Assembly: GCA_905479835.1 (NCBI GenBank)
Contig: CAJQNZ010000001.1
Location: 1 to 41,875 of the forward strand
DNA length: 41,875 nt
Direction: 5' to 3'
From: an uncultured Flavobacteriaceae bacterium
GTDB lineage: Bacteria; Bacteroidota; Bacteroidia; Flavobacteriales; Flavobacteriaceae
Below, piece by piece: positions 1-41,875 of the stretch. The position numbers and the translations under genes are program-made. How positions within the stretch are numbered: the first letter of the stretch is position 1; each line of letters begins with the position of its first letter. Below the pieces are notes generated by a model. That model was not told the origin of the DNA and searched no databases. It was given only the letters and a program-made list of their open reading frames with translations.

Positions 1-555
1 CCATCAGAATTGGAAACGTTTAATGAAAAAGGAGATTTTATTCTAAAAGTAAAAAAACAAGATACTATTCATGAATACGTTTATGCTGCACATCCATTTA
101 GTGTTGTTGGTTGGGACGGATATAATTTCCCATATAAATTCTCAATTCATGACTTTGAACCAATCACTGGGCGTGTGCATCAGCCGCCTCCAGTACATCA
201 AACTTTTGAAACGAATGCATTTGTAATTTGTTCATTTGTTCCTAGAATGTATGATTATCACCCTCAATCAGTTCCAGCTCCTTATAATCATAGTAATATC
301 GATTCTGACGAAGTTCTATATTATGTAGATGGAGATTTTATGAGTAGAAAAAATGTTGATAAAGGACAGATAACTTTACATCCTGCAGGAATACCTCATG
401 GTCCGCATCCTGGAACAATGGAGAAGAGTATTGGGAAAAAAGAAACGCAAGAATTGGCAGTAATGGTTGACACTTTTAAACCACTTATGGTTACTGAAGA
501 AGCAATTAAAATTGCAGATGATTCATATTATCAATCATGGTTAGATAAAAAATAA
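1..555 (+). CDS. hmgA: homogentisate 1,2-dioxygenase, C-terminal part (5' end outside window)
   Basis: Opens the ring of homogentisate to maleylacetoacetate in tyrosine/phenylalanine breakdown; a cytosolic Fe(II) enzyme. The frame is open from base 1, so only about the last 184 codons are present, roughly half of the usual length. The TTG at 10 is an internal Leu, not a start. Family motifs are clear: GWDGYNFPYKF, DFEPITGRVHQPPPVHQTFET, the His of PYNHSN, the Glu of DSDEVLYYV and the His of PHGPHPG. By comparison with human HGD (His335, Glu341, His371) the last three are the likely iron ligands. hppD starts four bases after the stop, so the two consecutive pathway enzymes are co-transcribed. 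Identification is secure; only the N-terminal half is unseen. Confidence 0.95.
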   Translation, partial: PSELETFNEKGDFILKVKKQDTIHEYVYAAHPFSVVGWDGYNFPYKFSIHDFEPITGRVHQPPPVHQTFETNAFVICSFVPRMYDYHPQSVPAPYNHSNIDSDEVLYYVDGDFMSRKNVDKGQITLHPAGIPHGPHPGTMEKSIGKKETQELAVMVDTFKPLMVTEEAIKIADDSYYQSWLDKK

Positions 556-559
556 TATT

Positions 560-1720
560 ATGGCTGGAATAAAAAATTTAAAGGATTTACAAAATACAGA
601 ATACGGACTTAAAAAGCTATTTGAAGATGCTGAAGATTTCTTACCACTTCTTGGTACAGACTACATTGAATTATATGTAGGAAACGCAAAACAATCTGCA
701 CATTTTTATAAAACTGCATTTGGGTTTCAATCACATGCCTATGCTGGATTAGAAACAGGAATGAAAGACCGAGTTTCGTATGTGTTGAAACAAGATAAAA
801 TTCGTTTGGTATTGACCACTTCTTTGGAAAAAGATGGGATAATAAACGAACATATCAATAAACATGGAGATGGTGTAAAAGTAATGGCTCTTTGGGTAGA
901 AGATGCTACAAAAGCATTTGAAGAAACGACTAAAAGAGGCGCAAAACCTTTTATGAAACCTACAAGAGAAGAAGATGAAAATGGACATGTAATTCGTTCA
1001 GGAATTTATACGTATGGAGAAACGGTTCATATTTTTGTTGAAAGAAAAAACTACAATGGTACTTTTTTACCAGGATATAGAAAATGGGAATCACATTACA
1101 ATCCAGCACCTGTTGGATTGAAGTTTATCGATCATATGGTAGGAAACGTAGGTTGGGGAGAAATGAATACTTGGTGTAAATTTTATGCTGAAGTGATGGG
1201 ATTTGCACAAATAATTTCTTTTACAGATGATGATATTGCTACAGATTATACAGCCTTGATGAGTAAAGTAATGAGCAACGGAAATGGACGAATTAAATTT
1301 CCAATCAATGAACCTGCAGAAGGAAAGAAAAAATCTCAAATTGAAGAATATTTAGACTTTTACAATGGTGCAGGAGTTCAACACATTGCTGTTGCAACCA
1401 ATGATATTGTGGCTACGGTTTCTGCAATGCGAGATCGTGGCGTTGAATTCTTATATGTTCCTGATGAATATTACGATGACCTATTGGATCGTGTAGGTGA
1501 AATTGATGAAGATGTAGAGGTTCTTAAAAAACATGGAGTCTTAATCGATCGTGATGATGAAGGATATTTACTACAACTATTTACCAAGCCAATTGTTGAC
1601 CGACCGACGATGTTCTTTGAAGTTATTCAAAGAAAAGGTGCACAATCATTTGGAGTTGGAAATTTCAAGGCTTTATTCGAAGCAATAGAAAGAGAGCAAT
1701 CTAATAGAGGTACTTTATAA
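560..1720 (+). CDS. hppD: 4-hydroxyphenylpyruvate dioxygenase
   Basis: Converts 4-hydroxyphenylpyruvate to homogentisate, the substrate of the enzyme encoded just upstream. At 386 aa it has the normal length, with two vicinal-oxygen-chelate halves (about residues 30-170 and 185-360). The three expected Fe(II) ligands fit the Pseudomonas enzyme spacing: His192 (FIDHMVGNV), His275 (GVQHIAVAT) and Glu354 (FFEVIQR). The C-terminal signature GVGNFKALFEAIEREQ is also present. ATG at 560 is the only sensible start, four bases after hmgA. The downstream tryptophan dioxygenase begins eight bases after the stop, so this is the middle gene of an operon. Confidence 0.96.
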   Translation: MAGIKNLKDLQNTEYGLKKLFEDAEDFLPLLGTDYIELYVGNAKQSAHFYKTAFGFQSHAYAGLETGMKDRVSYVLKQDKIRLVLTTSLEKDGIINEHINKHGDGVKVMALWVEDATKAFEETTKRGAKPFMKPTREEDENGHVIRSGIYTYGETVHIFVERKNYNGTFLPGYRKWESHYNPAPVGLKFIDHMVGNVGWGEMNTWCKFYAEVMGFAQIISFTDDDIATDYTALMSKVMSNGNGRIKFPINEPAEGKKKSQIEEYLDFYNGAGVQHIAVATNDIVATVSAMRDRGVEFLYVPDEYYDDLLDRVGEIDEDVEVLKKHGVLIDRDDEGYLLQLFTKPIVDRPTMFFEVIQRKGAQSFGVGNFKALFEAIEREQSNRGTL

Positions 1721-1728
1721 TAGTATTT

Positions 1729-2673
1729 ATGGAAAGAGACGAATTACTTCAACAAATAGAAGAAAAGTATAAAAAGTTAGGCGTTCCTCTAGATACAATG
1801 CTAGAAGGTCTCCTCTGGAGCACTCCGATTACATATTGGGATTATATTCAAACTGATGCGCTTTTAGGCTTACAAACTCCGAGAACAACAGAAAAAGATG
1901 AAATGATTTTTATCATGTATCATCAAGTAAATGAATTGTTGTTTAAAATGATTCTGTGGGAAATAGATCAAGTTGCAAAATCAGAAAATATTTCTGCGAA
2001 AGATTTTAGTATGCATTTGGCAAGAATTAGCCGTTATTTTGACATGCTTGCCAATTCGTTTTCAGTGATGCAAGAAGGAATGGAAGTTGAACAATATTTA
2101 AAATTTAGAAATACATTGGCTCCAGCAAGTGGATTTCAAAGTGCACAATATCGAAAAATTGAGTTTGCTTCGACTGAATTAATCAACTTGATAGATGCGC
2201 GTTTTAGAGAAACTATTGATAGAAACACTCCTTTCAAGCATGCATTTGACCACCTATACTGGCAAGCGGCAGGAAAAAATTATGAAACAGGTGAGAAATC
2301 CATTCTTTTAAAATTATTTGAAAAGAAATATATGGGAGATTTTATTGATTTTATGGAAGATTATAATGAAATAAACCTTTCTAAAAAATTTAAAGAACTA
2401 CCCAAAGAAACTCAGCAGAATGTCGACTTAAGAAATGCAATGCGTCATTATGACCATACAGTTAATGTAAAATGGGTAATGGCTCATTACAATGCTGCCA
2501 ATAAATATATTGGAGGAGGAGATATTAAAGCAACTGGAGGAAGTCATTGGCAGAAATATATGCATCCTAAATACCAACGTCGAATTTTCTTTCCAGAGTT
2601 ATGGAGTGATGATGAACTTAAAAACTGGGGAATTGACAATCTTGATGGTTATAAAAAACTTTCAAAAACTTAA
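1729..2673 (+). CDS. kynA: tryptophan 2,3-dioxygenase
   Basis: Haem enzyme that oxidises L-tryptophan to N-formylkynurenine, the first step of the kynurenine route. It is 314 aa. The distal-pocket His65 lies in MYHQVNELLFK. The substrate-loop motif ASGFQSAQYR is present. The likely proximal haem ligand is His253 (VMAHYNAANKYIGG), followed by the conserved ATGGSHW. It closes the operon with hmgA and hppD, joining tyrosine and tryptophan ring cleavage in one transcript. A clear terminator follows at 2695. No kynureninase or formamidase gene is nearby, so the rest of the kynurenine route must be elsewhere. kynA is the usual bacterial symbol; the family assignment is sure. Confidence 0.94.
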   Translation: MERDELLQQIEEKYKKLGVPLDTMLEGLLWSTPITYWDYIQTDALLGLQTPRTTEKDEMIFIMYHQVNELLFKMILWEIDQVAKSENISAKDFSMHLARISRYFDMLANSFSVMQEGMEVEQYLKFRNTLAPASGFQSAQYRKIEFASTELINLIDARFRETIDRNTPFKHAFDHLYWQAAGKNYETGEKSILLKLFEKKYMGDFIDFMEDYNEINLSKKFKELPKETQQNVDLRNAMRHYDHTVNVKWVMAHYNAANKYIGGGDIKATGGSHWQKYMHPKYQRRIFFPELWSDDELKNWGIDNLDGYKKLSKT

Positions 2674-2694
2674 TCAAAACATAATTTTAATAAG

Positions 2695-2725
2695 AGCTTA
2701 ACGTTAAATCGTTAGGCTTTTTTTA
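2695..2725 (+). terminator. rho-independent terminator after the aromatic operon
   Basis: A 9-bp stem (AGCTTAACG with CGTTAGGCT, one G-T wobble) around a 6-nt loop is followed directly by a run of seven T. It lies 22 bases after the tryptophan dioxygenase stop. Confidence 0.8.
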
Positions 2726-2783
2726 TTTTTGGAATAGTAATTGTAATTTCAACATTAAATGAAAGAACAAACAAATCATTATC

Positions 2784-3557
2784 ATGAAAAAATATTTAAT
2801 ATATATATTCTTATTGTTGACTATTAATTCCTTTTCACAGGATAATAAAGAGGTTTTTAAAAATGGAGAATGGCTAAAATATAGAATGCATTATGGCCTT
2901 ATAAATGCAGGATATGCAACAGTTGCAATACAATCTAAAACCTATAATAATCGTGAAGCCTTTCATGTGATAGGAAGAGGGTGGACTACAGGTGTGACAA
3001 AACTATTTTTCAAAGTAAAAGATAATTATCAAACATGGTTCTATAAAGATAATCTCCAACCTTATCGCTTTAGAAGAAGAGTAGATGAAGGAGGACATAT
3101 TATTTCTAGAGATGTGTTTTTTGATCAAAAAAACAAAACGGCACTTATAAAAGATCATAGAAAAAAAACTGAGAAAACAGTTACTATTGATAATGTACAA
3201 GATATGATTTCATCATTTTATCACATTAGAAATCAAGATATAAGTAGTCTGAAAATTTCTGATGAAATAAGACTTAAAATGTTTTTTGACTCAGAGACAT
3301 TTGATTTCAGAATGCGTTTTTTGGGAACTGAAAACATAAGAACAAAATTTGGAAAAGTAAAATGTTATAAATTTAGACCGCTAGTACAATCAGGAAGAGT
3401 CTTTAAAGCAGACGAAAGTTTGACTATTTGGGTCACTGCAGATGATAATAAAATTCCTGTCAGAATTAAAGCAGATTTAGCTGTAGGATCTTTAAAAGCA
3501 GATCTTGACGAATTTAAAGGATTGGCAAATCCTTTTAACATTATTTATGATAATTAA
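2784..3557 (+). CDS. DUF3108 domain-containing exported protein
   Basis: A 257-aa protein with a signal peptide (MKKYLIYIFLLLTINSFSQ, cleavage near residue 19), so probably periplasmic or outer-membrane associated. The rest reads as one DUF3108 domain: an opening GEWLKYRMHYGLINAG, a central DNYQTWF and a closing KIPVRIKADLAVGSLKADL. Function is unknown for the family. It is built from beta strands and common next to M23 peptidases in Flavobacteriia. It starts a three-gene run with the M23 lipoprotein (38-base gap) and pgi. That neighbourhood suggests an envelope role, but this is inference. Confidence 0.8.
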   Translation: MKKYLIYIFLLLTINSFSQDNKEVFKNGEWLKYRMHYGLINAGYATVAIQSKTYNNREAFHVIGRGWTTGVTKLFFKVKDNYQTWFYKDNLQPYRFRRRVDEGGHIISRDVFFDQKNKTALIKDHRKKTEKTVTIDNVQDMISSFYHIRNQDISSLKISDEIRLKMFFDSETFDFRMRFLGTENIRTKFGKVKCYKFRPLVQSGRVFKADESLTIWVTADDNKIPVRIKADLAVGSLKADLDEFKGLANPFNIIYDN

Positions 3558-3595
3558 ATTGTATTTTTGAGGTTTTAATACCAAAATTCTCACCC

Positions 3596-4846
3596 TTGAA
3601 AAAATTTTTTGCACTACTTTTCTTTATATTATTCTTATTTTCTTGTAAAGAAAATTCACAACATATTGAAGGCTTAAATCTTAATACTTCAGAACCAGTA
3701 ATTGAGTTTGGCTATAATCTAGATAAGTATCTTGTAATCTACGATACAGTTAGAAAAGGAGATAGTTTTGGGGAAATTATGGATAAAAATCATGTTGATT
3801 ATCCAATGATTAATAAAATTGCATTAAAAGTTAAGGATACATTTGATGTAAGACGCATAAGAGTTGGAAAACCATATATGATTCTTGCTAAAAAAGATTC
3901 AACAGAACAAGCTCAAGTTTTTATTTACAAGCATAACCATATAGAAAGTACAATCATCGACTTTACAGACTCTATTTATGCTAATGTAAATAGAAAGCCA
4001 ATTAAATATGTTGAAAAAACTGCTTCTGGAATCATAAACTCGAGTCTTTCAGTTGCAATGGACAGCTTAAATTTAAGTCCAAATTTAACTAATAGTGTTG
4101 CAGATGTTTATGCTTGGACTTTGGATTTTTACAAACTTCAAAAAGGAGATAAGTTTAAAATTATTTATGAAGAAAAATTTATAGACGATAGTATATCAGC
4201 AGGAATAAGTCAAGTTAAAGCTGCACATTTTGAACATGGAAACAAGCCCTTTTATGCATTTAAATTTGTTGCAGATTCTATAAAACAAATCGAGGATTAC
4301 TATGATGAAGAAGGAAATGTATTGAGACGTCAATTTTTAAAAGCTCCTATAAAATTTCAATATAGAATTTCTTCAAGATACAATCTCAGAAGAAGAATCG
4401 CATATTATGGAAACAGAGTAAGACCACATAGAGGAACAGATTTTGCAGCTCCTAAATACACTCCTATTATTGCTACTGCTCATGGAACAGTTACTGAATC
4501 TCGCAGAAAAGGAGGAAATGGAAAATATGTGAAAATAAGACATAATGGAACCTATAGCACTCAATATTTACACATGAGTAAACAGGCTGTAAAAAAAGGT
4601 CAAGTGGTAAAACAAGGAGATGTAATAGGATTTGTAGGAATGACTGGAAATACTGGAGGTCCACATGTGTGTTATCGTTTCTGGAAGAATGGAAAAGAAG
4701 TAGATCCATTCAAGCAAAAATTACCAGCGGCAGAACCTATGAAAAAAGAAATAAAACCAATTTATCTAAACTCTATTGTTGATTTAAAATCAAAACTGGA
4801 TATTATTGGATTTACAGAATATTCTTCGGAAATTGCAGCAAATTAA
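3596..4846 (+). CDS. M23 family zinc metallopeptidase, lipoprotein
   Basis: Predicted peptidoglycan endopeptidase anchored by lipid at Cys17 (signal FLFSC). The start is TTG at 3596: it gives a perfect lipoprotein signal and there is no upstream in-frame ATG. An N-terminal region (about 45-250) starts with a LysM-like stretch (VRKGDSFGEIMDK). The M23 domain covers about 270-375, with zinc ligands His278 and Asp282 (PHRGTD), then YLHM (His326). The usual terminal HxH reads His357-Val-Cys359 (GPHVCYRFW), so Cys replaces the third His ligand. Cys can bind zinc, and the rest of the fold is intact, so activity is plausible but not certain. It is 416 aa and probably co-transcribed with pgi, 19 bases downstream. 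Confidence 0.87.
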   Translation: MKKFFALLFFILFLFSCKENSQHIEGLNLNTSEPVIEFGYNLDKYLVIYDTVRKGDSFGEIMDKNHVDYPMINKIALKVKDTFDVRRIRVGKPYMILAKKDSTEQAQVFIYKHNHIESTIIDFTDSIYANVNRKPIKYVEKTASGIINSSLSVAMDSLNLSPNLTNSVADVYAWTLDFYKLQKGDKFKIIYEEKFIDDSISAGISQVKAAHFEHGNKPFYAFKFVADSIKQIEDYYDEEGNVLRRQFLKAPIKFQYRISSRYNLRRRIAYYGNRVRPHRGTDFAAPKYTPIIATAHGTVTESRRKGGNGKYVKIRHNGTYSTQYLHMSKQAVKKGQVVKQGDVIGFVGMTGNTGGPHVCYRFWKNGKEVDPFKQKLPAAEPMKKEIKPIYLNSIVDLKSKLDIIGFTEYSSEIAAN

Positions 4847-4865
4847 TCTGCTAATCATCCATTAA

Positions 4866-6443
4866 ATGATACTTAAAAATATAAATCCAACAACTACCAA
4901 TGCTTGGAAAGAATTATCAATTCATTTTGAAGAAATAAAGGAAATTCATTTAAGAGATTTATTAAATGAAAACCCAAACAGAAAAGAAGATTTTTCAATT
5001 GAATTTAAAGACTTTCATATTGATTATTCTAAAAATAGAATCACAAAAAAAACAATTGATTTATTAGTTTCATTGGCTGATCAGACTGAATTGAAAAACG
5101 CTATTTCTCAACAGTTCTCAGGAGAAATAATTAATGAAACTGAAAACAGAGCAGTACTTCATACAGCGTTAAGAAATATAAATCCACAACCTATTTATAT
5201 TGATGGAAAAGATATAACTGAAGTCATTCAAAACTCTCAGAATAAAATGGAGAAATTCTGTGAAGAAGTTATTTCTGGCCAAAGAAAAGGCTATACAGGA
5301 AAACCATTTACAGATATTGTCAACATAGGAATAGGTGGTTCAGATTTAGGACCAAATATGGTTGTAGATGCTCTTAAATTTTATAAAAATCATCTGAATT
5401 TACATTTTGTTTCCAATGTTGATGGAGATCATGTGCAAGAAACCATAAAGAATCTAAATCCTGAAACAACACTTTTTGTGATTGTTTCTAAAACATTCAC
5501 AACTCAAGAAACACTTACAAATGCAAATACGATACGCGAGTGGTTTTTAAATTCAGCATATAAAGAAGCAATTCCTAAACATTTTGTTGCTGTTTCTACT
5601 AATCTTAAATCCGTTCAGGAATTTGGGATTGAAAAAGAAAATATCTTTCCAATGTGGAATTGGGTCGGTGGCCGTTTTTCATTGTGGAGCTCAGTAGGTC
5701 TTTCTATAAGTCTAGCCATTGGTTTTAAGAATTTCAAAGAATTATTAAACGGAGCTTCTGAAATGGATGAGCATTTTAAAACGACTCCATTTGAAAAAAA
5801 CATACCTGTACTATTATCCCTTATAAGTATATGGCATAACAATTTTTTTAATTGTGAAACCGAAGTAATATTACCATATTCTCAATATTTAAATCTATTT
5901 CCTACTTACTTGCAACAAGCAATTATGGAAAGTAACGGAAAATCAGTAGATAGAAATGGCGATAAAATTAAATATCAAACTGGCGGCGTTATATGGGGAA
6001 GTGCTGGTACCAATTCTCAACATGCTTATATGCAACTGGTTCATCAAGGAACTAAATTAATTCCTGCAGATTTTATTGGGTTTAAAGAATCTCTTTACGG
6101 AAACAATGAGCATCATGAAAAATTAATGGCCAATTTTTATGCGCAATCTGAAGCACTTGCATTTGGAAAATCGAAAGAAGAAGTGCACTTAGATTTAAAG
6201 TTTAATGGAGCATTAAAAACTATTGAAAGACTACTGCCTTTTAAAGTTTTTGAAGGAAATAAACCTTCTAATACCATTTTGATTAATGCGCTAACTCCAA
6301 GAAATTTAGGAAGTCTAATTGCTCTGTATGAACATAAAATTTTTGTTCAAGGAATTATTTGGAATATCTTCAGTTATGATCAATTTGGAGTAGAACTTGG
6401 TAAGGAACTTGCACATAAAATCTTTTTAAAAGGTAAAAAATAA
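4866..6443 (+). CDS. pgi: glucose-6-phosphate isomerase
   Basis: Cytosolic interconversion of glucose-6-phosphate and fructose-6-phosphate. It is 525 aa, close to the usual length of the bacterial enzyme. Sugar-phosphate loops NIGIGGSDLGPNM and SKTFTTQETL are present. The catalytic Glu355 (MESNGK) and His386 (NSQHAY) have the same 31-residue spacing as human Glu358/His389, and Lys513 lies in ELGKELA. The GEPGTN of many homologues reads GSAGTN here, just before the catalytic His, which is tolerated in this branch. It is last in the run that starts at 2784; no terminator is visible after it. Confidence 0.96.
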   Translation: MILKNINPTTTNAWKELSIHFEEIKEIHLRDLLNENPNRKEDFSIEFKDFHIDYSKNRITKKTIDLLVSLADQTELKNAISQQFSGEIINETENRAVLHTALRNINPQPIYIDGKDITEVIQNSQNKMEKFCEEVISGQRKGYTGKPFTDIVNIGIGGSDLGPNMVVDALKFYKNHLNLHFVSNVDGDHVQETIKNLNPETTLFVIVSKTFTTQETLTNANTIREWFLNSAYKEAIPKHFVAVSTNLKSVQEFGIEKENIFPMWNWVGGRFSLWSSVGLSISLAIGFKNFKELLNGASEMDEHFKTTPFEKNIPVLLSLISIWHNNFFNCETEVILPYSQYLNLFPTYLQQAIMESNGKSVDRNGDKIKYQTGGVIWGSAGTNSQHAYMQLVHQGTKLIPADFIGFKESLYGNNEHHEKLMANFYAQSEALAFGKSKEEVHLDLKFNGALKTIERLLPFKVFEGNKPSNTILINALTPRNLGSLIALYEHKIFVQGIIWNIFSYDQFGVELGKELAHKIFLKGKK

Positions 6444-6583
6444 AAAACATAGCTTTCATTTAACATTGACACATTCTTTGTTTACAACTTGTTAATATCT
6501 AATTTACTGTATTTCAACTGGTAAACTTTATATTATTAATTTTACTGTAATCATAATAATTTGTTAAATTTTAACTAAAGTTT

Positions 6584-6604
6584 TGTGAAAATTTCACATC
6601 TTTG
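6584..6604 (+). promoter_or_regulatory. candidate operator and -7 box of the TonB receptor gene
   Basis: A perfect inverted repeat TGTGAAA-A-TTTCACA (6584-6598) overlaps CAtcTTTG (6597-6604), one base off the Bacteroidota -7 consensus TAnnTTTG. It sits 28 bases before the ATG at 6632. No well-spaced -33 TTG is visible. The half-site TGTGA resembles CRP/FNR-type sites, but with a 5-base centre. The 188-base spacer also holds two copies of TTTACTGTA (6503 and 6541). Confidence 0.4.
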
Positions 6605-6631
6605 CCGAACTATTAAAAACACTAATTCAAA

Positions 6632-9382
6632 ATGAAAAAAATTACTAAATTTTTATTAGGAGTGTTGTTTATCGCAACAACTTCTATGTATGGACAAACA
6701 CTTACTGGTACAGTTGTAGATGGTTCAAACCAACCATTACCTGGAGCAGATGTTGTTTTATCAGGTACCTCAATTGGTGCTTCAACTGATTTTAACGGAA
6801 ATTTTTCGTTGGATGTTAACAGAGCAACAGGTACTCTAAAAGTATCTTTTATTGGGTTTACAACTAAAACAGTAAAATTTACCTCTGCTACTACAAATCT
6901 TGGAACAATTCAACTAGAAGATTCTGCGGAATCTCTTGAAGAAGTTGTCATTTCTGGTAATATTGATATTGCTAAAGATAGACAAACTCCTGTTGCTGTT
7001 TCAACAATTAAATCTGCAGAAATTATTGAAAGATTAGGTTCTCAAGAATTTCCTGAATTATTAAATAATACTCCTTCTGTATATGCTACTAAATCAGGTG
7101 GTGGATTCGGAGATGCACGTATAAATATTCGTGGATTCAGTCAAGAAAACATTGCTGTATTAATAAATGGTGTTCCAGTAAATGATATGGAAAATGGTGC
7201 TGTTTATTGGTCAAATTGGGCTGGTTTATCTGATGTAACAACTGCTATGCAAGTACAGAGAGGATTGGGTTCTTCTAAAATAGCAATTTCATCTGTAGGT
7301 GGTACTATTAATATTGTATCTAAAACTACTGATAAACAAGAAGGCGGAGTCGTTTCAACAAGTTATGGAAATGACAATTACCTTAAAACATTGGCAAGCT
7401 ATTCAACAGGATTAATGGATAATGGATTTGCTGCTTCTGCATTAATAAGCAGAACTGCTGGAGATGGATATGTAAGAGGAACTGAATTCGAAGGATATAA
7501 CTACTTTTTGAGTCTTGGATGGGATAAAGGCGGTGATCATAATTTACAATTTACATTTACAGGTGCTCCTCAGACGCATAACCAAAGAACTACAAGTTTC
7601 TTTAACATGGCTACTCTTGGGGATTATTTACAGTATGGTAAAAAGTACAATTACAATCATGGTTATCTTAATGGTGAAGAATTTAACTGGAGAAAAAACT
7701 TTTATCATAAGCCTATTGCTTTCTTAAACTGGGAATGGAAAGTAAATGAAAAATCTACTTTATCTACTTCTGCTTATGCTTCTTTCGGTAGAGGTGGTGG
7801 AACTGGAGACATAGGACGTCTTGGAGGGAACTTTGCAAGTTCAAGTAGATTTAGAAACCCTCAAACTGGTGAAGTGATGTGGGATCAAATCGTAGCCTCA
7901 AATTCTGGTCAAGGAGGAACTTTTTCTAATGGATTCACCTATAATAATGTATTAGATCCTTCAACTGGAGCATATATTGTTAATGATGATGGACTAAGAT
8001 CTTCTGATAATCCAAACGGACTTGAAAGAAGAAATGGGGTAATCCGTAGAGCTTCTGTGAATTCTCATAACTGGTTTGGTGTATTAGCTAATATGAATAC
8101 TGAAATAAATGAAAATTTAACTTTAGATTATGGAGTTGATTTAAGATCTTATAAAGGAATTCACTACAGAAGAGTAGATAATTTATTGGGTGCAGCTGGT
8201 TATAGAGATAATGATGATGTTAATAATCCTCAGAATATAATTAGAAGTTCGAATAGTTCTGATTTAAGTTCTTTATGGAACGCTATTAGAGGAACTGACA
8301 AAGAACAAAAAATAAATTATTACAATGATGGTCTAGTAAAATGGGCAGGTGTATTTGGACAGTTAGAATATACTAAAGATAAAGTTTCTGCTTTCGTACA
8401 AGCTTCTGCATCCAATCAAGGGTTCAAAAGAATTGATTATTTTAACTACTTAGACTCTGATCCAGCACAAGAAACAGACTGGGAAAATATTATTGGTGGA
8501 AACTTAAAAGGGGGACTTAACTATAATATAAATGACAATCATAATGTTTTTGCTAATGCTGGATTCTATTCAAAACAACCAAATTTTGATGCAGTGTATT
8601 TAAATTTTGAAAATGATTTAAACCCTGATTTAAGAAATGAAAAAATATTTGGTGCAGAAATAGGATACGGTTTACGTACTAATAAAGTAAGAGCTAATTT
8701 AAATCTATATAGAACTTCTTGGAAAGATAGATTTATTACTGTTTCAAAAAGATTTAATGGAGATCAAGCAACTGCAAATGTTACAGGTGTAGAACAAATT
8801 CATATGGGTGCAGAATTTGATGTGGACTATAAAATGACTGATAACTTCAAACTTTTAGGAATGGTTTCTGTTGGTAATTGGGAATATGGTGGGAATGTTA
8901 CCGCAACATACCTTGGTGATGATAGAAATCCTGTTGTTATAGATGGAGTTGAACAATCTGAAACTTTATATCTTGATGGTGTAAAAGTAGGTGATGCAGC
9001 TCAGTTTACTGCTCGTTTAGGATATGAGTGGGAAATTTTTGAAAATTTCAGACTTGATTATAGTCAACGTTTTGTAGATAATTTATATGCAAGAGTTAAT
9101 GCTGATGACTTTGACAATGAAGATAATGAAGGTTCTTTACAATTACCTAGTTATTCATTAGCAGATTTAGGGCTTTCTTATAGATTTATGCTAAAAGATA
9201 ACTCTAAAATAAATCTAAGATTGAATGTAAATAACTTATTCAATCAAGAGTACATTGCAGAATCTGCAACGAATACTTTTGCAGATAGTGATGATGAAAC
9301 CTACTTAGGAATTAACACTAGAAATAAAGTATTCTTTGGTTTTGGAACTACTTGGAATATTTCAGCTAGATATCAATTCTAA
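6632..9382 (+). CDS. TonB-dependent outer-membrane receptor with CarboxypepD_reg N-terminus
   Basis: An outer-membrane beta-barrel importer driven by TonB. It is 916 aa. The signal peptide ends near residue 21 (TSMYGQ). A carboxypeptidase-regulatory-like domain (about 22-105, LTGTVVDGSNQPLPGA) is typical of Bacteroidota receptors. The plug domain covers about 115-235 (INIRGFSQENIAVLINGVP, ISSVGGTINIVSK), and the barrel runs to a C-terminal aromatic strand ending in RYQF. No SusD partner, sensor or anti-sigma gene lies next to it, so this is not a standard SusCD glycan pair. The substrate cannot be told from sequence; iron chelates, vitamins or peptides are all possible. It has its own spacer with a candidate operator and its own terminator. 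Confidence 0.92.
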   Translation: MKKITKFLLGVLFIATTSMYGQTLTGTVVDGSNQPLPGADVVLSGTSIGASTDFNGNFSLDVNRATGTLKVSFIGFTTKTVKFTSATTNLGTIQLEDSAESLEEVVISGNIDIAKDRQTPVAVSTIKSAEIIERLGSQEFPELLNNTPSVYATKSGGGFGDARINIRGFSQENIAVLINGVPVNDMENGAVYWSNWAGLSDVTTAMQVQRGLGSSKIAISSVGGTINIVSKTTDKQEGGVVSTSYGNDNYLKTLASYSTGLMDNGFAASALISRTAGDGYVRGTEFEGYNYFLSLGWDKGGDHNLQFTFTGAPQTHNQRTTSFFNMATLGDYLQYGKKYNYNHGYLNGEEFNWRKNFYHKPIAFLNWEWKVNEKSTLSTSAYASFGRGGGTGDIGRLGGNFASSSRFRNPQTGEVMWDQIVASNSGQGGTFSNGFTYNNVLDPSTGAYIVNDDGLRSSDNPNGLERRNGVIRRASVNSHNWFGVLANMNTEINENLTLDYGVDLRSYKGIHYRRVDNLLGAAGYRDNDDVNNPQNIIRSSNSSDLSSLWNAIRGTDKEQKINYYNDGLVKWAGVFGQLEYTKDKVSAFVQASASNQGFKRIDYFNYLDSDPAQETDWENIIGGNLKGGLNYNINDNHNVFANAGFYSKQPNFDAVYLNFENDLNPDLRNEKIFGAEIGYGLRTNKVRANLNLYRTSWKDRFITVSKRFNGDQATANVTGVEQIHMGAEFDVDYKMTDNFKLLGMVSVGNWEYGGNVTATYLGDDRNPVVIDGVEQSETLYLDGVKVGDAAQFTARLGYEWEIFENFRLDYSQRFVDNLYARVNADDFDNEDNEGSLQLPSYSLADLGLSYRFMLKDNSKINLRLNVNNLFNQEYIAESATNTFADSDDETYLGINTRNKVFFGFGTTWNISARYQF

Positions 9383-9410
9383 TAATTAAAGAAACTCAAG
9401 CTATTATAAA

Positions 9411-9437
9411 AACCACCTTAATTGAGGTGGTTTTTTT
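9411..9437 (+). terminator. rho-independent terminator after the TonB receptor
   Basis: Stem AACCACCT/AGGTGGTT (8 bp) with a 6-nt loop is followed by a run of seven T. It lies 28 bases past the stop. Confidence 0.88.
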
Positions 9438-9451
9438 ATGTTCATTTTTAG

Positions 9452-9459
9452 TACATTTG
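9452..9459 (+). promoter_or_regulatory. -7 box TAcaTTTG for the small membrane protein gene
   Basis: An exact TAnnTTTG match 26 bases before the ATG at 9486. The predicted transcript start near 9466 rules out the upstream in-frame ATG at 9438. No -33 TTG is visible because that position falls in the terminator T-run. Confidence 0.45.
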
Positions 9460-9485
9460 TTTTAACCATAAACATACTTACTATC

Positions 9486-9905
9486 ATGATGAACACAATT
9501 CACTCTTATTGGGCATATTTAGCTTTAACAATCCTTTTACTTGCTTTAATCAATGCTATTGTTGGTTATGCTTCTAAAAGAGATTTTAAAGCTAAAGACT
9601 TACGTCTATCTTTGTTTGCTTTAATAACTTCCCATATACAATTACTAATAGGACTTGGAGTCTATTTTTCATCTCCTATGTATCAATCATTAAAAGCGTC
9701 AGGAATGAATGCAACGAATAGAATGCTTGCAGTTGAGCATCCTATCATGATGATCCTTGCAATAGTATTGATTACAATAGGATGGTCAAAACATAAAAAA
9801 CAAACAACTGATACAGGAAAATTTAAGACAATCGCTATCTTTTATGGATTGGCATTGATTTTAATTCTATCTAGAATTCCATGGTCACAATGGTGTGATA
9901 TATAA
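9486..9905 (+). CDS. small four-helix integral membrane protein, function unknown
   Basis: A 139-aa protein if started at ATG 9486 (ATG 9489 is equally possible). The frame is open from 9438, but that stretch carries a promoter box. Four hydrophobic segments are seen at about residues 8-27, 42-60, 83-100 and 114-132. Conserved-looking polar spots are GYASKRDF, SHIQLLIGLGVYF, AVEHPIMM and SRIPWSQW. The His of SHIQ and of VEHP sit inside membrane segments and could bind haem or metal, but this is only a suggestion. I recall similar flavobacterial proteins carrying unreliable names such as cytochrome b or a ribosomal protein. No function is claimed. Confidence 0.72.
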   Translation: MMNTIHSYWAYLALTILLLALINAIVGYASKRDFKAKDLRLSLFALITSHIQLLIGLGVYFSSPMYQSLKASGMNATNRMLAVEHPIMMILAIVLITIGWSKHKKQTTDTGKFKTIAIFYGLALILILSRIPWSQWCDI

Positions 9906-9945
9906 CAATCAATAGTAAATAAAGAGTTAAACAATTTAAAAAAAC

Positions 9946-10102
9946 GTCAGTTTAAATGATTTTTGAGGCGCTAAAAATTGTATCGAGAACGAACTAATTA
10001 GTTAAAATTCTTATTCTCGATAGTTTTTCTGAATGAAGTTGAAGTACAAATTTTAGTCATTTTCAATTGTAAAAACTCACTAGGATTGACGAATTTCATC
10101 AA
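9946..10102 (+). repeat. intergenic palindromic repeat, copy 1
   Basis: A roughly 157-bp element fills most of the spacer between 9905 and 10164. It opens with GTCAGTTTAAATGATTTTT and closes with TCACTAGGATTGACGAA; the two ends are imperfect inverted repeats. Its core has a perfect 9-bp inverted repeat, TATCGAGAA (9981-9989) and TTCTCGATA (10014-10022), around the palindrome AACTAATTAGTT. A related copy in the opposite orientation lies at 11954-12037. No coding frame or RNA gene is seen in it. Confidence 0.6.
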
Positions 10103-10163
10103 AATACACATCGTAACCTTATACCATTAATAATTATACTCAAAAACACATTCTATTGATTGT

Positions 10164-10910
10164 ATGATCTCCTCCATTAAAAAAATAATAGCATATCCAT
10201 TAACAATCCTTTACTATATATTCTTTGGTTTGTTGCTATTGTTTTTTCATCCTATACAATGGATGGCATTAAAAATAGGTGGTTATAATCCTCATAGAAT
10301 GAGTGTTGCTATACTTAATTTATTGTTGACACGACTTCTCCATATTTTAGGATCAAGAATCACATTTAATGGGATACATACAATTCCAAAAAACGTCCCA
10401 CTTATTTTTGTATCCAATCATCAAAGTATGAATGATATTCCAGCAGTTATATGGTTCTTAAGAAAATTTCATCCGAAATTTGTTTCCAAAAAAGAATTGG
10501 GCAAGGGAATTCCAAGTGTTTCCTATAATCTCCGACATGGCGGAAGTGTATTAATAGATCGAAAAAACTCGAACCAATCAATGAAATTAATTATGAATTT
10601 TGGTAAATATATAGAGAAAAACAACTATGCTGCTTTTATTTTTCCAGAAGGAACAAGAAGTAGGAATGGTGAGCCTAAACGATTTTCTGAAAACGGTTTC
10701 AAAATGCTTGTCAAAACAATTCCTTCAGCATATATAATTCCTATTACAATAAATAATTCTTGGAAATTATTAAAATATGGAGGTTTTCCAATGAGACTTG
10801 GTGTACATTTAAAATTTGACATACATGATGCAATAAAAGCAGACTCTTTATCTTTTCAAGATTTGTTTGAAAAAACAGAGAAGACCATTAAAAATGCAGT
10901 AGTTTTGTAA
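10164..10910 (+). CDS. plsC: 1-acyl-sn-glycerol-3-phosphate acyltransferase
   Basis: Adds the second acyl chain to lysophosphatidic acid in phospholipid synthesis; a membrane-associated enzyme. It is 248 aa. A hydrophobic N-terminal segment (about 9-35) is followed by the acyltransferase motif I, NHQSMND (His86 to Asp91, the HX4D pair), and motif III, FPEGTRSR (160-167), which binds phosphate. It is followed after 22 bases by an acyl-ACP desaturase, so acyl transfer and acyl desaturation are probably co-expressed. It is one of several PlsC-like proteins that such genomes carry, so an ornithine-lipid or glycolipid acyltransferase role is not excluded. Confidence 0.88.
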   Translation: MISSIKKIIAYPLTILYYIFFGLLLLFFHPIQWMALKIGGYNPHRMSVAILNLLLTRLLHILGSRITFNGIHTIPKNVPLIFVSNHQSMNDIPAVIWFLRKFHPKFVSKKELGKGIPSVSYNLRHGGSVLIDRKNSNQSMKLIMNFGKYIEKNNYAAFIFPEGTRSRNGEPKRFSENGFKMLVKTIPSAYIIPITINNSWKLLKYGGFPMRLGVHLKFDIHDAIKADSLSFQDLFEKTEKTIKNAVVL

Positions 10911-10932
10911 AGCAACCTCTTAAACACATTTT

Positions 10933-11925
10933 ATGTCATTACATAATATCCGATTAGAAGTAATGCATACGCTAGAAAAGAACATCGAAACGTTTGTTGA
11001 TAAATTTCTAATTACTCCAGAAAAAATATGGCAACCTACCGATTTTTTACCAAATTCTCAAAATGATACCTTTATAGAGGAAGTAAAAGAAATTCAAGAA
11101 CTTTCAAAGGACTTAGATGATGATTTTTGGGTGAGTTTAGTAGGCGACACCATAACTGAAGAAGCATTACCAACTTACGAATCTTGGCTGCTTGATGTTG
11201 AAGGGGTTTCACAACATAGTAATAATGGTGGAGATAATGGATGGGCAAAATGGGTTCGTGCATGGACTGGAGAAGAGAACAGACATGGAGATGTCTTAAA
11301 TAAATACCTATACTTATCGGGAAGAGTAAATATGCGAGAAGTTGAAATTACAACACAGTATTTAATTGCAGATGGATTTGATATCGGTACCGCAAGAGAT
11401 CCTTATAAAAACTTTGTATATACTAGTTTTCAAGAGTTGGCAACCTATGTTTCACATAACAATGTAGCAAAAGTTGCACGTAAAAGAGGGCATAAATTAT
11501 TGGCTAAAATGTCTAAAATTATTGCTGGAGATGAAATGCGTCATCACCTAGCATATACAGAATTTGTAAGACAAATTTTTCAATACGACCCAAGTGAAAT
11601 GATGTTGGCTTTTCACCATATGATGAAACACAAAATTGTAATGCCTGCATTATACTTAAGACAATCAGGAGGGAAAATAGGAGATACGTTTGAACAATTT
11701 TCTATAGTAGCACAACGAGCAGGTGTATATACTGGTTTTGACTACGTAGATATTCTTAAAAAGTTAAATACTGCTTGGGAAATAGATAAAATTACAGGTC
11801 TTACTGATGAAGCTCAAAAAGCAAGAGACTATCTATTAAAACTTCCTGAAAGAATGTATCGTATTACGGAGAGAATTGTAATTCCTGATACAAAATTTGA
11901 ATTTAAGTGGATGAATCCTGTTTAG
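10933..11925 (+). CDS. acyl-ACP desaturase (soluble di-iron, stearoyl-ACP desaturase type)
   Basis: Introduces a double bond into acyl chains carried on acyl carrier protein, using a di-iron centre and a ferredoxin-type donor. It is 330 aa. The two iron-binding helices are present: EENRHG (Glu115, His118) and DEMRHH (Glu201, His204). They match EENRHG and DEKRHE of the plant enzyme, with the last Glu of the second motif changed to His; that residue is not a ligand. TSFQELAT supplies the third helix Glu. It sits directly behind plsC, consistent with control of membrane unsaturation. Regiospecificity cannot be read from sequence. Confidence 0.9.
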   Translation: MSLHNIRLEVMHTLEKNIETFVDKFLITPEKIWQPTDFLPNSQNDTFIEEVKEIQELSKDLDDDFWVSLVGDTITEEALPTYESWLLDVEGVSQHSNNGGDNGWAKWVRAWTGEENRHGDVLNKYLYLSGRVNMREVEITTQYLIADGFDIGTARDPYKNFVYTSFQELATYVSHNNVAKVARKRGHKLLAKMSKIIAGDEMRHHLAYTEFVRQIFQYDPSEMMLAFHHMMKHKIVMPALYLRQSGGKIGDTFEQFSIVAQRAGVYTGFDYVDILKKLNTAWEIDKITGLTDEAQKARDYLLKLPERMYRITERIVIPDTKFEFKWMNPV

Positions 11926-11953
11926 AATTAAAATAATTATAACTGCTGTTGTA

Positions 11954-12037
11954 TTGATGAAATTCTCTCAATTCGAGTAGATTTTACGATAGAAATAAGT
12001 GAAATTTATGTCGAGAATAAAAATCAATCAAACTGAC
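11954..12037 (-). repeat. intergenic palindromic repeat, copy 2 (inverted relative to copy 1)
   Basis: Read on the minus strand it starts GTCAGTTT-N3-TGATTTTT and ends GAATTTCATCAA, both exactly as in copy 1 at 9946-10102, but the middle is shorter. Its ends are imperfect inverted repeats of each other, and the middle can fold into a short hairpin (CGATA to TGTCG). It occupies the convergent spacer between the desaturase and omega-amidase genes. Confidence 0.55.
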
Positions 12038-12057
12038 ATCTCTTAATTGATTTTTTT
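12019..12057 (+). terminator. candidate terminator after the desaturase gene
   Basis: A perfect 10-bp inverted repeat AAAAATCAAT/ATTGATTTTT with a 17-nt loop runs into a T-tract. It overlaps the right end of repeat copy 2. The stem is A/T only except for two pairs, so strength is doubtful. It could also serve the convergent gene. Confidence 0.4.
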
Positions 12058-12072
12058 AGTTTAGTATACTAA

Positions 12073-12852
12073 TTATTCAATAGAAAATGAGTCTTTGTCG
12101 TTTAAAAACCTAAATTTATTTCTACTTTCCATCAATGTACTTTTATCTAGAGATACTTTAAAAACAACTTCTTTCTCATTATCAATAGCATTCAGTTCAT
12201 TTCCAAGCATATCTATAACTTGTGAATGACCAATATATTCTAAATTATTTCCATCAACTCCTACTCTATTAACGCCTATTGTATAGCACATGTTTTCTAT
12301 CGCTCGTGCTTTTAACAAAGTGTCCCAAGCCGATATTCTAGGTTTTGGCCAATTGGCAACAAAAATTAATACATCGTACGTATCACTATTTCTTGTCCAT
12401 ACTGGAAAACGAAGATCATAACATATCATTGGACATATTTTCCATCCTTTATAATCAACAATCAATCTTTCATTTCCAGATGAATAAACTTTATCCTCTC
12501 CTCCATAGGTAAATAAGTGACACTTGTCATAGGTATGTATTTCACCATTAGGCTTAGTAAAAATGAGGCGATTGTAATAGTTTCCATTCTCTTCTATAAT
12601 CAAACTACCTACAATTGCAATTTCTTTTTTTATCGCCTTTTCTCTCATCCACGATACAGAAAATCCTTCCATTGTTTCTGACAACTTCTCTGGATTCATA
12701 GAAAATCCTGTAGAAAACATTTCTGGAAGAATGATTAGATCAACATCTGAAGAAATGGCATCTATTTTCATATTAAAACCATTGATGTTTTCACGACTAT
12801 TTTCCCAAAATAGATTGGATTGAATAAGTGCTATTTTAAGTTTTTCTTGCAT
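12073..12852 (-). CDS. carbon-nitrogen hydrolase, omega-amidase (YafV/Nit2) type
   Basis: A 259-aa cytosolic nitrilase-superfamily enzyme. The catalytic triad is complete: Glu44 (ILPEMFSTGF), Lys110 (YDKCHLF) and Cys144 (MICYDLRFP). In the close YafV/Nit2 relatives the reaction is hydrolysis of 2-oxoglutaramate or 2-oxosuccinamate, the leftovers of glutamine transamination. An aminotransferase of the methionine/kynurenine type lies 2.4 kb away on the same strand. The two activities are linked in the methionine-salvage route of other bacteria, but here an S46 peptidase gene separates them. The precise substrate is inference. Confidence 0.83.
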   Translation of the reverse strand: MQEKLKIALIQSNLFWENSRENINGFNMKIDAISSDVDLIILPEMFSTGFSMNPEKLSETMEGFSVSWMREKAIKKEIAIVGSLIIEENGNYYNRLIFTKPNGEIHTYDKCHLFTYGGEDKVYSSGNERLIVDYKGWKICPMICYDLRFPVWTRNSDTYDVLIFVANWPKPRISAWDTLLKARAIENMCYTIGVNRVGVDGNNLEYIGHSQVIDMLGNELNAIDNEKEVVFKVSLDKSTLMESRNKFRFLNDKDSFSIE

Positions 12853-13008
12853 ACAATGTCTTAATTAAGGGTTATCTCGACAAATAAAATAAAAGCGAAT
12901 ATGGAATTGATGTAATTTTATAATCTATAATCTGTTTTTATAAATTGTTTATAAGTTCAAGTTAGACATAAACTATAGGTTTGCCAAAAATTAATTGAAA
13001 ACATTTTT

Positions 13009-13016
13009 TATATTTG
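13009..13016 (+). promoter_or_regulatory. -7 box TAtaTTTG upstream of the S46 peptidase gene
   Basis: An exact match to TAnnTTTG, 25 bases before the ATG at 13042. A TTTG at 12980 is the nearest -33 candidate, but its 25-base spacing is longer than usual. Confidence 0.5.
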
Positions 13017-13041
13017 GTGTTTATCAAAAAAGACATCTAAT

Positions 13042-15144
13042 ATGAAATTCTTAAAAATTTTTAGCCTCTTAATTACACTACTACTTACTTCGCAGATAAA
13101 TGCGCAACAAGGCGGTATGTGGATTCCTTCATTGCTAGAAGGTATGAATGAAGCAGAAATGACAAGTTTGGGAAGTAAATTAACCGCTAAAGATATCTAT
13201 GATGTCAATAATTCAAGTTTAAAAGATGCAATTGGCCATTTTAATGGAGGTTGCACGAGCGAAGTAATCTCTGACAAAGGATTGATCCTTACTAATCATC
13301 ATTGTGGTTTTGGAGAAATACAATCGCATTCTTCTTTAGAAAACGATTATTTAAAAAATGGTTTTTGGGCAATGAATTTTGAAGAAGAATTACCAAACGA
13401 AGACTTATATATAGAGTTTATTGTTAGCATTCATGATGTTAGTGATGTGGTTTTAGAAGGGACAAATGATGCGATGACCGAAAAAGAAAAACAGTCGCAA
13501 ATAGACAAAAAAAGTAATGAGACGATGAAAAATTGGCCAAGAGAAACTTGGCAAAATGTTAAAACAAAATCTTTTTATAAAGGCAATCAATACTTTTTAT
13601 TTGTAACAGAACGCTTTGAAGATATTCGTTTAGTTGGCGCTCCTCCTTCAAGTATTGGTAAGTTTGGAAGCGATACAGATAATTGGGTTTTTCCAAGACA
13701 TACAGGAGATTTTTCCTTATTCAGGATTTATGCAGATGCCAACAATAAACCTGCAAAATATAATAAAGATAATAAGCCTTATAAGCCAAAACATTTTCTG
13801 CCAGTTTCATTAGATGGTGTTGAAGAAGGTGATTTTACAATGGTTTTTGGTTTTCCTGGAAGAACAAACGAGTATTTACCAGCAGTTGCAATAGAGCATA
13901 TTACCAAAGAATTTAACCCTACAAATATCGCTATTCGCGAAGCAGCATTAAAAGTAATTGATGCTAAGATGAAAACCGATGATGCCGTTAGAATTAAATA
14001 TGCATCAAAACAAGCGAGAATTGCTAATGCATGGAAAAAATGGATTGGTGAAAATTTAGGAATTGATAAAAGTGATGCAGTAGAAAAGCGTAGAGAATTT
14101 GAAACTGCTTTTACCAAAGCTTTAAATGAAAAAGACCTAGAAAGTAAATACGGAAACATTCTTCCAGAATTTAAAAAATTATATAAAGATTTTGCACCAA
14201 CAAATATTAAACGTAGAAACTTTATTGAAGTATTTTTAGTAACTAATGAGTTAATGCAAATGACTTTTAGAGCTTACCAAATGGAACAAGCTATTACTAC
14301 AAACCCAGAAAATCTAGATAAAGCAAAAGCAAGCTTAGTTGTCCGTTTACAAGGAATTCATAAAAACTATGATATGTCTGTAGATAAAGGAGTTTTTGAA
14401 GCTGTTATGCCTTTTTATACAGACAAGGTTAACTCTTTAATTTATAATGAAACTGCATTTACTAATCAAGAAACTGCTTTAAAATTATTAGAAGGTAATG
14501 CTAAAACAGTACTGAAAAACCTAAATAAAGATGCAGCTTATGTTTATGCAAAACCAATGATAAAGGAGTTTTTCAATACTATTGATTCTGAATATAAGCA
14601 AAAAAACGAGCCAATTACAACTTTACAAACCAAATATATGACTGCACTTATAGAGGCCTTACCAAATGCTCGCTATTTTCCAGACGCTAATAGTACGTTA
14701 CGTGTAACTTATGGTCAGGTTCGTGGTTATTCGCCTCGTGATGCTGTGTACTACAATCCTGTGAGTTATTTAGATGGTGTTATTGAAAAGTATGTGCCTG
14801 GAGATTATGAGTTTGATGTGCCACAAAAATTACGAGAATTATATACAACAAAAAACTATGGTCAATATGCAGATAGTAATGGTAAAATTCCTGTTTGTTT
14901 TCTAGGTACCAACCACACAACTGGTGGAAATTCTGGAAGTCCAGCAATTGATGCACACGGAAATCTTGTAGGATTGAATTTTGACCGAGTTTGGGAAGGT
15001 ACTATGAGTGATATGAATTACGACCCTGAAATATGTAGAAACATTATGGTAGATGCTCGTTATATCCTTTTTATTATTGATAAATATGCTGGAGCAACTC
15101 ATTTAATTGAAGAGATGAAATTAGTGCACCCTAAGAAAAAATAG
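13042..15144 (+). CDS. S46 family dipeptidyl-peptidase, DPP11-like
   Basis: Periplasmic serine exopeptidase that removes dipeptides from peptide N-termini. It is 700 aa, the normal length, with a signal peptide ending near residue 21 (INAQQ). The chymotrypsin-like triad is visible: His87 (TNHHCGF), the Asp of HTGDFS and Ser631 (GGNSGSP). Arg649, exactly 18 residues after the serine (NFDRVWEG), falls where Porphyromonas DPP11 has Arg673 and DPP7 has Gly. This predicts cleavage after Asp/Glu rather than after hydrophobic residues. It is monocistronic, with its own -7 box and terminator. The family is certain; specificity rests on one residue. Confidence 0.92.
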   Translation: MKFLKIFSLLITLLLTSQINAQQGGMWIPSLLEGMNEAEMTSLGSKLTAKDIYDVNNSSLKDAIGHFNGGCTSEVISDKGLILTNHHCGFGEIQSHSSLENDYLKNGFWAMNFEEELPNEDLYIEFIVSIHDVSDVVLEGTNDAMTEKEKQSQIDKKSNETMKNWPRETWQNVKTKSFYKGNQYFLFVTERFEDIRLVGAPPSSIGKFGSDTDNWVFPRHTGDFSLFRIYADANNKPAKYNKDNKPYKPKHFLPVSLDGVEEGDFTMVFGFPGRTNEYLPAVAIEHITKEFNPTNIAIREAALKVIDAKMKTDDAVRIKYASKQARIANAWKKWIGENLGIDKSDAVEKRREFETAFTKALNEKDLESKYGNILPEFKKLYKDFAPTNIKRRNFIEVFLVTNELMQMTFRAYQMEQAITTNPENLDKAKASLVVRLQGIHKNYDMSVDKGVFEAVMPFYTDKVNSLIYNETAFTNQETALKLLEGNAKTVLKNLNKDAAYVYAKPMIKEFFNTIDSEYKQKNEPITTLQTKYMTALIEALPNARYFPDANSTLRVTYGQVRGYSPRDAVYYNPVSYLDGVIEKYVPGDYEFDVPQKLRELYTTKNYGQYADSNGKIPVCFLGTNHTTGGNSGSPAIDAHGNLVGLNFDRVWEGTMSDMNYDPEICRNIMVDARYILFIIDKYAGATHLIEEMKLVHPKKK

Positions 15145-15153
15145 AATCAGAAA

Positions 15154-15186
15154 AAGACCAAATCTTAATAAGGTTTGGTCTTTTTT
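15154..15186 (+). terminator. rho-independent terminator after the S46 peptidase gene
   Basis: A 13-bp stem AAGACCAAATCTT/AAGGTTTGGTCTT (one wobble) with a 3-nt loop and a T-run. An A-tract on the other side means it may also stop the convergent aminotransferase transcript. Confidence 0.88.
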
Positions 15187-15288
15187 AATTTTATAAACAC
15201 TTCGTTTCTCTATTACTTACTTAGGATTTTATTTAAAAATTAAGGTTCAAACTTCCTACAATCGCAATTCTATGGTTATCCATCTTGT

Positions 15289-16431
15289 TTAAATTTTGTT
15301 GATTATTTCTGCTGCTCTTTTTAAAGTTTCATCATTTTTCGCAAAACAAAATCGAAGTATTTTATCATCTTGTCCATTACTATTAAAAACAGATAGCGGA
15401 ATTGAGGCAATTTTATGTTCTAAAATTAATCTTTTAGAAAAACTAACATCATTTTCATCCGTAATATCAGTATAATCCAATCCTTGAAAATAAGTTCCTT
15501 GAGAAGTCGTAAATTTAAATCGAGAGCCTTTGATTAAGTCTAAAAATAAATCTCTTTTCTCTTGATAATAATCTGATAATTCTAAATAATGTTTTGGTTG
15601 TTTTAAATAGTCTGAAATTGCCTTCTGTATAGGATGATTTACACAAAAAACATTGAATTGATGTACTTTTTTAAACTCATCCATCAATTCTTTAGGAGCA
15701 CAACAGTATCCGATTTTCCAACCTGTAACATGAAATGTCTTTCCAAAAGAGGCAACTATAAAGCTTCGTGATTTTAAATCTGGAAATAAACAGGCACTTT
15801 GATGCTTCACTCCATCAAAAATAATGTGTTCATACACTTCATCACTCAATACAATGATATTGGTACCTCTAGTCAATTCCTGTAATTGCAACATATCTTT
15901 ATTAGAAAAAATAGTTCCAGAAGGGTTGTGTGGTGTATTGATGATAATCATCTTCGTCTTTGAAGAAATATGCTTTTTTACCTCTTCCCAATCAACTTTA
16001 TAGTAGGGTGCATTTAATTGAATAGGAATCACTTTTCCGCCATTGAGTTCAATTGTAGGCTCGTAACAATCGTATGCAGGACAAAATAAGATTACCTCAT
16101 CCTCTTGTCTTATAAAAGTAGAAATAATCGTGTAAATCGCTTGTGTTGCTCCAGCAGTTACAGTAATTTCAGTTTCTGGATGATAGGTTGAATTGTAGCC
16201 TAGTGAAAACTTTTCAGAGATAGCATCTCTTAACTCTATAATTCCAGACATAGGAGCATATTGATTCTTACTAGAATTCATTGCTTTTGTGACCAAATCC
16301 AATAGTTCTTGGTCAGGCTCAAAATTAGGAAAGCCTTGTGACAAGTTTATAGCATTGTGCTTACTAGCCAATGCTCCCATTACTGTAAAAATCGTAGTAC
16401 CTAAATTAGGAAGTTTAGATGTGTGATGCAT
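15289..16431 (-). CDS. PLP-dependent aminotransferase, methionine/kynurenine aminotransferase type (YbdL-like)
   Basis: A fold-type I aminotransferase of 380 aa. Family landmarks are NLSQGFPNF near the N-terminus, TAGATQAI, the NTPHNPSGTIFS loop, SDEVYEHI, and the PLP lysine Lys231 in SFGKTFHVTGWKIGY. The N-terminal LSQGFP and the FGKTFHVTGWK loop are typical of the YbdL/kynurenine aminotransferase group, which uses methionine, aromatic amino acids or kynurenine. A kynurenine role would fit the tryptophan dioxygenase in this window, but the genes are 13 kb apart. Its nearest functional partner is the omega-amidase-like gene at 12073. Confidence 0.86.
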   Translation of the reverse strand: MHHTSKLPNLGTTIFTVMGALASKHNAINLSQGFPNFEPDQELLDLVTKAMNSSKNQYAPMSGIIELRDAISEKFSLGYNSTYHPETEITVTAGATQAIYTIISTFIRQEDEVILFCPAYDCYEPTIELNGGKVIPIQLNAPYYKVDWEEVKKHISSKTKMIIINTPHNPSGTIFSNKDMLQLQELTRGTNIIVLSDEVYEHIIFDGVKHQSACLFPDLKSRSFIVASFGKTFHVTGWKIGYCCAPKELMDEFKKVHQFNVFCVNHPIQKAISDYLKQPKHYLELSDYYQEKRDLFLDLIKGSRFKFTTSQGTYFQGLDYTDITDENDVSFSKRLILEHKIASIPLSVFNSNGQDDKILRFCFAKNDETLKRAAEIINKI

Positions 16432-16474
16432 GAAATGAATTTATTAATCCGTACTAAAATATTGTTTTTAAACT

Positions 16475-16508
16475 AAAAAATCCCAAATCTTTATAAGATT
16501 TGAGATTT
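16475..16508 (-). terminator. rho-independent terminator of the sdh operon
   Basis: A 14-bp stem (one mismatch) with a 3-nt TAT loop. On the minus strand it is followed by six T. It lies 25 bases after the sdhB stop. Confidence 0.82.
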
Positions 16509-16533
16509 TAAGTTATTAATTATTTTATAAAAA

Positions 16534-17280
16534 TTATCCTTGAGAGCTCGCTTTCATATATTCACGATTCATACGCGCAATATTTTCTAAAGAAATTCCT
16601 TTAGGGCATTCTACTTCACAAGCTCCGGTATTGGTACAGTTACCAAATCCTTCAGCATCCATTTGTGCAACCATATTTAAAACTCTATCGGTTGCTTCAA
16701 CTTGACCTTGTGGTAACAAAGCGTATTGAGAAACTTTAGCAGAAACAAATAACATCGCACTTGAATTTTTACAAGTTGCAACACAAGCTCCACAGCCTAT
16801 ACAAGTCGCAGCATCCATTGCTTGATCTGCAGCTATTTTAGAAATAGGAGTAGCATTTGCATCTTGCGTATTTCCCGAAGTATTGACTGAGATATATCCT
16901 CCTGCTTGTTGAATTCTATCAAATGAAGAACGATCAACCACAAGATCCTTAACTACAGGAAAAGCATTTGCTCTAAACGGCTCTATATAAATAGTATCGC
17001 CGTCTTTAAACATACGCATATGCAATTGACACGTTGTAACACCTTTATCAGGTCCATGTGCTTCTCCGTTGATATACATTGAGCACATTCCACATATTCC
17101 TTCACGACAATCATGATCAAATGCTACAGGTTCATCGCCTTTGTTTATTAATTGTTCATTTAAAACGTCCATCATTTCAAGAAATGACATATGTTCAGAG
17201 ATATCAGTTACTTTATATTCAACTAATCTCCCTTTATCGTTAGCATCTTTTTGACGCCAAATTTTTAATGTAAGATTCAT
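16534..17280 (-). CDS. sdhB: succinate dehydrogenase/fumarate reductase iron-sulfur subunit
   Basis: Carries electrons from the flavoprotein to the quinone site of complex II. It is 248 aa. The N-terminal [2Fe-2S] motif is CREGICGMC with a further Cys in TTCQLH. The C-terminal ferredoxin half has [11 protein letters not shown] for the [4Fe-4S] cluster and [15 protein letters not shown] for the [3Fe-4S] cluster. The pattern is that of B-type complex II with one two-haem cytochrome b subunit, which matches the sdhC found here. It is last in the operon. The ATG lies 17 bases after the inverted repeat of the S23 element, and there is no clear Shine-Dalgarno sequence. Confidence 0.95.
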
Positions 17281-17323
17281 AACTATTATGGTATTTAGTG
17301 ATTAGCGAAGAGCGAAAAGAGGA

Positions 17324-17686
17324 TTAGTTCTTTTCTTCCAGTTTTTTGATTAGAGAGTTTAGCATCTTGCTAATTTCAATAATTAAACTTTCTACTTCTT
17401 TACTATCATTTATATAGTTTAACTGTTTGGTTATTAATATTTGTGTTTCCAATTCATATAAAGAACCTCTTGAAATTCTTAAGAATTGAATATAATTTTT
17501 CCTTGATAATCTTCCCCAACCTTCAGCAATATTTGAAGGAACAGAAACTGAACATCTTCTCATTTGACTTGTTAAACCAAATCTTTCATCATCTGGAAAA
17601 GTTTTAGTAATCTCATAAATCATAGTTACAAGTTTCATTGACTTTTGCCAAATTATTAACTCTTTATATGATTTCAAACTACTCAT
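17324..17686 (-). CDS. four helix bundle protein, S23 / 23S rRNA IVS-encoded family
   Basis: A 120-aa all-alpha protein. The family signature is complete: an N-terminal SYKELIIWQKSMKLVTMIY, then FPDDERFGLTSQMRR, SVSVPSNIAEGWGR and YIQFLRISRGSLYELETQ. Members form pentameric helical barrels, share their fold with the Avd proteins of diversity-generating retroelements, and were first seen as ORFs in 23S rRNA intervening sequences. Biochemical function is unknown. It lies between sdhA (34 bases upstream) and sdhB (43 bases downstream) on the same strand, with no promoter or terminator of its own. It is therefore made from the sdh transcript. Nothing suggests that it is part of complex II. Confidence 0.9.
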   Translation of the reverse strand: MSSLKSYKELIIWQKSMKLVTMIYEITKTFPDDERFGLTSQMRRCSVSVPSNIAEGWGRLSRKNYIQFLRISRGSLYELETQILITKQLNYINDSKEVESLIIEISKMLNSLIKKLEEKN

Positions 17687-17687
17687 T

Positions 17688-17715
17688 TCTTTTCCCTCTT
17701 CTCTTTTCCCTCTTC
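17688..17715 (-). repeat. perfect 14-nt tandem repeat over the S23 gene ribosome-binding region
   Basis: Two identical copies of GAAGAGGGAAAAGA (minus strand; 17702-17715 then 17688-17701) end one base before the ATG of the S23 gene. The purine-rich GAGGGA is the best Shine-Dalgarno-like sequence in this region. The outer copy overlaps the inverted-repeat arm. Confidence 0.75.
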
Positions 17716-17720
17716 GCTAA

Positions 17721-19724
17721 TTACTTATAAGACCTCGTCTTCAACTCAATATCATTAAATTCTAATTGTTCTTTATGCAGTATCGCTTCGCTAGGTTTCC
17801 CTACATATTCCCAAGCAGCAACATAAGCGTAATTCTCATCATCACGTTTCGCCTCTCCATCTTCTGTAACATGTTCTTCACGGAAATGACCTCCACAAGA
17901 TTCTTCACGATTCAAAGCATCTTTAGCAAACAACTCACCCAATTCTATGAAATCTGCTACTCTTCCTGCTTTTTCTAATTCTTGATTAAATTCATTCAGT
18001 CCTCCAGGAACATTTACATTCTTCCAGAAATCTTTACTTACCTCTTGAATTTCTTGAATCGCTTCTTCCAATCCTTTTTTATTTCTAGACATACCACATT
18101 TTTCCCACATGATATTACCCAATTTCTTATGGTAATAATCCACAGAATGCGTTCCTTTATTATTGATAAAGAAGTCTAATTGATCTTTCACAGATTTTTC
18201 TGCTTCGTCAAATTCTGGAGTTTCTGTAGAAATAGTTCCTGTACGAATATCACCTGATAAATAGTCTCCAATTGTATATGGCAATACGAAATATCCATCG
18301 GCAAGACCTTGCATTAATGCAGAAGCTCCAAGCCTATTTGCTCCGTGATCAGAAAAATTTGCTTCTCCGATACAATACAATCCTTCAACTGAAGTCATTA
18401 AATTATAATCAACCCATACGCCTCCCATTGTATAGTGAACGGCTGGATAAATCATCATAGGAGTTTCATATGGATTCTGATCTACAATTTTCTCGTACAT
18501 CTGAAATAAATTTCCATATTTTGCTTCAACAATTGCTTTTCCTAAATCGTAAATTTCTTTTTCCGATGGATTTGAAACATTATGTATCTTCGCTTGCTCT
18601 TTTCCATAACGAGAAATAGCAGAAGCAAAATCTAAATATACTGCTTCTCCAGTTGCATTGACTCCATAACCAGCATCACAACGTTCTTTTGCTGCTCTAG
18701 AAGCAACATCACGTGGAACTAGATTTCCAAAGGCAGGATAACGTCTTTCTAGGAAATAATCTCTTTCATCAGCAGTTAAGTCAGTCGGTTTTTTAGTCCC
18801 TTCCTTTATTGCTTTTACATCTTCTAAATTTTTAGGCACCCATATACGACCATCATTACGTAACGATTCCGACATCAAGGTTAATTTAGACTGATAGTCT
18901 CCACTTCGTGGAATACATGTTGGATGAATCTGCGTATAACAAGGATTAGCGAAATAGGCTCCTTTTTTATGAATTTTCCAAGCTGCAGTAGCATTTGAAC
19001 CCATTGCGTTGGTTGATAAGAAATATACATTTCCATATCCACCAGAAGCAATCACAACTGCATGTGCAGAATGACGTTCTATTTCTCCGGTAATCAAGTT
19101 ACGTGCAATAATTCCTCTCGCTTTTCCATCAACTTTTACAACATCAAGCATTTCATGACGATTGTGCATCGTGATTTTTCCTCTCGCTATCTGTCTATTC
19201 ATTGCTGAATATGCACCTAATAATAATTGTTGACCAGTTTGTCCTTTGGCATAAAAAGTTCTTGAAACCAATACTCCTCCAAACGAACGATTGTCAAGCA
19301 ATCCTCCATAATCTCTTGCAAATGGAACTCCTTGTGCAACACATTGATCAATAATATTTCCTGAAACCTCAGCAAGACGGTGAACATTTGCTTCTCTTGA
19401 ACGATAATCTCCACCTTTTATGGTATCGTAAAATAAACGGTAGTTAGAATCTCCATCTCCTTGGTAATTTTTTGCAGCATTAATTCCTCCTTGAGCAGCA
19501 ATTGAATGTGCTCTACGTGGAGAATCTTGGTAACAAAATGCTTTTACATTGTACCCTAATTCAGCCAATGTTGCTGCTGCAGAACCTCCAGCGAGACCTG
19601 TTCCTACTACTATAACGTCTATTGAACGCTTATTGGCAGGATTTACTAGGTCAATATGGTTTTTATAATCGGTCCACTTATCTGATATTGGACCTTTAGG
19701 TACTTTAGAATTTAATGTTGTCAT
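17721..19724 (-). CDS. sdhA: succinate dehydrogenase/fumarate reductase flavoprotein subunit
   Basis: Oxidises succinate to fumarate with covalently bound FAD. It is 667 aa. The dinucleotide-binding motif [12 protein letters not shown] covers residues 39-50, with glycines 41, 43 and 46. The FAD-linking His73 lies in [11 protein letters not shown]. Further landmarks are QIHPTCIP and the substrate/FAD segment [12 protein letters not shown]. The length and the [13 protein letters not shown] segment are those of B-type complex II. It starts nine bases after sdhC. The stop codon TAA falls inside the right arm of the inverted repeat that frames the S23 gene, so the present C-terminus (RSYK) is set by that junction. 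Confidence 0.96.
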
Positions 19725-19733
19725 ACCTTATTT

Positions 19734-20411
19734 TTAATGATTAAAATGATGGAAAAGTGCGATAAAAACAAATCCTAATGGAACTAAAATAGCATACGCT
19801 TTTCCAAATGTTTCTAAGCCTTTCGTATATTTATTATTGGCTCCCATAGATTGAAATGCCGAATTGAACCCATGTAATAAATGCAATGCTAAAAACACAA
19901 ATGCAATTACATAAACTCCAACTCGTAATGGATTTACAAACTTGTGTTGTAGTTCTTCAAAATAACGATATCCTTCGCCATCAGGTAATAGTCCAGACAT
20001 ATCGCCTTGAACAAATTTTATGTTTAATTCTGGAATCCAAAAATCTATAAAGTGTAATATTATAAATGCTAGAATTGCCAATCCGCTCCATATCATGTTT
20101 CTTGACATCCATGAAGAATTAGCTCCTCCATTATTTTTGGCATATTTCACAGTTCTTGACCTGATATTTTTCAATTCTAAAATAAACCCCATCACAAAAT
20201 GAAACACAACACCAAATATTAAAATAGGTTGCATTACGTATTGAATCAATGGATTGGTTCCCATAAAATGAGAAATTTCATTGAAAATATCAGCACTAAA
20301 AACTGAAGTAATATTTATTGCAAAATGTTGTAGTAAAAAAAACATTAAGAATAATGCTGAAAGTGCCATTGACACTTTTCTTGCAATCGACGAAGATAAA
20401 AGTCCGCTCAT
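19734..20411 (-). CDS. sdhC: succinate dehydrogenase cytochrome b subunit, B-type
   Basis: Membrane anchor of complex II that binds haem b and reduces or oxidises quinone. It is 225 aa with five hydrophobic segments (about 14-36, 55-80, 105-127, 155-178 and 200-222). The His residues spread over these segments (QHF, FHF, LHF, LHLLHGF) include the likely haem ligands. One fused cytochrome b subunit instead of separate SdhC and SdhD is the B-type arrangement of Bacteroidota. It is first in the sdhCAB operon, with a near-consensus promoter 28 bases before its ATG. Confidence 0.93.
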   Translation of the reverse strand: MSGLLSSSIARKVSMALSALFLMFFLLQHFAINITSVFSADIFNEISHFMGTNPLIQYVMQPILIFGVVFHFVMGFILELKNIRSRTVKYAKNNGGANSSWMSRNMIWSGLAILAFIILHFIDFWIPELNIKFVQGDMSGLLPDGEGYRYFEELQHKFVNPLRVGVYVIAFVFLALHLLHGFNSAFQSMGANNKYTKGLETFGKAYAILVPLGFVFIALFHHFNH

Positions 20412-20438
20412 GTAGTTATGAAAATTGGTTTAGAAAAA

Positions 20439-20470
20439 CAAAAATAAGGTAAAGTGAAACTTTAGACAAA
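20439..20470 (-). promoter_or_regulatory. promoter of the sdhCAB operon
   Basis: On the minus strand TTTG (20467-20470) is followed by exactly 20 bases and then TATTTTTG (20439-20446). This matches the Bacteroidota primary-sigma consensus TTTG / TAnnTTTG with ideal spacing. It is the clearest promoter in the window. The predicted leader is only about 20 bases long. Confidence 0.75.
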
Positions 20471-20550
20471 CTTTGCGTCTGTTTTATACCGTATTTAGAA
20501 GCAATCTAAAAACGTGTTCATGAAAATTAGAATGAATCCATACAATTGTA

Positions 20551-20558
20551 TAAATTTG
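20551..20558 (+). promoter_or_regulatory. -7 box TAaaTTTG upstream of the aminopeptidase gene
   Basis: An exact TAnnTTTG match 23 bases before the ATG at 20582. The -33 region has no TTG at normal spacing. It is divergent from the sdh promoter. Confidence 0.5.
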
Positions 20559-20581
20559 CTAGAGAATTAAACTAATAAAGC

Positions 20582-21871
20582 ATGAAATATCTTCCAATAG
20601 ACAAAAATTTATTTGTAAAAAATCGTAAAAAATTTATGCATAAAATGAAGCCAAATTCCTTGGCTGTTTTTAATTCCAATGACATTTATCCAGTCAGCGC
20701 TGACAGCACATTACCATTTGCACAACACAGGGATATTTTCTATTTATGTGGTGTAGATCAAGAAGAAAGTATCTTGGTTTTATTTCCCAATGCTCTTAAA
20801 AAAGAACATCGAGAAATGTTGTTTTTAAAAGAGACTAATGAGCATATAGCGATATGGGAAGGAGAAAAATTAGATAAAAAAAAGGCTTTTGAAACTTCTG
20901 GAATTGAAACAGTATTTTGGTTACAAGATTTTGACAAAGTGTTTTTCAACTTGATGGTTGAGGCTGAAAATGTGTATTTAAACACCAATGAACATTATCG
21001 TGCTGCTGTAGAAACTGAAACTAGAGAAGACCGTTTTATAAAAAAATGTAAAACTGAATTTAAAGCGCATACTTACCTCCGTAGTCAACCTATTTTACAA
21101 CGAATTCGTTCTGTCAAAGAGCCTGAAGAAATTGCACTTATTCAACAAGCTTGCAACATTACCGAAAAAGGATTTCGTAGAGTTTTAGGCTTCACAAAGC
21201 CAAATGTTTGGGAATATGAAATTGAAGCAGAATACATACATGAATTTACTCGGAATCGTGCATGTGGCTTTGCATACACTCCAATTATTGCAAGTGGTTT
21301 TAATGCGAATGTATTGCATTATATTGAAAACAACCAAAAGTGTAAAAAAGGTGATGTTATCTTAATGGATGTAGGTGCAAGTTATGCGAATTATGCAAGT
21401 GACATGACACGAAGTATTCCTGTTTCTGGAAAATTTACAAAACGTCAAAAGCAAGTCTATAGTGCTGTTCTTCGTGTAAAAAAGGCGGCTGCAAAATTAT
21501 TGATCCCTGGAACTATCTGGTCGGAGTATCATCTAGCTGTTGGTGAAATAATGACGAAAGAATTGATAGGATTGGGATTGATTACGAAGGATGATGTTGT
21601 AAACGAAGATCCAAAATGGCCAGCATACAAGAAATATTTTATGCACGGAACATCTCATCATATGGGACTTGACACGCATGATTATGGAATTTTATCTGAA
21701 CCCATGCAAGCAAATATGGTGTTTACTGTCGAGCCTGGAATTTACATTCCTGAAGAAAATTTAGGAATTCGACTGGAGGACGATTATGTAATTCAAGAAA
21801 CTGGTGAGCCGTTTAACTTGATGGAAAATATTCCTATTGAAATTAAAGATATTGAGGCGTTGATGGAATAA
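20582..21871 (+). CDS. pepP: Xaa-Pro aminopeptidase (M24B)
   Basis: Removes N-terminal residues that precede proline; a cytosolic di-metal enzyme of 429 aa. The N-terminal AMP_N domain covers about 1-150 (FAQHRDIFYLCGVDQEES). The M24 domain carries the five metal ligands: Asp263 (MDVGAS), Asp274 (ASDMTRS), His359 (GTSHHMG), Glu384 (VEPGIY) and Glu399 (RLEDDY). Together with the S46 dipeptidyl-peptidase it fits a peptide-using lifestyle. No signal peptide is seen. Confidence 0.93.
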   Translation: MKYLPIDKNLFVKNRKKFMHKMKPNSLAVFNSNDIYPVSADSTLPFAQHRDIFYLCGVDQEESILVLFPNALKKEHREMLFLKETNEHIAIWEGEKLDKKKAFETSGIETVFWLQDFDKVFFNLMVEAENVYLNTNEHYRAAVETETREDRFIKKCKTEFKAHTYLRSQPILQRIRSVKEPEEIALIQQACNITEKGFRRVLGFTKPNVWEYEIEAEYIHEFTRNRACGFAYTPIIASGFNANVLHYIENNQKCKKGDVILMDVGASYANYASDMTRSIPVSGKFTKRQKQVYSAVLRVKKAAAKLLIPGTIWSEYHLAVGEIMTKELIGLGLITKDDVVNEDPKWPAYKKYFMHGTSHHMGLDTHDYGILSEPMQANMVFTVEPGIYIPEENLGIRLEDDYVIQETGEPFNLMENIPIEIKDIEALME

Positions 21872-21938
21872 TGGAATCTATTCATAAAGACTTAAGAATT
21901 GATATTTGTCAAACGATTTTAACCCTATTTAATCCATT

Positions 21939-22637
21939 ATGAAAGAATTACCAACTACTGAGAATCAAATTCTATCTGTCTCAAATTTTCAAGATCTCCT
22001 TTCTACTCCATTTCAAGGAGATAACAATGCGATATGTTGGACTCGAAAACTAATAGGTGATTTTTCTGAAATTGTAGAAAAAGTCGAATTAAAGAAAAGT
22101 ATTACAACGCTTGATCTAGAAGAATTATATGAACTTGAGTTGAGTGAGCAAGGACAACTTGCTCGTAAAGTTCTTTTAAATGATTTGGAAGTATTAAAAA
22201 ATCATGGTGTATCTCCAGTACTTAATATTATCAATTCTTATGATAGAGATACTGTTTTTCCGTTTTTTCCTACCGATGTTTATTCTTTTCATGTAGATCG
22301 TTCTCCTATCCCAACAGATACATTTTTATGCACATATTATGGCGAGTCAAGTGAAATCGTATCAAATTCACAAGCGGTCCAAAAAATACTTATCCCTGAG
22401 ATACGTATGGAACTTAAAAAACTATATGATGGAACAGATGACGATTTTAAATCATTTTTAAGCGACTATTACTTTGATTTACATTACCAATCGAAACCTG
22501 AAGCACATATTATTTCTTTGGGTATTGGCAACTTATGGAAGATCGCGACTGATTATCCTGAAAGCAAGGTCCTTCCCTGTCTTCACCGAGCACCAAAAGA
22601 AAAAAACGGACAGAATCGATTATTATTAATCTGTTAA
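21939..22637 (+). CDS. DUF1826-like protein, possible Fe(II)/2-oxoglutarate-type fold
   Basis: A 232-aa cytosolic protein. The middle (VYSFHVDRSPIPTDTFLCTYYG) and the C-terminal CLHRAP...NRLLL resemble DUF1826, a family without known function. His118-x-Asp120, His216 and Arg227 (11 residues after His216) reproduce the HxD...H...R layout of Fe(II)/2-oxoglutarate oxygenases. That reading is my inference, and a structure prediction would be needed to support it. The protein ends abruptly at Cys232, right after the last strand. It follows pepP after 67 bases; no functional link is apparent. Confidence 0.5.
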   Translation: MKELPTTENQILSVSNFQDLLSTPFQGDNNAICWTRKLIGDFSEIVEKVELKKSITTLDLEELYELELSEQGQLARKVLLNDLEVLKNHGVSPVLNIINSYDRDTVFPFFPTDVYSFHVDRSPIPTDTFLCTYYGESSEIVSNSQAVQKILIPEIRMELKKLYDGTDDDFKSFLSDYYFDLHYQSKPEAHIISLGIGNLWKIATDYPESKVLPCLHRAPKEKNGQNRLLLIC

Positions 22638-22704
22638 ATATAGATCATTCAAAAAAGAAATTATTGTAATATACACGAAAAATCACCTTAAAATAAAGCA
22701 TACA

Positions 22705-23442
22705 ATGAAAAAAATAGCATACAAAATAACTCTTATAGCCATCACACTTTCGATATTTTCTTGTGTCGAAAAACAAGAAGAAAGTGTTCAAATAATTGAA
22801 GATGTGAATACTCCTGAAGAAATCGTTGAAGATCTAAATACTAAAGAAGTTATCAACTATTTAGCATTGGGAGATTCTTATACAATAGGTCAAGGTGTAG
22901 AAATATATCAACGATGGCCAAACCAACTTGTACAAAAAATAAATACCTTAAATTATGAAGTAAATAAATTTAAAATAATAGCGCAAACAGGATGGACGAC
23001 AACTAGTTTACTTCAGAAAGTAGAAAATACAGAAATAAGCGGTTTCAATTTAGTCTCACTACTTATTGGTGTTAATAATCAATACCAAAAAAAGTCTTTC
23101 GAAATATTCGAAACAGAATTTAATTTATTACTAAATAAAAGTATTGAATATGCTGGAAACATAAATAGAGTGTTTGTAGTATCAATTCCAGATTATGGAG
23201 TAACACCTTTTGGTCAACCTAATAGGGAAACTATAAGTAAAGAAATAAACCTTTACAATGAATATATTGCTATACAATGTAAAGAAAAAGGGATTCCATT
23301 CATAAACATAACAGATATTTCTAGAGATTTAGGAGATTCAGAAGGTGCTCTAGCATCTGATAATTTACATCCAAGCGGAATTCAATATACGAAATGGATG
23401 GATTTAATATTACCTACTGTAATTGAATTATTAGAAAAATAG
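22705..23442 (+). CDS. SGNH/GDSL hydrolase, lipoprotein
   Basis: A 245-aa predicted esterase anchored by lipid at Cys20 (SIFSC). The catalytic blocks are visible: block I ALGDSYTIG with nucleophile Ser58, the oxyanion residues of block III in LIGVNNQY, and block V DNLHPSG with Asp219 and His222. An acidic linker of about 30 residues separates the lipid anchor from the domain. Substrates in this superfamily include acetylated sugars and lipids; nothing here decides between them. It stands alone, between the DUF1826-like gene and a convergent gene. Confidence 0.87.
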   Translation: MKKIAYKITLIAITLSIFSCVEKQEESVQIIEDVNTPEEIVEDLNTKEVINYLALGDSYTIGQGVEIYQRWPNQLVQKINTLNYEVNKFKIIAQTGWTTTSLLQKVENTEISGFNLVSLLIGVNNQYQKKSFEIFETEFNLLLNKSIEYAGNINRVFVVSIPDYGVTPFGQPNRETISKEINLYNEYIAIQCKEKGIPFINITDISRDLGDSEGALASDNLHPSGIQYTKWMDLILPTVIELLEK

Positions 23443-23537
23443 CAGTTATTCTACTAAAATCATTAATTACATTGCTGATTGTTTTTTAGTAAGGGTAAGC
23501 TCTTATCATATTGTCTATAAATCATAACTATACCATC

Positions 23538-24338
23538 TCATTCCACAAATAATATCCTTCCAAATACATCCGAATTTACATATCCTTCATCATTATTAAT
23601 TCCATGTGTTTTTTTGGAACCTATAAAGTTCTCTCTACTATTATTTCCATCGTTATCTCCATAAGCGACTGAAAAACCTATACTTTTTCCATTAAAAATT
23701 TTTACTGGGATATTTGTTAATGAATTTTCATGAAATTCTTTATCGTACAGTTTAATTGCCATTTCCCATAAAAACCTGTTTCCATCTTGAGATCGCTCAA
23801 CATCAATATGGTCATCCAAGAAAACCGTTTCTTTTAAGGAGTTTTTATCAATTGCATGGCCTTCTGTGGATACATGATAGGCAAATGCTTGATGATTAAA
23901 CTTGTGGTTCCCTCCAGACATATCTTCATCAATAAAGACCTCAACATAATCTCCTTTCCAATAATTTTCCATCCCATCCTCAAGTGTAGGATGCAAATAA
24001 TCGTCGATGATTTCAACCAATATATATAAATTTTCAGTATCCCATGCCAATTTAAATCGCCCTTGATAATCTGTTGAATCTATACTTTTTCCCATCCAAT
24101 TATAATTCATACTATACCATATGTTTGTTTTCCATACTTCATCACCACTACAACCATCTATTAGAATTGTAGATGTTGATCTTTTCGCTTTAAATAAACC
24201 GTCTTTTATAGAAAGTGTTTGAATAATTTTTGTTGCTGCTTGACAATCAGTAACTGTTCCAGATTTATTTGTAATTATTGACTTGCAACCTATCAAGATA
24301 AGAACAAGTAATAATTGTATAATTTTAGTTTTATTCAT
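23538..24338 (-). CDS. CBM9-like carbohydrate-binding lipoprotein
   Basis: A 266-aa lipoprotein (LILIGC, lipid on Cys18). After a short N-terminal region, residues about 60-265 read as a family-9-like sugar-binding domain: the opening DGCSGDEVWKTNIW, then FKLAWDTENLYILVEI, WKGDYVEVFID and the late GFSVAYGDND. Such domains bind chain ends of polysaccharides or act as haem/sugar-binding modules in cytochrome-like proteins. No enzyme domain is fused to it. It is transcribed away from the alpha/beta hydrolase across a 39-base divergent spacer. Confidence 0.72.
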   Translation of the reverse strand: MNKTKIIQLLLVLILIGCKSIITNKSGTVTDCQAATKIIQTLSIKDGLFKAKRSTSTILIDGCSGDEVWKTNIWYSMNYNWMGKSIDSTDYQGRFKLAWDTENLYILVEIIDDYLHPTLEDGMENYWKGDYVEVFIDEDMSGGNHKFNHQAFAYHVSTEGHAIDKNSLKETVFLDDHIDVERSQDGNRFLWEMAIKLYDKEFHENSLTNIPVKIFNGKSIGFSVAYGDNDGNNSRENFIGSKKTHGINNDEGYVNSDVFGRILFVE

Positions 24339-24348
24339 TTGAAAAAAA

Positions 24349-24364
24349 TATCTTCGCCAAGATA
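24349..24364. promoter_or_regulatory. 16-bp palindrome in a divergent spacer
   Basis: TATCTT-CGCC-AAGATA sits in the middle of the 39 bases between two divergent genes. On each strand it contains a TATCTTnG that is one base off the TAnnTTTG box, so it could be paired promoters or a shared operator. Confidence 0.25.
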
Positions 24365-24377
24365 GTCAATTTAATAT

Positions 24378-25157
24378 ATGTCTCACTTTTTCACCTATAA
24401 AAATACGCCTATAAATTATACTTCCACTGGAAAAGGATCTGTAATTGTATTGCTCCATGGATTTCTAGAGAACTTAACAATGTGGAAGGAAATTATCCCT
24501 TTTTTATCAGATAAAAATCGAGTGATATCCATTGATTTATTAGGTCATGGAGCATCTGGAAATATTGGATATATGCATTCTATCGAAGAGCAAGCTTTTA
24601 TGGTGAAAGCCGTTTTAAATCATTTAAAATTAAGGAAGTTTACATTTATTGGGCATTCTATGGGAGGATATGTTGGCCTTTCATTTGCAGAATTATTTCC
24701 AAACTCCATCAGAGGATTGTGTCTAATGAATTCCACTTATGAAGGAGATTCAGACGAACGAAAATCTCTACGTACACGTGCCAATAATATGGTAAAAACC
24801 AATTATGAAAATATGGTGCGTATGTCATTTGCAAACCTCTTTAGTGAACATAGCAAATCACTTCATAAAAACGAAATTTCTTTAGCATTGAAAGAGGCGC
24901 TAAAAACTTCATTACAAGGTTATATGGCTGCCAATGAAGGAATGAAAAACCGTAAAGATTACACCTCTATTTATACAAGTGCTGTTTATAAAAAATTAAT
25001 AATCATTGGTAAAAAAGATTCGGTTCTTGACTCTGAAGCGATTCTTTTATTTGCCAATAAAAATAAAATTCCAGCAGTACTATTTTCAGAAGGACACATG
25101 AGTCATATTGAAAATAGAGAAGAACTTATCGATACTCTGATAAAATTCTGCAAATAA
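24378..25157 (+). CDS. alpha/beta hydrolase
   Basis: A 259-aa cytosolic serine hydrolase. The oxyanion motif VLLHGFLEN is followed by DLLGHGAS, the nucleophile elbow GHSMGG with Ser94, and the catalytic His240 (EGHMSHIE). The cap region (about 115-190) is helical. The arrangement is that of small esterases or C-C hydrolases; the substrate cannot be read from sequence. It ends one base before the convergent thiL. Confidence 0.86.
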   Translation: MSHFFTYKNTPINYTSTGKGSVIVLLHGFLENLTMWKEIIPFLSDKNRVISIDLLGHGASGNIGYMHSIEEQAFMVKAVLNHLKLRKFTFIGHSMGGYVGLSFAELFPNSIRGLCLMNSTYEGDSDERKSLRTRANNMVKTNYENMVRMSFANLFSEHSKSLHKNEISLALKEALKTSLQGYMAANEGMKNRKDYTSIYTSAVYKKLIIIGKKDSVLDSEAILLFANKNKIPAVLFSEGHMSHIENREELIDTLIKFCK

Positions 25158-25158
25158 T

Positions 25159-26208
25159 TTACTCTTTATTTAATGAATTCCATCCTTGAGCAACCAATTC
25201 AATTTTTTGATTTGCTCGAGTGACTAAGTACATTCCTTCGTTTTTAGGAGTCATATGACCAATAATCGTAAAATTAGGGTTTGCCTTAATCTTTGGAAAG
25301 TCTTCTTGTGAAACGGTAAATAATAATTCGTAGTCTTCACCTCCACTTAATGCGATAGTAGTTGAATCTATTTTGAACTCCTCACAAGTAGAAATCATCT
25401 GAGGATCCAAAGGAATTTTATCTTCATAAAGGTCACATCCTACTTCAGATTGTGTACATAAATGAATAATTTCAGATGATAATCCGTCAGAAATATCAAT
25501 CATAGAACTCGGTTTTACTTCTAATTCTTTTAAGAGTTGAACAACATCTTTACGCGCCTCAGGTTTTAATTGCCTTTCTACCAAATAAGAATATTGGTCT
25601 AAATCTGGTTGAGAATTTGGATTGGATTGAAACACTTGTTTTTCTCTTTCCAATACTTGAAGACCAAGATATGCCGAACCTAAATCTCCAGTTACAACCA
25701 ATAAATCATTTGGTTTCGCACCATTTCTATATACGACATCTTCTTTCTTCGCCTCGCCTATCGCTGTAATACTTATCAGCATTCCTTTGGTAGAGGAAGT
25801 CGTATCTCCACCGACAAGGTCTACATTATATTTTTCACATGCATGTTGAATTCCAGCATACAATTCTTCAATTGCTTCAAGAGGAAAACGATTAGAAATT
25901 GCAATAGAAACAGTAATCTGTGTTGCAGTCCCATTCATCGCATACACATCTGAGAGATTTACCATAACAGCCTTATATCCCAAGTGCTTTAATGGCATAT
26001 ATGACAAGTCGAAATGAACACCTTCAACCAATAAATCTGTAGTTACTAAAACTTGCTTGTCGCTAAATTCCATTACCGCAGCATCATCACCAACTCCTTT
26101 TTCTGTCGATTCACAATTAATTCCGAAATTTTTCGTTAAATGTTTTATCAATCCAAATTCACCTAATTCAGAAAGAGAAGTGCTTTGCTGATTTTTATCT
26201 TTTAACAT
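25159..26208 (-). CDS. thiL: thiamine-monophosphate kinase
   Basis: Phosphorylates thiamine monophosphate to the cofactor thiamine diphosphate. It is 349 aa, PurM/ThiL fold. Metal and ATP motifs are KGVGDDAAVM, TTDLLVEGVHFDL, NLSDVYAMNG, GGDTTSS and MIDISDGLSSEI. All conserved acidic residues are in place. It is a lone gene with no other thiamine genes nearby, transcribed divergently from the lipoprotein operon at 26341 and convergent with the alpha/beta hydrolase. Confidence 0.94.
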   Translation of the reverse strand: MLKDKNQQSTSLSELGEFGLIKHLTKNFGINCESTEKGVGDDAAVMEFSDKQVLVTTDLLVEGVHFDLSYMPLKHLGYKAVMVNLSDVYAMNGTATQITVSIAISNRFPLEAIEELYAGIQHACEKYNVDLVGGDTTSSTKGMLISITAIGEAKKEDVVYRNGAKPNDLLVVTGDLGSAYLGLQVLEREKQVFQSNPNSQPDLDQYSYLVERQLKPEARKDVVQLLKELEVKPSSMIDISDGLSSEIIHLCTQSEVGCDLYEDKIPLDPQMISTCEEFKIDSTTIALSGGEDYELLFTVSQEDFPKIKANPNFTIIGHMTPKNEGMYLVTRANQKIELVAQGWNSLNKE

Positions 26209-26239
26209 AATTATGGCATTATTTTAGTATGAAGTTTTA

Positions 26240-26247
26240 TACTTTTG
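26240..26247 (+). promoter_or_regulatory. -7 box TActTTTG of the MbnP/MbnH lipoprotein operon
   Basis: An exact TAnnTTTG match. The in-frame TTG at 26245 overlaps it, so translation cannot begin there; the leader to ATG 26341 is about 87 bases. No TTG with normal -33 spacing is visible. Confidence 0.45.
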
Positions 26248-26340
26248 TTTTCATTGCAAAATTCTGCTATTTTTATCAATCTAGCACCCTATTACAACTA
26301 TTTATTTATGACTACTTATACATTGCAAAATAAAAAAATT

Positions 26341-28107
26341 ATGATACCATTTAAAAAAACCAGAATACTATTTATCTTTATTTTTTCACTAATTCTTTTG
26401 ACTAATTGTTCTGATGATCCTGTAGATTTAGATGAAGATAATGATGGTATAACTGGAACTTTAGACAATTGCAGAACTGTCTCGAATAGAAACCAAACTG
26501 ATACTGATGGAGATCGAATTGGAGATGCTTGTGATAGTGATGATGATAATGATGGAATACTTGATGCTGATGATAACTGCCCTCTTGTTGCTAATCCTGA
26601 TCAAGAAGATATGGATAATGACGGTATTGGAGATGCTTGTGATACAGATAGCGATAATGATGGTGTTTTAAATGATGTTGACAACTGTCCTCTTACTGCA
26701 AATCCAGATCAAGCAGATAGCAATAGTAATGGAATTGGAGATGTATGTGAAGGAGCAGATACAGATGATGATGGTATTCCAGATGCAACAGACAATTGTA
26801 TCAATGAGTCAAACCCAAACCAAGAAGATGTTGATAATGATGGTGTTGGGGATGTATGTGATAATGATATGGACAATGATGGAATTGACGACGATATAGA
26901 TAACTGTCCTGAAACTGCAAATCCAGATCAAGCAGATCATGATAATGATAACATTGGAAATTCTTGTGATACAGATTATGTAGTTCCTTTAAATGCATGT
27001 GAAAATGGAATGGCTGGAGCATATCCTTGTAATGATTATGACTTGATGGCATACTTAAGTTTATCAGGAATGTTCGGGAATAGTGGAAATGATTCTTGGG
27101 GATGGACTGATCCAACAACCAATAAAGAATACGTTCTTATGGGTCTTGATAATGGAACTGCTTTTATAGATATTACTGATACCGAAAACATTGTATATTT
27201 AGGAAAACTACCAACTGCTACTGGAAATAGCTCTTGGAGAGATATCAAGGTATATCAAGATCATGCTTTTATTGTAAGTGAAGCCTCAGGACACGGAATG
27301 CAAGTGTTTGACTTGACAAGGCTAAGAAATGTTGCTAATGCACCAGAATCTTTTTCAGCAGATGCTCATTATACTGGCTTTGGAAGCGCCCATAATATTG
27401 TAATAAATGAAACTACGGGATATGCGTACCCTGTAGGAACCAACAGAAATGGAACTTTTAAAGGTGGTCCATTATTTATAAATATACAAAATCCAACAAA
27501 CCCAATTGATGAAGGTGGATTTTCAGAAGGTGGTTATTCTCATGATGCTCAAGTAGTAACATATAATGGTCCCGATTCAGATTATGCTGGTAAAGAAATT
27601 TTAATTGGTAGTAATGAAAATGAAATTGTAATTGCTAATGTTACAGATAAATCAGCACCAACAAATATTTCAACTGTTTCTTATTCTAATATAGGCTATA
27701 CACATCAAGGTTGGTTTACCGAAGACCAACGCTATTTTATTGTAGGTGATGAAACTGATGAACTAAATGGATTGGTAGCCAATACAAGAATGTTGATTTT
27801 TGACCTTCTTGACCTTGATAATCCTGTATTATTAAGTACATATAATGGCCCAACGGAAGCTAGTGACCATAATGGATATGTAAAAGGAAATACCTTTTAT
27901 TTAGCAAACTACAGAGCAGGAGTAAGAATGCATGACATTTCTAATATAGGTTCTGGTACAATGACAGAAATTGGTTTTTTTGATACCTATCCTGCAAATG
28001 ATGGCGCATCAACTAGTGGATTATGGAACGTATATCCATTCTTTTCAAGTGGAAATATTGTTCTTAGTGACATTGAAAAGGGACTTTTTATCATTAAGAA
28101 AAAATAA
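26341..28107 (+). CDS. choice-of-anchor-B lipoprotein with thrombospondin type 3 repeats
   Basis: A 588-aa protein from ATG 26341. This start gives a clean lipoprotein signal ending LLTNC (Cys23), while the longer open frame lacks one. Residues about 27-210 hold five calcium-binding TSP3-type units (DxDNDGxxDxxDNCP..xNPDQ). The remainder (about 215-585) is a choice-of-anchor-B domain with LVIVD-like propeller repeats (FIDITDTENIVYLGKLP, MQVFDLTRLRNV, GVRMHDISNI). Residues after the Cys are Ser-Asp-Asp, a pattern linked to surface export of Bacteroidota lipoproteins. It heads an operon with a propeller lipoprotein, MbnP and MbnH. Its role there is unknown; a calcium-stabilised surface scaffold is plausible. 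Confidence 0.85.
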   Translation: MIPFKKTRILFIFIFSLILLTNCSDDPVDLDEDNDGITGTLDNCRTVSNRNQTDTDGDRIGDACDSDDDNDGILDADDNCPLVANPDQEDMDNDGIGDACDTDSDNDGVLNDVDNCPLTANPDQADSNSNGIGDVCEGADTDDDGIPDATDNCINESNPNQEDVDNDGVGDVCDNDMDNDGIDDDIDNCPETANPDQADHDNDNIGNSCDTDYVVPLNACENGMAGAYPCNDYDLMAYLSLSGMFGNSGNDSWGWTDPTTNKEYVLMGLDNGTAFIDITDTENIVYLGKLPTATGNSSWRDIKVYQDHAFIVSEASGHGMQVFDLTRLRNVANAPESFSADAHYTGFGSAHNIVINETTGYAYPVGTNRNGTFKGGPLFINIQNPTNPIDEGGFSEGGYSHDAQVVTYNGPDSDYAGKEILIGSNENEIVIANVTDKSAPTNISTVSYSNIGYTHQGWFTEDQRYFIVGDETDELNGLVANTRMLIFDLLDLDNPVLLSTYNGPTEASDHNGYVKGNTFYLANYRAGVRMHDISNIGSGTMTEIGFFDTYPANDGASTSGLWNVYPFFSSGNIVLSDIEKGLFIIKKK

Positions 28108-28114
28108 CAGTTAA

Positions 28115-29458
28115 ATGAATAAAAGTGTTTTTAACTATTTTATTCCTATACTTTTATTACTGTCAATTCTAAGTTGTACTGATGAAAATATTTCAGAAAA
28201 TGAATCCACTCAAGATAGAATTTCTTTTGTAAAAACTATAGGTGGAACTAAAAACGAAACCGCACAGTCAGTAATAAAAACTATTGATGGAGGCTATGCT
28301 ATTGCCGGATTTACTCAAAGTAATGATCTTGATGTTGTAGGTAAACTTAATGAAAGTTATGATTATTGGGTTGTTAAATTTAATGTTGATAATGAGTTGC
28401 AATGGTCCAAAAATTATGGTGGTAAAAATGACGATAGAGGACAGAGTATCATTCAGACTATTGATGGAGGTTTTTTTATAACTGGTTTTTCTAAAAGTAA
28501 TGATGGAGACATCGGTACAAATTTTGGCTCAAATGATTTTTGGGTTGCTAAACTTGATATCGACGGAACTATTCTATGGGAGAAAAGCATTGGTTTTTCT
28601 GGTACAGACCAAGCATTTTCCGCAATTCAAACCTCTGATGCTGGTTATTTAATTGTAGGAACATTAGATGTTACCGCTTCAAGCCAACAAGGGAATGATA
28701 GAAGTTCTTTATTAAAAAAACATGCAGGAGGGGATTCCTGGGCTGTAAAATTAGATGCCAATGGAACCAAGCAATGGAGGCGATATTTTGGAGGCTCCAA
28801 TACTGATACAGCATATGACGTTATAGAAACAGAGGATAATGGCTACTTGATGATTGGGTTATCAGATAGCAATGATATTGATATTTCAAATAGTAAAGGA
28901 ACTTACGATTTTTGGATTGTGAAAATAGATTCTAAAGGAGCCCTTGTATGGGAAAAATCTTATGGAGGAACAGAAATAGATCAAGCCTATAGCATTGCTA
29001 AAACTTTAAATGGAAATTATATTATTACAGGAGATTCTAGAAGTAATACTATTGATGTAAATTCTAATTATGGCTCGGCAGATATATGGACTATAATGAT
29101 TAATGATGTTGGAGAAATCATTTGGAAAAAAAATTATGGAGGAAGCGGTTTTGATACATCCAATGCTGTTATTTCTTCAAGAAATGGTGGGTTTTATATC
29201 GTAGGAAACTCAAGAAGTAGTGATAATAATCTTACTTCCAATAAAGGAAATAATGATGTATGGGTCTTAAAAATAGATGATTCAGGAAATATAGAATGGG
29301 AAAAATCAATAGGAGGAACAGAAATTGACCTTGGTTTTGACATTGCTGAACTTGATGACGGGAGCGTTATAATAGTTGGAGAATCTTGGAGTTCAGACAA
29401 TGATATTATTGAAAACAAAGGCTTTTCTGACATGCTAATTATTAGATTAAATAAATGA
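28115..29458 (+). CDS. seven-bladed beta-propeller lipoprotein
   Basis: A 447-aa lipoprotein (SILSC, Cys21, followed by Thr-Asp-Glu-Asn). The mature protein is seven repeats of about 60 residues, each reading roughly YGG..D.A.S...T.DGGY.I.G...SND.D......DFWV.KLD..G...WEKS. The N-terminal ISFVKTIGG would complete the last blade, which stops at IIRLNK, a velcro closure. The third blade has an insert of about 10 residues. No catalytic residues are recognised. It starts seven bases after the preceding gene, and its stop overlaps the MbnP start (ATGA). A binding or scaffold role at the cell surface is inferred. Confidence 0.8.
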   Translation: MNKSVFNYFIPILLLLSILSCTDENISENESTQDRISFVKTIGGTKNETAQSVIKTIDGGYAIAGFTQSNDLDVVGKLNESYDYWVVKFNVDNELQWSKNYGGKNDDRGQSIIQTIDGGFFITGFSKSNDGDIGTNFGSNDFWVAKLDIDGTILWEKSIGFSGTDQAFSAIQTSDAGYLIVGTLDVTASSQQGNDRSSLLKKHAGGDSWAVKLDANGTKQWRRYFGGSNTDTAYDVIETEDNGYLMIGLSDSNDIDISNSKGTYDFWIVKIDSKGALVWEKSYGGTEIDQAYSIAKTLNGNYIITGDSRSNTIDVNSNYGSADIWTIMINDVGEIIWKKNYGGSGFDTSNAVISSRNGGFYIVGNSRSSDNNLTSNKGNNDVWVLKIDDSGNIEWEKSIGGTEIDLGFDIAELDDGSVIIVGESWSSDNDIIENKGFSDMLIIRLNK

Positions 29459-30207
29459 AAATAATAAAAACGATATTATTCTTAAGTTTAATACTATTTG
29501 TAACATCATGTAATGACGATGATGATAAATTGACTAACGGAAATATTACTTTAAATTTTACTCATAATTGGGATGGACAATCTATTTCATCTTCAGAATT
29601 CAACACCACAAATCTTACCAATGCTAACGGTGAAATAATAAGCATCTCAAAATTGAGGCATTTAATTTCTAACATCAACCTCGTAAAATCTAATGGAGAT
29701 ATAACTTCACTTTCTGATTATGTTTTAATTGATGTGACCAATAATGTTACTTCTATAGAAATTAAAGATGTTCCTCTTGACACTTATTCAAATATGATCT
29801 TTACATTTGGGTTTAATGAAGAAGATAATATCGATGGAGAATACTTAGATCTTAATAGTACTTCATGGAACTGGCCTTTAATGCTTGGAGGAGGGTATCA
29901 CTTTATGCAATTTGAAGGGAAATATGGAGCAACAGGAATCGAAAATCCATTTGCTTATCATATGGGAACTGCAAGAGTTGATATAGGCGTTTTTGAGCAA
30001 AACTTTTTTGAGGTGACTCTGGATGGTTTTTCATTGACTGATAACACAAAAATTGAAATAAAAATGAACATTGCTGAGTGGTTTAAAAATCCCTTTACTT
30101 GGGATTTAAAGGTTCTTAATAGCAACTTAATGCCCAATTATGATGCTCAGAAAATGATGAATCAAAACGGTAAATCTGTATTTAGTTTAGGTGAAATTAT
30201 TCAATAA
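29455..30207 (+). CDS. MbnP-family lipoprotein, putative copper-binding partner of MbnH
   Basis: A 250-aa lipoprotein (FVTSC, Cys19) followed by Asn and four Asp. The domain carries MbnP landmarks: ITLNFTHNWDG near the start, SKLRHLISNINLV, FTFGFNEEDN, SWNWPLMLGGGYHFMQFEG and AYHMGTARVDIG. In methanotrophs MbnP binds copper after a tryptophan is oxidised to kynurenine by the di-haem enzyme MbnH. Here the MbnH-type gene follows directly and overlaps by 17 bases. Trp39 in the N-terminal THNWDG is one candidate for modification, but I cannot assign it without alignment. The Met/His-rich stretch around 145-180 could contribute to metal binding. Confidence 0.82.
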   Translation: MKIIKTILFLSLILFVTSCNDDDDKLTNGNITLNFTHNWDGQSISSSEFNTTNLTNANGEIISISKLRHLISNINLVKSNGDITSLSDYVLIDVTNNVTSIEIKDVPLDTYSNMIFTFGFNEEDNIDGEYLDLNSTSWNWPLMLGGGYHFMQFEGKYGATGIENPFAYHMGTARVDIGVFEQNFFEVTLDGFSLTDNTKIEIKMNIAEWFKNPFTWDLKVLNSNLMPNYDAQKMMNQNGKSVFSLGEIIQ

Positions 30208-31279
30208 AATAAAATTCTTAATAATGGTTGGATTTTGTTTTCTTTCATGTGAAGAAGATGGAATCCAGACAAATTCTTACTCGACTTACACTCCGATTCC
30301 TTTACCTCTTGAAATTCCACAATTATTTGCCGACAATATTTTACCACCTATAATTCCAATAAACAATCCTCAGACTGTCGAAGGTGTAGCATTGGGAAGA
30401 AAATTGTTTTTTGACCCTATATTATCTGCAGATAATAAACAGGCATGTGCAGATTGTCATTCACCAGAAAATGCTTTTACTGACTCAGATCGTTTTAGTG
30501 AAGGAATAGATGGACTTACAGGTAATAGAAATTCAATGCCGCTTTTTAATATGGCATGGAATTATGATGAGAATTTTTTTTGGGACGGAAGAACATTTAG
30601 TTTAGAAAAACAAGCATTAGAACCTGTGAGAGATCCTATTGAGATGCATAATACTTGGCCAAATGCCATGTTGTCAATTCAAAATCATGCGGATTATCCT
30701 ACGCTATTTTTAGAAGCATTCGGAACCTCAACAATTGATTCTACTTTGATTACAAAAGCATTGGCACAGTTTGAACGAACTTTAATTTCTGCCAATTCAA
30801 GGTTTGATAAACATTTACTTGGTCAAGGTACTTTAACAACTTCAGAACTAAATGGATTTAACATCTTTATGGACGAGACTAAAGGAGATTGTTTTCACTG
30901 TCATGGAAATGCTAACAATCCATTATGGACTGATAATGATTTTCACAATAATGGGTTAGATGCTATTGTTACAGATATAGGCTTAGGAAAATTTACTGGA
31001 GATCCAGCAGATAATGGAAAATTTAAATCCCCTTCGTTAAGAAATTTAAAATTTACGGCGCCTTATATGCATGATGGTCGTTTTGCAACACTTGATGAAG
31101 TGATCAATCATTACTCAGAAGGTTTATTGAATTCACCTACTATTGACCCATTGATGAAAGCAGTAAATGAAGGAGGAGTTCAACTTTCTATTACTGATAA
31201 AGCAGATTTAAAAGCATTTTTATTATCACTATCAGATGATGAATTTATTACAAATCCTGCTTTTCAAAATCCAAATTAA
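30191..31279 (+). CDS. MbnH/cytochrome c peroxidase-family di-haem lipoprotein
   Basis: A 362-aa c-type di-haem enzyme of the MauG/CcpA family. The start is GTG at 30191: it provides the basic n-region (KLFNKIK) before the lipobox FCFLSC (Cys20). The internal ATG would leave only nine residues before the Cys. Haem sites are Cys86-Cys89-His90 (CADCH) and Cys234-Cys237-His238 (CFHCH). Family motifs are GRKLFFDPILS, FFWDGRTFSLEKQALEPV and APYMHDGRFATL. The gene begins inside the end of MbnP, which implies translational coupling and supports oxidation of MbnP as its task. Peroxide detoxification is the alternative. Glu-Glu-Asp follows the lipidated Cys. Confidence 0.85.
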   Translation: MKLFNKIKFLIMVGFCFLSCEEDGIQTNSYSTYTPIPLPLEIPQLFADNILPPIIPINNPQTVEGVALGRKLFFDPILSADNKQACADCHSPENAFTDSDRFSEGIDGLTGNRNSMPLFNMAWNYDENFFWDGRTFSLEKQALEPVRDPIEMHNTWPNAMLSIQNHADYPTLFLEAFGTSTIDSTLITKALAQFERTLISANSRFDKHLLGQGTLTTSELNGFNIFMDETKGDCFHCHGNANNPLWTDNDFHNNGLDAIVTDIGLGKFTGDPADNGKFKSPSLRNLKFTAPYMHDGRFATLDEVINHYSEGLLNSPTIDPLMKAVNEGGVQLSITDKADLKAFLLSLSDDEFITNPAFQNPN

Positions 31280-31356
31280 TTTTTATCAATCTAATTTCTT
31301 TATTGAAACATCTATTTTATTGATTCATATTGATAAAATAACTCATTTATTGTCAC

Positions 31357-31389
31357 TATATTTGCAGTCCAATTTAGAATTAATCTAAA
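31357..31389 (+). promoter_or_regulatory. suf operon promoter and candidate operator
   Basis: TAtaTTTG (31357-31364) matches the -7 consensus, and a TTG at 31330 is a possible -33 with a 24-base spacer. Just downstream, over the expected transcript start, is the inverted repeat TTTAGA-ATTAA-TCTAAA (31373-31389), ten bases before the first gene. Its place suits a repressor such as an Rrf2/IscR-type or iron regulator, but it does not match a known site that I can name. Confidence 0.5.
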
Positions 31390-31398
31390 TGTAATATT

Positions 31399-31728
31399 AT
31401 GATTAAAGTATCAGACATAGCAAAAAAGAAAGTTATAGAATTGATGAGTGATGATGGCTATGACACAACTACTGATTTTGTTCGCGTAGGTGTTAAAAGT
31501 GGTGGATGCTCAGGACTTTCATATGATTTAAATTTTGACAAAAGTAAATCAGAAGAAGATAAAGTATTTGAAGACAACGGAGTTAAAATTATTGTTGACA
31601 AGAAGAGTTTTTTATATCTAGTTGGAACAACATTAGAATATTCAGGAGGACTAAACGGTACTGGTTTTGTCTTTAACAATCCTAATGCGAATAGAACTTG
31701 TGGATGTGGTGAATCGTTTTCACTATAA
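31399..31728 (+). CDS. sufA: A-type iron-sulfur cluster carrier (HesB/IscA/SufA family)
   Basis: A 109-aa cytosolic protein that receives and passes on Fe-S clusters. The three invariant cysteines are present, one in KSGGCSGLSY and two in the terminal TCGCGESF. It is first in the suf operon, 19 bases before sufB. The symbol follows position; by sequence alone it could be called IscA or ErpA. Confidence 0.9.
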   Translation: MIKVSDIAKKKVIELMSDDGYDTTTDFVRVGVKSGGCSGLSYDLNFDKSKSEEDKVFEDNGVKIIVDKKSFLYLVGTTLEYSGGLNGTGFVFNNPNANRTCGCGESFSL

Positions 31729-31747
31729 TTAAATAAGAGAAATTACA

Positions 31748-33196
31748 ATGTCAAAATATACAGAAGACGATTTAAAGAAAGAACTAGAAACTCAAGAATA
31801 TGAGTATGGTTTTTATACTGAACTTGATTCAGAAACATTTCCAAAAGGTTTAAATGAAGATATCGTTCGTGCTATTTCTAAAAAGAAAAACGAACCTGAA
31901 TGGATGATGGAATGGCGTTTAGATGCTTTCCGAATATGGGAGCAGATGGAAGAGCCAGAATGGGCGAATGTAAATTATAAAAAGCCTGATTTTCAAGATA
32001 TCGCATATTATTCTGCACCAAAAAAAACTGACCCAAATAAAACATTGGACGATGTAGATTCTGAACTTTTAGCAATGTATAAAAAGTTAGGAATATCTGT
32101 AGATGAGCAAAAGAAAATGAATAATATCGCAATGGATATTGTAGTGGATTCTGTTTCAGTAGCAACAACTTTTAAAGAAACATTAGCAGAAAAAGGAATT
32201 TTATTTATGCCTATTTCTGAAGCCATTCAAGAACATCCCGAATTGGTAAAAAAATATATGGGAACTATTGTTCCTAAAACTGATAATTTTTACGCAGCGT
32301 TAAATTCAGCAGTATTTACTGATGGCTCTTTTTGTTATATTCCAAAAGGTGTAAAATGTCCTATGGAACTTTCTACATACTTTAGAATCAATGAAGGAGG
32401 AACAGGACAATTTGAACGTACACTTGTTATTGCTGATGAAAATAGTTATGTAAGTTACCTTGAAGGTTGTACAGCACCGAGTAGAGATGAAAATCAATTG
32501 CATGCAGCTGTTGTCGAATTAATTGCAATGGATGATGCCGAAATTAAATATTCTACAGTTCAAAACTGGTTTCCAGGCACAAAAGATGGGAAAGGTGGAG
32601 TGTTTAATTTTGTAACTAAAAGAGGAATGTGTCATACTAACTCAAAAATCTCTTGGACACAAGTTGAAACTGGAAGTGCAGTGACTTGGAAGTATCCAAG
32701 TTGTGTACTGAAAGGAGATAATTCAGTTGGAGAGTTTTACTCAATTGCAGTAACTAACAATTTTCAACAAGCAGATACAGGAACAAAAATGATACATCTT
32801 GGAAAAAACACCAAGAGTACTATTATATCTAAAGGAATCTCAGCCGGAAAATCTCAAAATTCATATCGTGGACTAGTTCAAATTGGTTCAAGAGCAGAGA
32901 ATGCAAGAAATTTCTCTCAATGTGATTCTTTATTAATGGGAAATAAATGTGGAGCACATACATTTCCATATATCGAATCAAAAAATAAATCAGCAAAAAT
33001 TGAACACGAAGCAACTACAAGTAAAATCGGTGAAGACCAATTGTTTTACTGTAATCAACGTGGAATTGATACCGAAAAAGCAATTGCATTAATAGTAAAC
33101 GGATTTAGTAAAGACGTTTTGAATAAGTTACCAATGGAATTTGCAGTAGAAGCACAGAAATTATTAGAAATAAGTTTAGAAGGGTCCGTAGGATAA
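31748..33196 (+). CDS. sufB: Fe-S cluster assembly scaffold SufB
   Basis: The scaffold on which SufBC2D builds clusters. It is 482 aa with the usual N-terminal half ([13 protein letters not shown]) and the beta-helix core with signatures such as [27 protein letters not shown] and the late [11 protein letters not shown]. The conserved Cys of YLEGCTAPS, needed for sulfur relay in E. coli SufB, and the cluster-region Glu/His near [13 protein letters not shown] are retained. It is followed after six bases by a metallo-beta-lactamase-fold lipoprotein gene instead of sufC. Confidence 0.95.
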
Positions 33197-33202
33197 ATCG
33201 AT

Positions 33203-34036
33203 ATGAAGAAAATATTTTTAGTAGTACTTGCAATCAGTATTGTTAGTTGCAAACAGTCAGAAAAGAAAGAAACAGAAGTTATAAAACCTGTTGTAAAATT
33301 ACATCAGTTAATTGGAGGTTCAATTTTTGTGAAAAAATTAGAAGTTTTTTCTCAAGATACAACTTATACAGGTCAAACGAAACAATTTACAGATGCCTAT
33401 TATGTAATCTCTCATCCAAAAGGAAACTTGATGTGGGATGCTGGATTACCAGAAAGTTTGATCGTTCCAGAGCTTTATCATGAGCCAAGTGGTGTATTTG
33501 CAATTCAAAGATCTGATTCTTTGGTAAATCAATTAAAAACTATTGGTTTTAAAATTGAAGACTTTAAATATTTTGCAATGTCCCATTCACATTTTGACCA
33601 TACAGGTCATGCAAATTTAATGAAAGATGCTACTTTACTAATTCAAGAAAACGAGTACAATTCAATTGCTGGAGATACTCTGAAAAATAAAGATCCTGCA
33701 GTAAGTGAATTGAAAAATATTCAAAAACTAAATGGAGATTATGATGTATTTGGTGACGGAACTGTTGTCATAAAATATATGCCAGGACACACAGTTGGAC
33801 ATCAAGTTTTATATGTTGAAATTGGTCATGAAAAACCGATATTATTAACTGGTGATTTATATCATTTTGAAGAAAATAGAACTTCTAAAGGGGTGCCTTC
33901 TTTTAATTATGATGTAAAACAAACACTAGAAAGTATGGATAAATTTGAGACTTTTGCAAAAGAAAAAAATGCTGAAGTTATCATTCAACATTCTCCATCA
34001 GACTTTGAAAAATTACAAAAAATTTTAAACAAATAA
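33203..34036 (+). CDS. metallo-beta-lactamase-fold lipoprotein hydrolase, lactonase-like
   Basis: A 277-aa predicted lipoprotein (SIVSC, Cys16), so outside the cytosol, unlike its suf neighbours. Zinc motif HxHxDH is complete (His128, His130, Asp132, His133 in SHSHFDH). It is followed by GHTVGH and TGDLYH, the second-site residues. Overall it resembles the acyl-homoserine-lactonase-like branch of the family. It sits between sufB (6-base gap) and sufC (12-base gap) on the same strand, so it must be co-transcribed with cytosolic Fe-S machinery. I know of no required step for such an enzyme there. The alternative is a simple insertion of an unrelated gene. Confidence 0.86.
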   Translation: MKKIFLVVLAISIVSCKQSEKKETEVIKPVVKLHQLIGGSIFVKKLEVFSQDTTYTGQTKQFTDAYYVISHPKGNLMWDAGLPESLIVPELYHEPSGVFAIQRSDSLVNQLKTIGFKIEDFKYFAMSHSHFDHTGHANLMKDATLLIQENEYNSIAGDTLKNKDPAVSELKNIQKLNGDYDVFGDGTVVIKYMPGHTVGHQVLYVEIGHEKPILLTGDLYHFEENRTSKGVPSFNYDVKQTLESMDKFETFAKEKNAEVIIQHSPSDFEKLQKILNK

Positions 34037-34048
34037 GAGAATTCTAAG

Positions 34049-34786
34049 ATGTTAAAAATAAAAAATATACACGCTGGAATAGAAGATAAAGATATCTTAA
34101 GAGGTATTAATCTAGAAGTAAAAGCAGGAGAAGTTCACGCTATAATGGGTCCGAACGGTTCTGGAAAAAGTACACTTTCTTCAGTAATTGCAGGAAATGA
34201 AACCTATGAAGTTTCTGAAGGAGATATTTTCCTTGATGGTGAAAGTATTCTTGAATTATCACCAGATGAGAGAGCACATAAAGGTGTTTTTATGAGTTTT
34301 CAATATCCTGTTGAAATTCCAGGAGTAAGTACTACCAATTTTGTCAAAACTGCGATCAATGCGAAACGTAAGGCACATGGTCTAGAAGATCTTCCTGCTA
34401 AAGATATGTTGAAGTTGATTCGTGAGAAATCTGAATTATTGGAAATGGATCGTAAGTTTTTGTCGCGCTCCTTAAACGAAGGATTTTCTGGAGGTGAAAA
34501 GAAACGTAACGAAATCTTTCAAATGGCGATGCTAGAACCAAAACTGTCTATTCTTGATGAAACTGATTCAGGGCTGGATATTGATGCGCTAAAGATTGTT
34601 GCAAATGGTGTTAACAAGCTGCGAAACAAAGACAATGCTGTAATCGTTATTACACATTACCAAAGATTACTAGATTATATTGTTCCTGATTTTGTACATG
34701 TGTTACATGAAGGTAAAATTGTAAAATCTGGAGGAAAAGAATTGGCTTTAGAATTGGAAGCAAAAGGATATGATTGGCTAAAATAA
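34049..34786 (+). CDS. sufC: Fe-S cluster assembly ATPase SufC
   Basis: ABC-type ATPase of the SufBC2D complex, cytosolic. It is 245 aa. Walker A is GPNGSGKST, the Q-loop region [12 protein letters not shown], the signature [11 protein letters not shown], Walker [15 protein letters not shown], and the switch His lies in VITHYQRLL. The SufC hallmark Glu-Lys-Lys-Arg after the signature is present. It is separated from sufD by 87 bases of low-complexity sequence. Confidence 0.96.
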
Positions 34787-34873
34787 TCGTTTGGCTTTAG
34801 TTGTTAGTGATTAGTTCTCTAAATCAATAACAAAAACTTAAAACTCATAATTCAAAACTTATAACTCAATAGA
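34787..34873 (+). repeat. sufC-sufD spacer with degenerate tandem repeats
   Basis: The second half of the spacer is about two 21-nt units beginning AAAACTTA and containing AACTCA. The first half holds TTAGTGATTAG (34804-34814), identical to 17295-17305 at the outer edge of the S23 element, and GATTAGTTCT, also found there. No gene, terminator or promoter box was recognised. Confidence 0.45.
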
Positions 34874-36196
34874 ATGGATTTACAAGAAAAATTAGTATCC
34901 TCTTTTATGGTTTTTGAAAATCAAGGCAAACTTGATTTAGATTCTAGTGTACATGATATTCGCACAAAAGCAATTACAGCATTTGAAAAGCAAGGATTTC
35001 CGACTAAAAGAGATGAAGAATGGAAATATACATCCTTAAAGTCTGTTTTAAAACATGATTATAGTGTGTTTCCTAAAGTTGAAACGGCAATTGAATTCAA
35101 AGATGTTAAAAAATATTTTTTACATGAAATAGAATCCTATAAGGTTGTTTTTATTGACGGAGTATATAGTTCTTTCTTATCGTCTACAACACATGATGGT
35201 TATGATATCTGCTTATTATCAGCAGCGATTAAAAACCCTAAATACAAAATGGTAATTGACAATTATTTCAATAAAATTGTCGATAAAAATAGTAGTGTTT
35301 CAAATTTAAATACTGCCTTTTCTACAGAAGGAACTTATATAAATATTCCGAAAAACACAGTCCTTCCTAAACCTATACAAATAGTGAATTTTTATACTGG
35401 AAGTGAGAAGGAAATTTTATTACAACCGAGAAACTTGGTTGTGGTTGGAGAAAATTCTCAATGTCAAATTATTGAACGCCATCAAAGTTTGAGTGATAAT
35501 GTAGTCTTGACAAATGCTGTTACTGAGATATTTGTCAATATTAGAGCTAATGTTGACTTTTATAAAATTCAAAACGATAATGAAAACGCTTCATTAATTG
35601 ATTCTACTTTTGTACAACAAAAAGAAGGAAGTATCGCTTCTGTAAATACATTTTCATTTGGCGGTAAATTAACTAGAAACAATTTAGAGTTTTATCACGA
35701 AGGAGAGCGTATAGAATCTCATTTAAACGGAATTTCAATTTTAGATAAAAAACAACACGTAGATAACCATACACTTGTAAAGCATCAATATCCTAACTGT
35801 GAAAGTTTTGAATTGTATAAAGGTATATATGACGATGCATCAATAGGTGTTTTTAACGGTAAAGTTATCGTTGATCAAGAAGCTCAAAAAACGAATGCTT
35901 TTCAACAAAACAACACTATTTTAATTGGTGATAAAGCAACTATCAACGCGAAACCTCAATTAGAAATTTTTGCAGATGATGTAAAGTGTTCTCATGGTTG
36001 TACGATTGGTCAACTAGATGAAAGCGCATTGTTTTATATGCAATCTCGTGGTATCCCAGCAAAAGAAGCCAAAGCATTATTATTATACGCGTTTGGAAAC
36101 GAAGTGGTTGAAAAGATCAAAATCCCTGAATTAAAATCAAGAATTACTAAGTTAATTGCCAATAAACTAGGAGTGAAACTAGGATTTGAATTTTAG
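34874..36196 (+). CDS. sufD: Fe-S cluster assembly protein SufD
   Basis: Partner of SufB and SufC in the scaffold complex. It is 440 aa: a helical N-terminal part (KRDEEWKYTSLKSVLKHDY) and a beta-helix core. The C-terminal motifs are DDVKCSHGCTIGQLDE, FYMQSRGIPAKEAKALLLYAF and a final helix. The conserved HGCT and the SRGI/A motif identify the family. It is the last suf gene here: a strong terminator follows and no sufS or sufE lies in the window. Confidence 0.94.
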   Translation: MDLQEKLVSSFMVFENQGKLDLDSSVHDIRTKAITAFEKQGFPTKRDEEWKYTSLKSVLKHDYSVFPKVETAIEFKDVKKYFLHEIESYKVVFIDGVYSSFLSSTTHDGYDICLLSAAIKNPKYKMVIDNYFNKIVDKNSSVSNLNTAFSTEGTYINIPKNTVLPKPIQIVNFYTGSEKEILLQPRNLVVVGENSQCQIIERHQSLSDNVVLTNAVTEIFVNIRANVDFYKIQNDNENASLIDSTFVQQKEGSIASVNTFSFGGKLTRNNLEFYHEGERIESHLNGISILDKKQHVDNHTLVKHQYPNCESFELYKGIYDDASIGVFNGKVIVDQEAQKTNAFQQNNTILIGDKATINAKPQLEIFADDVKCSHGCTIGQLDESALFYMQSRGIPAKEAKALLLYAFGNEVVEKIKIPELKSRITKLIANKLGVKLGFEF

Positions 36197-36226
36197 CAAG
36201 TAGCATCTTTATTCTTTAGTGAAATA

Positions 36227-36265
36227 AAAATCCCATTCAAAACATTTTGAATGGGATTTTGTTTT
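36227..36265. terminator. bidirectional rho-independent terminator between sufD and the OmpA gene
   Basis: A perfect 16-bp stem (AAAATCCCATTCAAAA and its complement) with a 2-nt CA centre. T-rich runs follow on both strands, and it lies between convergent stop codons at 36196 and 36283. Confidence 0.88.
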
Positions 36266-36282
36266 TGAAGGTTTATTTTGTT

Positions 36283-38481
36283 TTACCTATTAATTACCTC
36301 AGGATTTAAAATTTTAAATTCAGTCCTACGGTTCTCTTGATGCTCATCATTATTACATTTTACACCATCAGAACAATGATTTTTTAACTGAGTTTCACCA
36401 TATCCTTTTGCAGTTATTCTATTGGGATTAATACCTCTAGAAATAATGTAGTTAACAGTTGATTTTGCTCTACTATCCGATAAGTTATTATTATACGAAT
36501 CCGAAGCTCTACTATCAGTATGTGAACCACCTTCAATTATTAACTCTGGATACCTATACATTACATCTACTACCTTATCTAGTTGGACTATTGCATCTTT
36601 TCTAATATTGGATGAATTCAAATCAAAATAAACTGGATTTATTCTGATTAAAATATTTCCGTTTGCTGTTGTCTCAAAAATAGAATTGAATGATTTTCTT
36701 TCTCTTTCCTTTTTAATTAGTTCATCGCTAGTTGTACCTGTATTGTCTTGCCCTCCTTTAATATATCCATCTTTCTTAGCATCAATATTAATTTTAACTC
36801 CTTGCTCTATCTGTTCTTTTGTGGAAGTCGCTCTAACTAGACAAATTTCAGGATATTTACTTTTAATCTGATCGTAATTGACGATTACAAACTCAGTACG
36901 TCTATTGAATTGATGCTCTTCTTCTGAACATCTAACTCCATCTGCACATCCATTAACTAGCTCTCTTTCTCCATATCCTCTAGAGGATATTCTATTAGAG
37001 GGTATTAATCCTTTCCTAATTATAAAATCTACAGTAGATTTTGCTCTTCTTGAAGATAGACCATCATTATATTTAGAAGAACCTCTACTATCCGTATGTG
37101 AACCACCTTCAATAATTAATTCTGGGTATTTCTGCATAACGCTTATAACTTTATAAAGTTCTACTTCAGCATCTTGCCTTATATTTGACTTATCAAAATC
37201 AAAATAAATAGGATTTATTTTAACAACACACTTACCGTTACTCATTTCAAAACTTTCGTTTTTAATAGTTTCTAAAGCCAACTCTAATTCTAATTTTTGA
37301 TCTTCTGTAGCCAAGAACTCTTCTGAATCGGTTGAATATTGTTCTTTACTTCCTACTACTTTATAAGATTCATTACATGTTAATTCTCCAAAACTAAATC
37401 GAGCATCATCTCCTACAATCATTCTATTCAATTCGGTTCCTTTATTATCATATAAAATAACCAATGCATCAGGAAGAATTTTTCCGGTATTTTTATTAAT
37501 AACAACACCTTGTGCAACTTGACTACACTCTATAACTAGAGGAAGTTCTTGAACAAATGTGTATATATCATCATCTCCATGTCCTCCACCACGATTTGAT
37601 GAAAAATATCCTCTTCTAGTTTCATAATTGATAATAAAAGAGAAGTCATCTTTTTCACTATTTATAGGAGTTCCTAAATTCTGTATTGCAGATAAACTTC
37701 CGTCTTTTTGGATTTTAGTCACATAAATGTCTAATCCGCCTAATCCATCTTCTCTTCCATCAGAAGAAAAATATAGTTCGTCATTTCCACTTATTGAGGA
37801 GAACATTTCTCTCTCTGCAGTATTTACTTTTGGTCCCATATTAATAGGTTCGCCGATCGTTCCATCTTGAGCAATAGTCGTTTTAAATATGTCTGTTTTA
37901 CCTAAAGTTCCAGGCATGTCAGAAATAAAATATAGAGTTCTTTCGTCTGAACTCAAGGTTGGATGTCCTGTCTGATATTGATCACTATTAAATGGCATTG
38001 GTTCTATATTCTCCCACTCACCACTTTCTGTTATATTTGCTCTATATAACTGAAGTAAATTCATACCAGTTGAATCTTTTGTATATTTATTTTCAAAATA
38101 ATTATTTCTTGTAAAATAAACAGTTCTCTTGTCTTCAGTGAATGTTACATCAGCCTCGTGGTATCTTGTGTTTAAATTTTTTGAAAATTTTGTTACATTT
38201 TCCAATTGACCATTATCTGTAATATCTCCTATATATAAATCTAAAAAAGGTTGATGGTTTCCTTTCCAATTATTTTTTATAATATATCTTTTTTTAATAG
38301 GTGAAGCAAATACGATTTTATCATCTCCATAAAATGTTGTTCCAAAATTTGAATAATGATTATTAACGTTCTTATTTAGTATTTCTATAGAATACTTTGC
38401 TCCTTCTATATTAACAGAGTCTTGTGAATAGACAAAAGAAGTTAATAGTATGAATATAAATATGATAATTTTTTTAAACAT
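36283..38481 (-). CDS. OmpA-family protein with PD40 repeats and two tandem OmpA domains
   Basis: A 732-aa envelope protein. The signal peptide ends near residue 19 (SFVYSQ). PD40/WD40-like beta-propeller repeats cover about 60-315 (DERTLYFISDMPG, DELYFSSDGREDGLGG, RGYFSSNRGGGHGDDDIY). A carboxypeptidase-regulatory-like domain covers about 322-405. Two peptidoglycan-binding OmpA domains follow, about 415-535 and 605-728. Both keep the diaminopimelate-contact pattern (SHTDSR...YN..LS..RAKSTV) and both share an inserted C.DGV.C loop. Most relatives next to PorP/SprF genes have one OmpA domain. The sprF-like gene ends 17 bases upstream, so it belongs to the adhesin operon and may link the secretion/adhesin complex to the cell wall. 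Confidence 0.9.
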   Translation of the reverse strand: MFKKIIIFIFILLTSFVYSQDSVNIEGAKYSIEILNKNVNNHYSNFGTTFYGDDKIVFASPIKKRYIIKNNWKGNHQPFLDLYIGDITDNGQLENVTKFSKNLNTRYHEADVTFTEDKRTVYFTRNNYFENKYTKDSTGMNLLQLYRANITESGEWENIEPMPFNSDQYQTGHPTLSSDERTLYFISDMPGTLGKTDIFKTTIAQDGTIGEPINMGPKVNTAEREMFSSISGNDELYFSSDGREDGLGGLDIYVTKIQKDGSLSAIQNLGTPINSEKDDFSFIINYETRRGYFSSNRGGGHGDDDIYTFVQELPLVIECSQVAQGVVINKNTGKILPDALVILYDNKGTELNRMIVGDDARFSFGELTCNESYKVVGSKEQYSTDSEEFLATEDQKLELELALETIKNESFEMSNGKCVVKINPIYFDFDKSNIRQDAEVELYKVISVMQKYPELIIEGGSHTDSRGSSKYNDGLSSRRAKSTVDFIIRKGLIPSNRISSRGYGERELVNGCADGVRCSEEEHQFNRRTEFVIVNYDQIKSKYPEICLVRATSTKEQIEQGVKINIDAKKDGYIKGGQDNTGTTSDELIKKERERKSFNSIFETTANGNILIRINPVYFDLNSSNIRKDAIVQLDKVVDVMYRYPELIIEGGSHTDSRASDSYNNNLSDSRAKSTVNYIISRGINPNRITAKGYGETQLKNHCSDGVKCNNDEHQENRRTEFKILNPEVINR

Positions 38482-38498
38482 CTTTAGGTTAGTTTTAG

Positions 38499-39419
38499 TT
38501 AAAAGAATCTAGGTGATTTTATATCTCCTCTAGATAAATCTAGGTCATATAATAAAAATAATTCGTGAGATCCACTATTGAAGTCACCAAGGTTTGTAAG
38601 TGTGTGATCATAAGCATAACCTATTCTAAAATTTCTTGCTGCCAAGAAATTTACCATTCCACTCACAGAGTCATCAACTCTCCATGATAACCCTAATTCA
38701 AACTTGTCGAATAAAAGAGCATTGACAGATAAATCTATTGATAATGGTGCTCCTGTTACAGCTTTTAACATAACAGATGGTTTTAATTTTAAATCATAGG
38801 ATAAATCAAATACATAACCACTCGTTAAAAAAACATGCATCTCTTCTGATGCCGTACTTACAAATCCATTACTTTTTTCAAAATGACGAGTTCTTAAAAT
38901 ATTTGGCATAGATAATCCTACATAAAAATCTTCTTTATAATAAAATGCTCCTGCTCCTATATTAGGGTATACTTCATTTAAATTATTAGCAAACAATTCA
39001 TCTCCTTGTTGATCAATAGAAAGGCTTAGAAAATTAATGTCTTGAAAGGTAAATCCTGCCTTAATACCTAAAGCCAATCTTCCTTCTTCTGATGTTTCTA
39101 TAGTATAAGAAAAATCTGCATATGCATTTTGTTCTTTTACAGGACCTATCTCATCTGCAATTGCAGAAAAACCTAAACCAAGTTTTTCACCAACTGGAGC
39201 GTGAATATTAGCTGTTATTGTTCTTGGTGCTCCTGGCAACCCAACCCATTGAGTTCTTCCTAAAACACCAATACTCAATGTTCCTTGAGATCCAGCGTAT
39301 GCAGGATTCATTACATTCATATTGTACATGTACTGTGTGTATTGTGGATCTTGTTGTCCATATACTGTTGCAGATGCAAATACAATTAAAATTAGAATTA
39401 GTAATTTACTATTTTTCAT
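38499..39419 (-). CDS. type IX secretion system membrane protein, PorP/SprF family
   Basis: A 306-aa outer-membrane beta-barrel with a signal peptide ending near residue 21 (ATVYGQ). The family opening QDPQYTQYMYNMNVMNPAYAGS is followed by RTQWVGLPGAPRT and alternating beta strands ending at a C-terminal Phe. In Flavobacterium johnsoniae SprF is needed to export the adhesin SprB, and paralogues lie beside genes for other proteins with type B C-terminal domains. Here the gene lies 55 bases after a gene for just such a protein. I therefore infer that it is the dedicated partner of that adhesin rather than the core PorP of the system. Confidence 0.92.
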   Translation of the reverse strand: MKNSKLLILILIVFASATVYGQQDPQYTQYMYNMNVMNPAYAGSQGTLSIGVLGRTQWVGLPGAPRTITANIHAPVGEKLGLGFSAIADEIGPVKEQNAYADFSYTIETSEEGRLALGIKAGFTFQDINFLSLSIDQQGDELFANNLNEVYPNIGAGAFYYKEDFYVGLSMPNILRTRHFEKSNGFVSTASEEMHVFLTSGYVFDLSYDLKLKPSVMLKAVTGAPLSIDLSVNALLFDKFELGLSWRVDDSVSGMVNFLAARNFRIGYAYDHTLTNLGDFNSGSHELFLLYDLDLSRGDIKSPRFF

Positions 39420-39434
39420 GTTAAAACTTTTAAT

Positions 39435-39465
39435 TAAGAGAAGAGAATTACATTCTCTTCTCTTA
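39435..39465 (-). promoter_or_regulatory. intercistronic hairpin between adhesin and sprF-like genes
   Basis: A perfect 14-bp inverted repeat (TAAGAGAAGAGAAT and its complement) with a 3-nt centre, ten bases after the adhesin stop and 15 before the next ATG. On the minus strand it is followed by AATTAAAAGTTTT, not by a solid T-run, so it is more likely an mRNA processing, stability or partial-termination site than a full terminator. Confidence 0.55.
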
Positions 39466-39474
39466 TATCCTCTA

Positions 39475-41875
39475 TTATTTGGTTAAATATATATATCCTG
39501 CTTTTGGTTTTCTATCATCATTTGGATTGTCTGGCGTATCATTATCACTGTTAAAGTAAAGTGTATAGAAATAAGTTCCCGCAGGTAATATTTCATCTTT
39601 ATTAATAGTCATACGTCCTGTAGACCTTCCATCCCACCACTTAGGTGCTGTATTAGAATCTCCATTATGAGCATAATCAAATACTATGTTTCCATATCTA
39701 TTATAGATTTCTATTCTATAATCTGGGTAACATACTTCTAATTCATCAATAATGAAAGTATCATTAATTCCATCACCGTTTGGAGAGAATCCATATCCTT
39801 TATGGATACTTCCAGGATCACCTGCAAGTACAATATTACAATTTGATCGGACTCCTTGAACTGTAATATAAACAGTCGCTAAATCGCACGCTACAGGAGT
39901 TCCATTATCACAGACTTCATATACAAAACTATCTGACCCAATATAACCAACATTTGGTGTATATGTAAATGTTCCATTACTATTTAATACTAAAGTACCA
40001 TTTGTAACATCAATTACTGGTGTTGTGTTCACTATCTGGTCATTTCCTTCTGGATCTAAATCATTATCCAAAACATTTCCATCTATAGGCATGTCCATAT
40101 CTCCATTATAAGCATCATCATTAGCATAAGTATCATTATCTGCTGGATCTGCTGGATCAACTGTTACTGTTACTATTGCTATATCACATGCTACTGGTGT
40201 TCCGTTATCACATATTTCATAAGTAAATATATCTTCACCTTCAAAATCTGCATCAGGTGTATACGTTATCGTTCCATCTGAATTAAGAACAACAGTTCCA
40301 TTAGCTGGATTTGATAGAGATCCTGGGGTTATAGTTATTACATTTCCTTCTGGATCTAAATCATTTGATAATACAACAATAACTACTGGTGTTCCTGACT
40401 CAGTTGTCGCAGTGTCATCATTTGCTACTACTTCATTGATATCTGCACTTGAATCTTCTAGTACTTCTATCGTTACTGTTGCAGTGTCACATGCTTGTGG
40501 AGTACCATCGTCACATATTGTGTACTCGAAACTATCAGTTCCTGTAAATCCTGAATCTGGAGTATATGTATAACTTCCGTCTGCATTCATAATTACAGTT
40601 CCATTTGACGGATCAGTGTTTGATGTTACTACCTGATTATTATCTTCAATATCTATATCATTCGTAAGAACATTTCCGTTGACTGGTGTGTCGACGAATG
40701 TATTATTGATATCGTTAACAGCTTCAGTAGAATTCTCTGGGTTTATTGTTACAACAACTGTTGATGTATCACAATTACCTTCTTCATCACATACTGTATA
40801 GTCAAATGTATCAGTACCTACATAATCTTCATTTGGAGTATATGTAATCACATCATCACTTGGATCATCAGGAGTTCCATTATCATCTATTGTTACTGTA
40901 CCATTTGCTGGATCTGTAATTACTATTGTTCCAGTGCTTGGTATGTTACTGTCATTATCATAAATACCTATTTCAATTGAAGTATTTTGATCAGTTGTAT
41001 ACTCATCGTCCTCTGTATCTACTAATGCAGGATCAATAAAGTCATTATCCATATCATCTTCTCCTGGTACTACGGTTACTGGAATACTATTGTCATTTAA
41101 ATCAGTATTCTCAACAGAATCTCCATCCTCTGATGTATCTGCGTCTGTTCCTATTCCGTATCCTGCTGGAGTTGTCTCTTCAACAGTATAGTCTCCTGGT
41201 TCTACATCTGTAAAGATATAATCTCCATTTGCATCTGTAGTAACTACTGGATCAGTCGTTGTGTCATCTCCATCATTTAATGTTACTTCAACTCCTGCTA
41301 TAGGGTCTCCATTAGAATCTGTTACAGTACCACTTACTGAACCATTCAATGCAGGATCAATAAAGTCATTATCCGTATCATCTTCTCCTGGTACTACGGT
41401 TACTGGAATACTATTATCATTTGGATTGATATTCGTTACCGAATCTCCATCATCTGATGTGTCTCCATCTATTCCTGCACCATATCCTACTGGATTCGTC
41501 TCTTCGACAGTATAGTCTCCTGGTTCTACATCTGTAAAGATATAATCTCCATTTGCATCTGTAGTAACTACTGGATCAGTCGTTGTGTCATCTCCATCAT
41601 TTAATGTTACTTCAACTCCTGCTATAGGGTTTCCATTAGAATCTGTTACGGTTCCACTTACTGTACCATTCAATGCAGGATCAATAAAGTCGTTATCCAT
41701 ATCATCTTCTCCAGGAACTACGGTTACTGGAATACTATTATCATTTAAATCAGTATTCTCAACAGAATCTCCATCATCTGAAGTATCAGCATCTGTTCCA
41801 ACTCCGTATCCTAAAGGATTTGTCTCTTCGACAGTATAGTCTCCTGGTTCTACATCTGTAAAGATATAATCTCCA
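39475..41875 (-). CDS. large repetitive T9SS-secreted adhesin, C-terminal part (5' end outside window)
   Basis: The frame is open to base 41875; about 800 C-terminal residues are seen. From the N-side there are repeated SdrD_B/CNA-B-like units of 108 aa (SGTVTDSNGDPIAGVEVTL...GDYTVEET). Four bacterial Ig/cadherin-like domains follow (about 41030 down to 39850), each with an NDxDxE...NGTVxxNxDGTxTYTP...D.F.YxxCDxGTP pattern. Last comes a type B T9SS sorting domain (about 39795-39475: GYGFSPNGDGINDTF, EIYNRYGNIVFDY, WWDGRSTGR, LPAGTYFYTLYF). The protein should be exported across the outer membrane by T9SS. It is very Asp/Thr-rich, suggesting calcium binding. It is followed by its likely SprF partner and an OmpA protein. 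Its full size and start are not visible. Confidence 0.92.
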   Translation of the reverse strand, partial: GDYIFTDVEPGDYTVEETNPLGYGVGTDADTSDDGDSVENTDLNDNSIPVTVVPGEDDMDNDFIDPALNGTVSGTVTDSNGNPIAGVEVTLNDGDDTTTDPVVTTDANGDYIFTDVEPGDYTVEETNPVGYGAGIDGDTSDDGDSVTNINPNDNSIPVTVVPGEDDTDNDFIDPALNGSVSGTVTDSNGDPIAGVEVTLNDGDDTTTDPVVTTDANGDYIFTDVEPGDYTVEETTPAGYGIGTDADTSEDGDSVENTDLNDNSIPVTVVPGEDDMDNDFIDPALVDTEDDEYTTDQNTSIEIGIYDNDSNIPSTGTIVITDPANGTVTIDDNGTPDDPSDDVITYTPNEDYVGTDTFDYTVCDEEGNCDTSTVVVTINPENSTEAVNDINNTFVDTPVNGNVLTNDIDIEDNNQVVTSNTDPSNGTVIMNADGSYTYTPDSGFTGTDSFEYTICDDGTPQACDTATVTIEVLEDSSADINEVVANDDTATTESGTPVVIVVLSNDLDPEGNVITITPGSLSNPANGTVVLNSDGTITYTPDADFEGEDIFTYEICDNGTPVACDIAIVTVTVDPADPADNDTYANDDAYNGDMDMPIDGNVLDNDLDPEGNDQIVNTTPVIDVTNGTLVLNSNGTFTYTPNVGYIGSDSFVYEVCDNGTPVACDLATVYITVQGVRSNCNIVLAGDPGSIHKGYGFSPNGDGINDTFIIDELEVCYPDYRIEIYNRYGNIVFDYAHNGDSNTAPKWWDGRSTGRMTINKDEILPAGTYFYTLYFNSDNDTPDNPNDDRKPKAGYIYLTK
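41041..41875 (-). repeat. 324-bp coding tandem repeats of the adhesin gene
   Basis: Equivalent points (the GTCATTATCC/GTCGTTATCC landmark) recur at 41041, 41365 and 41689, exactly 324 bp apart, giving two full units and 187 bp of a third that leaves the window. Long stretches are identical at the DNA level, which points to recent duplication or gene conversion. Confidence 0.9.

Follow-up and report, generated by a model that had tools for sequence, protein, structure and literature searches.

The window, meaning the whole stretch of DNA analyzed here, covers 41,875 nt of contig CAJQNZ010000001.1 (GCA_905479835.1) from an uncultured Flavobacteriaceae bacterium. It contains an sdh operon on the minus strand, and family models bear out the sdhC, sdhA and sdhB identities originally proposed. 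Between sdhA and sdhB, and not inside rRNA, lies an element of 429 nt (arms included) in which a 25-nt inverted repeat frames an S23/IVP gene. Repeat search placed the arms at 17297-17321 and 17701-17725, with 92% complementarity and 379 nt spacing. The original prediction had described 24-nt arms at 17298-17321 and 17701-17724 enclosing an S23-family gene alone; each arm is in fact one base longer at its outer end, and the S23 ORF at 17324-17686 (-) is the sole ORF of at least 80 aa between them, with no transposase encoded in this interval. As predicted, the sdhA stop codon lies within the repeat, its complement occupying 17721-17723 in the right arm. The features are listed below from sdhC to sdhB.

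19734..20411 (-): sdhC, cytochrome b558 subunit, host operon (TIGR02046, E 5.3e-46)
17721..19724 (-): sdhA, host operon; its stop codon, 17721-17723, is inside the 5' arm of the element (ORF, NF005749, TIGR01811)
17701..17725 (-): 5' arm of the predicted mRNA stem, degenerate heptamer array AGTAATTAGCGAAGAGGGAAAAGAG (repeat search; period-7 excess 0.39; 0/200 shuffles)
17687..17700 (-): purine-rich AAGAGGGAAAAGAA, from the 5' arm to the S23 start codon (sequence)
17324..17686 (-): S23/IVP four-helix-bundle gene, 120 aa, in the predicted loop (PF05635, TIGR02436, PDB 2gsc_A)
17297..17321 (-): 3' arm of the predicted mRNA stem, 92% complementary to the 5' arm over 25 positions (repeat search, RNA fold)
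17281..17296 (-): leader, from the stem to the sdhB start codon (sequence)
16534..17280 (-): sdhB, iron-sulfur subunit, host operon (NF005746, E 4.1e-131)

The S23 ORF matches PF05635 (23S_rRNA_IVP) at E 1.1e-40 and 138.6 bits, against a cut-off of 33.8, as well as TIGR02436 (four helix bundle; E 1e-39) and PDB 2gsc_A (E 1.5e-27). Its scores with the bAvd model (34.9 bits, cut-off 40) and the Avd model (31.3 bits, cut-off 80) are both below threshold. The gene evolves under purifying selection: dN/dS is 0.08-0.12 for the window copy against those of loci L003, L004, L005 and L010, and 0.03-0.12 in nine of ten S23 gene pairs, dS being 0 in the tenth. Such selection could alternatively mean that the host uses the protein. 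S23/IVP proteins are without known function (PMC4990558) and known mainly from fragmented rRNA.

The arms are degenerate heptamer arrays, and their RNA 5' side is poor in C. None of 200 mononucleotide shuffles reached the arm score of the window element. A blind scan of the whole window found seven inverted repeats with scores of at least 14, among which the element ranked first (20) and the next scored 16; six of the seven, the element among them, were long enough for a test of 7-nt periodicity, and the excess was 0.39 in the element arms and at most 0.03 in the other five. The predicted RNA fold of 17270-17740 (-) has an energy of -105.3 kcal/mol (z -4.62; 0/100 shuffles as low), and the arms are paired in both the minimum-energy and the centroid structures. 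AAGAGGGAAAAGAA is a partial repeat of the arm and may include the ribosome site. Rfam gave no match above the gathering score within 16400-20600.

The sdhA-sdhB junction in relatives

The order sdhA-IVP-sdhB was present in 62 of the 80 nearest relatives, with the S23 gene in sense orientation in all 62. There were 64 relative loci with an sdh gene, two of which (L051 and L061) were cut at contig ends and dropped. Presence at the junction is nevertheless patchy. When the 30 best sdhB matches from 38 genomes with an sdhB match were inspected, own genome included, 27 junctions had no S23 gene, and in 22 of these only 4-30 nt, stop codon included, separated the last sdhA codon from sdhB. These gene-free junctions are short and variable, and a by-eye comparison for a target-site duplication at the ends of the element recognized no direct repeat. 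An sdhB gene was located in 12 relatives of the same genus, and a single one of these carried S23 at the junction.

Examination of relatives that keep the gene favored an element with paired arms, as the original prediction had supposed: pairing was significant in 50 of 64 occupied sdh junctions. In the 42 occupied junctions with an arm score of at least 12, the arm ended a median of 18 nt before the sdhB ATG. Arms from the same locus paired with a mean score of 13.54, compared to 9.63 for permuted loci (z 11.7), and in 40 of 63 cases a locus's own arms paired better with each other than with those of its five nearest S23 loci (sign test p 0.043, Wilcoxon p 0.002). Within one S23 cluster, own-arm pairing averaged 12.15, compared to 10.23 for arms taken from other loci. 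Because these cross-locus arms pair nearly as well as a locus's own, any compensating change is modest.

The S23 gene does not share the history of its neighbors. Third-codon identity to Lacinutrix is 0.78 for S23, but 0.53 for sdhA and 0.57 for sdhB. Gene conversion of the flanks with Lacinutrix was rejected, since the 60-codon blocks beside the junction show no raised identity (0.57/0.58), a result that leaves room for shorter tracts. The rank correlation of distances was 0.45 between IVP and sdhA and 0.86 between sdhA and sdhB, in a table that left out three of 63 S23 loci because of short sdh stretches. Trees were built from 31 and 29 loci picked from the 63. The sdhA+sdhB tree groups the window with same-genus locus L012 (SH-aLRT 96) and rejects a grouping with L003 (p 4e-70), whereas the S23 data reject the window + L012 grouping (AU p 0.0043). 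Resolution in the S23 tree is poor, and the tree by itself does not join the window to Lacinutrix. Because its history conflicts with that of sdhA and sdhB, S23 probably reached the same slot by exchange; vertical inheritance together with the host genes disagrees with the rejection of the very same-genus clade that sdhA+sdhB support.

These results bear on whether S23 simply belongs to the host's own sdh operon, was inherited vertically with losses, and acts with its hairpin to regulate or process sdh mRNA by setting subunit ratio or stability. Its occurrence at one junction in most near relatives and the purifying selection on S23 agree with this idea, and a hairpin between two cistrons could shield the message or divide it. 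We nonetheless consider such a role distinctly unlikely, given the gene's absence from 11 of 12 same-genus relatives and its conflicting history. Further, L114 carries at the same junction an S23 gene of 40% identity with other arm words, five of 63 S23 copies at sdh junctions contain an in-frame stop, and the same family occupies unrelated operons, with one subtype present in several of them. The original prediction had suggested that the stem sets the ratio of SDH subunits; because so few same-genus relatives have S23 and some junction copies carry a stop, control of this ratio is unlikely to be the reason the element exists. Instead, it has the look of a single copy of a mobile element that has drawn little attention and does not belong to the enzyme's own machinery.

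S23 genes at other operon junctions

We assembled 116 family copies, mostly top-scoring S23 matches and thus no random sample, and removed identical peptides to leave 114 copies (109 loci reduced to 107 distinct places). Their sites include fadB-fadA, trpG-trpD, leuA-leuB and groES. With neighbors called mechanically as the nearest ORF of at least 90 aa, 95 of the 114 copies had both neighbors in sense and none had both in antisense, so that S23 was sense in 95/95 copies whose two neighbors agree in strand. Adjacent genes are often codirectional in general (25/34 pairs in the window and 203/244 in the relatives' loci), and therefore the sense orientation, and not the junction, is the strong point. 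The original prediction held that an element of the rRNA intervening-sequence type had entered a core mRNA. The presence of such an element in a protein-coding operon is upheld by the gene-free junctions, the paired arms and the conflict of histories, but the notion of an isolated entry is not, since codirectional junctions hold most copies of the family.

The flanks of 111 copies were analyzed for pairing and period 7, flanks shorter than 60 nt being left out. Pairing was significant (no more than 2/200 shuffles) in 58 copies, about half of the set. Lag-7 matches reached 0.446/0.489 in S23 flanks and 0.269 in control windows, and lag 7 dominated in at least one flank of 83/111 copies, compared to 14/450 control windows. 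The arms fit their surroundings more loosely than at sdh, with offsets of -20 to +26 nt relative to the stop and distances of -11 to +58 nt to the next start (10-90% range, n=45). Among the relatives, we tried 16 non-sdh loci, one of which (L077) had too short a flank. At the same threshold, 11 of the 15 scored loci had such arms, nine of them outside Bacteroidota as judged by record title, and pairing fell below significance in L053, L066, L072 and L079. Only part of the non-sdh loci have two close sense neighbors, for example L028, L071 (atpH-atpA), L052 and L057; several (L047, L059, L069) have no same-strand ORF of 100 aa close by on both sides.

Arm words go with protein subtype more than with site or genome. 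The mean Jaccard index was highest (0.115) for arms of the same cluster at the same site and was 0.059 (n=347) for the same cluster in another genome at another site, compared to 0.036 (n=47) for another cluster in the same genome and 0.028 (n=96) for another cluster at the same site. Further genomic copies of the window's arm, which the original prediction led us to seek, did not materialize: the arm word has no other match in its own genome with 0-2 mismatches. Allowing 3 mismatches adds four further sites, of which two overlap within a one-sided heptamer array in C53 (L086), but the reversed control pattern gives 3 matches and we rejected these sites as element copies. Because arms differ even among close hosts, the absence of the word elsewhere in the genome says little.

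We considered whether the unit transposes as DNA in the manner of a MITE, moved by an unknown transposase in trans, with S23 as cargo and the RNA stem incidental. Terminal inverted repeats, the gene-free sites with the history conflict, and high copy number (at least 15 S23 copies in some genomes) are all in keeping with such a unit, as are four junctions that have a hairpin but no gene (z -2.37 to -4.75). However, insertion in both orientations was not seen, and the arms are strand-asymmetric, with G exceeding C in the 5' arm of 84 of 92 distinct arm pairs scoring at least 12 (86 of 94 with two duplicates included), an asymmetry that RNA function would explain. The placement at sdh after one cistron's stop codon and ahead of the following leader, the correspondence of arm words to S23 subtype and, within the element itself, the lack of a second ORF of at least 80 aa also speak against transposition as DNA, which we regard as unlikely.

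Alternatively, junctions might already harbor heptamer arrays, and homologous recombination between these, replacing the gene within the arms, could spread it with no dedicated mobility, the arms expanding by slippage. The gene-less hairpins suit this explanation too, as do the close similarity of arm words within a cluster at one site, the unraised similarity of the flanking codons, and locus L163, where three equal-scoring S23 units stand in direct tandem, 398 bp apart. Yet it explains neither the first occupation of new junctions nor the similar arm words of one subtype at different sites. Moreover, when 395 kb (the N-free part of 400 kb) of G005, a genome of the same genus, were scanned blindly, only 2 inverted repeats with period 7 emerged, both marginal. 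Applied to the 313 kb around the S23 copies, the same strict scan recovered framing arms in just 23/114 copies, along with 7 further inverted repeats of period 7, and because it is so insensitive the rarity in G005 is no more than indicative. On that indicative contrast we also rejected the idea that heptamer hairpins are simply common throughout these genomes and that this explains the arms. Overall, we find recombination between resident arrays quite unlikely.

A candidate mobile stem-loop and known systems

We think it probable, with real room for doubt, that the feature is a mobile and likely selfish stem-loop element of the rRNA intervening-sequence type residing in an mRNA junction. The unit would consist of a 5' heptamer array, the S23/IVP gene and an inverted heptamer array, in sense between the sdhA stop and the sdhB leader, and similar S23 units seem to pass from one species to another. 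The sdh transcript presumably includes the unit, whereupon the arms would pair in the RNA and hold the S23 gene in a loop. Cutting of the stem by RNase III is plausible from the analogous rRNA intervening sequences and would probably set free an S23 RNA and leave sdhCA and sdhB as separate messages. Insertion would be tolerated because both cistrons keep frame and leader: the unit starts at the upstream stop and leaves about 18 nt ahead of the next start. The S23 protein, whose subtype is matched to the heptamer word, probably binds the arm or stem and thereby would aid the unit's spread or survival, presumably with no benefit to the host.

The sense orientation, the asymmetric arms and the Avd-related protein would fit mobility by way of RNA or cDNA, with a reverse transcriptase, resident or visiting, making the copies. 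Among 26 genomes hand-chosen from the S23 match list, the reverse transcriptase family PF00078 matched in 10/15 S23-rich and 2/10 S23-free genomes (Fisher p 0.04); five S23-rich genomes had none, including G020 and G281 with at least 15 S23 matches each, and the window's own genome (82% complete) gave 0 PF00078 matches. The association is suggestive at most of a reverse transcriptase partner, and S23-rich genomes may just be richer in mobile DNA. More broadly, S23/IVP genes might mark a widespread, unrecognized class of RNA-level mobile elements, namely sense stem-loops with inverted heptamers, a word per subtype, that occupy stop-start junctions within core operons across several phyla; rRNA intervening sequences would then be a special case. 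We offer this generalization tentatively and rather doubt it. If operon junctions, with inverted heptamer arrays that fit the protein subtype, are a usual home of S23, then its role (arm recognition?), the origin of rRNA intervening sequences, and some puzzling annotations such as S23 genes inside cas loci and scattered heptamer repeats become one testable question, and core operons (sdh, fad, trp, leu, atp) would carry mobile stem-loops that may split messages.

REP/BIME sequences are intergenic hairpin repeats. Like them, the sdh element places an inverted repeat between cistrons, where it could stabilize the upstream message, but it has a gene inside and its arm word is unrepeated in the genome within 2 mismatches. 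Cyanobacterial STRR sequences are short repeats of comparable period 7. TAACTGA heptamers are described as intergenic direct repeats of Beggiatoaceae, Cyanobacteria and some Bacteroidetes (PMC4679880), and the arms resemble both groups in their period, largely intergenic location near start or stop codons, and patchy occurrence across phyla. Unlike the direct TAACTGA repeats, the sdh-element arrays are inverted and degenerate and frame an S23 gene; "S23" and "helix bundle" have 0 occurrences in the text of that paper (PMC4679880).

In cas loci, 23S_rRNA_IVP genes, including a cmr3-IVP-cmr2 arrangement in Pleurocapsa, were interpreted as having a CRISPR-Cas-associated function, and the accessible part of that report, which likewise places the gene between two genes of one locus, leaves arms unmentioned (PMC3936711). 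By analogy with the sdh junction, a junction element might account for these genes with no CRISPR role. This was the nearest precedent: among titles and abstract beginnings of the open PMC literature, the scope of our search as distinct from subscription journals, we found no account of S23 in operon junctions with inverted heptamers. PF05635 and Avd of diversity-generating retroelements are homologous (PMC10053308), yet the window S23 falls below the Avd cut-off and its own genome is without a PF00078 match.

The closest likeness is to the intervening sequences themselves. S23 ORFs were found in the intervening sequences of bacterial 23S rRNA, where end-pairing stems are excised by RNase III. 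The Coxiella rRNA element has an S23 gene, a 28-bp stem, excision by RNase III and tandem heptamers before the gene (PMC4990558), and insertions with IVP ORFs are described for CPR rRNA (PMC11270868). As in Coxiella, Leptospira and others, the terminal inverted repeats of the sdh element are predicted to form a stem whose loop holds a PF05635-type ORF, and the sizes are close: 429 nt here and 428-444 nt in Coxiella, with stems of 25 nt and 28 bp (PMC4990558). The authors of that paper regard Coxiella S23p as probably not made in vivo (PMC4990558), which argues against a needed protein there. Both kinds of element are patchy, probably horizontal, and have an ORF that decays in places. The sdh element differs in that its host is an operon mRNA junction, its arrays are inverted heptamers with a word matched to S23 subtype, and its cutting is proposed by analogy only.

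The S23 gene and its arms at the sdhA-sdhB junction

The window carries a gene of the S23 four-helix-bundle family between sdhA and sdhB:

window, minus strand: gene order sdhC-sdhA-S23-sdhB
17324-17686, minus strand: S23 gene, 120 aa (PF05635, E 1.1e-40)

The S23 product matched the solved protein 2gsc (XCC0516) on sequence (E 1.5e-27), which is a homopentamer of four-helix bundles according to PMC4990558. The flanking arms (17297-17321 and 17701-17725) are 92% complementary; the sdhA stop codon falls within the 5' arm (mRNA sense), and 16 nt separate the end of the 3' arm from the sdhB start. None of 200 shuffles reached the arm score, and RNA folding predicted that the arms pair (z -4.62). 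A blind scan of the window found seven inverted repeats, among which the S23-framing one scored highest and alone of the six testable repeats had a 7-nt period. An Rfam search of the locus gave no matches. Arm complementarity, shuffles, blind scan and predicted fold thus confirm the original prediction of an inverted repeat that frames the S23 gene and includes the sdhA stop.

A search of genome contigs with the S23 protein gave 178 confirmed loci, of which we retained the 80 best. In 62 of these 80, the order is sdhA-S23-sdhB in the same orientation; in two, a contig end cuts the locus beside one sdh gene, and in 16 the S23 gene lies away from sdh. The 62 junctions, the window and locus L114 (genome G030) give 64 occupied sdh junctions. 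The original prediction also proposed comparing this junction in relatives with and without the gene, and the outcome favors an element: arm pairing beats 198 of 200 shuffles at 50 of the 64 occupied junctions. Arm words at this slot vary by host (TAGCGAA, TAGCCAA, TAGGCAA, TAGTTAA, AGGATTGC and others). Arms paired better within their own locus than with arms of other loci (13.54 versus 9.63, z 11.7), with a smaller gain over the five nearest S23 loci (13.54 versus 11.84; better in 40/63; sign test p 0.043, Wilcoxon p 0.002).

Across the window's own genome and its relatives, S23 is present at 3 of 30 sdhA-sdhB junctions: the window, G011 of the same genus, and G030, where L114 holds a 40%-identical S23 with a different arm word. 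Within the genus, sdhB was located in 12 relatives, and one of them has S23 at this slot. Counted from the last sdhA codon up to sdhB and including the stop, gene-free junctions span 4-30 nt in 22 of 27 cases and 45-78 nt in the remaining five; the four folded junctions of the longer group contain gene-less hairpins (z -4.75, -3.90, -3.51 and -2.37). The Formosa maritima assembly (L005) has an N run inside the 5' arm of its sdh element, as might be expected of a repeat array that is difficult to assemble.

Conflicting histories of S23 and sdh

The S23 protein is usually more diverged than sdhA, and the S23 distance is smaller than the sdhA distance in just 14 of 1770 locus pairs. The window and Lacinutrix mariniflava form one of these pairs (S23 0.075, sdhA 0.184, sdhB 0.145). 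Their third-codon identity is 0.78 in S23, 0.53 in sdhA and 0.57 in sdhB, and 0.57/0.58 in the 60-codon blocks flanking the junction. The S23 alignment rejected a clade of the window and its same-genus relative L012 (AU p 0.0043). The S23 tree itself is weakly resolved (19 of its 28 inner branches are open) and does not place the window with Lacinutrix. The sdhA and sdhB data grouped the window with L012 (SH-aLRT 96) and rejected its grouping with Lacinutrix (p 4e-70). Distances were rank-correlated at 0.45 for S23-sdhA versus 0.86 for sdhA-sdhB. Low dN/dS values (0.03-0.12 in nine of ten pairs; dS 0 in the tenth) indicate purifying selection on S23, yet 5 of 63 junction copies contain an in-frame stop codon. 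Together, these distances, trees and selection with some stops are the pattern of a mobile unit, probably one exchanged between hosts at this slot, and not of an operon part.

S23 copies, junctions and heptamer arms across the family

Among 299 genomes from the family to which the window belongs, by our reading Flavobacteriaceae, 225 carry PF05635, with matches per genome reaching at least 15; none of 14 control genomes does. Our family sample of 109 top-scoring loci comprises 107 distinct places and 114 copies, with neighbor genes assigned mechanically. Both neighbors are sense in 95 copies and both antisense in none; 11 have a sense upstream and antisense downstream neighbor, six a sense upstream neighbor and no downstream neighbor found, and two an antisense upstream neighbor. 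Because codirectional neighbors are already common (25/34 in the window, 203/244 in loci from the protein search), the strong point is S23 orientation rather than junction placement. Among the non-sdh loci of that search, a small sample, 11 of 15 scored have significant arms, nine of them outside Bacteroidota going by the names in their records. As judged from these genomes, the S23 stem-loop at sdh is one of a class, not a single case.

S23 clusters (60% identity) in the family sample are associated with specific core-gene junctions. Pfam was checked on one representative per junction, and names beyond Pfam labels are our reading.

S23 sites outside sdh
enoyl-CoA hydratase-thiolase (fadB-fadA): largest cluster; both neighbors match in 26/36 copies
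enoyl-CoA hydratase, same upstream gene: second cluster, 3 copies
between two metH halves: cluster site
panB-pseudouridine synthase: cluster site
hemC/D-hemE: cluster site
trpG-trpD: cluster site
leuA-leuB: cluster site
rfbB-rfbA-like: cluster site
GNAT gene-hisA: cluster site
groES: cluster site, 3 copies; downstream groEL recognized in one
atpH-atpA (Pfam-checked), L071, Phycisphaerales genome: S23 in a perfect inverted heptamer array, arms identical at 34/34 nt
atpH-atpA (Pfam-checked in L071), L028, planctomycete: S23 inside inverted heptamer arrays

Differing subtypes and arm words occur at sdhA-sdhB (the window type and the 40%-identical type) and at fadB-fadA (two clusters), which suggests that certain junctions serve several S23 subtypes as a common landing site.

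At L163 (G295:C1:562000-566000), a single junction between genes that by eye resemble hem genes contains three S23 units of equal score, arranged as direct tandem copies with a spacing of 398 bp; a unit can thus be duplicated whole. The window's genome has a second, distant S23 gene (L002, G000:C74:16232-16558; 24% identity), sense-oriented between moeA-like and moaC-like genes (named by eye); its flanks, AGTTTTGAGTT and AACTTAAAACTA, look like a decayed form of the arm-gene-arm architecture. The same genome has a one-sided heptamer array, TTAGCGAAAAGGGAATAGCGAAGAGCGGAAAG (L086, G000:C53:16591-16624), which follows the stop codon of a gene that by eye resembles kdsB, with no S23 gene or evident partner arm alongside.

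In the family set, lag-7 match was 0.446 upstream and 0.489 downstream of S23, compared with 0.269 in control windows and 0.277 in the gene interior; lags 14 and 21 were likewise raised. Lag 7 dominated at least one flank in 83 of 111 copies versus 14 of 450 control windows. Mean arm score was 12.15 for own arms, 10.23 for same-cluster loci, 7.30 for other clusters and 6.87 for shifted windows, and 58 of 111 copies stood at 2 of 200 shuffles or better. Arm-word Jaccard was 0.059 for the same cluster at a different site and genome, 0.036 across clusters in one genome and 0.028 across clusters at one site (Mann-Whitney p 0.00015, from non-independent pairs). Because arm words are shared more within a cluster, even across sites and genomes, the arms probably travel as part of the mobile unit.

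A candidate RNA-level function and known systems

G exceeds C in the 5' arm for 84 of 92 distinct arm pairs. Where sdh arms score at least 12 (n=42), the median arm lies 3 nt past the stop and 18 nt ahead of the start; placement is looser in the family set. Sense orientation, strand-asymmetric arms, stop-to-leader placement and the tie between subtype and arm word point to an RNA-level function for the S23 unit. The stem-loop arms would be recognized in RNA and the stem probably cut by RNase III, by analogy with rRNA intervening sequences, which would leave both flanking host cistrons translatable. A search for a resident reverse transcriptase did not find one in every S23-rich carrier. The single-contig genome G152 has 19 reverse transcriptase (PF00078) matches, many equal-scoring, and 13 S23 matches.

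In published reports, IVP (S23) genes occur within cas loci, one such position being that between cmr3 and cmr2 (PMC3936711), heptamer repeats are described without S23 (PMC4679880), and the authors of PMC4990558 doubt that S23p is produced in Coxiella. Listings of the open literature, together with passages of the papers cited here, turned up no paper that ties S23 genes at operon junctions to inverted heptamer arrays. S23-bearing intervening sequences are defined by their rRNA location and the window element, at sdhA-sdhB, falls outside that definition, but it resembles them in anatomy and probably in way of working, with RNase III cutting as the putative step.
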